From Pirellula sp. (lineage in GTDB: Bacteria; Planctomycetota; Planctomycetia; Pirellulales; Pirellulaceae): 49,472 nt of DNA. Location of the stretch: NCBI GenBank assembly GCA_021300155.1, contig JAJTID010000154.1:1-49472 (forward strand), given 5' to 3'. Shown one piece after another: positions 1 to 49,472 of the stretch (positions within the stretch are counted from its first letter, which is position 1; each line of letters begins with the position of its first letter). Under the pieces are notes generated by a model, which was not told where the DNA came from, searched no databases, and was given only the letters and a program-made list of their open reading frames with translations. A program made the position numbers and the translations under genes.

Positions 1-201
1 AAATGGCGCGATAAGCTGAAAGATCAGCACTCCAAACCGAGCGAGGTCACCGGGGTTTTGGACCGGCTGAATACCAGCCAGCAGCAACCATGTCGTGCAA
101 ATGATTCCAAAGACCATCAGCGCAAAAACGATGCGGCTTATAAAGTGCCTGCCACGACGTGGCAAAGTTGCGGTTTCGCGTTGAAAGATTGGTCCAATCA
201 T
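1..201 (-). CDS. ABC-2 type transporter permease, N-terminal part (runs off the window start)
   Basis: Reading the minus strand from the ATG at 201 gives 67 uninterrupted codons to the window edge. The protein starts MIGPIFQRE, has a basic stretch (LPRRGRHFISR) and then a hydrophobic segment around residues 25-45, followed by NPGDLARFGVLIFQLIAP. This pattern of 'QRE', basic patch, first membrane helix and 'D-ARFG-LFQ-LAP' is how I remember the N-termini of planctomycete ABC-2 permeases; that family call is from memory. The frame stays open upstream for 14 codons before a TAA, without a better start. No clear ribosome binding site is seen. It diverges from the ExeA-like gene. Its ATPase partner would lie outside the window. 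Confidence 0.6.
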   Translation of the reverse strand, partial: MIGPIFQRETATLPRRGRHFISRIVFALMVFGIICTTWLLLAGIQPVQNPGDLARFGVLIFQLIAPF

Positions 202-370
202 GAAGTCGAGTTTAATAAGTTCTTGAATTTCTGGCCATTCGGGTTACGGATCTTAAAAGAAAATACGAAACTTCTGACAAAAAGTTGATGCTACGGATAA
301 TTAAATGATGCAACCGGGGCTGATTTGCCGAACTTTACGTGAAATCGAGAACTATCCGAAGAGGCAAATT

Positions 371-1237
371 ATGAGCTATCTACGCCATTGGAAACTGCGA
401 ACCACACCGTTTCGACCACCGCAATCTTATCACGAGACATTTGTCGGAGGGAGCGTTGAGGAAGCCATCGCGAGGGGTGAGTTTCTAATCGCCCAAAAGA
501 AGAAGCTGGGGCTCATCGTTGGCCCGTCGGGTGTCGGAAAAAGCGTAATGGTGAACCAGTTGGCCCAAGCACGACTCTTCAAGACAACGAATGAACACTG
601 TTGCATCGCAAGAATGCTTGGGCAAACGCCCTTTGATATCGTCGGACAAATCCTCCGACAACTCGATCCCGAATCCAATAGTGAAACGGGGAGCGTTGAA
701 CAAAATGTACTTCGTATCAGCGATACTGTTTTGAGCTGGCGGACCGTTGGGCATCACACGATCCTTGTGTTCGATGAAACAAGCGGCATCTCTGATAGCG
801 GACTGGATCTTTTCGCCCGCCTTTGTCGTATACCGGGCGTTACCACCATGCTGTGTGTAACCGAAGAATCATTGGTGGATTTGCCGCGATGGGTAGTTGA
901 AATGAACGAGCTGCGGATCGACCTGCCGCCCTGGGATCTCGGCATGGTGGCTGATTATTTCGACTTTGCGGTTTCTGCCGCCGGTGGGGATCCAAGTATT
1001 TTTGATGCACAAGCCATGACTAGAATTCAAGAATTGGCAGATGGCATACCTCGCAGAATCGCACAAATTGCTGATTTAGCCCTGGTTTCTGGCGCTGTTA
1101 GACGCTCCGACCACGTAAACGCAGGAATCGTCGAGGAGGTATGCAACGAGTTCACACTCTCCATTGGTACGAATTTTCCGGTTTTCTGGGAAAGTCCCCA
1201 ATTGAATGCTGGAATTCCCGAGCAAGAATTGACGTAG
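371..1237 (+). CDS. ExeA/GspA-like AAA ATPase
   Basis: This 288-residue P-loop ATPase resembles the ExeA/GspA family, cytoplasmic ATPases tied to secretion-complex assembly or, in mobile elements, to transposition. The N-terminus MSYLRHWKLRTTPFRP matches the family's 'Y-WGL--PF' opening. The Walker A motif GPSGVGKS follows near residue 50, Walker B is in TILVFDETSG, and an AAA-lid-like helical part with GIPRRIAQIADLAL lies near the C-terminus. The ATG at 371 is preferred because GAGG sits 6-7 nt upstream; an in-frame ATG at 305 would add 22 residues with no homology signal. There is no peptidoglycan-binding domain, unlike full ExeA. No secretin or pilus genes are nearby, so the real partner is unknown. 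Confidence 0.75.
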   Translation: MSYLRHWKLRTTPFRPPQSYHETFVGGSVEEAIARGEFLIAQKKKLGLIVGPSGVGKSVMVNQLAQARLFKTTNEHCCIARMLGQTPFDIVGQILRQLDPESNSETGSVEQNVLRISDTVLSWRTVGHHTILVFDETSGISDSGLDLFARLCRIPGVTTMLCVTEESLVDLPRWVVEMNELRIDLPPWDLGMVADYFDFAVSAAGGDPSIFDAQAMTRIQELADGIPRRIAQIADLALVSGAVRRSDHVNAGIVEEVCNEFTLSIGTNFPVFWESPQLNAGIPEQELT

Positions 1238-1427
1238 ATGAACTTCCTCTCGCTGGATAGCGGATTTCTTCGGATCGTTAGATTCCAGTTTAAGGCAATG
1301 CAGCCCCTCAAAAGTCGGGCATGCGGCTATCGCTGGAATCCGTCTGTCGAAGTGAACTTTTCCTTTTCCCAATCTGTCGGTATTGTCTGTACATCTGGAA
1401 CATTACCCGAGAGGCGGAAGCCATACC

Positions 1428-1844
1428 ATGGGCAACCTAAATCAAAAAACGTTCACGATCGAGCAAGCTAGGTCGATGCTTCCGCTCCTACGCCTTATCG
1501 TAACGGATATCGCTCTTTCGCATCGCGAACTCACAGAGCGAAAGTCCACGCTGCGTCGAATGCTTCGACGACACGATGGCAAAGCTCGCTTTCAAGTCTA
1601 TGATGCGGAAATCACCGAGATCCAAGCGGACCTCAAGAGTCAATCTGCCCATCTCGAAGACTACGTCAGCGAACTCGAAGGGCTAGGGGTCATCTTAAGA
1701 TCCGCCCATGATGGAATTGTTGATTTCCCCGCTTTGATCGATTCGATGCCAGCCTACTACACTTGGCAAATGGATCAGCCAGACGTTGTTGATTTTCATT
1801 GGGCTGCCGAATCAACAGCGGATCGCAAGCCTATCTTTGGCTAG
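1428..1844 (+). CDS. DUF2203 family protein
   Basis: This 138-residue soluble protein is probably of the DUF2203 family, whose function is unknown. It has the family's opening (FTIEQARSMLPLLRLIV), a central long helical region rich in charged residues (roughly residues 25-85) and the closing block with GVILRSAHDGIVDFPAL, then a Trp/His segment ending DRKPIFG. The ATG at 1428 is chosen because homology begins there and a purine-rich GAGGCGGA lies just upstream. An ATG at 1383 in the same frame would add 15 unlikely residues. It lies 74 nt upstream of mrp on the same strand and might be co-transcribed with it, although an inverted repeat separates them. Confidence 0.72.
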   Translation: MGNLNQKTFTIEQARSMLPLLRLIVTDIALSHRELTERKSTLRRMLRRHDGKARFQVYDAEITEIQADLKSQSAHLEDYVSELEGLGVILRSAHDGIVDFPALIDSMPAYYTWQMDQPDVVDFHWAAESTADRKPIFG

Positions 1845-1877
1845 TTCTACTCGCGTGAATTTGCCGGTTCGCTAAAC

Positions 1878-1911
1878 TACTTTGTTCCCTTCCGTGCCTT
1901 GTAACAAAGTA
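1878..1911. promoter_or_regulatory. Perfect 9-bp inverted repeat upstream of mrp
   Basis: TACTTTGTT at 1878-1886 and AACAAAGTA at 1903-1911 are exact reverse complements separated by 16 nt. The right arm ends 7 nt before the mrp ATG, so it covers the expected ribosome-binding region. It could be an operator dyad or an mRNA hairpin that limits mrp translation. There is no T-run after it, which argues against an intrinsic terminator. Confidence 0.4.
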
Positions 1912-1918
1912 ATCTACG

Positions 1919-2998
1919 ATGACCGATCTCGATATACATCAACAGCTTCCCACAGCCCTCGATTCTTTTTGCGATCCAGAGACAGGCAAACCTGTTGGGA
2001 AGTCGGGCCAAGTTGGCGACTGCACAGTAAGCGATGGAATCGTTCACTGTCGTTATAGTATTACCTCGATGATGAAACCGATCGCAGAGGAACTCGTTGA
2101 GCGATTAAAGTCTCACTTGATCGCAAATGTTTCTGGCATTCGAGATGTGGTCGTTCGTGTCGAAGCACTTTACAAACCGCCGGTTGCCATCGGTCAGATT
2201 GGCCTCAAAGCAAAATGCGTTGTTGCAGTTGCCGCAGGGAAAGGTGGAGTCGGTAAAAGCTCTTTGGCCGCATCGATTGCGTTAACACTAGAGAAGCTAG
2301 GCGCCAAAGTTGGCTTGATGGATGCCGACGTTTATGGGCCGAGCATTCCACACCTGTTGGGGCTCGAAGGACGCCCTGAGATCGTGGATGGAAAGATCCA
2401 GCCGATCTACGCCGGTACCATGCCTGTGATGTCCATGGGGTTCCTTATCGGGAAAGACCAGGCCGTCGTTTGGCGAGGCCCTATGCTTCACGGGTCGATA
2501 ACACAGTTCTTGCGTGATACGGCTTGGGGGGAACTGGACTATCTGATCATCGACATGCCACCAGGAACAGGTGACGTCGCATTGACACTGTCACAACTAC
2601 TTCCGCTAACTGGCACTGTTATCGTTTGCACCCCGCAGGAAGTCGCATTGCTAGATGCCTGCAAAGCCATCGCCATGTTCGAAAAAACCAAAGTACCTGT
2701 TTTGGGAGTAGTCGAGAACATGAGTGGGTTTACAGATCCTGAGACTGGAAAGACCTATGACATTTTTGGCAAGGGCGGTGCTCGAGCCAAAGCAGAAGAA
2801 CTAGGAGTGCCGTTTTTGGGCGAAGTCCCCATTCAAATCGCACTGCGAAGAGAATCTGACGAAGGACGACTTGCGGATGCACTCAAAGATCCGACCTTAT
2901 CCAAGCCATTTGAAGACGTTTGCCGAGGGCTGGTCCGTTCCATCTCGACTCGATTCGCATCCCAAGCTCAGTCTGCACCATTACCCGTCCTTCAATAA
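1919..2998 (+). CDS. mrp: Mrp/ApbC-type Fe-S cluster carrier ATPase
   Basis: This 359-residue protein belongs to the Mrp/NBP35 family of ParA-like ATPases that carry and insert Fe-S clusters. A diverged DUF59/MIP18-like region spans about residues 30-85. The deviant Walker A GKGGVGKSS is at 107-115, followed by LMDADVYGPS, and the conserved IIDMPPGTGDVALT lies near 210-224. The family usually has a CPxC pair after the ENMS motif, which bridges a cluster between two subunits. Here the stretch after VVENMSGF is TDPETGK, so both cysteines are missing, as I recall for some other bacterial Mrp subgroups. The gene begins 7 nt after an inverted repeat and is followed 18 nt later by the thioesterase-crotonase gene. 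Confidence 0.88.
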   Translation: MTDLDIHQQLPTALDSFCDPETGKPVGKSGQVGDCTVSDGIVHCRYSITSMMKPIAEELVERLKSHLIANVSGIRDVVVRVEALYKPPVAIGQIGLKAKCVVAVAAGKGGVGKSSLAASIALTLEKLGAKVGLMDADVYGPSIPHLLGLEGRPEIVDGKIQPIYAGTMPVMSMGFLIGKDQAVVWRGPMLHGSITQFLRDTAWGELDYLIIDMPPGTGDVALTLSQLLPLTGTVIVCTPQEVALLDACKAIAMFEKTKVPVLGVVENMSGFTDPETGKTYDIFGKGGARAKAEELGVPFLGEVPIQIALRRESDEGRLADALKDPTLSKPFEDVCRGLVRSISTRFASQAQSAPLPVLQ

Positions 2999-3016
2999 CA
3001 TGTGCGTCAACAATTT

Positions 3017-4276
3017 ATGAAAGACGGACTTTCAGTCGGACATAGAGCCGAACTAACATGGCTCGTTTCCAGCGAGCATACGATACACCTCGGTGCCAAT
3101 CGCCGAGGGTTCGGTGAAACAGGCCACGATACACGAAGATCGGCAGTCGTCTTTTCGACTCCCAATATGATCCTGCTTATGGAACGCGCCGCGAGAAAGG
3201 CGATTGAACCTTTTCTCGAACTTGGCGAAGAGTCGGTCGGTGCTCAGGTCCATGTCGATCATCTAGCAGCGACTCCCCTCGGAGCGCAGGTTACCGCTTT
3301 TGCTCAGATCACAGGGATTCAGGGACGAAGCGTCGACTTTGATATAACGGCTTTCGATGAACGTGAAATGATTGGAAAGGGAACACATCGTCGAATGATT
3401 GTGATGACGGAAAAAATAGCAGACCGTATTTTGCAAAAGACTCCATCACAACGTTTTGGAACGATTCTACCCATGGAAACGAAAGCTGAATCAGGAGAAC
3501 TTGCTCCATTGTCGACGCTGGAAATCAAGATCGAAGGTCCCATCGCGTTCGTGAAGCTAAATCGCCCCGAGAAAAAGAATGCGGTCAACATGCAGATGAC
3601 CAGTGACTGGGAGAAACTCAATGCTTGGCTAGCTGGCCATGCAGATATTCGCATTGTCATTGTGTACGGAGCTGCTGACTCATTCTCTTCCGGAGACGAT
3701 GTACCGGAAGTGGGAAACCTATCCCTGGAAGACGCCCGAGAATTGAGCTATCGACAAGCCAAACTCTATCTTTCTTGGGAGAACCTACCACAGGTCTTCC
3801 TCGCTGCCATTGATGGCAACGCATTGGGTGGAGGCTGTGTCATGGCCTGCGCATGCGACATTCGCATTGCTACTTTCCAAGCTGTCTTTGGTATGCCAGA
3901 AATCAAGCTTGGGTGGCCACCTGGTTATGGTATCGCACAGTTAACGGCATTGGTTGGTAAGTCGCGTGCCATGGAAATGTGTATTCTCGGAGAAACCGTC
4001 TCAGCACAGGCCGCACAAGCATACGGTCTGGTTCATCGGTTGGTGCCACGACAGCAACTGATGACTAGTGCCATGGAGCTGGCAGCCAAACTGGTCGCAT
4101 TACCGAAGATGGCGCTGAGGGAAACAAAACGACTGGTCCATCAAGACGAAGGGACGCAGCCGAAAGCAACCTATGTTGCAGACACCGCCGCCTATATTGA
4201 ATGCCTCGCGACAAACGATGCGAAAGAGGGGATCGCTGCTTTTCGCGAGAAACGCCCTCCTGCCTTCGGTAAATAG
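3017..4276 (+). CDS. Fusion of FlK-like hotdog thioesterase and enoyl-CoA hydratase/isomerase (crotonase)
   Basis: The 419-residue protein has two acyl-CoA enzyme domains. Residues 1-135 look like a fluoroacetyl-CoA-thioesterase-type hotdog fold: T48 and E56 keep the 8-residue spacing of the FlK Thr/Glu pair, and H82 sits in VDHLAATP where the catalytic His is expected. Residues 165-419 are a crotonase: FSSGDD and GNALGGG form the oxyanion hole, and E295 in MPEIKLG matches the second catalytic Glu of hydratases, while the first is replaced by V275. It may be an isomerase, hydrolase or lyase rather than a classical hydratase. ATG 3017 is preferred over GTG 3002 because thioesterases of this type start MKDGL/MKETL. 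The substrate cannot be read from the sequence. Confidence 0.8.
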   Translation: MKDGLSVGHRAELTWLVSSEHTIHLGANRRGFGETGHDTRRSAVVFSTPNMILLMERAARKAIEPFLELGEESVGAQVHVDHLAATPLGAQVTAFAQITGIQGRSVDFDITAFDEREMIGKGTHRRMIVMTEKIADRILQKTPSQRFGTILPMETKAESGELAPLSTLEIKIEGPIAFVKLNRPEKKNAVNMQMTSDWEKLNAWLAGHADIRIVIVYGAADSFSSGDDVPEVGNLSLEDARELSYRQAKLYLSWENLPQVFLAAIDGNALGGGCVMACACDIRIATFQAVFGMPEIKLGWPPGYGIAQLTALVGKSRAMEMCILGETVSAQAAQAYGLVHRLVPRQQLMTSAMELAAKLVALPKMALRETKRLVHQDEGTQPKATYVADTAAYIECLATNDAKEGIAAFREKRPPAFGK

Positions 4277-4334
4277 TCATTCAGAAAAAGAACAGCGTAA
4301 ATGCTCGATGTTCTCTTTCGTATAGAAACCAAAT

Positions 4335-5084
4335 CTACTTGGTAAAGCGCAGAAGATAGTTCTCGGAGAATCCATCGATTGCGACTTGCTCGTCAAACCT
4401 AAAGCCTGCGTCGATAATCTCTTGCTTGAAAGTCTCAAGTGGTGCGCGGATGTGTCCTTGAAGCCATTGTTTGCGTTCTGGGCTTACGTCGGGTGCACGA
4501 TGAAAATCTACCAAGATGAGCTTGCCACCAGTTCGCATCGCACGATAGATTGATTTGAGCGAGCCTTCTGGATACTCGAAGTGATGGTAAACATCGCACA
4601 GGAATGCCCGGTCGATGGAATTACCCTTCAAATTGATATCGCGGTCGGAACACAGCACGACTTCTACATTTCCTAGCATCTCGTCGTTCGCTCGATCTCG
4701 TAGATGTTTGACGAACTTGGGAGCGATGTCGATCGCATAGACTTTGCCGTCATCACCGACACTTCGAGACAATGGTCGCAAGTAAAGTCCGGTTCCAGAC
4801 CCCACGTCGGCTACGGCCATGCCTGGCTTGAGTTGGATTGCTTCCAAAATCTGCGCTCGACACGCAAACACTTCCCGACTCTCGACCTCGAACCGCTTGA
4901 TGAACTGCTCAACATTCATGTTCGGATCGAGGAAACTATCGTTGATTCCCGAGGGGATGTTTTCTGCTCGCTTTTCTTCACTCTTTGTCGCCTCTGCAGT
5001 GCTCGGGACTTGTCCAAATCCGTAGGTGCTAATAACGGTCAGGACCAACAGAAAGATCGTTGGCTTCGCTAGTCTTTCAAACAT
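4335..5084 (-). CDS. Secreted class I SAM-dependent methyltransferase
   Basis: This 249-residue protein starts with a signal peptide (basic FERLAKP, then FLLVLTVISTYGFG; likely cleavage near residue 24). The mature part carries a Rossmann methyltransferase domain: motif I VADVGSGTGLYLRPLS, an acidic AIDIAPKF for the SAM ribose, and a DVYHHFE region as in ubiE-like enzymes. A conserved lead-in (INDSFLDPNMNVEQF, then FEVESREVF) is typical of planctomycete proteins of this group as I remember them. The substrate is unknown. A SAM enzyme outside the cytoplasm is odd, since SAM should not be available there; the signal could instead be an uncleaved anchor. It stands convergent to the fusion gene before it. 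Confidence 0.75.
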   Translation of the reverse strand: MFERLAKPTIFLLVLTVISTYGFGQVPSTAEATKSEEKRAENIPSGINDSFLDPNMNVEQFIKRFEVESREVFACRAQILEAIQLKPGMAVADVGSGTGLYLRPLSRSVGDDGKVYAIDIAPKFVKHLRDRANDEMLGNVEVVLCSDRDINLKGNSIDRAFLCDVYHHFEYPEGSLKSIYRAMRTGGKLILVDFHRAPDVSPERKQWLQGHIRAPLETFKQEIIDAGFRFDEQVAIDGFSENYLLRFTK

Positions 5085-5220
5085 TTCAAATCACTTATAC
5101 GAGTGGGGAAACAATTTCGGAATTCATCAATATATTCGGCTTCAGAACCACAACGTAGCCAACTCAGTTCTGCATGGCAGCGGCCGGCGTGTGACTGTGG
5201 TAAGGATTACCGACGCCGAA

Positions 5221-6186
5221 TCAAGTTTTCTCCTTCGTGCTTGGATGAAGAGGCCAAGATGCTGGCTCGATCGGTGAAACAAAGTTGTCGGGTTTGACTG
5301 CCAAGATACTGCAATCGCAAGTGCTGAGAACTTTTTCTGCCGTGTTGCCCAAAAGAAGTCCTGGGATTCCGTTGCGACCGACCGTCCCCATAGCAATCAA
5401 GTCAACGCTTAAGTGTTTGGAGAGTCGAGCTACTTCTTGCCAAGGAGTCCCAGTCGACAAGTGTAATGTAACATCATCTCGGTCGATGCCATTAGACTCG
5501 AGTCCATCGTAAAGCCGATGCTCGACCGAATCGATAATATCCTGTCGACTCTTTTTGTCGAACAAAGACTTGGGAATGTCTCCTTCGTCGATGACATGCA
5601 GCAAATGCAGTGCGGCCTTGGCGTTCTTTGCAATCAAAGCTCCCCGCTTCACCGCTTTCCAACCGACAGAAGAAAAATCCGTTGCCGTCAACACAACCTT
5701 GGGTGGTCCGATGTGCTCGTCCTTCACGACCCAAACACTTGCTGGGCATTTGCGGATCAAGCGAACTGCTGTACTACCCACGAGAAACTGTTGCCACCCA
5801 GCCATCCCGCGAGTACCTGCCAGTACCAGATCATAGCCCTCGGACTGAACTGCGTGAATCAATTCGACAAACGGTTCACCGAGCAGCGTTTCCACCTTGA
5901 TATCCAAATCTTCAGCTCGGTGCTTCTGGATGAGTTGGCGCATTTTTGCATCGGTCACTTGTCTTACTTCGCGTTGAAAAATCTCACCTTCGCCCTGAAG
6001 CAAATCGAGTTTTGCCAACGCCGATGCGCGATGTGCCACTTGACGCAGGTCCGGTAATGTATGAACCAGTACGATACTCGCACCTTGAGTACGGGCAAGC
6101 CATACAGCTTGCAGAAAGGCCGCTTCGGAATGGTTCGAGAAATCAATCGCAACCAATATCCGTTGAAAACCATTTTCATCCATCAT
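5221..6186 (-). CDS. Tandem universal stress protein (two UspA domains)
   Basis: This 321-residue cytoplasmic protein has two UspA folds. Each begins with the family's beta-1 motif (RILVAIDFS; then KVVLTATDFS) and ends with an ATP-binding signature of the G-2X-G-9X-G(S/T) type: GTRGMAGWQQFLVGST in domain 1 and GTVGRNGIPGLLLGNT in domain 2. Both halves therefore look able to bind ATP. The ATG at 6186 is chosen because AAGG lies 7 nt upstream; starting at 6213 would add nine residues. It is the last gene of a probable operon with the next USP (38 nt apart) and the P-type ATPase. Likely role: stress adaptation or tuning of the ion pump; this is inferred from context. Confidence 0.88.
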   Translation of the reverse strand: MMDENGFQRILVAIDFSNHSEAAFLQAVWLARTQGASIVLVHTLPDLRQVAHRASALAKLDLLQGEGEIFQREVRQVTDAKMRQLIQKHRAEDLDIKVETLLGEPFVELIHAVQSEGYDLVLAGTRGMAGWQQFLVGSTAVRLIRKCPASVWVVKDEHIGPPKVVLTATDFSSVGWKAVKRGALIAKNAKAALHLLHVIDEGDIPKSLFDKKSRQDIIDSVEHRLYDGLESNGIDRDDVTLHLSTGTPWQEVARLSKHLSVDLIAMGTVGRNGIPGLLLGNTAEKVLSTCDCSILAVKPDNFVSPIEPASWPLHPSTKEKT

Positions 6187-6224
6187 CTTTTTTCCTTGGG
6201 AGAGCTTCAGCACAAAAGGCTTGA

Positions 6225-7187
6225 CTAATTACCGCTATGAAGCGGAGAGCGAAAGTTATCTGGTTTCGTGGTGAGAATACTACAATCGCACACATCGAGT
6301 AGCTTTTCGGCGGTGTTGCCCAACAGTAGTCCCACAATCCCACTTCGACCTACGGTGCCTATCACGACAAGATCGGCACCAATATCCTTCACGGCATGCT
6401 GGATTTCTTGCCATGGAGTTCCCCATAGCAGGTGTGTTTGAATTCGTGCGCGGTCTACTGGCAGTGTTTCCACGAAGTCGTCTAACCGCTCCGTCGCTTC
6501 TTTGATAATCTCTTGCTTGAGAGAACTACCTTTCGGGATGTGGGAGATTAAGTCCTCTGGCACATCGTTCGAATCGACGACATGGATCAGATGCAAGGTA
6601 GCGTCTACATGTTCAGCGATCATCAGTCCTTCCATGACAGCTTTGCGACTCGCTTCCGAGAAGTCGGTTGCAGCCAATATTGTTTTCGGAGGTGCGAAAT
6701 GCTCTGCCTTCACAATCCAAACGGACGATGGACAATTGCGTATTAGACGTTTCGCAGTACTTCCCACCAAGAACTGTTCCCACGGCGCGAGACCACGCGT
6801 GCCGACAAGAACCAAATCGTAACCCTCGCGTAGCACGGAAAGCGTTATTTCCGCGTAGGCTTCGCCAATCTGCACGGCCGGTCGCAGCATAACTGGATCC
6901 GGTATCTGTTCCATCATTCGCCGCATTTTCACCTCGGCGTCGCGCACTGCTTCGGCCTCCAAATCCTCGAGCGACTCCCCTTCGTTGACTAAGAAGTCAA
7001 GCTGAAAGCCAACTTCCGGCCCTGTCACGCTGGGGGCTAAGCGTTGAAAGGACGGTATCGTATGCAACACGTCGACAGATGCACCCGTCGCCGTTGCGAT
7101 CCACACAGCTTGCTGCAATGCGGCGCTTGCAGGTGGCGAAAAATCAGTCGCTACCAAAATGCGTTTGTACTCAATCGATTGCGTCAT
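6225..7187 (-). CDS. Tandem universal stress protein (two UspA domains), second copy
   Basis: This is a 320-residue paralogue of the downstream USP gene. Domain 1 begins KRILVATDFSPPASAALQQ and closes with GTRGLAPWEQFLVGST; domain 2 begins KTILAATDFSEASRKAV and closes with GTVGRSGIVGLLLGNT. Both closing motifs match the ATP-binding consensus. The two proteins share layout and many identical blocks, so they probably come from a local duplication of an already two-domain gene. It lies 30 nt downstream of the P-type ATPase gene on the same strand, which suggests one transcript. The function is inferred as stress signalling coupled to cation transport. Confidence 0.88.
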   Translation of the reverse strand: MTQSIEYKRILVATDFSPPASAALQQAVWIATATGASVDVLHTIPSFQRLAPSVTGPEVGFQLDFLVNEGESLEDLEAEAVRDAEVKMRRMMEQIPDPVMLRPAVQIGEAYAEITLSVLREGYDLVLVGTRGLAPWEQFLVGSTAKRLIRNCPSSVWIVKAEHFAPPKTILAATDFSEASRKAVMEGLMIAEHVDATLHLIHVVDSNDVPEDLISHIPKGSSLKQEIIKEATERLDDFVETLPVDRARIQTHLLWGTPWQEIQHAVKDIGADLVVIGTVGRSGIVGLLLGNTAEKLLDVCDCSILTTKPDNFRSPLHSGN

Positions 7188-7217
7188 GTTACTGTCCTCA
7201 TCAGATGGGATTGTTGC

Positions 7218-9908
7218 TTAGTTTTTGTATCTTGCCGACCATAACCATTTGTGCAGTTCGATGGCTGGCACAATGGTTATACTCACTGCAAAGGCGACAC
7301 CCCATAGCCAAAGGTCAACAGGCTTAGTCACTAGCAGATCTTGCAAAAATGGCACGTGCATCGCTGCCACGTGCATCAAGAATGCACCGAGTGTTCCAAA
7401 GAACAGTACGGGACTGCGCAGGGGTGAAAGATAAAACGCCGAACGTGACTCCGATCGGCAATTGCCCACATGGAAATTCTCAAATAGCACCATTGCCAAT
7501 AGCAAAACGTTGCGAGAGTCTTCTAGAGTGAAACCGTAACGCAGGCAGATGTCGTAAACTAGGAATCCACCACCTCCGACAACGACTATCGCCACCAGCA
7601 ATCGTTCGACCATCAGTCGATTGAATATGGGTTCGTTAGGCGAGCGTGGTTTGCGTTGCAAACTATCTCCTTCGCCAGGTTCGAATACCAAGGCCACGCC
7701 CTGGATTCCATTGGTGACTAAATTCAGCCATAGCAATTGAACCGGCAACAATGGGACAGGTAGCCCCGATAGCACTGCCAGTAAAACCATCAATAGTTCC
7801 GCCGCCCCCATCGAAAGAAGCAAGTAGACTACTTTTCGGATGTTGTCGTAAGCGATGCGTCCTTCTTCGATACCGCCGACAATCGAACGAAAATTGTCAT
7901 CGCTGATCACAAGATCGGCGGCCTCTCGAGCTACGTCGGTACCGGCTTGCCCCATGGCAACGCCGATGTTGGCGGCCTGGAGTGCTGGAGCATCATTTAC
8001 ACCATCCCCTGTGACTGCAACAAAGTGACCAGCCTTGCGAGCAGCTTCGACAATTTGCAATTTTTGACGAGGTGTTACTCGAGCAAAGACTCGAACGTCT
8101 CTTACCATCGCTCCTAGTTGTTCGGATGACTTCCCTTCGAGGTCCGAGGCCGTAACCACCTGATCTTCCCGTGTTGCTAATCCCAGATCACGAGCAATTG
8201 CTAACGCAGTGATTCGGTGATCTCCTGTTATCATCGACACCAAGACACCTGCCTTTTGGCATTCTGCGACAGCTTCGCGAGCACCCGCTCGCAATGGATC
8301 GATCATCCCGAGGAATCCAACTAAACTTAGACCTTTCGGTTGCGGTGGAACCTCGTTACTCGTGAAAGCTCCAGACACTTCCCCGGTAGCGACGGCGATA
8401 ACGCGGAATCCGCGAGACGCCATCTCCAAAGCTATCTGCTCCATGCTAGCACGATTGCCCTTTGATAACTGGATATCGCTACACATGTCTAGGACACGTT
8501 CCGGAGCACCCTTGACGAAGACTTTTATCCGTACGTCCACTTGGTGATATGACGCGGCAAACTGGTGTTCTGATTCAAACGGAATCTTGCTCACTTCTGG
8601 GAATGACTCCAGCGCGTGTTCGCGATGCGTCCCCAGCTTCACGCCTAGATTCAACGCTGCGATGTCGACTGCATCCCCATGCCAGACCCAATGACCGTCA
8701 CGCTGATGCAAGTCCGCTTCATTGCAAAGCACCACCGCTCGAATGAGAGCGTCCAGTCCAGGGTGAGCGGACTTGGCGACCGGTCGCGCTCCAAAATAGA
8801 CTTCACCTCTGGGCGCGAAGCCTTCGCCAGATACCGTGAACATGTCACCGCTTGGCAAATGCACTTCACGCACCGTGAGTTCATTGCATGTGAGCGTCCC
8901 TGTTTTGTCCGTAGCAATCAGCGTGCAACTCCCCAGCCCCTCAACCGCCGTTAGGTTTCTGACGATCACATTGCGTCTGGCCATGCGCGTCGTCGCAACA
9001 GCCAATGCAACTGTGATCGCCACGGGTAACCCCTCAGGTATCGCTGCCACGGCCAAAGCTACGACAAAGAAAAATGCCTCGACAACCGTATAGCCCCAAA
9101 GAACACTGCCTAACAAACCGATCCCGGTAGAGGCGAGCAAGGTCCCGATTGCCACGTAATTGGTGAATCGCTCCATCCGTTCCAGCAACGGAGGCTTGCC
9201 ACCTCCGCTGCCCATCACATCTAGAGCGAGCTGACCAACATTGGTCGAACTCCCGGTGGCGACAACCACGCCTTTCGCTCGGCCTCGTGAAACAAGCGAA
9301 CCGGCAAAGGTCATGTTCTGTTGATCCGCAAGCGTTGCAGACGAGTCACCGATCCAGTTGGAATCTTTTCGAACCGCTACCGATTCGCCCGTCAATAACG
9401 ACTCGTCCACTTCAAGTCCCTGAGACGACAACAATCGAGTGTCTGCAGGAACACGATTACCCGATTCCAGCCATATCAAGTCTCCAGGCACCACATCCTC
9501 GGCGCTGACTTCGCAGACCTCGCCGTCGCGTTCCACGTGCGCCTGTATGCACAACAGTTTCTTTAACGCTTGACTGCTTTGCTCAGCCTGCCACTCCTGG
9601 TAAGCACCAATAATCGTGTTCAACAAAAGGACGACGGCAATAAACGAAGCATCTTTCAAGTCACCAATGACGGCCGATACCACGGCAGCCGCAACTAGAA
9701 TATAGATCAACGGGCTAATGAACTGCCCGAGTACGATCCGCCAAAGGGGCTTCGCTCCCTTTTCGGGGAGCACGTTCGGACCATACTTTCGCAATCGACG
9801 GCCAACCTCCGCCGCCGAGAGCCCCGATTCGTTCGTTTCCAGTCCCTTCAGTACGGCGGAAGCCGTTTCGGCATGCCAATGTCGCTCGCTGGGCGCGTTT
9901 GATTTCAT
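7218..9908 (-). CDS. P2-type cation-transporting ATPase
   Basis: The 896-residue membrane pump has every P-type landmark: TGES (173-176), the phosphorylated Asp334 in DKTGTLT, KGAPERVL in the nucleotide domain and TGDGVNDAPAL in the P domain. PEGLP (291-295) in membrane helix 4 places it with the Ca2+/PMR1/LMCA1-like P2 group. Helix 5 keeps the acidic GAAELL site, but helix 6 reads NLVTNGIQGVALVFEP, with Asn where SERCA has its ion-binding Asp (D800). The transported cation is therefore uncertain (Ca2+, Na+ or Mn2+ are candidates). An N-terminal cation-ATPase domain with WHAETASAVLKGLET is present. It is the first gene of an operon with two universal stress proteins. Confidence 0.9.
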   Translation of the reverse strand: MKSNAPSERHWHAETASAVLKGLETNESGLSAAEVGRRLRKYGPNVLPEKGAKPLWRIVLGQFISPLIYILVAAAVVSAVIGDLKDASFIAVVLLLNTIIGAYQEWQAEQSSQALKKLLCIQAHVERDGEVCEVSAEDVVPGDLIWLESGNRVPADTRLLSSQGLEVDESLLTGESVAVRKDSNWIGDSSATLADQQNMTFAGSLVSRGRAKGVVVATGSSTNVGQLALDVMGSGGGKPPLLERMERFTNYVAIGTLLASTGIGLLGSVLWGYTVVEAFFFVVALAVAAIPEGLPVAITVALAVATTRMARRNVIVRNLTAVEGLGSCTLIATDKTGTLTCNELTVREVHLPSGDMFTVSGEGFAPRGEVYFGARPVAKSAHPGLDALIRAVVLCNEADLHQRDGHWVWHGDAVDIAALNLGVKLGTHREHALESFPEVSKIPFESEHQFAASYHQVDVRIKVFVKGAPERVLDMCSDIQLSKGNRASMEQIALEMASRGFRVIAVATGEVSGAFTSNEVPPQPKGLSLVGFLGMIDPLRAGAREAVAECQKAGVLVSMITGDHRITALAIARDLGLATREDQVVTASDLEGKSSEQLGAMVRDVRVFARVTPRQKLQIVEAARKAGHFVAVTGDGVNDAPALQAANIGVAMGQAGTDVAREAADLVISDDNFRSIVGGIEEGRIAYDNIRKVVYLLLSMGAAELLMVLLAVLSGLPVPLLPVQLLWLNLVTNGIQGVALVFEPGEGDSLQRKPRSPNEPIFNRLMVERLLVAIVVVGGGGFLVYDICLRYGFTLEDSRNVLLLAMVLFENFHVGNCRSESRSAFYLSPLRSPVLFFGTLGAFLMHVAAMHVPFLQDLLVTKPVDLWLWGVAFAVSITIVPAIELHKWLWSARYKN

Positions 9909-10438
9909 TGCTGGTTCCTGCTAGCGACTTACGGAATCGACCTCGTTTCAAAACCGTCGTGTCTGGTTCTTCCCTCGTCATTGACAACGAAATCGAGGCA
10001 ACGGCGCGAGCGATATTGCAGTAGCAACGTCTATGCCGAAGCCATGTTATATTGCGGGCTACCCACAAATGCCGGAAATTACAGTTTCCGACTCAGGAAG
10101 CTGGAACACACATCCAATAAAGCGCATCCATATGCCACACAACGTCAACATAGTGTGCCATCCCGAGCCAAAAGCACATCGTTTCGCGCAGACGTAACTC
10201 TCTGCCCATTAAACGATCCGAATCCGTATGCACCCTCGCGGCTGAAAATCGAGTAACATTTAACGCAGGCGGTCGCGATAAGCCCTACCAAGAATAACCC
10301 TGCGCCCCTAGAGAACAAGCCGAAAAGGAACGATACTTACCACGTCATGTTTCGTGTTTTGCTGGTTGAGTGCATGTCGAAAACCACGCACTCAACGTAA
10401 TAAACGAAACCAACACTGGCAGGCGGTCGGTTCGCACG
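9909..10438. other. Intergenic region without a recognised gene
   Basis: This 530-nt gap lies upstream of the ATPase gene, so the pump operon's promoter should be near 9910-10000. I see no convincing coding frame: the open frames present have no recognisable composition or homology. The one clear structure is the nested inverted repeat at 10349-10410, listed separately. Confidence 0.5.
10349..10410. repeat. Nested inverted repeat in the intergenic region
   Basis: The inner arms GTTGAGTGC (10365-10373) and GCACTCAAC (10388-10396) pair perfectly over 9 bp around a 14-nt loop. The outer arms GTTTCGT (10349-10355) and ACGAAAC (10404-10410) pair over 7 bp. Together they could form a long two-step hairpin. 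It lies between the ends of two minus-strand genes. It could be an RNA structure, a dispersed palindromic repeat or the trace of a mobile element end. Confidence 0.4.
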
Positions 10439-10461
10439 TAATGGGTCAGGTGGACCCGTTA
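10439..10461 (-). terminator. Hairpin overlapping the cytochrome stop codon
   Basis: TAATGGGTC (10439-10447) pairs with GACCCGTTA (10453-10461), with one G-T pair, around a 5-nt loop. On the minus strand the cytochrome gene's TAA stop lies inside the first arm, so the hairpin begins within the gene. There is no long U-run after it, so it may stabilise the 3' end or terminate only weakly. Confidence 0.35.
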
Positions 10462-10893
10462 TTCCTTATCTTCTCGAAGTAGGACATGGCATGCGACACA
10501 ACTCGTTGTCAGCTGATTAAATGCCATCGTCGCGCCCTCTGCGTTCTTCCGTTTCGCTTGGCGAACGAGTTCGTTGTTTGCTAAATCAAACGCCTGCAGT
10601 TGCGAGCGATAATTGGGATTATTTCGCCGTACCAAAGCCTCCATCTTGCCAAGTGTTCTCATTTGCGAGGCATCTTGCTCCAGTTTCTCGAAATCTCCTT
10701 TCGTAAGGGACTCAAGTATTGCCTTGGAGTAGTCGAGCTTTTTTGCCATCCAGAAACTGATCGGTTGCTCTTTCGAAACCTTGGGAGCGGCGACCTCAGG
10801 CCTGTCCGGTTTTCTCGGTTCCTGGGCTAACAAAATACCGCAATTGGCAAGACCAAGAAACCCAACTGCCATGAACGAGTTCAATGTTCGCAT
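10459..10893 (-). CDS. Small secreted c-type cytochrome (C-terminal CxxCH)
   Basis: This 144-residue protein has a signal peptide (residues 1-23, ending ILLAQ), a basic/proline linker and a helical body of about 90 residues. The single heme site CVACH (C132, C135, H136) is eight residues from the end. A heme motif at the C-terminal end of a helical bundle is the layout of class II cytochromes (cytochrome c'/c556), so it probably carries one covalent heme in the periplasm. The role could be electron transfer or small-ligand sensing. It lies 91 nt downstream of the Na/Pi cotransporter gene on the same strand and may be co-transcribed with it; a functional link is not evident. Confidence 0.75.
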   Translation of the reverse strand: MRTLNSFMAVGFLGLANCGILLAQEPRKPDRPEVAAPKVSKEQPISFWMAKKLDYSKAILESLTKGDFEKLEQDASQMRTLGKMEALVRRNNPNYRSQLQAFDLANNELVRQAKRKNAEGATMAFNQLTTSCVACHVLLREDKE

Positions 10894-10984
10894 TTTCTAC
10901 CTGCTTTTTGACTGAGGATACAAAACCTAGACGCGAGAGCTAGCAAATAATTTTCGCGCCACGTTCTCTAGGGTGCCTCTTGAT

Positions 10985-12589
10985 CTACGCATTTTCCGTA
11001 CCCTCGCCTGCTGTTTTTTCAAGAGGACCTACCATCGCGACATGAAAAGTGATTCTCCAAGCATGATAGGCAATTCTTCGCAACCATCGAACTCCGTCCA
11101 AGCGATCGAGTGTTGATTCGAGCGACTGACCATGGCGAATCGTTTGTTCAATCACTTCCCGCCGATAGGGTTCAGAGCGTTGCTCTAATTCAAGCCAAAC
11201 ACTTTCGATAGCCTTAGCTGTTTCGACCGTCAACCCGGCCTTTTGAACCAAACCAATGGCACTGCTGAGTTTTTCACTCCATCGAATTAATTCCGGATCA
11301 CGTGCAACGGTCTCCAGGCGATCTTCCTTTCCTGCGCGAATAATAAGTCGAGACAGGTGGTCGATGACGTGGAACGAAGAGATCTGTAGTTGGCTTGCGG
11401 GTTGACCTGCTTCACGTATTTGAATTCGGTTCAGATACTCAGACGTTTTCATCGTCGCTTGCTCAGACTCTTGCAGTACGGCCAAGAACTTTCTCGGCGT
11501 CCTTTGCGAATTCAACAAGGACGCTAACTCTAAAAAGACGATAGTAATGATCTGATCTAACGTCGCACGGACGCTAGCCAGTGCAACGTTCGGATCCGAG
11601 AGAAGCATCGGCTCTAGCCTTCTCTCCAATACACGCTTGCCTGCTGGTACAAGCCATTCTACAAAGTTCGCGAAGGATTGCGTGAATGGCAATACGCATA
11701 TCACACCTGCAAGATTAAAGCTGGAATGGAAGAATACCAACCCGACTTGAGGATCATCGCGGAGCACGACGGGAACAAACATGTCCCACGCGCGAACATA
11801 GAATGGAACTAGGATGAATGCAATAAAACCGGTGAATAAATTGAACACAACATGCGCAATTCCTGTTCTGCGAGCATTCACATTTCCTCCAATCGTAGCC
11901 AGCATCGCCGTCGCAGTGGTTCCTACATCCATTCCAATCACTAAGCTCGCCGCTTGATCGAGGGAGATCGAACCAGTGTGAATTGCCGTCACCGCCATTG
12001 CAACCCCAGCACCAGAGGACTGCATGATCAATGTTATTGCAATTCCTAAAACGACCAATTGCAACCTGCCCCAAAATGTGTTCGGAGGGAAGCTACTTGG
12101 TGTTACAGTCTCAGCGAACCCTGCCATCCCTGTTTGAAGTAACGAGATCCCAAAAAAAAGCAATCCGAAACCAGCAAGCGAAGCTCCAATCGAAGTGACT
12201 CGCCCTCGCCAAAGCAGACGCATGATGGCTCCGATCAGAATCAAAGGTAACGCGATCCTCGCAAGATCGAGCTTGACTCCGATCACTGCTACCAACCAAC
12301 CTGTCACTGTAGAGCCGACATTTGCGCCTAGAATGATTCCGAGAGATTGCTCAAATGTCATCAACCCAGCACCAACAAACCCCACAGCCATGACCGTTGT
12401 CGCGCTGGAGGATTGAACGATTCCCGTTGTAACAGCACCTGTTATTGCGCCTGAGAATGGCCCCTTCGTGAAACGCGCCAAGGAACTTCGAATTGCGTTC
12501 CCCGCAATGGCTTTGAGCCCATCGGTCATCAGAGACATCCCTATGAGAAATACTCCGATGCCTCCGCAAATCTCAAGCAGCCCATTCAC
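10985..12589 (-). CDS. Na/Pi cotransporter family protein with PhoU-like C-terminal domain
   Basis: The 534-residue protein resembles bacterial NptA/YjbB-type sodium-phosphate transporters. The membrane half (about residues 1-330) carries the two inverted Na/Pi repeats, each with a QSS signature: QSSSATTVMAVG near residues 59-70 and MQSSGAGVAMAV near 194-205, plus GANVGSTVTGW and GMDVGTTATAML. The cytoplasmic half (about 340-520) is alpha-helical and PhoU-like. Such proteins move phosphate driven by the sodium gradient and may be controlled by the PhoU part. It is the first of the two genes (transporter, then cytochrome) read leftward from this point. The 825-nt gap upstream should hold its promoter. 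Confidence 0.88.
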   Translation of the reverse strand: MNGLLEICGGIGVFLIGMSLMTDGLKAIAGNAIRSSLARFTKGPFSGAITGAVTTGIVQSSSATTVMAVGFVGAGLMTFEQSLGIILGANVGSTVTGWLVAVIGVKLDLARIALPLILIGAIMRLLWRGRVTSIGASLAGFGLLFFGISLLQTGMAGFAETVTPSSFPPNTFWGRLQLVVLGIAITLIMQSSGAGVAMAVTAIHTGSISLDQAASLVIGMDVGTTATAMLATIGGNVNARRTGIAHVVFNLFTGFIAFILVPFYVRAWDMFVPVVLRDDPQVGLVFFHSSFNLAGVICVLPFTQSFANFVEWLVPAGKRVLERRLEPMLLSDPNVALASVRATLDQIITIVFLELASLLNSQRTPRKFLAVLQESEQATMKTSEYLNRIQIREAGQPASQLQISSFHVIDHLSRLIIRAGKEDRLETVARDPELIRWSEKLSSAIGLVQKAGLTVETAKAIESVWLELEQRSEPYRREVIEQTIRHGQSLESTLDRLDGVRWLRRIAYHAWRITFHVAMVGPLEKTAGEGTENA

Positions 12590-13205
12590 AATATCTATTC
12601 TCTTTCTCGATCGTTCGATTCATGCCATTACCTCAAGCGTTGCCTCGGTTCAGCAGCTTTCACCAGCAACTTCATATCACTCTTCTCTGCCCACCATTCC
12701 GAACTAGACTGGGATGACTTCGAGAAAGATGGATTTCCACTTACCTGTTCTTCATAGTGGGATTTTGGTCCAAGTGGGTTGCTCCTTACGTTAGCAGATA
12801 AGCATGTTAAGGCTAAGGGGACTTTGCTCCACCGGCATTACACCGGTTTCTTCGCAACATGCATCGCGATTTAACAATACTCCTATCATTCAAAACACTA
12901 CTCGATCCGACGGATGAGCAATCGAACAGCGGATCTTTGCTTAATTTTTTGTAAGAGCAAGAACTGCTAGAGTTTCGGATGTACCCAAATCATTTCGATC
13001 AATCCGTTCGAGACATTGGAACGGTAAAGTTCCACCTAAACTTACGGACATTGCGTGCTAGAATAGCAGACGTCTTTAAAGCTTTCTCCTCGCCATTCCT
13101 CAGCGTTCGGTCAAATAGAATTCACATGACTCGTGAAATATACCATAGGACAATCCATGCGGAAAGATATTTCATCTAGGAGCACCCAGCGGAGAAGAAA
13201 GCATG
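12590..13205. other. Intergenic region without a recognised gene
   Basis: These 616 nt separate the minus-strand Na/Pi gene from the plus-strand sulfatase region. I found no convincing coding frame or RNA gene. The right end leads into the sulfatase remnant, whose frame is closed by a TAG at 13146-13148. The sequence just before 13206 no longer resembles a sulfatase, so the rest of that gene appears to be lost. Confidence 0.5.
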
Positions 13206-13358
13206 GACGAGGGACGGAATGGAATTGAGCTTTACGATCACGATGCAGATCCCCGGGAATACACAAATCTCGCCACCGATCCGCAATACGCGACAACACC
13301 ACAAGAACTTCGAACTCTCCTGTCAGCGCAGCTTCCGTCCTTTCGCCAATCGCGATAA
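13206..13358 (+). pseudogene. C-terminal remnant of a sulfatase
   Basis: Fifty codons and a TAA read DEGRNGIELYDHDADPREY, then TNLATDPQYA and a helical end. This is the standard tail of iduronate-2-sulfatase-like arylsulfatases ('DEG--G-ELYDH--DP-E--NLA-DP'). No catalytic domain is found upstream and the frame is stopped at 13146, so only about one tenth of a gene remains. It ends 56 nt before the intact sulfatase. An ATG at 13203 is in frame, so a small peptide could be made, but decay or a rearrangement is the simpler reading. It differs from the tail of the intact neighbour (VELYHLAEDLGERNNL), so it is not a simple tandem copy of it. Confidence 0.7.
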
Positions 13359-13414
13359 CTTTATTGTTCGAAACTATACATGTGTTCCACTTCACGTTTT
13401 TCCAAAGCTAACAA

Positions 13415-14911
13415 ATGAACCGCATCCTCCATCTTGCTACCGCTTTTGCCTTGCTCTTTTCTTCATGGGCAACGCTTCATGCTGCTGACGTGAGTACGAA
13501 GCCTAATATCGTTCTCATTTTTGCAGACGATCTCGGTTGGAAGGATGTCGGCTATCAAGGTAGCGATTTCCACGAAACACCAAACATCGACAGACTTGCA
13601 AAAGAGGGAATGATCTTCACCGCAGGATACGCTGCTGCTGGCAATTGCGCACCGAGCCGAGCCAGCCTGCTTTCCGGCACTTACACGCCGCGTCATCATG
13701 TTTATGCGGTGGGTGACACCGATCGAGGAAACAAGGCTGCGCAAAGACTCCTTCCCATCCCGAACAAGCACGGATTGTCGAGAGAGACCGTCACGATGGC
13801 AGAGGCGCTAAAGCAATCCGGCTATACCACAGGGCATTTTGGAAAATGGCATCTAGCGGGCAAAGATGGCGCACTACCGACACAACAAGGATTCGATGTT
13901 TCGTTCGATTCGTTCGGCGAGAAAGAGGAGAAAGAAGGGACCGAGGGCAACAAAACGGGACCTCCATCCGATCCAAAGGGTGTCTTTACTTTGACTCGTA
14001 AAGCCTGCGAATTCATGGCGGCAAATCGCGAAAAGCCATTTTTTTGCTACCTTGCACATCATGCAATTCACACTCCATTGCAAGGACAGAAGGAAACACT
14101 CGAGAAGTTTCAGGCCAAGCAACCGGGCTCGCAGCACAGCAATCCGTTGTATGCAGCATGTACGTATGATCTCGATGCAAGTGTTGGACTACTGCTGGCA
14201 AAGCTTCGAGAACTCAACCTAGAAGACAAAACATTACTAGTCTTCACAAGCGACAACGGTGGTACACAACAAAGCTCTCAGGAACCATTGCGTGGTAACA
14301 AGGGTTGCTACTACGAAGGTGGGGTACGCGAGCCATTCCTGGTTCGTTGGCCCGGTGTGACCAAACCGGGAACAAAATGCGACGTGCCTGTCATCAATGT
14401 CGATTTGTTTCCAACCTTTTTGGCCGCCGCCGGTGTCTCGCAGAAAAACGATAAATTGCTCGATGGCGAGAACTTGATTCCGTTGCTGAAGGGCGAAAAC
14501 AAACTGCAGCGCGATGCGATCTACTGGCACTTTCCCGGATATCTCGACAAACCCGTGATTCGAGGTCGTGAGCTGGATGTTCGGACTGGATTTCGGTCCC
14601 GCCCAGTAAGCGTGATTCACAAGGGTGATTGGAAGTTGCACTTGTTTCATGAAGAATGGCAACTCGATGGTGGTCGAGAGAAACTCTCATCCAACAACGC
14701 CGTTGAACTATACCATCTCGCAGAAGACCTTGGCGAGCGAAACAACTTGGTCGAAACCCATCCTGCCAAACGCGACGAACTTCTCAACGATCTCCTCGCT
14801 TGGTGCAAATCCACCAATGCGTTGATTCCCGAGAAACAGAACCCAGCGTACGACGTCGGTACCATGGCTATTGGCCGTCCGAAGGGGGACGGAAAGAAGA
14901 AGAAAAATTGA
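13415..14911 (+). CDS. Secreted sulfatase (formylglycine-dependent arylsulfatase family)
   Basis: This 498-residue enzyme has a signal peptide with likely cleavage after LHA (residue 23). The sulfatase core starts with PNIVLIFADDLGW, whose two Asp bind the metal. C78 in CAPSRASLLSG is the residue turned into formylglycine, which needs a separate maturation enzyme not seen here. GKWHLAG, HHAIHTP and FTSDNGG are further active-site blocks. It should hydrolyse sulfate esters, probably on polysaccharides, in the periplasm or outside the cell. The beta-helix gene 108 nt downstream could act on the same polymer. The tail ends with a lysine run (KGDGKKKKN). Substrate class cannot be read by eye. Confidence 0.9.
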   Translation: MNRILHLATAFALLFSSWATLHAADVSTKPNIVLIFADDLGWKDVGYQGSDFHETPNIDRLAKEGMIFTAGYAAAGNCAPSRASLLSGTYTPRHHVYAVGDTDRGNKAAQRLLPIPNKHGLSRETVTMAEALKQSGYTTGHFGKWHLAGKDGALPTQQGFDVSFDSFGEKEEKEGTEGNKTGPPSDPKGVFTLTRKACEFMAANREKPFFCYLAHHAIHTPLQGQKETLEKFQAKQPGSQHSNPLYAACTYDLDASVGLLLAKLRELNLEDKTLLVFTSDNGGTQQSSQEPLRGNKGCYYEGGVREPFLVRWPGVTKPGTKCDVPVINVDLFPTFLAAAGVSQKNDKLLDGENLIPLLKGENKLQRDAIYWHFPGYLDKPVIRGRELDVRTGFRSRPVSVIHKGDWKLHLFHEEWQLDGGREKLSSNNAVELYHLAEDLGERNNLVETHPAKRDELLNDLLAWCKSTNALIPEKQNPAYDVGTMAIGRPKGDGKKKKN

Positions 14912-14978
14912 CGGTAGGTAGCGAGATTGATCTAGTGTTGCGATTGTTCGGCACTAGTCTTTGTTACATCAGTTCGGA

Positions 14979-14996
14979 GGATCGGCGGAGCGATCC
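14979..14996 (+). other. Short hairpin between sulfatase and beta-helix genes
   Basis: GGATCG (14979-14984) and CGATCC (14991-14996) pair perfectly around a 6-nt loop, 23 nt before the beta-helix gene's ATG. Another 6-bp dyad, CTAGTG/CACTAG, lies at 14932-14957. They may affect transcript processing or read-through between the two genes. Without a T-run they are not convincing terminators. Confidence 0.25.
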
Positions 14997-15019
14997 ATTG
15001 CATTGTTAAAAAGAACTCT

Positions 15020-16321
15020 ATGCACAACGTTATTCGAAGCGTCGGTCTCTCGCAGTTGTACTCCAGCATGTTCGTCCTGTTATCGTTGCTACCAACGCCG
15101 GTAGCAGCGTTGGTAGCGGACGACAATCGCTATGCGCCTGAGTGGGCTGGCATTATCCCGACGCGTATTATCAAACACACAGATACCAATGGCGACGCAC
15201 TCGTGAAAGCGGTAGCCGCATTGCAGCCAGGCGATCAACTCCTGATTTCTGCGGGTACCTATAGCATACAGCGAATGTGGGATGTCCAAGTCAGCGGTAC
15301 CGCCGCGGCTCCCGTTTGGATAGTTGCCGAGGAAGGAGCACACGTCGTCATTACACGTCCAGATGCGAAACAGAATGTGATGAATATCGGACAAGGTGGC
15401 CCGGTGAAGTATCTTTGTTTGCGGGGCGTGGAGATCACGGGCGGCAGTCACGGGCTGCGATTGGGACAATGCAGCGATGTCTGGATCGATCGATGTCATA
15501 TTCATCATACTGGCAATGTAAACCTAAGCGCAAACAGCGCCAGTACGCGACGACTCTTCCTCACTCGCAACCACAACCATCATGGAGGTGGGCACGGCGA
15601 AGGCATGTATCTCGGTGCGAACAACGGTGAGCATATCATGAGCGAAAGTGTGATCGCGTTGAATCACATTCACGATTGCTTTGGCGATCAAGGGGACGGG
15701 ATCGAAGTCAAACAAGGTTCCTGGGGAAACCTCATTGCCGAGAACAACGTTCATGACACGCATTACCCATGCATCACTGTGTATGGCACCGCAGGAAAGC
15801 CCTTCAACATCATCGAACGAAATCTGTGCCGCCGAAGCGATGACCATGCAATGCAAGTCCAGGGAGAAGCCATTGTTCGCAACAATATACTCATGAATGC
15901 CAAAGGAGCTGGCTTGGCGAGCACCGACCATCAAGGCAAATCGTTAAACCTACAAGTGCTTCATAATACGATTATCAACGCGAGCCACGCCTTTAGCGGC
16001 AGTTCGTGGGACTCGCGACAAGGAATGATCTTGGCTAACAATGTTCTTTACTCGCGTCACAAAAATGCGATGAATTTCCCAAACGGCAAAAAAGGAGTAA
16101 CGATTGCAGGGAACATTGTCGTTGGCGATGGGACCAAAGATGGAACGAAGCCAGGTCGCGGCCTGGAAGACTTTGCCCACGTAACATGGGACGGTGAACA
16201 TTTTGATGCGTTGCCCACCGCGTTAGCACCATTTGAATTTGCCGACCTTCGATACCTGGTTGAAACAGACTTCTCAGGTAAGAAGCGAATCAAGCCAATC
16301 AGCGGTGCTCACGCACGATGA
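15020..16321 (+). CDS. Secreted parallel beta-helix (pectate-lyase-like) protein
   Basis: The 433-residue protein has an N-terminal signal region (hydrophobic about residues 10-30). After IPTRIIKHTDTNGDALVKAV and the 'LQPGDQLLISAGTY' start typical of polysaccharide-lyase-6/chondroitinase-B-like folds, it shows repeated beta-helix coils: WIDRCHIHHTG, VIALNHIHD, LIAENNVHDTHY, IIERNLCRR, IVRNNILMNA, LQVLHNTIINAS and LANNVLYSR. This fits a right-handed beta-helix that binds or cleaves polysaccharide. I cannot fix catalytic residues. It follows a sulfatase gene, which suggests joint use of a sulfated polymer. No SusD/TonB-type uptake genes are nearby. Confidence 0.8.
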   Translation: MHNVIRSVGLSQLYSSMFVLLSLLPTPVAALVADDNRYAPEWAGIIPTRIIKHTDTNGDALVKAVAALQPGDQLLISAGTYSIQRMWDVQVSGTAAAPVWIVAEEGAHVVITRPDAKQNVMNIGQGGPVKYLCLRGVEITGGSHGLRLGQCSDVWIDRCHIHHTGNVNLSANSASTRRLFLTRNHNHHGGGHGEGMYLGANNGEHIMSESVIALNHIHDCFGDQGDGIEVKQGSWGNLIAENNVHDTHYPCITVYGTAGKPFNIIERNLCRRSDDHAMQVQGEAIVRNNILMNAKGAGLASTDHQGKSLNLQVLHNTIINASHAFSGSSWDSRQGMILANNVLYSRHKNAMNFPNGKKGVTIAGNIVVGDGTKDGTKPGRGLEDFAHVTWDGEHFDALPTALAPFEFADLRYLVETDFSGKKRIKPISGAHAR

Positions 16322-16483
16322 TGCAGAAGCCAATCCAAACGCACGTGGATCAGCCTTAGCTAGCATTCGCAAAATGGTTTTTTTGCGTTGTTCCGATGAG
16401 ACACAATTTGATGCGAATGTGATATATTGCGAACATCAGTGAATCAATAAAACACACAACTATCTCATTCAAGGGTACACGCT

Positions 16484-17272
16484 ATGTTGATCTTGGGTCG
16501 TCGCGCAGAACAGTCGATTGTTTTTCCATCGTGCGGAATCGTCGTGCGGATGCTCAGCATCAATGGTCGCGTAGCCAAGGTAGGTATTGAGGCACCAGAG
16601 AATATTGAAATCTTGCGAGGTGAAGTAACACCGCAAAGTTATACAAGTAACGACTCCTCAAACATGGATATCGCGTACTCCCATTGCGCTAATCGCAACG
16701 CTGCAAAACTGGAGAAGCTTCGACTAGACCTGTCAAAAGTTCAGTTGCTCCGTAATAACGATCAGACCGAAGAAGCTGATCGGATTTTTGAATCGGTACT
16801 ACTACAACTGAATGCCATCGATCGGCCTTGCTCCTTGGAATCTGGGGTTGCGGAAGCGGCATACTATTACCGCAATGAAGCGATGCCGCATGACGTACAA
16901 ATCTTGTTTGTTGGACATGCCCAAGCCGCGATTGAGGACGATCTGAAGATTGTTGAGAATCGTCTCGGGCACCTGCAATGCATCGATAGTGCTGAACTGG
17001 CGTTTCGTACGATTGACTTTTCCGAAATCGATTGTGTGATACTCGATGCTGATCAGTGCACGAACATTGGAGTGGTTCTTCGATCTTTGCGCGCGATGGA
17101 TTCCACTAGATCTCTCTTTGTGATTTGCGTTTCCAAGTTTACTCCTTCACTTTTTGGACTATCGTTCGAGGGTAGTTTGTTCGACGGATGGATCCTGCAG
17201 CCTTGGGATTTTTCAGCAATTCTGAGTCATGTTCAATTCGCATTAGGTCCGAGTGGCGTCGAAAGCCGTTGA
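16484..17272 (+). CDS. CsrA domain fused to a degenerate response-regulator receiver domain
   Basis: This 262-residue protein begins with a full CsrA/RsmA RNA-binding unit (MLILGRRAEQSIVF, VRMLSINGRVAKVGIEAPEN), keeping L4 and an Arg45 at the place of the RNA-binding R44. A helical linker (about 65-130) follows. Residues 137-255 have receiver-domain layout: beta-1 VQILFVGHA, Asp188 in CVILDAD at the phospho-acceptor position, beta-4 LFVICVS and beta-5 GWILQPWD. The acidic pair after beta-1 and the conserved Lys before Pro are both missing, so phosphorylation is doubtful; it looks like a pseudo-receiver. An AAGGG ribosome binding site precedes the ATG by 8-9 nt. CsrA is normally a 60-75-residue protein, so this is an unusual architecture. 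Confidence 0.75.
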   Translation: MLILGRRAEQSIVFPSCGIVVRMLSINGRVAKVGIEAPENIEILRGEVTPQSYTSNDSSNMDIAYSHCANRNAAKLEKLRLDLSKVQLLRNNDQTEEADRIFESVLLQLNAIDRPCSLESGVAEAAYYYRNEAMPHDVQILFVGHAQAAIEDDLKIVENRLGHLQCIDSAELAFRTIDFSEIDCVILDADQCTNIGVVLRSLRAMDSTRSLFVICVSKFTPSLFGLSFEGSLFDGWILQPWDFSAILSHVQFALGPSGVESR

Positions 17273-17303
17273 TCGCAATCGCCCAGTACGGTATAGGCTG
17301 TGA

Positions 17304-18021
17304 TTGAATACCTCGTTCTGGGATAGTTATCTTGCAATTCGAATTCGCTACTGGGTGCTTCGAGGTGTTCTGTTAAACTGGATCAAGCGTGCATTGTTTA
17401 CAATCCGCGCCGTATGGTCTTATGTTTGTTTGGTTGTCTTATTGAGTTTGATTGCGACGATACCGGTTTTGCAGCTTGCAACTCTTGGATACATGATCGA
17501 GTGTTCATCGCGCATCTCGCGTTATTTGCCGTGGCGCGAGTGCATGCCAGAAACATTGGTAGCCCGACGAATCGTCATCGCGCTTGGGTGTATCGCCATG
17601 TCATGGCTCCCTGTGTGGTACAGTGCGGACGTCGCTTACACAACGGAACTCATCGAGTCAGGTGGAGATCGGGCGAGGCAGCTTCGGTTGCCAATGACTT
17701 TGGTTGGGATTCTTTGCGGCGCTAGGTGCGATCGTAAGGCGGTTGGTCCCGGGTACGATGGTGACCATCGCCGTGAGTGGGCAACCTAGCCCAGGAAAGC
17801 GAATTCCAGAGGAACTCGAGTGGACGCTGACCTTGTTCTTCTTTTTCTTTCTGTTTCCTGCGAAGCTGGTGGTTGGTTGGGTCTGGAGGCGAGGCCAAAG
17901 TTTTTCAAATAGGGCGTTTTGGTTCTGGTGGTATATTGCGTGGATGCCTCAGATCGCGGTGATTCTGACCTATATTAGGGTTTTGTATCTCGAAAATTCA
18001 CCTCGTGGGAAGGCGCCGTGA
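17304..18021 (+). pseudogene. Membrane protein gene, frame-shifted and probably internally deleted
   Basis: Two frames join into one membrane protein if one base near 17703 is skipped. The first (17304-17789) gives a helical N-terminus with LLSLIATIPVLQLATLGYMI. The second (from 17704) gives LGFFAALGAIVRR and then LTLFFFFFLFPAKLVVGWV, ending near 18021. I recall longer planctomycete membrane proteins in which the matching first and last parts are separated by about 200 residues, so the middle seems lost here as well. The first frame opens at a TTG directly after a TGA, without a clear start signal. It could instead be a sequencing error combined with a short orthologue, or a +1 frameshift. 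Confidence 0.55.
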
Positions 18022-18225
18022 TATTTATCTGCAGCATGCCTTTTTACCCCCTGTGCCATTCTTTGTACGCTAACACTAGCAAAATAACGTCATGTTGTTA
18101 AAGTCATAATGCGGGAGTGACCAAAGCGGTTTACTACTCGCAAACAGTGCATTTTCGAATCGCAATGCTTCTTGATTTCGAATTGCTTACGAAGTGAACT
18201 CAAAACATTTCCCACCTACGGTTGC

Positions 18226-19161
18226 ATGGAACTCCCTGTAATTCAAAACTCAGAGTCATCGGATCCGAACCCGGCAGCAATCGGTTGTATGACTGCCTCA
18301 ACGTTTGAACCAAGCCGTAGGTTGCCGCCTTGGCTGAAGCGGGAGGTTCCAAAGGGCAATGAGAACCGGTTCACCTCAGGGATTCTCGACGAACTTCGAT
18401 TAGAGACCGTATGCGAGAATGCAAAATGCCCGAATCGGATGGAGTGCTACGCTCAGAAGACAGCGACTTTCATGATTTTGGGGAACGTCTGCACACGGCC
18501 ATGCGGCTTTTGTGCCGTCCAGCGAGGCAAGCCAGAGGAGCTTGAATTGGACGAGCCTGCCCGTGTTGCAGAGGCAGCATTTCGCCTTGGGCTGAAACAT
18601 GTGGTGATCACATCCGTCACGCGAGATGATTTGCCCGATGGAGGAGGAGATCATTTTTATCAATGTGTGATCGCCGTGCGCGAGAAAACGGGAGCAACCG
18701 TAGAGGTCTTGACACCAGACTTCATTCGTCACAAACATGGATTGGATCGGGTGATCGAATCGGCTCCTGAAGTCTTCAATCACAATATGGAGACGGTTCC
18801 TCGGCTGTATCGAAAAGTACGAGGTCCAAAAAGCGAGTACAACTGGACCCTCGAACTGCTTTCGTATATCAAGCGAAAGAACCCGTCGATCAAAACGAAG
18901 AGCGGGTTGATGCTCGGTCTCGGTGAGACGAGAGATGAGCTCATGGATTGCTTAGCAGATTTGCGAAGCCATGATTGCGACTTCTTGACATTAGGGCAAT
19001 ACTTGCAGCCGGGACCGAAGTATCTACCTGTGGAGCGTTACGTTCCACCAGAAGAGTTTGAAGAGTTGCGACTTTTGGCGAAGGGAATGGGCTTCAAGAA
19101 GGTAGCATCGGGGCCGTTCGTGCGAAGTTCGTATCATGCCAAAGAGATGGCTGACGCTTAA
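18226..19161 (+). CDS. lipA: Lipoyl synthase
   Basis: This radical-SAM enzyme inserts two sulfurs into octanoyl groups on carrier domains to make lipoate. Both Fe-S sites are visible: the auxiliary cluster CENAKCPNRMEC (CX4CX5C) and the radical-SAM cluster CTRPCGFC (CX3CX2C). The C-terminal RSSYHA supplies the Ser that ligates the auxiliary cluster. VITSVTRDDLPDGG, NHNMETVPRLY and KSGLMLGLGE are further LipA signatures. The ATG at 18226 gives 311 residues; a second ATG at 18289 (MTASTFEPS) is also possible, and a TTG at 18172 is less likely. No octanoyltransferase gene is adjacent. A lysine-methyltransferase-like gene follows 12 nt later. Confidence 0.93.
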   Translation: MELPVIQNSESSDPNPAAIGCMTASTFEPSRRLPPWLKREVPKGNENRFTSGILDELRLETVCENAKCPNRMECYAQKTATFMILGNVCTRPCGFCAVQRGKPEELELDEPARVAEAAFRLGLKHVVITSVTRDDLPDGGGDHFYQCVIAVREKTGATVEVLTPDFIRHKHGLDRVIESAPEVFNHNMETVPRLYRKVRGPKSEYNWTLELLSYIKRKNPSIKTKSGLMLGLGETRDELMDCLADLRSHDCDFLTLGQYLQPGPKYLPVERYVPPEEFEELRLLAKGMGFKKVASGPFVRSSYHAKEMADA

Positions 19162-19173
19162 TCGGTTGAGCTG

Positions 19174-19902
19174 ATGCAAACGATGCACGTTTCCGAATCT
19201 ACCATTCATCGCCAGCAACGTTCTTTGCTCGCTAGGATTAGGAGGCTCGTGCCCATTGAAGAATCGTCCACCGCGATAGCTGGGCGAGAAGTGCCTTGGA
19301 TACGCGTCACCGACCCTGATGCATTGTTATGGCAGGCTTTGAGCAAAGGGGATCAAGGGTCGGTTGAGCAAGATCCGTTTTGGGCGGCCGCATGGCGAGC
19401 TGCGATTGGAATGGATCATTTCTTGGGACGAATCGCAGAACAACGCGAGTCCAAGAGTCTCGAAGGAACTTCGATGCTGGAACTCGGAGGAGGAAGCGGC
19501 CGGGCTGGAATCTCTGCCGCAATGCGTGGTGCCAATGTGACAATTACGGACGCATCAACGACAGCGTTGCTAGTCTGTCGATACAACGCCAGTCATGGCT
19601 CCGGAGTGAATTCGGTTTGTCGACTGGATTGGCGAGATACGAACTCGGGGCTTGGGGAGTTTTCTATCATCTTAGGATCGGACATTGTTTACGATCCAAA
19701 GCTATTCCCAATCCTTGAGCCATGTTTGAGGCGTCATCTGAAAAAAGATGGAGTCGTTTATTTGAGCGAACCACAGCGTCATACGGGCGATCGATTCCAA
19801 ACATGGATCCAGTCGGCCGGGTGGCGATTGACTGAGCATTTTGTGGATCTCATGGACCGTGAAAAGCCCATTCGAATATTTGAGTGCAGGTTGAACTCGT
19901 AA
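19174..19902 (+). CDS. Lysine-methyltransferase-like SAM enzyme (METTL/ETFB-KMT type)
   Basis: The 242-residue protein has the PF10294-like layout of the family that includes ETF-beta and eEF lysine methyltransferases and bacterial Prm-like enzymes. An aromatic lead-in DPFWAAAWRAA precedes motif I SMLELGGGSGRAGI. An acidic ribose-binding TITDAS and the post-motif ILGSDIVYDPKLFPIL (matching the 'DILYD' signature) follow. The target would be a protein lysine. It starts 12 nt after lipA on the same strand, so the two are probably co-transcribed. A link to lipoylated or electron-transfer proteins is possible but is inferred only from the pairing. ATG 19174 is used; ATG 19183 is an alternative. 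Confidence 0.7.
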   Translation: MQTMHVSESTIHRQQRSLLARIRRLVPIEESSTAIAGREVPWIRVTDPDALLWQALSKGDQGSVEQDPFWAAAWRAAIGMDHFLGRIAEQRESKSLEGTSMLELGGGSGRAGISAAMRGANVTITDASTTALLVCRYNASHGSGVNSVCRLDWRDTNSGLGEFSIILGSDIVYDPKLFPILEPCLRRHLKKDGVVYLSEPQRHTGDRFQTWIQSAGWRLTEHFVDLMDREKPIRIFECRLNS

Positions 19903-19971
19903 AGATTGACATTGACGCTGTACGGCAAATTCCTTAGTGATAATCTCGGTTCTTTTGGATCGGGTTAGCTA

Positions 19972-19989
19972 GCGTTGGGCTACCAACGC
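19972..19989 (+). promoter_or_regulatory. Hairpin just before the ribosome binding site of the next gene
   Basis: GCGTTGG (19972-19978) and CCAACGC (19983-19989) form a perfect 7-bp stem with a 4-nt loop. It is followed at once by AAAAGGA, the probable ribosome binding site, then T6 and the ATG at 20005. The stem plus the T-run 7 nt later could end the upstream transcript, or the stem could gate translation of the methyltransferase. Confidence 0.4.
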
Positions 19990-20004
19990 AAAAGGATTTT
20001 TTCC

Positions 20005-20736
20005 ATGAATCAAGCGATTTCCATTCCGTCCGTCTCGATAGATCATGCGAGACAGGCGCAGTATGAACAGGCCTATCAATCGTCGAATGACCCGTGGGAT
20101 TATGCATCAAGTTTCGACCAAGTACGTTTCGCAACGATAGCGGATGTTGCCAAGAGGTGGTGCCCGACCCCCAAGAATAGTCTAGAGGTAGCATGCGGGC
20201 TCGGTTATCAGTCCCGACTCCTTGCTGAGTTCGCGGAAACTCACTGGGCCTATGATTTTGCACCATCTGCTGTACAGCAAACGCGACTGCGATGCTCCGA
20301 TGTGCAGCACAAAGTAAGAATCGATGTTCGAGATGCATTGAGTCCTGGTTACTCAAACAGCTTTTTTGATCTTATTGTCATGGCAGATATCGCCATGGAT
20401 GAAAATGAAGAATGGTGGTTACAAGTCCTGGCAAATGCAAAAAACTCGTTACGCGATAACGGGATTATGGTAGTGTCTGGAAGAATCAAGGAGCCTTCGA
20501 GACGTGAGTTTGAGAATCGATTTGCTGTACTCGGCATGTCAGTCAAGGAGCGAATCTATTTTCATGATCGCTACTGGTTTAAGTTCCGGAGTCTTGTAAA
20601 GCGAGTGTTCGCTAAAAAGCTATCCATGCGTCTTTTGTCGAGTTCGGCAATACTCGGGGGATTACAGGCGATCGGTAGATTACAAGGTGTAAACGGCTCA
20701 ATTCACTTTGGGGTCGTTGCTAAGGTTGGGGAATAG
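20005..20736 (+). CDS. NodS-like class I SAM methyltransferase
   Basis: This 243-residue protein resembles the NodS family, N-methyltransferases acting on amino sugars, and related enzymes. The NodS-type entry (QAYQSSNDPWDYASSFDQVRF) runs to about residue 43 and is followed by motif I SLEVACGLGYQSRLLAEF. AYDFAPSAVQQTRLRC holds the acidic binding residue, and FDLIVMADIAMDENEEWW is the motif near the catalytic site. A basic C-terminal part (FKFRSLVKRVFAKK) may contact membrane or polymer. The ATG at 20005 has AAAAGGA 8 nt upstream; 19975 (TTG) is a worse start. It lies 6 nt before a glycosyltransferase gene. Likely role: modifying a sugar of a surface glycan, inferred from context. Confidence 0.75.
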   Translation: MNQAISIPSVSIDHARQAQYEQAYQSSNDPWDYASSFDQVRFATIADVAKRWCPTPKNSLEVACGLGYQSRLLAEFAETHWAYDFAPSAVQQTRLRCSDVQHKVRIDVRDALSPGYSNSFFDLIVMADIAMDENEEWWLQVLANAKNSLRDNGIMVVSGRIKEPSRREFENRFAVLGMSVKERIYFHDRYWFKFRSLVKRVFAKKLSMRLLSSSAILGGLQAIGRLQGVNGSIHFGVVAKVGE

Positions 20737-20742
20737 TGCATT

Positions 20743-21837
20743 TTGCGACTAATGCTTCTTTACCCGCAAGGGCAAGTTATTGAGGAATTGCTACGTCGCG
20801 GGCATTCGGTCTGTGCGATCAATTGCGTTTCAGCGGTACAAGTGCCATCAGAACCGAAGGTAGGTGACCTCTCTCTCGAGTACATAGAGGGAGAAAAAAA
20901 GTTAAACCTTCGTGCAATTCAACAACTCCGGGACATTATTCGGACGTTTCGTCCTGATGTGATTCATGCCTTCACAACGTTCACGCTTGCATGGTCGCTA
21001 TTTGCGACGTCGCGTATGGCTCGCTCTCAGAAACGTCCGTCCATCGTTTCCTTTCGTGGAATCACACGTCCTCTCAAACGATGGGATCCTTCGGATTGGA
21101 TGTCCTTCAAACATCCACGAGTTTCTTGGCACGCGTGTGAGTCGGAAGCGGTCCAACAATCGATGCTTCGTAGCGGGTGTGATGCAAATCGATGCAATGT
21201 TGTCTACAACTGTGCCACCCCTGCCGCCCCCTGTGAATCGAGGGACGCCATTCGTGCACAGTGGAGATTGTCGAAGGACGATTTCGTTGTCGGAACGGTT
21301 GCGATGATCCGACCAGTCAAAGGGTTGGATATACTTCTTGATAGCGCAATCCGTCTCGACAACTCCAGAATGCGATGGGTTATCATCGGCAGCGGCAATG
21401 ATCCGGCTACCGATGAACTGGCGCGACATCCGAAAGTTGCTAAGGACCTGCGGATGTTGGGGAAAATCAACTCGGCAGCAAACTACCTCCATGCATTCGA
21501 CTTGTTTGTGATGCCATCGCGTTCAGAGGGATTGTGCCGTTCATTGATCGAAGCCATGGAACAAGGGCTCCCGTCCGTTGTAAGCGATGCGGGTGGCATG
21601 AAAGAGTTGATCCGTCACGGCCAAGATGGACTTGTCGTTCCAAAAGAGAATCCCGAAGCGTTGGCCAACGCCATCCAGCGTCTCTATGAGGACGAGCCTC
21701 TTCGCAAATCCATGGGCCAATCAGCCCGCGCTCGCGCTGCAGAACTGTGCTCCGCGACGGTGTTTACAGATCGACTGGAGGCTATCTACCAGCGCGTAGT
21801 GGAGCCAAAACTATCAGCCATGCGAGCAATTGCTTGA
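20743..21837 (+). CDS. Glycosyltransferase family 4
   Basis: The 364-residue protein has a GT-B fold of the GT4 family. The N-terminal domain holds RDIIRTFRPDVIHAFTTFTL. The C-terminal donor-binding domain has VGTVAMIRPVKGLDILLDS, MRWVIIGSGN, FDLFVMPSRSEGLCRSLIEAM (the E-x7-E motif) and SDAGGMKELI. These enzymes use a nucleotide-sugar with retention of configuration. The first strand is shorter than usual, lacking the 'GGAE' loop, which is normal in some GT4 members but may mean the start is misread; TTG 20743 or ATG 20752 can start it. It follows the NodS-like methyltransferase by 6 nt, so they form an operon. Confidence 0.85.
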   Translation: MRLMLLYPQGQVIEELLRRGHSVCAINCVSAVQVPSEPKVGDLSLEYIEGEKKLNLRAIQQLRDIIRTFRPDVIHAFTTFTLAWSLFATSRMARSQKRPSIVSFRGITRPLKRWDPSDWMSFKHPRVSWHACESEAVQQSMLRSGCDANRCNVVYNCATPAAPCESRDAIRAQWRLSKDDFVVGTVAMIRPVKGLDILLDSAIRLDNSRMRWVIIGSGNDPATDELARHPKVAKDLRMLGKINSAANYLHAFDLFVMPSRSEGLCRSLIEAMEQGLPSVVSDAGGMKELIRHGQDGLVVPKENPEALANAIQRLYEDEPLRKSMGQSARARAAELCSATVFTDRLEAIYQRVVEPKLSAMRAIA

Positions 21838-21882
21838 CTCTAATTTCGAATGCGGCAGCGGACCATATACGACAATGTTTGC

Positions 21883-22473
21883 TCACGCCTTTTGGTAGAA
21901 ATGAAATCGATGTCGATTGATAGACTCGGATTCGTAAATCGATTTGTGGATTAATGGAAAAGAATACGGACGGAACCGTTCCAAAGCCTCGATCTGACCG
22001 ATGGCCAACGGGACTGTGTTTGGCAAATCGTTCCAACCGAACACAAAAAGTCCTTCGGGGCGCAATGCAGTGTGAATCGCATGAAATGTTTTTTGTATGG
22101 CCGCAGACTCATTTAGCCCAAATCCAAAAACGCCATTAAGAATGACACAGTCAAGCGAATTTGCATCGAAGCATTCTGAAATATTTTCGCAGCTATCGAT
22201 GATATGATTCGGGGCTCCGTATTGTGCGAGATCAGGACTTATCTCCATCGTAATAAACTCTTTGTTCCGAAATAGCGTTGGATAGTGGAGTGTATACCAA
22301 TCACAACCAACGAACAGTATTCGATGGTACTCATCCGAACGAACTAACTCTGGAAAAATGCTCTTTTCTAAGGTCTTGCGATCAGGACGAAGTTTTCGTG
22401 TATCGATTCCTAGCTTGATCAGGTTGCGGTGAAGAGAAACACGAAGTCGCTTACGAAGAGAAACACTTACCAT
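21883..22473 (-). CDS. Class I SAM methyltransferase-like protein
   Basis: The protein of 196 residues begins with a basic helix (RKRLRVSLHRNL) and then a Rossmann-like core: RILFVGCDWYTLHYP at the motif I place, EFITMEISPDLAQYG with the acidic Glu, and LDCVILNGVFGFGLN in the motif before the catalytic part. Motif I is diverged (VGCDWYT rather than a DxGxGxG loop), so SAM binding is not certain. A TTG at 22479, with GGAG 5 nt upstream, competes with the ATG at 22473 as start. It is the last gene of a minus-strand group after the GINT1-like gene (28 nt away), convergent with the GT4 gene. Confidence 0.65.
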   Translation of the reverse strand: MVSVSLRKRLRVSLHRNLIKLGIDTRKLRPDRKTLEKSIFPELVRSDEYHRILFVGCDWYTLHYPTLFRNKEFITMEISPDLAQYGAPNHIIDSCENISECFDANSLDCVILNGVFGFGLNESAAIQKTFHAIHTALRPEGLFVFGWNDLPNTVPLAIGQIEALERFRPYSFPLIHKSIYESESINRHRFHFYQKA

Positions 22474-22501
22474 TGTCAATGTGGCTCCTTCCTAATTTGA
22501 G

Positions 22502-23353
22502 TCAGCAAAATCCGTCCACAAAGCCTATGTATCCGTCATCCATAGCATGCAGATCCAAATGATGCATACCGACATTTCGCCAGTGTACATTATCGGGGCG
22601 CAGAACTGGCGAAGGTTGATACGGAGTTTCTGAAAAACGTAGCCTGTTAAGGGTTTTAATCTTCATTGCACGTAGTTGATGTCCATAGCGTCGCTCGTTG
22701 TCTTGCGCGAATCGAACCAACTGACCGTCAATAGAGACAATTCTCCCGCCTGGCCGTACGTTTTGCTTGCAGTACATTCGAGCAAAGGGTTGCCAATGTT
22801 GCTTCCATGGCCCAAATGGGCTACGAGAATAGAAAAGCCTTAACCAATAAGAATGCCAACCTGCAAACAGCCAATACCTACCGCGGTGGGAGACAATAGA
22901 CGCATCCATGTATCGACCGCGTAGCACTGTTTTCTCAAGTCGCCAATCGAAAGGGAAATCATACGCGCGATACAGGTCGACTCGACGAGCCTTCTTCGAC
23001 TCAGGCATCATGAAAATGCTACCCTCATGCTCGAATACGTAAGGAAATGAAAGATGGTGAGACAGTCGAAGGGCTATACCCAAGACGGTCCAACTAAACA
23101 TATCCCGACTCGATGCAACTCCGATGACCGCATTGGGGTCATCGGCGAGAAACATTTCGAAGAATACATACCATTTGCCATCACGAAAGATACCGAAAGG
23201 ATCAGCTGCAGCACAGCCATTGAATCTTGATAATTCACCGATCTCGAATAACGGAGAATCCGACAGATTGGATTGAAGATCTTGAAGCCGATTTCCCTTG
23301 GTGAGCCCAAGCTGCCATACCCCTTTAGTCTGTATGGCTACGTTGCCATCCAT
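22502..23353 (-). CDS. GINT1-like five-bladed beta-propeller protein (glycan-related)
   Basis: The 283-residue protein matches, by eye, the N-terminal domain of GINT1-like proteins. That domain is a glycosidase-like beta-propeller found alone or beside sugar transferases in surface-polysaccharide clusters. Signature segments in order are AADPFGIFRDGKWYVFFEMF, the blade with SFPYVFEHEGSIFMMPES, VDLYRAYDFPFDW, YMDASIVSHRGRYWLFAG and a closing blade with NVRPGGRIV and RFAQDN. No signal peptide is seen. The role is unknown: it could bind or trim sugar, or act as a transferase partner. It lies 17 nt downstream of the DUF1571 gene and 28 nt before a methyltransferase gene. Confidence 0.7.
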   Translation of the reverse strand: MDGNVAIQTKGVWQLGLTKGNRLQDLQSNLSDSPLFEIGELSRFNGCAAADPFGIFRDGKWYVFFEMFLADDPNAVIGVASSRDMFSWTVLGIALRLSHHLSFPYVFEHEGSIFMMPESKKARRVDLYRAYDFPFDWRLEKTVLRGRYMDASIVSHRGRYWLFAGWHSYWLRLFYSRSPFGPWKQHWQPFARMYCKQNVRPGGRIVSIDGQLVRFAQDNERRYGHQLRAMKIKTLNRLRFSETPYQPSPVLRPDNVHWRNVGMHHLDLHAMDDGYIGFVDGFC

Positions 23354-23370
23354 GTTGCTACGCCCTATGT

Positions 23371-24303
23371 CTATGGAAATCGATAGTCCGGGTTATTCAC
23401 ATCGAAATCTTCATCGTCCAATCCGACGTTGAGCTTGAGATCCATATAAGTATACTCTTCTTCGAGGAGTGGTTCGCCTCCTTCTTCGAGTGGCCATGCA
23501 TAACTCGCGTACTTCAACGGAATGAGCTTCTCTTTGTCAAACCAGATACGAGCCATGAAGAACTCATGATCAATAGGTTCGCCTTCATGGATCACGCGCT
23601 TTTGAGGGTGGATAACATCGATCCTCTCACAAGGCCGGCCATCGATCGTTTCGCCATCCGTTCGGACCACTTGGCAATCGCCGAGTTTTCTATCACGTTC
23701 CCCCTTCTCGATGAGCTTCGTCAAAAGTTTTTCAATCCCCAACTCGGTAATCGGATGACGATTTCCCCGCATTGCGAGAACGCTATTGGGTGTGAGATCG
23801 ACCGAGAGCAATCCGAGCAAGCCTCCTTCGTGAGCTTTGAGCATTCCGTTGTTACGTTCGGGGGCGAAAAGAACTTCTCTTCCAGCCTGCGCTTTTGGCT
23901 CGAGGAACTTAAGGTAGACATTGATGCTTCGACTGGCTTCGTTCGATTGCAGGGGGTTATATCGCAGCTTGAGGAAGATCGTGTTGCTTGGAGCAAGCAC
24001 CTTGCCGATGCGTTCCGTTTTTAAGAGCGTGGCAGTGTAGTCCTGGTGGTTCTCTCGATGCTTGCGCAATGCCTCTCTCGCCAGTTCGAGTACTTCGTCC
24101 AAGGGATGAGCAAGAACTGACGCAACTACGTCAATCGGGTTCTCGGGTGGAGACGATGGTTGTGTGAGTGTCGTTTGTGGAAGCGCAACCTCACTTTTCG
24201 TTACGGACAACCACCACCATCGCAGCCCCGCAGCGACAATTGTTGCTATGAATAGCAGAGCGATCAGTCGTGCAGTCCAAACTCGGTACCTTTGTCGAGC
24301 CAA
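23371..24303 (-). CDS. DUF1571 protein with an N-terminal membrane anchor
   Basis: The protein of 310 residues starts with one membrane helix (RLIALLFIATIVAAGLRWWW, residues 12-31), followed by a Pro/Thr linker and a large outside domain. The DUF1571 features are the helical start DEVLELAREALRKHRENHQDY, then RIGKVLAPSNTIFLKLRY and a closing EEEYTYMDLKLNVGLDDEDF. DUF1571 proteins are abundant in planctomycetes and have no known function; the fold resembles lipoprotein-carrier-like beta-sheets. The first 40 nt overlap the end of the upstream unknown gene, so translation is probably coupled. Confidence 0.8.
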   Translation of the reverse strand: MARQRYRVWTARLIALLFIATIVAAGLRWWWLSVTKSEVALPQTTLTQPSSPPENPIDVVASVLAHPLDEVLELAREALRKHRENHQDYTATLLKTERIGKVLAPSNTIFLKLRYNPLQSNEASRSINVYLKFLEPKAQAGREVLFAPERNNGMLKAHEGGLLGLLSVDLTPNSVLAMRGNRHPITELGIEKLLTKLIEKGERDRKLGDCQVVRTDGETIDGRPCERIDVIHPQKRVIHEGEPIDHEFFMARIWFDKEKLIPLKYASYAWPLEEGGEPLLEEEYTYMDLKLNVGLDDEDFDVNNPDYRFP

Positions 24304-24791
24304 GGCTGTACCTCCTCTCTTTTCAACGTTCGGGCTAAGTCGAAACCTCGACTCGTGAGGGAGAAATCACGGTGAATATGATGCATAACCAAGCCGAGAG
24401 AGCATAACTGGCGAAACCCTTCCAGGAAGCGAATCGTGACCTCGGGGACTTGCGGATCTCGGAATGCGATCGTCTGCGTTTCGTCGACTTCGATGTATAC
24501 AGCTAATAGTCGAGAAGGGGCTTCGAAGGCTGTGTTGAGGGCTTTGAGTTCGATCACGCCTCGGTCGCGAGCCGCGAACAGGATGGCTTTCGCTTCTGCC
24601 AGCAGCGACTCCGCAGTGATTAAATCCGCTTTTGCGGCAGATAGAGTCACCATAGCATCGCTGCTAAGTTGTGATAGGGCAACTAGTACAGGCGCGCCTG
24701 CCCCGAGCGCATCCCAGCTACCGCTCAAATAGTTATCCAAGGGCTGCAGCTTGGAGACACTGCGAATGGGTTTGGAAAAATCGTGATCCAT
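24264..24791 (-). CDS. Hypothetical protein
   Basis: I do not recognise this 175-residue protein. The composition fits a soluble protein with helical regions (SSDAMVTLSAAKADLITAES) and a beta-rich middle (LLAVYIEVDETQTIAFRD), then a helical HHIHRDFSLTSRGFDLA. There is no signal peptide or membrane helix. Its 3' end overlaps the DUF1571 start by 40 nt, an overlap that supports it being a real gene with coupled translation. It diverges from fba, whose start is about 160 nt away, so the promoters of both should be in 24792-24950. Confidence 0.6.
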   Translation of the reverse strand: MDHDFSKPIRSVSKLQPLDNYLSGSWDALGAGAPVLVALSQLSSDAMVTLSAAKADLITAESLLAEAKAILFAARDRGVIELKALNTAFEAPSRLLAVYIEVDETQTIAFRDPQVPEVTIRFLEGFRQLCSLGLVMHHIHRDFSLTSRGFDLARTLKREEVQPWLDKGTEFGLHD

Positions 24792-24950
24792 AGATGGAGA
24801 AGCAAATCAAAAGGATTATGGATTGTCGGACCCGAAGATCGATCGCATAATCCTACGCCATCGGCGCGTAGAAAACAGCTCCCATTGGGCTCCAATGGTA
24901 TCAAACTTAACGGCATTTCATAATTCTTTTTTCCTCTCGGAGACGTTTAG

Positions 24951-25952
24951 ATGGCCCTCGTACCCCTTAGAAAAGTTCTAGACCATGCTGCGGAGAACGG
25001 CTATGGTGTGGCTGCGTTCAATGTGAACAACATGGAACAGATCCAGTCGATCATGGAAGCCGCAAAGGAAACTAATTCGCCCGTTATCATCCAAGCATCG
25101 CGTGGTGCACGATCCTATTCACAAGACGCTTTCCTTCGACATTTGATGTTGGCAGCCGTCGAACTGTATCCAGAAATTCCGATCGTCATGCATCAAGACC
25201 ATGGCAACTCCCCTGCGACATGTCTATCTGCGATTGAAAATGGCTTCACTTCCGTGATGATGGATGGTTCATTGAAAGAGGATGGGAAGACTCCTGCATC
25301 CTACGAGTACAACGTGGCAGTGACGAAGGAAGTCGTCAAAATGGCTCACGCTCGCAATGTATCTGTTGAGGGTGAACTCGGCTGCTTAGGATCTCTCGAG
25401 ACTGGGGGCGGAGAAGCAGAAGATGGACACGGAGCGGAAGGTGTCTTGAGCCATGACCAATTGCTAACGGACCCAGACGAAGCAGCTCGATTTGTCGCTG
25501 AGACCGGCTGCGACGCGTTGGCCGTTGCGATCGGAACGAGTCACGGCGCCTACAAATTCACTCGAAAACCGGACGGTGAAGTACTGGCAATGACTCGAAT
25601 CGAAGAAATTCACAAGCGAATCCCCAATACTCACTTGGTGATGCACGGATCGAGTAGCGTTCCACAAGAGCTTCAAGACATCATCAACAAGTATGGTGGC
25701 TCGATGAAGCAAACATGGGGTGTGCCCGTAGAAGAAATTCAACGAGGTATCAAAAGCGGTGTTCGAAAGATCAACGTTGATACTGACTGCCGAATGGCTA
25801 TCACCGGGGCTATTCGTAAAGTGTTGACCGAGCATCCAGACAAGTTCGATCCACGGGATTATCTCAAGCCAGCGCGAACTGCGATGAAGCAAGTTTGCAT
25901 GGATCGTATGATCTCCTTCGGGCAAGCGGGCAACGCCAGCAAGATTAAGTAG
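24951..25952 (+). CDS. fba: Class II fructose-bisphosphate aldolase
   Basis: The 333-residue enzyme splits fructose-1,6-bisphosphate into two triose phosphates, in the cytoplasm, using a metal. It shows the class II motifs: [11 protein letters not shown] with the metal His, [20 protein letters not shown] (the 'G-E-E' signature loop), [12 protein letters not shown] and [13 protein letters not shown] (metal-binding His residues), and [11 protein letters not shown] with the substrate-phosphate contact. The length and the closing part resemble the longer class II B-type or CbbA-like aldolases. It has no genes of the same pathway nearby. A hairpin with a T-run follows. Confidence 0.93.
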
Positions 25953-26043
25953 CTCTGGATTCGGGATACCACCGCATACATGGGATAGATTGCCACTGTC
26001 GGCAAGATCCTCAGGTCGAAACCCATTGTGTTTTTGGTTATTA

Positions 26044-26056
26044 GCCCTGTCAGGGC
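26044..26056. repeat. Small GC-rich palindrome downstream of fba
   Basis: GCCCTGTCAGGGC is a 13-nt palindrome (6-bp arms around one T) lying 15 nt before the terminator hairpin. Together they make a two-stem intergenic element of about 50 nt. Similar GC-rich palindromes recur between planctomycete genes in my recollection, so it may be a dispersed repeat. Confidence 0.3.
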
Positions 26057-26070
26057 GTAATACATAGCCT

Positions 26071-26103
26071 GGAGTGCAAACATTTGCACCCCGGGTTTTC
26101 TTT
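26071..26103 (+). terminator. Intrinsic terminator after fba
   Basis: GGAGTGCAA (26071-26079) pairs with TTGCACCCC (26084-26092) with one mismatch around a 4-nt loop, then comes GGGTTTTCTTT. A stable stem followed by a T-rich run fits a Rho-independent terminator for fba. The gene on the other strand ends at 26102, so it may serve both directions poorly or only the plus strand. Confidence 0.55.
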
Positions 26104-27358
26104 ATCTGTGCTCTAACATCTTGCGATAGACGGCTGCGGTTCGTCGGGCCATTTCGACGTCGGAGAATTTGCTACGATGTCTTTTTACTGCATTTTGACT
26201 CATCTCGGTCCAGCGGCTTCGGCTCGATACGAATTTCTTGATCGCATTGGCTAGGGAAATAGGATCGCGAGGCTTTGCCAAAAGCCCTTCGACGCCATCT
26301 CGAACAACTTCAGGGGTTCCCTCGACTTCTGTGGCAATTACAGGAACACCGAGAGCGAGAGCCTCCAGAACGACCATCGGCATGCCTTCGCCAAACAGGC
26401 TAGGAAGGACCATCGCGTCCAATCTGCGCATGGCTTCTGGAACGTCGCGGATGAAGCCATGGAATCGAATAGTATCTTCTAGCTTAAACTTATGTACGAG
26501 TTGAATGACATCAGCCTCGTACTCTTTGGTTTCGAATGGACCAACGACGTCGAGCTTTACGTTGGTTAAGTTTTGTTTCACTCGAGACATTGCATCGAGA
26601 AGAACCTCAATTCCTTTTCGCGGCCGAATCAATGCGACCATCCCAAGGGTCCAATTTTCTTCGTTGATTTTGTGATAGGCATCAATAGGCGTTTGTTCCG
26701 CTACGCCATTGGGGATACAGGTTACCTTCTGACGATCGTACCCACGCTTTAGCATTTCGCGTCGAAGAGATTTCGAGACCGCGATGATGTGATTGCAATT
26801 CCAAAGCGACCAACGTTCTATCCAGTCGTTCATGCGATTGATAAACGCCCGTGTCGAATCTCGCGAAGTTGGTGAGTGTACATGAAATACCCAGGGCAAT
26901 CCGGTTGATCTAGCAACCAAGCTTGCAATCGAGGCCGACCTCGGAGTATGCGCATGGAGCAAATCGGCGTTCATTTCTCTGGCTTGATTCGCGATTTTTT
27001 TCACCAAGGAAAGATCCACACGGGACTTCATCGCCTGGACTGACACCTTCTCTGGCTCTAGTCCACACATCTCAGAAAACTTCCCAGCCTTCAAACAAAC
27101 AAAATGCGGTTCGACCGATTGCTCGGGCAACCGCTTGCCGAGAAGTTGTTGAACTCGTTCCGCGCCGGAAAAGTGTTCGCCATTGATAAGGTGCAGCGCT
27201 CGCACCGACCTAGGCCGAGGGAATGGAAAGATCTTCGCGTCCGCATCGAGATCTTCTGAATTGCTATAAGCTGTCGTTTGGGGTGGGATCGGATGATACG
27301 ACGGCGTTAGGAATACCATAAGAATTCGATGATTCGCTTGGGATGAATAGGATTCCAA
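26102..27358 (-). CDS. Glycosyltransferase family 4
   Basis: The 418-residue GT-B enzyme shows RALHLINGEHFSGAERVQQL at the N-terminal acceptor domain, EMNADLLHAHTPRSASIASL, then IPNGVAEQ, LGMVALIRPRKGIEVLLDAM, LDAMVLPSLFGEGMPMVVLEA (E-x7-E motif) and GTPEVVRDGVEGLL. It should transfer a sugar from a nucleotide donor onto a lipid or polysaccharide. The first 45 residues are a low-similarity extension with SNSEDLDADAKIF. Start is uncertain: TTG 27358 or ATG 27319, neither with a good ribosome binding site. It stands alone, between fba (convergent) and the TIGR03009 gene (divergent). Confidence 0.85.
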   Translation of the reverse strand: MESYSSQANHRILMVFLTPSYHPIPPQTTAYSNSEDLDADAKIFPFPRPRSVRALHLINGEHFSGAERVQQLLGKRLPEQSVEPHFVCLKAGKFSEMCGLEPEKVSVQAMKSRVDLSLVKKIANQAREMNADLLHAHTPRSASIASLVARSTGLPWVFHVHSPTSRDSTRAFINRMNDWIERWSLWNCNHIIAVSKSLRREMLKRGYDRQKVTCIPNGVAEQTPIDAYHKINEENWTLGMVALIRPRKGIEVLLDAMSRVKQNLTNVKLDVVGPFETKEYEADVIQLVHKFKLEDTIRFHGFIRDVPEAMRRLDAMVLPSLFGEGMPMVVLEALALGVPVIATEVEGTPEVVRDGVEGLLAKPRDPISLANAIKKFVSSRSRWTEMSQNAVKRHRSKFSDVEMARRTAAVYRKMLEHR

Positions 27359-27540
27359 AGCCTAGCTCGCCATTATCAAATGCTGGCATTGCAATTGCGA
27401 AAACAAGAAAAGTAGGCAAGTTGAAATCGTTACAAACGGCAAAACCGATCTAGGTAGAAAGGGTGCTTGTTGGTATTGTCCGCAGGGATAGCTGGTTAGG
27501 ATGTACCAGGGTCATCATTCATGTCATGGAATCGACGCAA

Positions 27541-28941
27541 ATGAAGATTTGGAAGAGATGGAGTGAGCGCCTCGTTGTTGTAGGGCTCGCATGTAGTACG
27601 ACGAATTCACTATTCGCTCAGCAGGGGTACAACACCTCCGGTGCGAATCCACCTCGCGGAAATCCTCAGGGAAGCCAACTCAATACAATTCAGCCCAATG
27701 CGCCCCAGCCTGGTTTTCAGCCTGGTATGCCGCAGGGAGCGTTTACTCCGAACACGCCTCGAGCCAACACGCCAGCCGGTATCAATCCCAACCTCAATCC
27801 AGGATTGCAACGGCCTGTATCTCAGATCGGGCAAGAGCCAACAAACACCGTGGTTACGAGGGATCCGTACAGCGATTCTCCTAAATCACCTGAGGAAGAA
27901 AAATACCTGGATCAGTTATTGGCGGTCTGGGAACAAAACACCAAGGACATAGAGCGACTTTCGTGCGAGTTTAGAATGTACGAATACAACTCGAATGCTA
28001 ACTTCGTGGAGCAACTTGCTCACCAAACGGGAAAGAACATTCGAGAGATCAAAGCAAAAGCTGCCGCGGGGGTCGTCCGTTACATGAAGCCCGACAAAGG
28101 CATGTATCGAATCGATCAAGTGATCGCATTGACTGGAAAACTAGACGCCAACAATCAACCCGAGATGAAGGCCTCGGAAAACCTCGTCGGTGATTATTGG
28201 ATTTGCGATGGCGAAACCGTCCACAGTTATGAGCGCAAAGAGAAGAAAGTCACACATTATGTGATCCCAAAAGAAATGCAGGGAATCGGGATTCTGGAAT
28301 CACCCATGCCATTCCTCTTTGGCGTCGAAGCCAAAAAGCTCAAAGAACGATACTGGCTTCGCGCGCTCAACCCACCTCCTCTTCCGAACGGGCAGCCGAA
28401 CACAGATTTGTTCCTAATCGAAGCTTACCCCAAATTTCAGCAGGATGCGGTCAACTATGATCACGTGCATGTGTTCTTGGACCGACAAGAATTCTTGCCC
28501 CTCGCGCTCATCAAGTATGATACCGACCATGTAGATGAGAAAGATAAACCTCTTGTCGATAAACGCGAGTATTACGAATTCGTTACGCGGGAAAAGAACG
28601 CCGGGATCTTCAAAAAGCTATCCGAGAAGATCTGGAACCAAGAATTCATCCCGGTCAAGCTACCTGCTGGTTGGACAGAGGAAACGAAAGAGTACACCCC
28701 TGCTGCAACCGATCAGTTGCAGGCCGGTGGAAATGTCTTTCCGCCCCAAGGAATTCCTGCGAATGCGCCATTCAATCAACCGCCGGGATCTCAGCAGCCT
28801 GGGGTGCAACCGCAAGGGACACTCTCTTCTTTCCCGAATACTCAGAACCCAAAAGCTCCGCAGTACGGCACGAACCCACCTGGAAACGGTCAGCCAAACT
28901 CCGCCGCGCTTCCACCCAACAATGGGCTTCGTCCTCGATGA
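27541..28941 (+). CDS. TIGR03009 family secreted protein
   Basis: The protein of 466 residues begins with a signal peptide (MKIWKRWSERLVVVGLACST, cleavage near LFAQ). A Pro/Asn/Gln-rich linker of about 90 residues comes next, then the TIGR03009 domain (about residues 110-370): LDQLLAVWEQNTKDIERLSC, FRMYEYNSNANF, GVVRYMKPDKGMYRID, DYWICDGETVHSYERKEKKV, and GILESPMPFLFGVEAKKLKE. The end is again Pro/Gln/Asn-rich. The family is known only from planctomycetes to my knowledge and has no assigned function; the fold looks like outer-membrane lipoprotein-sorting (LolA/LppX-like) proteins. ATG 27541 is chosen at the signal peptide; ATG 27526 is possible. Confidence 0.8.
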   Translation: MKIWKRWSERLVVVGLACSTTNSLFAQQGYNTSGANPPRGNPQGSQLNTIQPNAPQPGFQPGMPQGAFTPNTPRANTPAGINPNLNPGLQRPVSQIGQEPTNTVVTRDPYSDSPKSPEEEKYLDQLLAVWEQNTKDIERLSCEFRMYEYNSNANFVEQLAHQTGKNIREIKAKAAAGVVRYMKPDKGMYRIDQVIALTGKLDANNQPEMKASENLVGDYWICDGETVHSYERKEKKVTHYVIPKEMQGIGILESPMPFLFGVEAKKLKERYWLRALNPPPLPNGQPNTDLFLIEAYPKFQQDAVNYDHVHVFLDRQEFLPLALIKYDTDHVDEKDKPLVDKREYYEFVTREKNAGIFKKLSEKIWNQEFIPVKLPAGWTEETKEYTPAATDQLQAGGNVFPPQGIPANAPFNQPPGSQQPGVQPQGTLSSFPNTQNPKAPQYGTNPPGNGQPNSAALPPNNGLRPR

Positions 28942-29819
28942 AGTTTTCGGCTAGATGGTTGTTCGTTACAGTATTCGCTGTGTCATGTGGCTGCGCAACA
29001 TGGATGCCATCCGGTGAGCAGCCGCCAGGTATTGAATCCAGGATTCGGACTCCTCCGCTCGGGAGCGAATCCGTTGCAATCGATTCCTTCCTATTGCGTG
29101 TCCAATCGGAAGACACGAACCAGCTTGAGCAACTCTGGAGCCAAATTGATCAACAGATAGTTGCACCTGAGCTCAGGCTGGAGCTCCACAGGAACGGGAT
29201 GCGCGTCGGAAAAATATCGGGCAGTTTGCCTAGCATACTTGAGTCATGGGTGCGCGACACCGAATTGCGACGTGAAGAGGACGCTTTCGAGATGGCGGGT
29301 TTGGTTGCCGACGTAAAGTCCGAGGCTGTCCTGTGGCGATGCAAAGCATCCAGCATCAAAGAAATATCGATACGCAATTTGTCGTCGCAAACGATTCCGC
29401 TTTTCTACCATATCGATGGCCTGAAGGGTAAAAGCCTATATGCACCTCGCTTTTACTTCTCAATGAATGCGATCCCAGGAGCAGATCATACGGCAAATGT
29501 TAAGCTGCTCCCGGAAATCGAACATGGCGAGTTTACGAACAAACTTATCGTGCGCGACGCAGCACTCCGACAAGTTCCAGAACGGGAGAAGTTGAGTTTT
29601 TCTTCGTTGAAGTTGCAATTGAAAATGCACCGAGGCGACTACTTGGTGATCGGCCCAACACAAGAGCGAAAAGCGCTCGGGTCCGAGTTCCTGCACAGCT
29701 TGACCCAAGAAAACGTTCACGAGCCAGTTCTATTGTTGTTGCGTCTCTCGCACAGCGGAGTTGATAGCAACTTCTCGCCGAACGACGCCATCCAAGCGAG
29801 AATCGTAAACTCTTTATAG
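28938..29819 (+). CDS. Putative lipoprotein, planctomycete conserved type
   Basis: The ATG at 28938 overlaps the stop of the TIGR03009 gene (ATGA), so translation is coupled. The protein of 293 residues starts MKFSARWLFVTVFAVSCGC, where AVSC is an acceptable lipobox. The exposed domain has SVAIDSFLLRVQSED, QLEQLWSQIDQQIVAPEL, LHRNGMRVGKISG and SLPSILES, a pattern I recall from planctomycete proteins of unknown function. The C-terminal part contains beta strands (LKLQLKMHRGDYLVIGPTQE). With the secreted partner gene it may form an envelope module. No enzyme motif is visible. Confidence 0.7.
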   Translation: MKFSARWLFVTVFAVSCGCATWMPSGEQPPGIESRIRTPPLGSESVAIDSFLLRVQSEDTNQLEQLWSQIDQQIVAPELRLELHRNGMRVGKISGSLPSILESWVRDTELRREEDAFEMAGLVADVKSEAVLWRCKASSIKEISIRNLSSQTIPLFYHIDGLKGKSLYAPRFYFSMNAIPGADHTANVKLLPEIEHGEFTNKLIVRDAALRQVPEREKLSFSSLKLQLKMHRGDYLVIGPTQERKALGSEFLHSLTQENVHEPVLLLLRLSHSGVDSNFSPNDAIQARIVNSL

Positions 29820-30293
29820 AGATCCTTTGGCTACGAGTTATTCGATTAACGCGACAAACTAGTGGCGAGGGTACAGAATCCAACTCTCACAGGGCGACTG
29901 CGTTCTTCCCAACCCGAAACGTTAAAGCGTTAGCGAGGGATCTAGGTGGAGGCACATGGAAGGTACCGTAAAATCTGATTTTTGTCGGCGGCGTGATTCT
30001 CGGCAAATTTGGGCGCCATTAGACGAGCATTTGTAATTAAACAAGCAGTTACAGTGACAATAGGCGAGAATTGGTAAGCCTGTACTCAGCCCAGTCGGAC
30101 TGTCCAACGGGTCGCGTAAGGCTAACCTCTAGCCGCAGCCGTATACAGAATAGGTGTACTGCTTCGGTGCGGTTAAAAGTTGACTCGGCCCGCAGTCTTA
30201 CCCCTAACGAGATTCTACCGATGAAAGCAGTCGGGGGTTGGGATGTTGGAATAGATCGTCGCGTTTACCTACAATGATGCCGAGGAAATCGGA
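29820..30293. other. Intergenic region without a recognised gene
   Basis: I see no real coding frame in these 474 nt. At 29913-29942 a purine-rich CCCGAAACGTTAAAGCGTTA run resembles dispersed planctomycete intergenic repeats in my memory. At 30073-30127, GGTAAGCC and GGCTAACC pair with one mismatch and enclose the small dyad CAGTCGGACTG, so a folded RNA is possible. The promoter of the esterase gene should also be here. Confidence 0.45.
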
Positions 30294-31184
30294 ATGTTGA
30301 AGCAGATGGCGTATTTACATTTTTTACTGTTCTGGATTTGTACAGGGTCTACGCTTGCTGGGGAGCCTGTCTTTCCAGCGTTGGTATCCGTCGACCGAAA
30401 TGTTGTGTACGGATCAGAGCAAGAGCCGATGCACCGAGTTGATATCTATCGACCTCGACCGATACGCAGCTCAACCGAATCACAGAAAGAACCGCTTCCA
30501 GCGGTCATCTTTATTCACGGTGGAGCTTGGACCTTGGGGGACAAGGCGAATGATGCGGTCCATGCTAAGAAGCTTGCGGCTAGAGGCTATTGCGTCTTGT
30601 CGATCAACTACCGACTGGCACCCAAGCATCGATTTCCTGCGCAACTCGAGGATTGCAAACTAGCGTTGCAGTGGCTGACCGACAATGCAGACTCAGTAGG
30701 TGTCGATGCGAAACGGATCGGAATCTGGGGCTACTCGGCCGGCGGGCATCTTTCTGCATTGCTGGCTCTCGAAGCGGATAAGGGCACGCCTCGACCGGTC
30801 GCTTGCGTCAGCGGAGGAGCACCGTGTGATTTAACCCGCTTTCCTCTGGACACCCCAACGCTGTCGGGAGTGTTTGGAGGAACGCCCCGATCGCTGCCAG
30901 AGGTGTATCGCAAAGCCTCGCCCATTGTTCACGTCAGCGAGGACGATCCCCCCATGTTTCTTTTCCATGGATCAAAAGATTGGCTGGTTTCCGATGATAA
31001 CTCGAATGCCATGAAACAGCGGTTAGAAGAGGCCAAAGTGGCTTTTGAGTATGTATCGGTCCCCAATAAAGGGCATTTGGCCACATTTGTCGACATGGAA
31101 ACAGTGGAACGGTCATTTGATTTCTTGGACTTGCATCTCCGGCCAGATTCGGCTTGGCGTCGCGATGGTTCCAGTCCAAAATAG
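30294..31184 (+). CDS. Secreted alpha/beta-hydrolase (BD-FAE/carboxylesterase-like)
   Basis: This 296-residue esterase of the HSL/BD-FAE type has a signal peptide (LHFLLFWICTGSTLAG, cleavage near residue 23). The oxyanion hole HGGAW is at 75-79. The nucleophile Ser148 is in GYSAGG, the Asp229 in FHGSKDW and the His261 in NKGHLATF complete the triad. A substrate may be an acetyl or feruloyl ester on a plant or algal polymer, but that is inference. The ATG at 30294 has GAGGAAAT a few nucleotides upstream. It is followed 4 nt later by dus, so an operon is likely. Confidence 0.87.
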   Translation: MLKQMAYLHFLLFWICTGSTLAGEPVFPALVSVDRNVVYGSEQEPMHRVDIYRPRPIRSSTESQKEPLPAVIFIHGGAWTLGDKANDAVHAKKLAARGYCVLSINYRLAPKHRFPAQLEDCKLALQWLTDNADSVGVDAKRIGIWGYSAGGHLSALLALEADKGTPRPVACVSGGAPCDLTRFPLDTPTLSGVFGGTPRSLPEVYRKASPIVHVSEDDPPMFLFHGSKDWLVSDDNSNAMKQRLEEAKVAFEYVSVPNKGHLATFVDMETVERSFDFLDLHLRPDSAWRRDGSSPK

Positions 31185-31188
31185 GTGA

Positions 31189-32361
31189 ATGAGTACCGCG
31201 ACATCATCTAGTTTTGTTCTTGAATCCGAACGTGCGATCGACATTCCCGTAGAGTCGCTCGTGAAACCCATTTTTATCGGAAATCTCAAGATAGCCCCAC
31301 CGATTTTTCAAGCACCGATGGCGGGTTATACCAACTATGCCTTTCGGCAGATCGTCCGAGAATTCGGAGGGGTTGGGCTACAAGCGACCGAGATGGTCAA
31401 CGCACGAGGATTTGTTTGGCTAGACGAGCACGACTGCGAACATCCTGAACGTCTTTGGGGAATCAAAGATGAGGCGCGACCTTTGGCCGTGCAAATCTGG
31501 GATAATGATCCTGACACAATGGCCAAAGTGGGTAAGCGACTCGTGGAGGAATTCGAAGTCTCGGTTGTCGATATCAATTTTGGTTGTCCAGTGAAGCAAG
31601 TTACCGAGAAGGCTCACAGCGGTTCTTACCTGCTGCGTGATCCAGAACGAATGTACGCCATCATTTCGAGATTGGTAGAGGCTTGCTACCCAACACCTGT
31701 TACGGCAAAGATAAGGTTAGGTTGTACGCGAGCGACTATGAATCATATTGCTGTCGCTCAAACAGTAGAACGAGCCGGAGCGTCGGCGCTCACCGTGCAT
31801 GGCCGAACAGCCGAAGATTTCTTTAGCGGATCTGCCGACTGGACGCGCATATCGGAGATCAAAGAATACCTGGAACGTATCCCACTGATCGGGAATGGTG
31901 ATTTGCAATCCGCGGAACAAGTAGTTCATGCATTTCGAACTTATCGAGTGGATGGAGTCATGATCGCCCGCGCTGCATTAGGGCGTCCATGGCTGTTTGC
32001 TCAAGCGGCAGCGGCACTTGCTGGTAGACCAATCCCACCAGACCCGACGCTCGAAGAACAGAAAGCCTGCATGCTTCGACATTATGATCTGGTTTGTCAT
32101 CGATTCGGATTGCACAAGGGGACGATGTTGATGCGAAAATTTGCGTGCTGCTACGCGCAGAACAAACATGGAGCCCGGCACTTCCGGACCCATGTTGGCA
32201 AAGTCGAAACTCCAGAACATTTTTACGAAGTGGTAGAGAAGTATTTCCCGAAGTACATCGATCCCTCCGGTCCTCCCCAGCATCGCGACGAACACGCGCA
32301 TGAAGTGATGGCTGAATCATGCGATGGGCATGTCTGCTCAGACAAAGGGTGCGATGAGTGA
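31189..32361 (+). CDS. dus: tRNA-dihydrouridine synthase
   Basis: This 390-residue flavoprotein reduces uridine in the tRNA D-loop with NADPH. Motifs in order are APMAGYTNYAFRQIV (FMN), TEMVNARG, VVDINFGCPVKQV with the catalytic Cys133, AKIRLGC, LTVHGRTAEDFFSG, IGNGDLQ and VMIARAALGRPWLF. The body resembles DusB. The tail (PPQHRDEHAHEVMAESCDGH, then VCSDKGCDE) is rich in His, Cys and acids and is not part of the usual fold; it could bind metal. It begins 4 nt after the esterase and overlaps the next gene by 4 nt (GTGA). Confidence 0.9.
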   Translation: MSTATSSSFVLESERAIDIPVESLVKPIFIGNLKIAPPIFQAPMAGYTNYAFRQIVREFGGVGLQATEMVNARGFVWLDEHDCEHPERLWGIKDEARPLAVQIWDNDPDTMAKVGKRLVEEFEVSVVDINFGCPVKQVTEKAHSGSYLLRDPERMYAIISRLVEACYPTPVTAKIRLGCTRATMNHIAVAQTVERAGASALTVHGRTAEDFFSGSADWTRISEIKEYLERIPLIGNGDLQSAEQVVHAFRTYRVDGVMIARAALGRPWLFAQAAAALAGRPIPPDPTLEEQKACMLRHYDLVCHRFGLHKGTMLMRKFACCYAQNKHGARHFRTHVGKVETPEHFYEVVEKYFPKYIDPSGPPQHRDEHAHEVMAESCDGHVCSDKGCDE

Positions 32362-33179
32362 CACAGCCTCGATTGCCTTCGGATGCGATCGTCATTCAAA
32401 GTACTAAGAATCCATGGGTCCAATCGGTGGTGCGATTGCACAAATCTTCTGTGCGTCGCGAGAAGAAACGCTTCCTTATCGAGGGGGTGAATTTAGTCTC
32501 CGAAGGCATCCGCTGCGGTTGGCCATTGGACTCGATCGTTGTTACTCAGCACTGGTTAGAGACATCCCCTGGTTGGTTTGGAGAGTTGGATTCGCGGGTA
32601 CCACTGCACCTGGTAAGCGACCAAGTGATGAAGGTCATGGCGACAACAGAATCCCCGGACGGAATTTTGGCAGTTGCAAGATTTCGAGAACCGCATCCTG
32701 AGCAGAGTCAACGACCAAGTCTTGGGCTTGCTCTTGACGGATTGCAAGACCCAGGGAATCTCGGAACGCTTCTTCGGTCCGCAGTAGCTTGTGACGCGGA
32801 TAGCGTAGTTTTAGGAGATGGCTCGGTCGATCCGTATAACCCCAAGGTTTTGCGTTCCACCGCAGGCCAGTGGTTTCGAATGCCGCCCCAACAAGTGTCC
32901 TTGAAGGCATGGCTCAAGGCCAACCGTGAGAATGGTGTTCAAGTGCTAGCGGCCTCGATGGGTGGCAAATCGTTTTGGGAATGGGACTTTCTCGGGCCGA
33001 CAATCTTTATTCTTGGAAACGAAGGTTCGGGCGTTTCGAAAGAAGTCCTCGATCAATGTGACGGTGTCGTTTCTGTTCCCATGAAGGACAATGTCGAATC
33101 GCTCAATGTTGCGATGACGGGAACACTATTGCTATATGAAACGGTAAGGCAACGCAATCAGTCGCCCAGATATTCTTAG
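32358..33179 (+). CDS. TrmH/SpoU family RNA 2'-O-methyltransferase
   Basis: The 273-residue protein has the SPOUT knot: motif 1 GLQDPGNLGTLLRSAVAC, motif 2 IFILGNEGSGVSKEVL and motif 3 VSVPMKDNVESLNVAMTGT. The N-terminal part (SVRREKKRFLIEGVNLVSEG) is the SpoU substrate-binding domain that binds RNA. It methylates a ribose in 23S rRNA or tRNA; the exact target cannot be told from this reading. The GTG start overlaps the stop of dus (GTGA), so the two RNA-modifying genes are translationally coupled. Confidence 0.9.
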   Translation: MTQPRLPSDAIVIQSTKNPWVQSVVRLHKSSVRREKKRFLIEGVNLVSEGIRCGWPLDSIVVTQHWLETSPGWFGELDSRVPLHLVSDQVMKVMATTESPDGILAVARFREPHPEQSQRPSLGLALDGLQDPGNLGTLLRSAVACDADSVVLGDGSVDPYNPKVLRSTAGQWFRMPPQQVSLKAWLKANRENGVQVLAASMGGKSFWEWDFLGPTIFILGNEGSGVSKEVLDQCDGVVSVPMKDNVESLNVAMTGTLLLYETVRQRNQSPRYS

Positions 33180-33338
33180 GATCACTGGATCACTGGGAGA
33201 TTCAGGATGAGATCGATGTTTTTGCAGAACGATGTTGCTGCAGAACAAGGAATTCTTTTCTTGTTACAATCTGGAGCTCGCGAATGAGCATCGGTTTTAG
33301 CCTCAGTCGCCACCTATTGGACATCAACGAGAATTGGC

Positions 33339-34490
33339 ATGGCAAAGAAAAAAGCATCCGGCCCTGAAGATATCCTGGCCACTCCGTCGACACCAGGAAT
33401 GGTCCCGCCGCCTGCAATGATGCCCGCGCCTGCAATGATGCCGCCGATAAACCCGGCTATGGCGTATGGGCAACCGGCCATGCCTCAACCGATGCAACCG
33501 AACCCAATGTTTGCGATGATGCAGATGATGCAAGCGATGATGGGGAACACAGGTGTTATGCCTGGCGGGCAAATAGACCCCGCAGCGGTTCCGTTCGCTG
33601 GCAGCTCACCGGCCCAAGACACAGATACAGGTTTGGATTCGGATATCATTCGGCCCGTCTTCTTGAAGAATCGGATCAAGGAGCAACAGGGCTTACCACT
33701 AGGGAGTGTCCTCGACTCACTCTGCTTGACCAATGACCGAAAGAACTCGCTGGGCGGTGTTCCGAAAGGGTGTACCATTGCATTGGCCGGCCCTCCTGGA
33801 AAAGGGAAGACACGTTCGAGTCTTGCAGGCCTAGCGAAAGTTGCATTGAGTGGCGTACCGGTCGCATATGTTATTGCAGAAGAAGGCTTCTATAACCCAC
33901 CGGAGTTCGGTCGTGACGATCTTTGTAGTCGCATGACCAAGATCGGAATGCAGGCGACCGGACTTGGCGAAGAAGAGTTTGCGTCAAAAGTTCTCGCGAA
34001 CATGTTTGTGATGCAAAGCCAATATCATCGCGGCAAAAGTTGGGATGACTTTGTGGGAAAGTATCGCTATCTCGTGGAGAAGGAGAACATTCGATTCGTC
34101 GTTATCGATTCACTCAACATGCTGGATCCATCTCGCAATCGAACGGCCGACAATCTATCAGCGCTCAAGACCTACAATCACGACAAGGGGATCACGTGTC
34201 TATGCATCGGGCAAATTCGGGATACCGGCATGCCTGTGGGCGGTGAAGCATTGATGCATACTGCTGACGTTGTCTTTCTCGTGGAAGAAATGTCGTTGGG
34301 ATCAAAAGAGATAGCAGATTTTTGGGGTGGAAAGTATCGAGACAAAATCGAAGTGGTATCTGCGATCAAGAGTGTGACAACGCCGATCCTGCCTTATCCG
34401 ATTCGAACCGATCGAGATCCAGTGACGGGAGTCATGGTTCCGCATGCGTCGCAGCCGGCGGATTATCCAGTATTGCCTCCAAGGGGTTGA
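33339..34490 (+). CDS. RadA/KaiC-like RecA-fold ATPase with Met/Pro-rich N-terminus
   Basis: The protein of 383 residues begins with about 85 residues of low-complexity Met, Pro, Ala and Gln (PPPAMMPAPAMMPPINPAM and a Met-rich MFAMMQMMQAMMGN). A RecA-superfamily ATPase follows: Walker A GPPGKGKTRSS near residue 153, then VIAEEGFYNP, and Walker B RFVVIDSLNMLD. GMPVGGEALMHTADVVFLVE matches the RadA/Sms linker, where a 'GP--LEH-VD' motif occurs. It lacks the RadA zinc finger and the Lon-like C-terminal domain. It could be a DNA-repair helper or a KaiC-type regulatory ATPase. No ribosome binding site stands out. It ends 20 nt from the convergent decarboxylase gene. Confidence 0.7.
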   Translation: MAKKKASGPEDILATPSTPGMVPPPAMMPAPAMMPPINPAMAYGQPAMPQPMQPNPMFAMMQMMQAMMGNTGVMPGGQIDPAAVPFAGSSPAQDTDTGLDSDIIRPVFLKNRIKEQQGLPLGSVLDSLCLTNDRKNSLGGVPKGCTIALAGPPGKGKTRSSLAGLAKVALSGVPVAYVIAEEGFYNPPEFGRDDLCSRMTKIGMQATGLGEEEFASKVLANMFVMQSQYHRGKSWDDFVGKYRYLVEKENIRFVVIDSLNMLDPSRNRTADNLSALKTYNHDKGITCLCIGQIRDTGMPVGGEALMHTADVVFLVEEMSLGSKEIADFWGGKYRDKIEVVSAIKSVTTPILPYPIRTDRDPVTGVMVPHASQPADYPVLPPRG

Positions 34491-34510
34491 TCTTCATCCG
34501 AGCTCGTAGA

Positions 34511-36109
34511 CTAGAGTTCTTCAATGCTATCTGCGATTCTATCGACCATCGCTTCGGTCGTCTTCGGGTTGAAGAATACTGCTTTCCAAGCGGGAATATC
34601 GATACCGTGCGGGCAATATCCGAAGCTCGTGGTGAACCCTAACCTCGCATCGAGATTCGGGTCCATCATTTTGTTTCGTTTGTCAAAGAGACGACGTACT
34701 TCGGGAAGATAACGCATCTGTTGTTCGCGTGTTAGTTCGTTGTTGACCAATCGCTGAAAGATATCATCTGCATTGCGGCCTTTGGGTAACACCCACCAAT
34801 TGACACTCGCACCGGGCGCATCTGCATTGAGAACTTTGCAATAGTCCAATTTGGACAATCTCGCTTTGAGCCTATCGGCGAGTTCTAACGATCGGGCGAG
34901 CAACATCTGCCAGCCGGTCAAGCCGATTGCGTTCAACGAGGCGATCACACTATAGGGCCCCAATGCAGGTCGCGAACATTCGAGTGTAAACAGAGCTGGG
35001 TCTCGACTTGCATTTGCGTCAGAGAAGTACGGAGTGTCGGAAACGGTCCGCGCGAGATACTTGAGATCTTCTCGGCGATTGACGATAAAGGCGCTGGATG
35101 GATAGTGCCCACGCCCCATCTTGTGAAAATCGATCGTGACCGAATCAGCAAATCTCAGCCCTTTGTTCTTGGACTGAACTTGTTGCACTAGATCGATCAA
35201 TCGCGGTTCCATCTGTAGTGGGTTCGATTGAGTGTTGTATTCCGTAAGCATCGACAAAGCCCAACCTACGGCAGCATCGGCATGAAGCTGTGGCAACGGC
35301 ACCGAGTACTTCGCCGCCTTTTCGCGGAGGAGGTGGTAGGTAGCTTCGATATCATCGAAACCAAATCCGTCGGTAGTGCCGAACGTACAGCAGACATAGG
35401 CGACTTTGATCTGTGCACTGTAGAGTTCGTCTAGTTTTGCATCCAACAAATCCATACGCATCGAAAGATCGGCGTTTGTCGGGATCTCAATCAGGTTTTG
35501 GGTACCTATACCAAGCCATCCTGCAACGGTTTGGTTTGAGTAGTGGCTCGCTTGGGAACAGATCCCTACGATTCGCTCTCCTCGCAGGCCTTCTCGCATC
35601 GTTCCAGGCAGGACTTTCTCGACACCGATCTTGGCGCCGTATAGGTTGGAGATAGTCCCGCCGATCGTAAAGACACCCCAGGGATCGTTCGTGTGGTAAA
35701 AAATCAGGTTCGCAAGGGTCGTGATTGCCTTGACCTCAAGTTCGTTTGAACGCTGGCTGTACCGGTCTGTGCAAAGGTTGGGGTTCTTCAGCAGGCAGGC
35801 TAGCATGCCAATTAGCGAAGCGTTGTTGGCGGGACCTCGAACGTTTTCGAGATGGAGAGGGTTGTTCCAGCTATCGGTCCCCCAGAAGTAGGGAAAAATC
35901 ACATCCCTAGCGTCCTTGAGGTTGCCAGGCAAGTTGTGAATTTCGGGATTCGCGCGAGCTGTTTCATAATTTTGGCTCATGATGCTGGCGGGCGATGATG
36001 CAGATTCCGCAGCCACGGCAGCTAGCAATTCGGTGAAGATTTGGGAAATCGCCGGCTGCTGCCATTCAAAGAACGTCTCCACGAGTTCTTGGTACTTTTG
36101 TCTGTCCAT
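34511..36109 (-). CDS. PLP-dependent group II decarboxylase
   Basis: The 532-residue fold-type I enzyme has the group II (glutamate, tyrosine, aromatic amino acid) decarboxylase layout. GVFTIGGTISNLYGAK carries the cofactor phosphate loop, H189 in SQASHYS stacks on the ring, HADAAVGW holds D278 (which binds the pyridine nitrogen), and K330 in TIDFHKMGRGHYPSS binds PLP. The substrate is likely a small amino acid, but the residue set does not let me name it. It stands alone, convergent with the RadA-like gene and divergent from the WecA-like gene. The N-terminus is helical without a signal peptide. Confidence 0.83.
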   Translation of the reverse strand: MDRQKYQELVETFFEWQQPAISQIFTELLAAVAAESASSPASIMSQNYETARANPEIHNLPGNLKDARDVIFPYFWGTDSWNNPLHLENVRGPANNASLIGMLACLLKNPNLCTDRYSQRSNELEVKAITTLANLIFYHTNDPWGVFTIGGTISNLYGAKIGVEKVLPGTMREGLRGERIVGICSQASHYSNQTVAGWLGIGTQNLIEIPTNADLSMRMDLLDAKLDELYSAQIKVAYVCCTFGTTDGFGFDDIEATYHLLREKAAKYSVPLPQLHADAAVGWALSMLTEYNTQSNPLQMEPRLIDLVQQVQSKNKGLRFADSVTIDFHKMGRGHYPSSAFIVNRREDLKYLARTVSDTPYFSDANASRDPALFTLECSRPALGPYSVIASLNAIGLTGWQMLLARSLELADRLKARLSKLDYCKVLNADAPGASVNWWVLPKGRNADDIFQRLVNNELTREQQMRYLPEVRRLFDKRNKMMDPNLDARLGFTTSFGYCPHGIDIPAWKAVFFNPKTTEAMVDRIADSIEEL

Positions 36110-36339
36110 TAGCTTACAAATGTTCTGCTTGGGATGGTTTTTGGGTCGATCGCCCGACAGGCGGGTGAAACTTTGTCAATTGCATGGATCGCGCAGATTG
36201 TAGCATCAACTTTAACGAAGACTTTACCTAGCGAGACCTAGACGGGAATGCGGTTCTTGAGGATCATGGGACTATTGCGGTGGAATCACTCCCGTCGAAT
36301 GAGCCGCAATTCAAGTAACTCATCGTGTGGTAGGCATCT

Positions 36340-37890
36340 ATGTATTTTCCTCTCGTTGCACTCACGGTTGCACTCTTCGTCTCCCTCGTCACTACGCCAA
36401 TTGCTAGACGATTTGCGGTCCTTATTGGTTTGATCGATCATCCAGACACGCATAGAAAACTTCATAAGGAGCCGATTGCGCTTTGCGGTGGAATCGCGGT
36501 TCTAATTAGTTTGATTATTAGTGTTGCATTGATGATTGGTATTAGATCGGACTTTGCGGCAGCCTCTTTTTCGAACATGAGAGAGACACTGGCGCTGGCA
36601 ATCGGCGCGGTTGCGATAGTCAATCTGGGAGTGATTGACGATCGATTTGGTCTGCGAGGAAGGCAAAAACTACTTGGCCAAGTGCTCATCTGTTGCTCGT
36701 TGATGATTTTGGGATTTACGCTTCCGAAGCTAAGTCTGTTTGGATGGGAAATTGAATTAGGATTGCTTGCAATACCAGTCACTCTCGGGTGGCTGCTACT
36801 CACCATCAACTCGGTTAACTTGATCGACGGTGCGGACGGACTTTGCTCAACGGTCGGATGGATCGCTTGTGCCGCATTGTCCGCAACGGCTTGGATCGTA
36901 GGCAACTACATCGAATCGATGGTGGCCGCTGCGATGGCTGGTGCATTGCTCGGATTCTTGTTCTTTAATTTGCCCCCTGCAAAAGTCTTCTTGGGGGATG
37001 CAGGAAGCATGCTTGTCGGGTTGGTGTTGGGCGTTCTCGCGATGAGATGCTCTTCGAAGTCTGGCGATCCTCTTCCTGTACTGATCCCGGTCTGCTTGTT
37101 GGCGATTCCACTTTTTGATTCGACCATGGCAATCATACGTCGAAAGTTGACGGGGCGAAGTGTTTTCACTGTAGATCGAGGTCATTTGCATCACAATCTT
37201 ATTCGATTAGGCATAAAGAATGGTTCGTTAGTGGGAGCTGTTACGGTGCTTGCATTGGTCACATCGATCGGTGCCGTTTTGAGTGTGGCGTTCGCGAATG
37301 AGATCTATGCCATCATTTCGATGTGCCTTTCTTTGGGATTGCTGGTCGCAACACGCGCTTTCGGATTCGCCGAACTGGAGCTTCTATCGAAAAAGGTTCT
37401 TTCCTTTAGCACATCCCTGATTTCGCGACGTGGTGCCTCCGATGGAAATGTAAGAGTCCAAAAAGTTCGTTTGCAAGGTTCGAGGGAGTGGGAATTGGTA
37501 TGGACAACATTGGTCGAATTTGCTGAAAAACATGGGATGTCAAAAGTCTCCTTGGACCTGAATATGCCGTGGTTGCACGAAGGGTTCCACGCCAATTGGC
37601 ACGTCAACAAAATGCCTGAAATAGCCGAACGCTGGATGGTTCGTCTTCCGATTGAGTCTGAAGGTAGAATCCTCGGTCGACTAGAAATGGTAGGCAAGCA
37701 CCAGAGTGGCGAAACCTACCAAATCATGAGCCATTTAGCCGATGTGTTGAGCGATTTGCAGCCCAGTATCGTTTCTGTCGTGAATGACTTCGAAACGGTG
37801 CAAACCGATGCGATTCCTTCATTTAGCCTTGTCCGGTTCCGGCCAGAACCTGTAGTCAACAACGAAATTCCAAGCTTGAAAGCGGAATAA
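36340..37890 (+). CDS. WecA/TagO-like polyprenyl-phosphate GlcNAc-1-P transferase with extra C-terminal domain
   Basis: This 516-residue membrane protein starts the assembly of surface polymers by joining a sugar-1-phosphate to undecaprenyl phosphate. It shows DD at 100-101 (VIDDRFGLRG), NSVNLIDGADGL (157-168), KVFLGDAGSM (215-224) and RGHLHHNL (280-287), with about 10 membrane helices up to residue 350. A soluble C-terminal part of about 140 residues (SREWELVWTTLVEFAEKHGM and NMPWLHEGFHANWHV) is not part of the usual enzyme. It may regulate the enzyme or bind a partner. It is likely the committing step for the glycan built by the glycosyltransferases in this window. A hairpin follows the stop. 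Confidence 0.87.
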   Translation: MYFPLVALTVALFVSLVTTPIARRFAVLIGLIDHPDTHRKLHKEPIALCGGIAVLISLIISVALMIGIRSDFAAASFSNMRETLALAIGAVAIVNLGVIDDRFGLRGRQKLLGQVLICCSLMILGFTLPKLSLFGWEIELGLLAIPVTLGWLLLTINSVNLIDGADGLCSTVGWIACAALSATAWIVGNYIESMVAAAMAGALLGFLFFNLPPAKVFLGDAGSMLVGLVLGVLAMRCSSKSGDPLPVLIPVCLLAIPLFDSTMAIIRRKLTGRSVFTVDRGHLHHNLIRLGIKNGSLVGAVTVLALVTSIGAVLSVAFANEIYAIISMCLSLGLLVATRAFGFAELELLSKKVLSFSTSLISRRGASDGNVRVQKVRLQGSREWELVWTTLVEFAEKHGMSKVSLDLNMPWLHEGFHANWHVNKMPEIAERWMVRLPIESEGRILGRLEMVGKHQSGETYQIMSHLADVLSDLQPSIVSVVNDFETVQTDAIPSFSLVRFRPEPVVNNEIPSLKAE

Positions 37891-37911
37891 TTGCTTGCTG
37901 AAGAGTCATGG

Positions 37912-37938
37912 GATTGCTGGTTGAGATAGCCAGCAATC
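37912..37938 (+). terminator. Hairpin after the WecA-like gene
   Basis: GATTGCTGG (37912-37920) and CCAGCAATC (37930-37938) pair perfectly over 9 bp around a 9-nt loop. A T-run (TTTCTTTTTT) lies about 25 nt further on, too far for a classic terminator. It probably ends or protects the transcript before lepB. Confidence 0.4.
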
Positions 37939-38055
37939 GATTGCGAGCATCGCGACAAGTTTCTTTTTTACAGGGGATCTCGCGCAGCGTTTCCTCTGCT
38001 TTTCCAGCTATACTATCCCACTTGAGATTTTCCAACCCAAGTGATCTTTTAGTAT

Positions 38056-39975
38056 ATGGCCTCAGACACGACAGAAGACCTAGGCTCCGCAGAACCGGTC
38101 AATCAATCTAAAGTAGAAACAGCTGCAGCGGATTCCAAGGAACCACCCTCCAAAGGATTGGTTGTTCGCGAGACAGTTGAAAGCCTAGCGGTTGCATTTA
38201 TTCTGGCTTTGCTTTTCAAGGCCTTTATCGCTGAGGCATTTGTCATTCCGACAGGTTCGATGGCTCCGACTTTGATGGGAGCCCACAAGGATATCGCCTG
38301 CGAATGCTGTGGCCACCAGTTTCAATGTGGAGCGAGTGAAGAGTTCGATCGAGAAACCGGCAAACGTATCAACCGCTCCGTCGTTGGTGCCGTTTGTCCG
38401 TTGTGCCGCAAACCCCAAATCATCGATCCGTTTCAATCGAGAAATCATGCTACTTTTTCGGGCGATCGCATCTTGGTTAGCAAACTCGCGTACGTTTGGA
38501 AAACACCCAATCGTTGGGACGTGATAGTCTTCAAGTTTATCGAAGAAGCTCGACAGAATTATATCAAGCGATGCGTGGGTCTCCCAAACGAAGTGGTTCG
38601 CGTTCAAGGTGGTGACATCTACACTCGTTCGACGCTAAACGAGGATTCCTCGTTCTCCATTGCAAGAAAGCCACCCCATGTGGTCAACGCCATGTTGCAG
38701 CCTGTGCATGATACAAAATTTGCTCCCTCGGAATTGATTAAAGCAGGTATGCCATCCGCTTGGCAGACGCTAAGCCCAGATGAATCTTCCTGGAGTGTTG
38801 TGAACTCAGAGAACGAATGGAAAGCAACGGTCGAAAACAAAGAAACAAATCTGAGTTGGCTGCGTTACTTTCCAAAGATCGTAGATACATCCGCATGGAG
38901 GACACTAGAAAGCACTGGATCACTTCCTGCACCAATGGATCCTCGACAACCTCGATTGATCACCGACTTTACGGCATACAACTCAGCTTATGCAGCACCA
39001 GTACAACCCTCGAGAGATCCCAAAGAAAAATACCGAGAGGCAGCGGAGAATTCGCTTCGAAACTTAGTTGCTAAAGGCAACGATGGGATTCATTGGGTAG
39101 GAGATCTTGCTTGTGAGTACGACGTCGAAACGACAAGTGGATCAAAGCAATTGTCACTATTGCTAGTCGAAGCAGGTGCCAAGCATCAAATCGATATCGA
39201 TCTTTCCAGCGGAGTCGCTTTGGCTTCCGTTTACGTGGATGATCAGCCAGTTGCTGTAATCGAGGATGGCGAAAAGAAAGCCGACAAGGCAAGTGCAGAA
39301 ACAGAGATTAGGGCAGGAAAGAAACATAGGATTCGCTTTGCCAATGTGGACGACCAGCTAATACTATGGGTGGATGGTAAGCTAGCCCAGTGGACACCCT
39401 CGAATCGTATTTATTGGGGAGTTCCTTCAGCTCAAAAACAACGTGGGCCACGCCAGTCTCAGACAGATCCATTGGATGGTGCCCCCGTTGGTATTGCCGT
39501 TTCTGGAGGGATCGCGACAGTGCATCGCGCTCGGGTCTTCCGAGACATTTACTACATCGCTGCTATGGGAGGTGATTTAACAGATTATCCAAACACAAGC
39601 GAAGCGATTCGACGGTCGCTTCCAGCAGGGGCTCTCGAAGATTACGCCAAGCAAGTACATAACGACACTCCGTATCGATTGCAAAACCTTCATCCGGATG
39701 AATTGAATCGAAACGCCTTAGCCATGCTACCCAATGCTTGGGGACAAGGTGAGATTTCTCAATCCAGACGCACCAGAGATTTCCCAATGCAGAGCAAATG
39801 GTATTTCCCCATGGGTGACAATTCCTCTGCGAGTTCCGATGCGAGATCCTGGGCAATGCATCACACTCCAGAGCGATTATTGATCGGTCGAGCAGTCGTC
39901 GTCTTTTGGCCGCATTGCTGGAACGCACCGGTTCCCTTTTTACCCAACGTTCAACGTATGGGATTGATTCGATAA
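38056..39975 (+). CDS. lepB: Signal peptidase I with zinc ribbon and large internal insertion
   Basis: The 639-residue S26 peptidase has a membrane helix (ESLAVAFILALLFKAFIA, about 42-59), the nucleophile Ser68 in PTGSMAPTL and the general base Lys171 in YIKRCVGLPNE. The last box FPMGDNSSASSDARSW and GRAVVVFWP complete the fold. Two CxxC pairs (C82/C85 and C114/C117) form a probable zinc ribbon. Between the Lys171 box and the last box lies an insertion of about 370 residues; part of it (SNRIYWGVPSA, GIAVSGGIATVHRARVFRDI) looks like a LamG/concanavalin-type sheet. Bacterial SPase I is usually 200-350 residues. It is followed 8 nt later by an LptB-like ABC ATPase gene. Confidence 0.9.
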   Translation: MASDTTEDLGSAEPVNQSKVETAAADSKEPPSKGLVVRETVESLAVAFILALLFKAFIAEAFVIPTGSMAPTLMGAHKDIACECCGHQFQCGASEEFDRETGKRINRSVVGAVCPLCRKPQIIDPFQSRNHATFSGDRILVSKLAYVWKTPNRWDVIVFKFIEEARQNYIKRCVGLPNEVVRVQGGDIYTRSTLNEDSSFSIARKPPHVVNAMLQPVHDTKFAPSELIKAGMPSAWQTLSPDESSWSVVNSENEWKATVENKETNLSWLRYFPKIVDTSAWRTLESTGSLPAPMDPRQPRLITDFTAYNSAYAAPVQPSRDPKEKYREAAENSLRNLVAKGNDGIHWVGDLACEYDVETTSGSKQLSLLLVEAGAKHQIDIDLSSGVALASVYVDDQPVAVIEDGEKKADKASAETEIRAGKKHRIRFANVDDQLILWVDGKLAQWTPSNRIYWGVPSAQKQRGPRQSQTDPLDGAPVGIAVSGGIATVHRARVFRDIYYIAAMGGDLTDYPNTSEAIRRSLPAGALEDYAKQVHNDTPYRLQNLHPDELNRNALAMLPNAWGQGEISQSRRTRDFPMQSKWYFPMGDNSSASSDARSWAMHHTPERLLIGRAVVVFWPHCWNAPVPFLPNVQRMGLIR

Positions 39976-39983
39976 AACAACAG

Positions 39984-40724
39984 ATGGATCAGAACATGGA
40001 TGTTCTCAGCGTTGTCGGACTTGAAAAAACATATGGTCGCCGCAAAGTAGTCAGTGGCGTAAGTATGCGAGTTGCGGAACGTGAGATTGTCGGCCTCTTG
40101 GGCCCTAACGGAGCAGGCAAATCAACGAGCTTTCGAATGACATGCGGGCTCATCCTACCGGATCGTGGGCGTGTGATCTTGGGTGGTGAAGATGTCACAT
40201 TCTGGCCCATGTTCCGTCGCGCACGGGATGGAGGCATGGGCTACTTGGCGCAAGAATCGAGCGTGTTTCGCAAGCTCACCGTGGAGCAGAACATTTCTGC
40301 AATGCTGGAGTTGCTAGGTGTTGGTAGAAAGGAACGTCGTGAAAGAACCGACCAACTATTAGAGCAATTCAAAATCACGCACATTCGCTTTTCCAAGGCT
40401 TCCAAACTCTCGGGTGGGGAGCGTCGTCGGCTTGAGATCGCTCGATGTCTCGTTTCTAATCCGAAAATCATCATGCTAGACGAGCCGTTTGCGGGCATTG
40501 ACCCCGTAACGGTGCAGAGCATTCAAGAGACCATCTTCGCCCTTCGCGACAATGGGATCTCCATCCTGATCACCGACCATGCGGCGTTGGAGATATTGGG
40601 GGCTGTGGATCGTTGTTACGTAATCAGCAAAGGAACTGTGCTTTGTGAAGGAACGCCCGAGGAGGTCAAACGCCACCCCGAGGTGCGTTCGCAATACTTG
40701 GGAAACATGCAAGGTGAGAATTGA
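39984..40724 (+). CDS. lptB: LptB-like ABC transporter ATP-binding protein
   Basis: The protein of 246 residues has all ABC ATPase motifs: Walker A GPNGAGKST, Q-loop YLAQESSVFRKLTVEQN, signature LSGGERRRLEIARCL, Walker B IIMLDEPFAGID and the H-loop ILITDHA. The LptB group is indicated by GYLAQE-SVFRKLTV- EQN and by FAGIDPV. It would power lipopolysaccharide export with LptF/LptG, which are not in the window. ATG 39984, 8 nt after the lepB stop, or ATG 39996 can be the start. It is the last gene of the plus-strand group and meets pabB head-on 17 nt later. Confidence 0.87.
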   Translation: MDQNMDVLSVVGLEKTYGRRKVVSGVSMRVAEREIVGLLGPNGAGKSTSFRMTCGLILPDRGRVILGGEDVTFWPMFRRARDGGMGYLAQESSVFRKLTVEQNISAMLELLGVGRKERRERTDQLLEQFKITHIRFSKASKLSGGERRRLEIARCLVSNPKIIMLDEPFAGIDPVTVQSIQETIFALRDNGISILITDHAALEILGAVDRCYVISKGTVLCEGTPEEVKRHPEVRSQYLGNMQGEN

Positions 40725-40741
40725 ATCTCGCCGCGTCGGAA

Positions 40742-42202
40742 CTACCTCGAATCATGGGTCGTTACAGAATCGATGGCTGCAATTAGGCCAGCCGCTTTCG
40801 TCCATGTCTCTTCTTCTTCGTGCGAAGGGACGCTGTCAGCAACAATTCCGCCTCCCACCTGAAACTGCCACCACCCTCGCGACGACGTTAGAGTTCGAAT
40901 AAGAATGTTCCAATCCATCGCACCATCTGCGCTACAATATCCGATCGAGCCACAGTAAGGCCCACGTACTGTCGGTTCTAATTCGGCGATGATCTCCATC
41001 GCTCGAACTTTTGGAGCTCCTGTGATACTTCCGCCGGGAAAGACGGCAGCAAACAAATCGGACACTGTCACTTCTTCTCGTAATCGCGCTTTGAGTGCGC
41101 TCACCAGATGCATCACATAGGGATACTCTTCGATCTGACACAATTGGGTCACCAACAGTGACTCGCTTTCGCAGACACGAGAAAGGTCGTTTCGAAGCAA
41201 ATCAACGATCATGACATTTTCGGAGCGATCCTTTTCACTATGATTGAGTTCATCTGCGACTTGACCGTCCACGAGTTCATCACCAGTTCGTTTGCGGGTT
41301 CCTTTGATCGGGCGAGTCTCAACCCAGCGTTGATTGACCTTGAGCAACCGCTCGGGGGAGGCGCTCACTATCTGCCCTTGCCCGAAATCGAAGTAGGCAG
41401 CGAACGGTGCGGAATTAATGGACCTTAGTTTTTCGTAAAGCTCGCTCGACTCGCAGCGCGCTGGACAAAGCAAACGTTGAGATAGATTTACTTGAAAGAT
41501 ATCTCCGGCATGAATGTATTCTCGAGCGCGGGCAACCGCCATGCGATAGCCATCGGAGTCGAAATTCCCCAGCCAGCCACCTCCGAGTCTCGTTTCGAAT
41601 TGAGGGGCCGTGAGTCCGTGAGCGGTAGCATGGACGCTCACATTGTTCGTGTATGCACCGCTTGATGACGAATCGGTCTCCAAAGCGCCCGTAGCGATCT
41701 GAAGAAACTTCAACGCACGCGACTCCGCTCGTTCCATTCGCTGGGTCACCGAATTCGACTCAGAAAAACCTTGCGAGATAATCCAACCTTTTCCCAAGGA
41801 GTGATCCCATGCGAAAACCGCATCGTACAAACCGAGCACAGCCACGGGCAGCGCGAATTCATCGTGTCTAGCTAACGGTACACGCTCAAAACATCTTCCG
41901 AACTCGTACCCAAAATAGCCAGCCACTCCCCCTTGGAAAGGGGGAAGATCCGGTACGGTTAGAGACTGAAAAGACTGCATCCATCGTTCTAGTTTCGCCA
42001 GCGGATCAGCGACCGCTCGTTGGATTTCGAGAGTATCGATTGGGTCGGCGCACAAAAACGAATAGCTACCACGCTTTTCATGCGTTAAAGCGCTATCAAG
42101 CCAACAGCAATAAGGTTGCGATTTCAATCGCTGAAACACAGCGAGCGGGCTTAACTCACTGGGAAGAGACAGCACAAAAGGATAACATTTCAATGCATTC
42201 AT
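40742..42202 (-). CDS. pabB: Aminodeoxychorismate synthase component I
   Basis: This chorismate-binding enzyme of 486 residues adds an amino group to chorismate for p-aminobenzoate (folate). The N-terminal half is the TrpE/PabB-N domain; the catalytic half has AGDIFQVNLSQRLL, ETRPIKGTRKRT, FPGGSITGAPKVRAMEII and YCGSIGYCSADGAMDWNI. The Lys in PIKGT is the residue that distinguishes PabB from anthranilate synthase (Ala there), so PabB is preferred. No glutamine amidotransferase gene is adjacent. Start is uncertain: ATG 42202, or TTG 42238 preceded by AGAGGG. Confidence 0.87.
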   Translation of the reverse strand: MNALKCYPFVLSLPSELSPLAVFQRLKSQPYCCWLDSALTHEKRGSYSFLCADPIDTLEIQRAVADPLAKLERWMQSFQSLTVPDLPPFQGGVAGYFGYEFGRCFERVPLARHDEFALPVAVLGLYDAVFAWDHSLGKGWIISQGFSESNSVTQRMERAESRALKFLQIATGALETDSSSSGAYTNNVSVHATAHGLTAPQFETRLGGGWLGNFDSDGYRMAVARAREYIHAGDIFQVNLSQRLLCPARCESSELYEKLRSINSAPFAAYFDFGQGQIVSASPERLLKVNQRWVETRPIKGTRKRTGDELVDGQVADELNHSEKDRSENVMIVDLLRNDLSRVCESESLLVTQLCQIEEYPYVMHLVSALKARLREEVTVSDLFAAVFPGGSITGAPKVRAMEIIAELEPTVRGPYCGSIGYCSADGAMDWNILIRTLTSSRGWWQFQVGGGIVADSVPSHEEEETWTKAAGLIAAIDSVTTHDSR

Positions 42203-42335
42203 CGGAGTATTGTAGATCACTTTGGCCAATGGCTCCAACGCCCTCTTTTTCGATCGACTGACAGAAGTTGATCAAATTGGCTACAATGCGATGGATGTTG
42301 GAAACAAAAGTTCACAATGAGCAGAAAATATCTCC

Positions 42336-43340
42336 ATGAGTTTGGATTGGGAATCGCTTCAAAAGTTATTGGAAAAACACCACAGGTTCGTCCTGACGAG
42401 CCACATTCGCCCTGATTGTGACGCGCTCGGAAGCGAATTGGGAATGGCTGGATTACTTCAGGCGATGGGAAAAGAAGTAGTCATAGTCAATGGCCATCCG
42501 ACACCACCGATATTGACCTTTTTGGATCCAGCTCAAACGATTTTGGTAGTCGGGGACACGATCTCCGCATCTGAGGTTACAGGTGACTGCTTGATCGTTC
42601 TCGATACAAGCGCGTGGGCACAGCTAGGTCCGATGGCTGACGTTTTGAGAAAGTTCGCTGGACCGAAGATCGTTATCGATCATCATGTCGGCGAGGATGA
42701 CTTAGGAGCAGAATTCTTCAAAGATACTAGCGCAGAAGCAACCGGTCATTTGGTTGCAAAATTGGCAAAGCACCTCCAGTTGCCAATCACACGAAACATG
42801 GCGAATGCCCTATATGCGGCCATCGCAACAGACACGGGTTGGTTCCGGTTTCAGTCTACAACGAGCGAGACCTATCGAGTGATTGCAGAACTCGTCGACG
42901 CAGGAGCTTCGCCGTCAGCAATCTACGGTGACCTTTACGAACGCGACACCATCGGCCGAGTTCGACTACGTGGCAGAATTTTGGCGAGGGCCCAAGTAGA
43001 ATCAAATGGTCAACTAGTACATACCTTCGTTCGCAAAGAGGACTTTATCGAATCTGGAGCCCTCGCGAGCGACACCGAGGATGCTATCAATATGACACTC
43101 GCAATCGAAGGTACCAAGGTTGCCGTCATTCTTATTGAGCAACTCAAAGGTGGCTTCAAAGTTAGTTTTCGCTCGCGTTGTCACGTGGACTGCAATGAGT
43201 TGGCTCGATTGTTTGGTGGTGGCGGTCACCGAGCTGCGGCAGGTGCATTCGTCGAAGCAGATTTTACCGACCTTCAGATGCGAGTATTGCATGCAGCCCG
43301 AACTGCACTTGCTAACAAACCGACGCACGCATCCCTCTAA
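42336..43340 (+). CDS. nrnA: DHH/DHHA1 phosphoesterase, NrnA-type oligoribonuclease
   Basis: The 334-residue protein has the NrnA layout: a DHH domain with SHIRPDCDALGSE, VLDTSAW and VIDHHVGEDD (Mn2+ ligands), and a DHHA1 domain ending FGGGGHRAAAGAF. These enzymes degrade very short RNAs (nanoRNAs) and pAp. It could work after RNase Y at the other end of the window to finish mRNA decay. It is divergent from pabB, with about 130 nt between, and is followed by a membrane protein and argC on the same strand. Confidence 0.88.
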   Translation: MSLDWESLQKLLEKHHRFVLTSHIRPDCDALGSELGMAGLLQAMGKEVVIVNGHPTPPILTFLDPAQTILVVGDTISASEVTGDCLIVLDTSAWAQLGPMADVLRKFAGPKIVIDHHVGEDDLGAEFFKDTSAEATGHLVAKLAKHLQLPITRNMANALYAAIATDTGWFRFQSTTSETYRVIAELVDAGASPSAIYGDLYERDTIGRVRLRGRILARAQVESNGQLVHTFVRKEDFIESGALASDTEDAINMTLAIEGTKVAVILIEQLKGGFKVSFRSRCHVDCNELARLFGGGGHRAAAGAFVEADFTDLQMRVLHAARTALANKPTHASL

Positions 43341-43360
43341 AGCGTACTCATTTCGTTCCC

Positions 43361-44011
43361 ATGTATGACCCACTTCGATTTGCAATCGCGATACTACCGG
43401 TTGCAGCGTATTTGATCGTGATCGGATTGCTGCGGTATCGCTCTCATCCGACCGTCATCAGCCGATCACTCGACATCATGTTGTTGGGGTTCGCATGCAT
43501 CGGATTGGTTGCAATTGGCCCGTTGGAATTGTTTTTTCCACGAGCGGCTTATTCAGTTGTTGGGAATTGGGTGTGGATTGTTCTGCTGAGTCTTTACGTT
43601 TTGATACTTCTGTTGATCGCGTTCAACATGCCACCAGGCATACTCGTGTACGGATTACGAAGTGATCGATTCAAGAAAGAGTTGGAAGTTGTACTTCAAG
43701 AGCAATCGCTTTGCTATTCCGTGTTGGGAGAAACGGTGCGAGTGGACTCACTGCCGTTACATGGTGAGATCCGAGAAGCCGGCACGTATGATATTGTTGG
43801 TTTTTATGCCATCGGTGGACGACAAAATCTGATAGAGTGGATAAAGCTTGAACGAAGCATCTGCGATCGAATCAGCTCCGTGGAATGCCAGCGAAGCAAT
43901 CGAGGAATCGTTTGCATCGGCATGGGCCTGTTGATTGGAATTTCTGCCTTTATATTTTTGGGACAAGACTTAGAGAGACTGTCAACTACGATCGCTCTTT
44001 TGTTTGAGTAA
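43361..44011 (+). CDS. Integral membrane protein of unknown function
   Basis: I do not recognise this 216-residue protein. It has three N-terminal membrane helices (about residues 5-24, 37-60 and 66-90) and one near the C-terminus (IVCIGMGLLIGISAFIFLG). A soluble loop of about 90 residues (RSDRFKKELEVVLQEQSLCY onward) lies between. It sits 20 nt after nrnA and 44 nt before argC on the same strand, so it is probably part of that transcript. The position is compatible with a small conserved planctomycete membrane protein; no function can be given. Confidence 0.7.
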   Translation: MYDPLRFAIAILPVAAYLIVIGLLRYRSHPTVISRSLDIMLLGFACIGLVAIGPLELFFPRAAYSVVGNWVWIVLLSLYVLILLLIAFNMPPGILVYGLRSDRFKKELEVVLQEQSLCYSVLGETVRVDSLPLHGEIREAGTYDIVGFYAIGGRQNLIEWIKLERSICDRISSVECQRSNRGIVCIGMGLLIGISAFIFLGQDLERLSTTIALLFE

Positions 44012-44055
44012 CTATCTGAAGCCGGGAGGCGCACCATGAATTGCGGAGGATTATC

Positions 44056-45069
44056 ATGATTCGCGTTGGAATCGTAGGAGTGTCCGGTTATTCGGCTGCA
44101 GAGTGTATTCACTGGTTGCTCAAGCATCCAGGAGTTCAAATCGTAGCGGCTACCAGCAGGCAAGCGAAAGGCAACATGATTGACGAGGTTCATCCTCAGT
44201 TCATTCATAGGGTTCAATTGCCCGTAGAAGACCTAACGCCTGACAAGATCGCTGAGAGGTGCGATGTGGTATTCTCCTGTCTGCCGCATGGAGCTTCCTC
44301 TCATCGTATTGTGGAAATATTAAAAGCGGGTTGTCGAGTTATTGACCTATCTCCAGACTATCGATTGAGTTCCCCCTCAATCTACGAAAAGTGGTTTGGA
44401 GAGAAACATCCCGACCCCCAAAGACTCGGAAACGTGCCTTACGGTTTGCCTGAACTTTTTTCAGACTCGATTCGAGAAAGCGAATTGGTTGCGAACCCAG
44501 GTTGCCATGCGACAACGGTGATTTTGCCGTTGGCACCGCTACTGAAAGAAAAGCTAGTCTCGCCTGAGGATATCGTCATCGACTGCAAATCAGGTATCAG
44601 CGTGGATGGCCGTACTTTGAAAATGAGCAATATGTACTGCGAATCCAACGAAACGGTCACTGCATATTCTGTAGGCAGTTGTCGACATCAGCCTGAGATC
44701 GTCGACATTCTTCACCGATATAGTAGTACTGAAGTCCAAGTGTCGTTCACGCCGCATTGGGTGCCGATGGGGCGAGGGATATTCTCCACGATTTACCTGA
44801 AGTCGACGCGTGGTACGACCCCGAATCAAATCCGCGAGTGCCTCATCTCGTACTACGGCGAGACTCCGTTTGTTCGGGTCGTTTCACACTTACCTTCGAC
44901 TCGATTCGTATCAAATTCAAACTATATCGATATTGCAGTTCGCGAGAACGGACCGAGAATCGTGTTGTTTTCCGCTATGGATAATCTTGTCAAGGGTGCT
45001 GCCGGCGCTGCACAACAAAACATGAATTGCATGTTTGGGCTCGAGCCGACGATGGGACTTCTTGGATAA
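44056..45069 (+). CDS. argC: N-acetyl-gamma-glutamyl-phosphate reductase
   Basis: The 337-residue NADPH enzyme makes N-acetylglutamate semialdehyde in arginine synthesis. The Rossmann start RVGIVGVSGYSAAECIHWL, the HPQF block, CDVVFSCLPHGAS, the active-site Cys in VANPGCHATTVIL, and the His in FTPHWVPMGRGI are all present. GGAGG lies 6 nt before the ATG at 44056, making that start very likely. No other arginine genes are nearby. The next gene, a sensor kinase, starts 22 nt after its stop. Confidence 0.92.
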   Translation: MIRVGIVGVSGYSAAECIHWLLKHPGVQIVAATSRQAKGNMIDEVHPQFIHRVQLPVEDLTPDKIAERCDVVFSCLPHGASSHRIVEILKAGCRVIDLSPDYRLSSPSIYEKWFGEKHPDPQRLGNVPYGLPELFSDSIRESELVANPGCHATTVILPLAPLLKEKLVSPEDIVIDCKSGISVDGRTLKMSNMYCESNETVTAYSVGSCRHQPEIVDILHRYSSTEVQVSFTPHWVPMGRGIFSTIYLKSTRGTTPNQIRECLISYYGETPFVRVVSHLPSTRFVSNSNYIDIAVRENGPRIVLFSAMDNLVKGAAGAAQQNMNCMFGLEPTMGLLG

Positions 45070-45091
45070 CGATATTCGCAATGGTGTTCTG

Positions 45092-46807
45092 ATGGCAATG
45101 CTTACCGTTCTTCGAGGAGTGCGTGCTGGACAACGCTTTTTTTTATCCGAAAGCGAAAAGATCAAGGTTGGTCGCGAGAGCCACTGCAACATTCACTTCC
45201 GAGACTCGGAAACATCTCGTAACCATGCGGAGTTTTCTTTTCGTGATGGCAGGTTTTGGGTACGCGACCTGGGTAGCAGCAACGGGACGTTCGTCAATGA
45301 GCTTCCCATCACGGAACAGGCCCTTGAGGGTGGGGATCGGCTGCAGATAGGGCGACAACTCCTCCTTTTTGCCGAGAATCCAAACTCGGGAAAGTCGATG
45401 GATGGCGAAGTTGCTATCGTTCCAGCCTCAGGCGAAGATGCATCGCAGATCGTTGGCAGATTGCTGGCCAATACACCGCTGTCAGACAAAACAGAGGATT
45501 GGCACGGCAAGCAATCTCAGGATTTTGTTCCCGGCCCACCCAGCACAATGATCGAGTCTCGATTCAGAAGCCACTGGGAGGTCATGTACCGAACGTCATT
45601 GGCGGTGAGTCGAACGATGGATATCGATCAACTCCTGAACCAAATCATGGATCTCATTTTTCAGTGGGTTCTTTGTGATCGCGGATGCATTATGTTGTTA
45701 GACTCGACCACGGGAGAATTGTACCCGAGTTGTCGAAAGAATCGAAAATCACAAGCTATACATAGGATGGCGATCAGTCGAACGATTCTCGACTATGTAA
45801 CGAAACAGGGTGAAGGTGTTTTGACCAGCGACGCATGCGAAGACGATCGATGGAGCACCAGCGCCAGTATATCCGCTGGTGGAATCCGAGAAGCAATCTG
45901 CGTCCCTATGAAAGGTCGCTACGGTATTGTTGGAGCCATTTATATCGATACCACGACTTCCCCTGGCAAGTACGCTTCCAGATCGGATCGAGTCTTTCAC
46001 GAAGAGCACTTGAAACTCCTTGTAGCCATAGGCCACCAAGCAGCCTTGGCTATCGAGGATACGAGCTTCTATCAAACCATGGTCCAAGCAGAACGCTTAG
46101 CCATCATGGGCCAAACCATTGCAACTCTTTCGCATCATATCAAGAACATTGTTCAAGGGCTTAAGGGTGGCGGTTACCTTGTCGACGAAGGGCTCAAGCG
46201 CGATGACCTATCCACAGTGAGCAAAGGTTGGCGCATCTGCCTCAGGAACCAAGAACGAATTGAAGCTCTGGTCGTGGACATGCTCACGATGAGCAAAGAT
46301 CGAACGCCAATTCGTCAGGCTATTGACCTGAGAGACTTGATTGAAGACGTGATCGAATTAGAAAACCAACGAGCATCGGAAGCAGGCATTATTCTCGTTT
46401 GGTCTCGTCCGAGCGAAGAGGATATCCTGCAATTGGATGGCGAAGCACTGCATCGCGCAATTTTGAATCTAGTCAGCAACGCTATCGACGCATGCAAAGA
46501 AAAAGAGCAGGGCACTGTTAATATCGCTCTAACCATGTCGAAAGAATCAGCCCGAATCCTCATCTCGGACAATGGCACTGGAATTGCAAAATCTGACCTT
46601 GAACGGATCTTTTCTATGTTTGAATCAAACAAAGGGAGCCGAGGAACGGGGCTCGGGCTCCCCGTCAGTCTAAAGATTGCTCAAGAGCACGGCGGAACGA
46701 TCAAGGTCGAATCGGAAATCGGTGTGGGAACAACCTTCGTCATCGAGCTTCCTCGTAAAGAAAACTCGCTCCTCGCTACCGACAATCCGAAAACTATGGC
46801 AGAGTAA
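45092..46807 (+). CDS. FHA-GAF sensor histidine kinase
   Basis: The 571-residue cytoplasmic kinase has three parts. An FHA domain (about 5-95) binds phosphothreonine: KVGRESHCNIHF, SRNHAEF and LGSSNGTF give the key Arg, Ser/His and Asn. A GAF domain spans about 165-325. The kinase core has His348 in ATLSHHIKN, an N box LNLVSNAIDAC, G1 DNGTGIA and G2 GTGLGL. There is no membrane helix, so the signal is internal. No response regulator is adjacent. The FHA head suggests cross-talk with Ser/Thr kinases, which are plentiful in planctomycetes. The start at 45092 is preferred because the FHA begins there. It meets rny head-on. Confidence 0.87.
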   Translation: MAMLTVLRGVRAGQRFFLSESEKIKVGRESHCNIHFRDSETSRNHAEFSFRDGRFWVRDLGSSNGTFVNELPITEQALEGGDRLQIGRQLLLFAENPNSGKSMDGEVAIVPASGEDASQIVGRLLANTPLSDKTEDWHGKQSQDFVPGPPSTMIESRFRSHWEVMYRTSLAVSRTMDIDQLLNQIMDLIFQWVLCDRGCIMLLDSTTGELYPSCRKNRKSQAIHRMAISRTILDYVTKQGEGVLTSDACEDDRWSTSASISAGGIREAICVPMKGRYGIVGAIYIDTTTSPGKYASRSDRVFHEEHLKLLVAIGHQAALAIEDTSFYQTMVQAERLAIMGQTIATLSHHIKNIVQGLKGGGYLVDEGLKRDDLSTVSKGWRICLRNQERIEALVVDMLTMSKDRTPIRQAIDLRDLIEDVIELENQRASEAGIILVWSRPSEEDILQLDGEALHRAILNLVSNAIDACKEKEQGTVNIALTMSKESARILISDNGTGIAKSDLERIFSMFESNKGSRGTGLGLPVSLKIAQEHGGTIKVESEIGVGTTFVIELPRKENSLLATDNPKTMAE

Positions 46808-46831
46808 CGCTACGCGAACTGAAGCGAACAA

Positions 46832-48457
46832 CTACCTTGCAGTCTCAACGAAACGTGATTCTCGCACGACAGTGACTTTGATCTCGCCTGGATAAGTCAA
46901 TTGTTGCTCGAAAGCGGTTGCGATATCTCTGCATATCTTCGCGGCGATCGTATCATCCGTGTTTTTCGAAGCAACAATGACACGAAGCTCTCGCCCCGCC
47001 TGGATGGCAAACGCTTGCTCGACTCCTTGAAATCCCTTGGCGATCGTCTCCAGTTCTTCCATCCGTTTGATGTATCTTTCCAAGGATTCTCGGCGAGCAC
47101 CAGGTCTAGACGCACTACACGCATCCGACGTCGCAACTAACAATGTGTAGGGATATTCAGTCGTCAATTGATCGTGGTGCCCCAATGCGGCGTGAACGAC
47201 GATTTCGTTTTCGCCATTGCGTTTAAGGATATCCGCACCGATCTTGGGGTGGCCTCCTTCCAATTCATGATCTGCAGCTTTTCCAATGTCATGCAGTAAT
47301 CCCGCCCGTCGGGCTAGGCGAGGATCAAGTCCGATCATTTCCGCCATCAATCCAGAAAGGAATGCAACTTCGACGCTGTGTCGCAAAACATTCTGTGAGT
47401 AACTTGTTCGGAAGTGTAATCGTCCGAGCATATCAAGTGTGCGATCGTGCAACCCTTGAATGTTAACTTCCTGAGCGGCTTCTTCTCCTTTGCGACGAAT
47501 AAAGCCTTCCATTTGCTTTTCGCACGCAGCGACAATTTCCTCGATGCGAGTCGGGTGAATACGTCCATCCGCCACCAGTTTTTCCATCGCAGATCGAGCA
47601 ATCTCTCTGCGAACGGGATCGAATCCGCTAACGATGACCACACCAGGTGTATCGTCGATGATTAAATCGCAACCGCACGCTTTCTCGAAAGCTCGAATAT
47701 TCCGTCCCTCGCGTCCAATGATTCGTCCCTTCATTTCATCGTTGGGAATATCGACGGTGCTCGTCGTGCTTTCCGAAGTATGGGACGATGCGTAGCGCTG
47801 CATAGCCGTCAACAAGATATCTTGTGACTTCTGCTGAACAATTTCGTTCAGTCGCTTCTCATGCTTGAGGATAACCGACCCCATTTCTCCTTGTAGTTCA
47901 CGCTCGAGGACGCTGAGCAATTGTTTCTTGGCTTCTTCGCTCGACATGCCCGTAACCCGCTGAAGATCTGCTTGCTGCTGTTGGATCAACTTGCTGAACT
48001 GCTCGCTCTTGCGTTGCACATCTTCCATTCTTTCCGCAAGTTTTCGCTGATTGCTCTCAACGAACTTCTCTTGTTTTCGTAGATCATCGGATGATTGTTT
48101 GATGGAGGCCTCCCGCTTGTCCAGCTCGCTTTCGCGTTTTCGGACTTCATCCTTGGCTTTTTGAATGTCGCTATCGAATTTGCTCTGAAGTTGAAGAAGC
48201 TTCTCTTTTTTTTCCAGTTCAGCAGCCTTGATCAAATTTTCGCCATCCAGTTTCGCCTGTTCCATCAGACGCTTGGATTGTGATTTCGCGTCACGACCTT
48301 GGAGCATATTGACGACGTAAGCTACGACGGCACCGACAATCAGACCGACGCCAAGAACAATCCAGGGAGATGTCTCGCCAGCCGCGAGGAGCAAAGGGAG
48401 TTCAAGAGGTAAAGAGGACACGAAGTTGCTTTCTATGGTAAAGCAACTGAATCGCAT
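46832..48457 (-). CDS. rny: Ribonuclease Y
   Basis: This 541-residue endoribonuclease starts mRNA decay in bacteria with this enzyme. A membrane helix is at about 31-50 ([20 protein letters not shown]). A coiled coil of about 170 residues (60-230) follows, then a KH domain with [16 protein letters not shown] (243-258) and an HD domain with LLHDIGKA (387-394) and AALGHHD. The first 30 residues form an unusual hydrophobic lead ([10 protein letters not shown]) before the helix. It is convergent with the histidine kinase gene; the space upstream is poor in genes. An exact start is not certain, but 48457 is the first ATG. Confidence 0.92.
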
Positions 48458-48527
48458 GCGAAATTCGCCGCGGCAGCCCTAACGCTGAATACTTCCCATC
48501 TCTCCAACAGGCATAACCCAATCAAGG

Positions 48528-48803
48528 TTACGGCCGATCGTTCACTATCAACAAAGCCTGGGCTTTACAAGTCTGGAGTCTTCCCCCGAGCAACCAATCG
48601 CGATGAACAAATCCCAGCATAACCGAACGATGAGCCCTCGATGAAAAAGGCTCAAACGGTGCTAGATTTTGTTCCAACGCGCAGCCAATTCCCCAATATC
48701 CGACGTGATTTGTTGCTGGAACCTGTAAAAATCTATGCAACAAACCGACGAACGCAGAGAACAACAGCAAGGAAGCTAAAACGAGAAGTGAAATCAGGGT
48801 CAT
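48528..48803 (-). CDS. Possible small membrane or secreted protein
   Basis: This 91-codon minus-strand frame begins MTLISLLVLASLLLFSAF, a convincing hydrophobic helix, then shows no domain I know. It lies 70 nt upstream of rny in the same direction, with no clear ribosome binding site. A hydrophobic start can arise by chance, so it may not be a gene. If it is real, it would be a small membrane protein co-transcribed with rny. Confidence 0.3.
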   Translation of the reverse strand: MTLISLLVLASLLLFSAFVGLLHRFLQVPATNHVGYWGIGCALEQNLAPFEPFSSRAHRSVMLGFVHRDWLLGGRLQTCKAQALLIVNDRP

Positions 48804-49064
48804 ACAATTTTGCGCACTAGGAGCGAGCCAGCGTAGAATTGACTGGGAGAACCGGATGGGATCCTGCCAGGGCAGTTCAGTTTGCTTGGGGACTCATTTT
48901 TCCGAAAAGTGACACGTCGGAAGTAACTTCCAACACTGCGTATGCTACCACATCCCCTAGATGCAGGAAACAACCCGACCAAGAGCGGTTGACATTATGG
49001 CTTAATCAGAACACGCTAATGCGTTTTCCCTTATGTACGGTCCTCGAAATCGGCGGCAACTCTA
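48804..49064. other. Short intergenic region upstream of the acidic protein
   Basis: I see no gene here. The right end holds a GGCGG stretch (49052-49056) that could act as the ribosome binding site for the GTG start at 49065. A TTGACA at 48989-48994 has no properly spaced -10 partner. Confidence 0.3.
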
Positions 49065-49472
49065 GTGAATTTGTTAATCGAATCCCTCGAAGCAGACACC
49101 GAATCCATGATTGCTCCGCCTTTGGAGTGGCCAGCGGAATCGCTGGAGTCCTTGCCACAGACCGAAAGGCAGTTCTTTTTCGGGAAAACGGAGAGCGAAC
49201 CGCTAATCATTCGCCAGCCTCTGGAAAAATCGGACGCGCCAATTGAGGAAAATGATTGGTTCGAAATGGCGTTGCAGGCAGAATTGCCAACTCGGCCGGT
49301 TCGCAATTCTTGGGGCGACGACGATGAAGACGTCGAGGAAGAAATTCCAGACGAAGAGGTCGTTCCAGCAGACGATGAGGATCCAGATCCCTTCGACGAT
49401 TTCGACGAAGAGGACTTCGACGACGATTTTGATGACGACTTTGAAGAAGAACTCGATGACGAGTACGAAATC
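49065..49472 (+). CDS. Very acidic hypothetical protein (runs off the window end)
   Basis: From the GTG at 49065 an open frame of 136 codons runs to the edge (an ATG at 49107 is an alternative start). The first 85 residues are ordinary (EWPAESLESLPQTERQFFFG). The rest is almost all Asp, Glu and Phe, with strings such as DDFDEEDFDDDFDDDFEEE. Strongly acidic, Phe-spaced tracts of this kind are seen in planctomycete proteins as I recall them and may bind cations or basic partners. The C-terminus is not in the window, so nothing more can be said of the fold. Confidence 0.65.
   Translation, partial: MNLLIESLEADTESMIAPPLEWPAESLESLPQTERQFFFGKTESEPLIIRQPLEKSDAPIEENDWFEMALQAELPTRPVRNSWGDDDEDVEEEIPDEEVVPADDEDPDPFDDFDEEDFDDDFDDDFEEELDDEYEI

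Follow-up and report, generated by a model that had tools for sequence, protein, structure and literature searches.

The window, by which we mean the whole 49,472-nucleotide stretch of Pirellula sp. contig JAJTID010000154.1 analyzed here, encodes a protein in which a CsrA RNA-binding domain, a helical hairpin, and a receiver-like domain are joined in one chain. Judging from its sequence and from the analogy with AmiR, we consider it fairly probable that this protein descends from a CsrA-headed, kinase-driven response regulator and works independently of phosphorylation. This reading is based on the position of its nearest intact relative (L017) beside a hybrid kinase, together with the loss of the corresponding chemistry in the window protein.

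The open reading frame at positions 16484-17272 is real and unbroken and yields a single 262-residue protein, with CsrA at residues 1-49, the hairpin at about residues 70-113, and the receiver-like domain at about residues 137-255. Its features are the following:

16484..17272, + strand: csrA-DHp-receiver fusion gene of 262 codons plus stop; frame shared by ortholog L008/L022
16484..16630, + strand: CsrA RNA-binding domain (PF02599, E 1.2e-11), residues 1-49, with R6 and R45 retained
16616..16618, + strand: Arg45 codon (alignment to 1t3o chain)
16691..16822, + strand: DHp-like hairpin of two helices, residues 70-113, in which the phospho-acceptor His and the next Asn are lost (family profile versus own-genome HisKA)
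16892..17248, + strand: degenerate receiver, residues 137-255 (profile scores and predicted model)
16913..16918, + strand: Gly144-His145 at the acidic-pair place (profile alignments)
17045..17047, + strand: Asp188 at the phospho-acceptor place (alignments)
17132..17134, + strand: Ser217 at the conserved Ser/Thr place (alignments)
17198..17200, + strand: Gln239 at the conserved Lys place (alignments)

The first-pass annotation had described a full CsrA unit with its RNA-binding Arg that continues into one fused chain, and both points hold. The protein passes the curated cut-off of PF02599 (44.8 bits versus 27), and the RNA-binding Arg of the last CsrA strand is present as R45, which we take to be the Arg44 position in E. 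coli CsrA numbering. Besides CsrA, Pfam reports nothing in this protein; its score against TIGR00202 (38.1) falls short of the equivalog cut-off (70.1), and all matches to NCBIfam csrA models lie below cut-off. A sequence search of the PDB returned CsrA chains (E 0.007 and worse) as well as PmrA receivers that weakly match residues 164-261 (E 0.1 and worse). The RNA-binding domain and its Arg are shared with the short CsrA/RsmA proteins, which comprise 60-75 residues, carry no receiver, and are controlled by sRNA or FliW. The fused frame is retained in an ortholog (L008 = L022) from a separate Pirellula metagenome assembly. This ortholog is 85% identical to the window gene and lies in the same gene order of sulfatase, beta-helix protein, csrA-receiver gene, membrane protein, and lipoyl synthase, the first two window neighbors being identified by Pfam and the last two named by eye. 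The membrane-protein gene appears in the window (17304-18021) as two overlapping shorter frames and at L022 as one 385-aa frame, reflecting an assembly error or a real break. Upstream of the window gene, and at L022 too, lies a perfect 8-base inverted repeat, CATTCGCA...TGCGAATG (16364-16371 / 16412-16419), which could be an operator or a chance occurrence.

The receiver-like nature of residues 135-255, likewise proposed at first pass, is borne out by profile scores and by a predicted structure. Residues 52-262 match a family profile without CsrA columns at E 3.9e-7, compared with 0.098 for the best of 1000 shuffles, and after removal of all same-genus sequences from the profile, the receiver part scores 6.4e-4 versus 0.052 for the best shuffle. 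The Pfam receiver model PF00072 finds no match in the window protein. A model of residues 134-262, predicted from only two input sequences and with moderate confidence (pLDDT 66), shows the order of strands and helices typical of a receiver, its third strand ending at D188. In the comparison of this model with known folds that the annotation had suggested, receivers make up 32 of the 50 PDB matches listed, the first listed being a lysine decarboxylase; the full-length predicted model was too poor for use. Sequence profiles and a model of moderate confidence together point to both receiver fold and receiver homology.

The chemistry of this receiver is incomplete. An Asp at the phospho-acceptor place had been annotated, and D188 indeed stands there in the alignments, accompanied by the conserved Ser. 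The acidic pair and the Lys, reported as lost, are gone, with G144-H145 and Q239 in their places. The residue pair E151-D152, aligned as the acidic pair in one alignment (A3), was rejected for this role, as profile alignments put G144-H145 there. With D188 present, the window protein falls outside the aspartate-less receivers; in seven sister members, the phospho-Asp is replaced by Asn or Gln.

The layout had been presented as undescribed, a claim contradicted by both the literature and the genomes. CsrA and ANTAR are already named as RNA-binding response-regulator outputs in the available part of PMC2222644 (citing Galperin 2006). To the extent covered there, CsrA-output response regulators share with the window protein the combination of CsrA and receiver in one chain, and the window protein differs from them by its degenerate receiver. 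E. coli CsrA has been called an orphan response regulator (PMC12471899), a label that does not refer to a fusion. In the open-licence literature, we found no account of the DHp-like linker, of the pairing with CheB-CheR kinases, of the degenerate clade, or of a linker His going with a receiver-bearing kinase.

A search with a profile built from six intact CsrA-linker-receiver proteins finds the layout in at least 71 of 297 Pirellulales genomes, the order sampled (E 1e-45), and in at least 23 of 391 genomes of a phylum sample (E 1e-40), all of the latter within the same class. These counts are lower bounds, with at most eight (order) or six (phylum sample) candidates scored per genome, and the window's own genome falls below both cut-offs. 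The CsrA-receiver layout is thus common in Pirellulales and not unique to the window gene. A mixed profile matches 14 of the 27 genomes of the genus, and once in the window genome. In another search of 60 genomes, the window's own counted among them, 14 match at E 1e-8. Textbook receivers follow CsrA in several relatives, among them L017 of the same genus as well as L016, L019, and L020. In an alignment of 77 different proteins, CsrA is found in all 77 and Response_reg in 71 (E 1 or better), and the key residues are largely conserved (R6 in 77, R45 in 76, the phospho-Asp in 69, and the Lys in 64). From these, a non-degenerate set of 63 was made by hand, which includes some members without the linker His and sets aside L001, L008-L015, L076, L077, and L094-L096. 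A tblastn search of a plasmid collection with the ortholog gave no match.

Kinase-like genes lie near many members of this family. Within 1.5-kb flanks, kinase or CheB/CheR similarity is found near 43 of the 63 non-degenerate members versus 2 of the 14 others (L095 and L096), and in 171 of 1065 random 3.8-kb background stretches, drawn from the same regions at least 6 kb from any family gene. Within 2.5 kb, such similarity accompanies 42 of 64 family genes in wider regions, which are not random (four hold two family genes each, and the rest cover the family with near-copies omitted); in 23 of these 42, it is a CheB-CheR-kinase ORF with a receiver. More specifically, the end of the L017 gene overlaps the start of a CheB-CheR-PAS-PAS-HisKA-HATPase-receiver kinase ORF, which the 1.5-kb count missed because the flank held only the kinase end beyond the query piece. 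L021, also of the same genus, lies about 0.3 kb after an ORF of the same composition. None of the nine loci of the degenerate clade, the window included, has a kinase within 2.5 kb (for L125, only 0.4 kb is available on one side), and the window gene accordingly lacks within this distance the cognate kinase that is usual, if not obligatory. Closer CheB-CheR relatives, at least 45% identical along most of the piece, were found in G026, G021, G025, and G006. In eight genomes whose only family gene belongs to the degenerate clade, full-length CheB-CheR relatives reach 36-42% (G000 also holds a 44% fragment), and two of the eight (G017 and G022) show no CheB-CheR relative at E 1e-50.

In a maximum-likelihood tree rooted by midpoint only, a branch (100/95) sets nine genes apart, namely the window gene with its ortholog and seven sisters from the genus; the intact L017 is the next to join this clade (100/98). 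The nine, all of one genus, lack the linker His, the receiver chemistry, and a kinase nearby, and the branch of the window pair is long, at 2.0 changes per column. The simplest reading of these sequences is that the chemistry was lost from an intact ancestor. On the same evidence, the basic type of the family is not represented by the window protein, which is a derived and degenerate member.

Such losses would also be expected if the C-terminal part were a decaying remnant, leaving an ordinary, unregulated CsrA with hairpin and receiver as passengers. The missing linker His, acidic pair, and Lys, the long branch of the window pair, and a receiver dN/dS above that of non-degenerate pairs all speak for this explanation, which we nevertheless regard as unlikely. 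Between window gene and ortholog, dN/dS (NG86) amounts to 0.045 for CsrA, 0.18 for the linker, and 0.21 for the receiver, the receiver value resting on this one pair; two sister pairs give receiver values of 0.10 and 0.20. Four non-degenerate pairs range from 0.008 to 0.09, some of them with high dS, and the higher value of the window receiver indicates that constraint is relaxed. The codon changes show that the window receiver is under purifying selection, relaxed but present. Furthermore, all nine clade members retain full length, and receiver residues are 88% identical between the window orthologs, and both findings speak against a domain in decay.

A receiver that is retained could still be phosphorylated. 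The presence of D188 and S217 leaves room for weak or unusual phosphorylation, and with 20 HisKA matches in the window genome, D188 might receive phosphate from an unlinked kinase or a small phosphodonor, other residues forming the metal site; E151-D152 lies nearby, in the acidic-pair columns of one alignment. We consider this improbable. The loss of the acidic pair and the Lys makes ordinary phosphorylation unlikely, the places of the metal-binding pair and the Lys are taken by G144-H145 and Q239 in the profile alignments, and the seven sisters have lost the Asp too. A phosphate-free descendant thus remains our preferred reading.

The stretch between CsrA and receiver had been annotated as a plain helical linker. 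Its helical character stands, with helices predicted at residues 70-91 and 95-112, but its DHp-like character across the family had been missed. The motif H-x-x-[RK]-N-x-L follows CsrA in many family members, and the linker columns of the 77-member alignment contain the His in 56 and the Asn in 57 proteins. A linker profile of all 63 non-degenerate members aligns, His on His, with a HisKA profile made from 18 of the 20 matches in the window genome (probability 94, E 1.5e-7, score 33.8); the highest score among 200 column shuffles is 15.1. By this match to HisKA of the window's own genome, far above shuffles, the family linker is DHp-like. An earlier version of the test was biased because its linkers had been picked by the His motif, which 47 of 77 satisfied (33 of these entered the alignment), and it was hence repeated on all 63. 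Pfam HisKA matches 13 of the 77 family members at E 1 or better, weakly (best E 0.002), and is absent from the window protein; the matches listed in a PDB profile search with the linker include helical-repeat, coiled-coil, and designed proteins, and no kinases. As far as profiles can tell, DHp homology holds for the linker of the family, and not for the window linker taken alone. In the window protein, the His and Asn places are occupied by N70 and A74 (alignment A3) or by gaps (other alignment), so that the His is lost under either alignment. Outside the window clade, L018/L131, L048, L049, L094, and L095 also have a linker without His; the receiver is intact in L018, L048, and L049 and partly changed in L094 and L095. 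L096 has the linker His and changed receiver residues. It is very unlikely that the window protein acts in mixed dimers that modulate the short CsrA proteins of its genome: CsrA is a dimer, and the genome holds six further, weaker CsrA matches (E 4e-4 to 0.05), four of them seen as short sequences, but a DHp-like hairpin would favor self-pairing.

Among family genes with a kinase nearby, 33 of the 34 with a linker His adjoin an ORF with a receiver, versus none of the eight without it (Fisher 7.6e-8, treating genes as independent). The receiver is confirmed by Pfam in 11 of the 33 and recognized by the family's own receiver profile in the other 22, and its absence is Pfam-confirmed for all eight His-less genes and for L180, the sole exception, whose kinase runs off the contig end before the ATPase domain. 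On the tree without L180, each trait changes three times, giving only three independent pairs, of which one lies on supported branches and is concordant; with only about three independent changes, significance is out of reach. Four of the eight His-less genes (L053, L054, L055, and L178) belong to pair clusters, in which the copy with the His neighbors a hybrid CheB-CheR kinase, and the copy without it a CheB-CheR kinase that has no receiver. The "no receiver" label of L131 is doubtful because its CheB-CheR ORF is split from a HisKA-HATPase-receiver ORF, and the HAMP-type kinases of L138 and L163 may serve other partners. In the clusters of L053, L054, L055, L056, and L178, two CsrA-receiver genes that lie about 10-12 kb from each other, one with and one without the linker His, flank CheB-CheR genes.

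Such a pattern would be expected of a four-step phosphorelay that runs through the linker. Phosphate would pass from the His of a hybrid kinase to the Asp of the kinase receiver, on to the linker His, and finally to the receiver Asp of the same CsrA protein, whose phosphorylation would then switch RNA binding; the linker His would disappear from proteins whose kinase lacks a receiver. A DHp-type hairpin with a His also serves as relay step in Spo0B and other DHp-like phosphotransferases, there in a separate protein. The linker of the intact relatives may be likened to the Spo0B hairpin, the window copy being without the His. We tentatively propose that planctomycete phosphorelays may end on CsrA with the linker as built-in phosphotransfer domain, and that the window clade could be an uncoupled, phosphate-free RNA regulator.

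For the window protein, the phosphate-free reading would imply that CsrA, dimerized with help from the hairpin, binds GGA-type mRNA sites, and that the pseudo-receiver tunes this binding through contact with a partner molecule or by fixing the dimer, not through aspartyl phosphate. AmiR offers a precedent, combining a pseudo-receiver with an ANTAR RNA-binding domain and being held by AmiC (PMC3369931, PMC4395418). From the available parts of these articles, AmiR resembles the window protein in its RNA-binding output, phosphate-free receiver, and helical link in a dimer. It differs in having ANTAR in place of CsrA, in being listed among aspartate-less receivers where the window protein retains D188, and in having a known partner, AmiC. 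The intact relatives would instead place RNA binding under two-component control, possibly by phosphorelay through the linker His. Phosphorylated ANTAR regulators of the EutV type may serve as a model for these relatives, with kinase-driven RNA binding by dimerization, although their RNA-binding fold is another and a coiled coil takes the place of the DHp-like linker.

CsrA is usually tuned indirectly, by small RNAs made by a two-component system such as BarA-UvrY or by FliW. In Pirellulales, a signal domain is wired straight into the CsrA chain, and 43 of 63 non-degenerate members have kinase-like genes in their vicinity, so that direct phosphate control becomes testable with one purified protein pair. 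The window clade would represent the opposite move, in which a receiver no longer depends on phosphate yet is retained.

Upstream regions of the family were also scanned for sigma-54 promoters, csrA being enriched among sigma-54 targets in Planctomycetia according to the available part of PMC12316311. A score of 9 or more was reached in 13 of 77 (16.9%) versus 10.6% of shuffles, which is no clear excess, and this candidate was dropped. Neither a HAD-type ORF nor an MMPL-like ORF lies beside the window gene. In all seven loci of the sister clade (L119-L125), a downstream ORF with a HAD-type motif overlaps the csrA-receiver end as called and is followed by a long ORF resembling an MMPL exporter, for which Pfam was run on L119 only.
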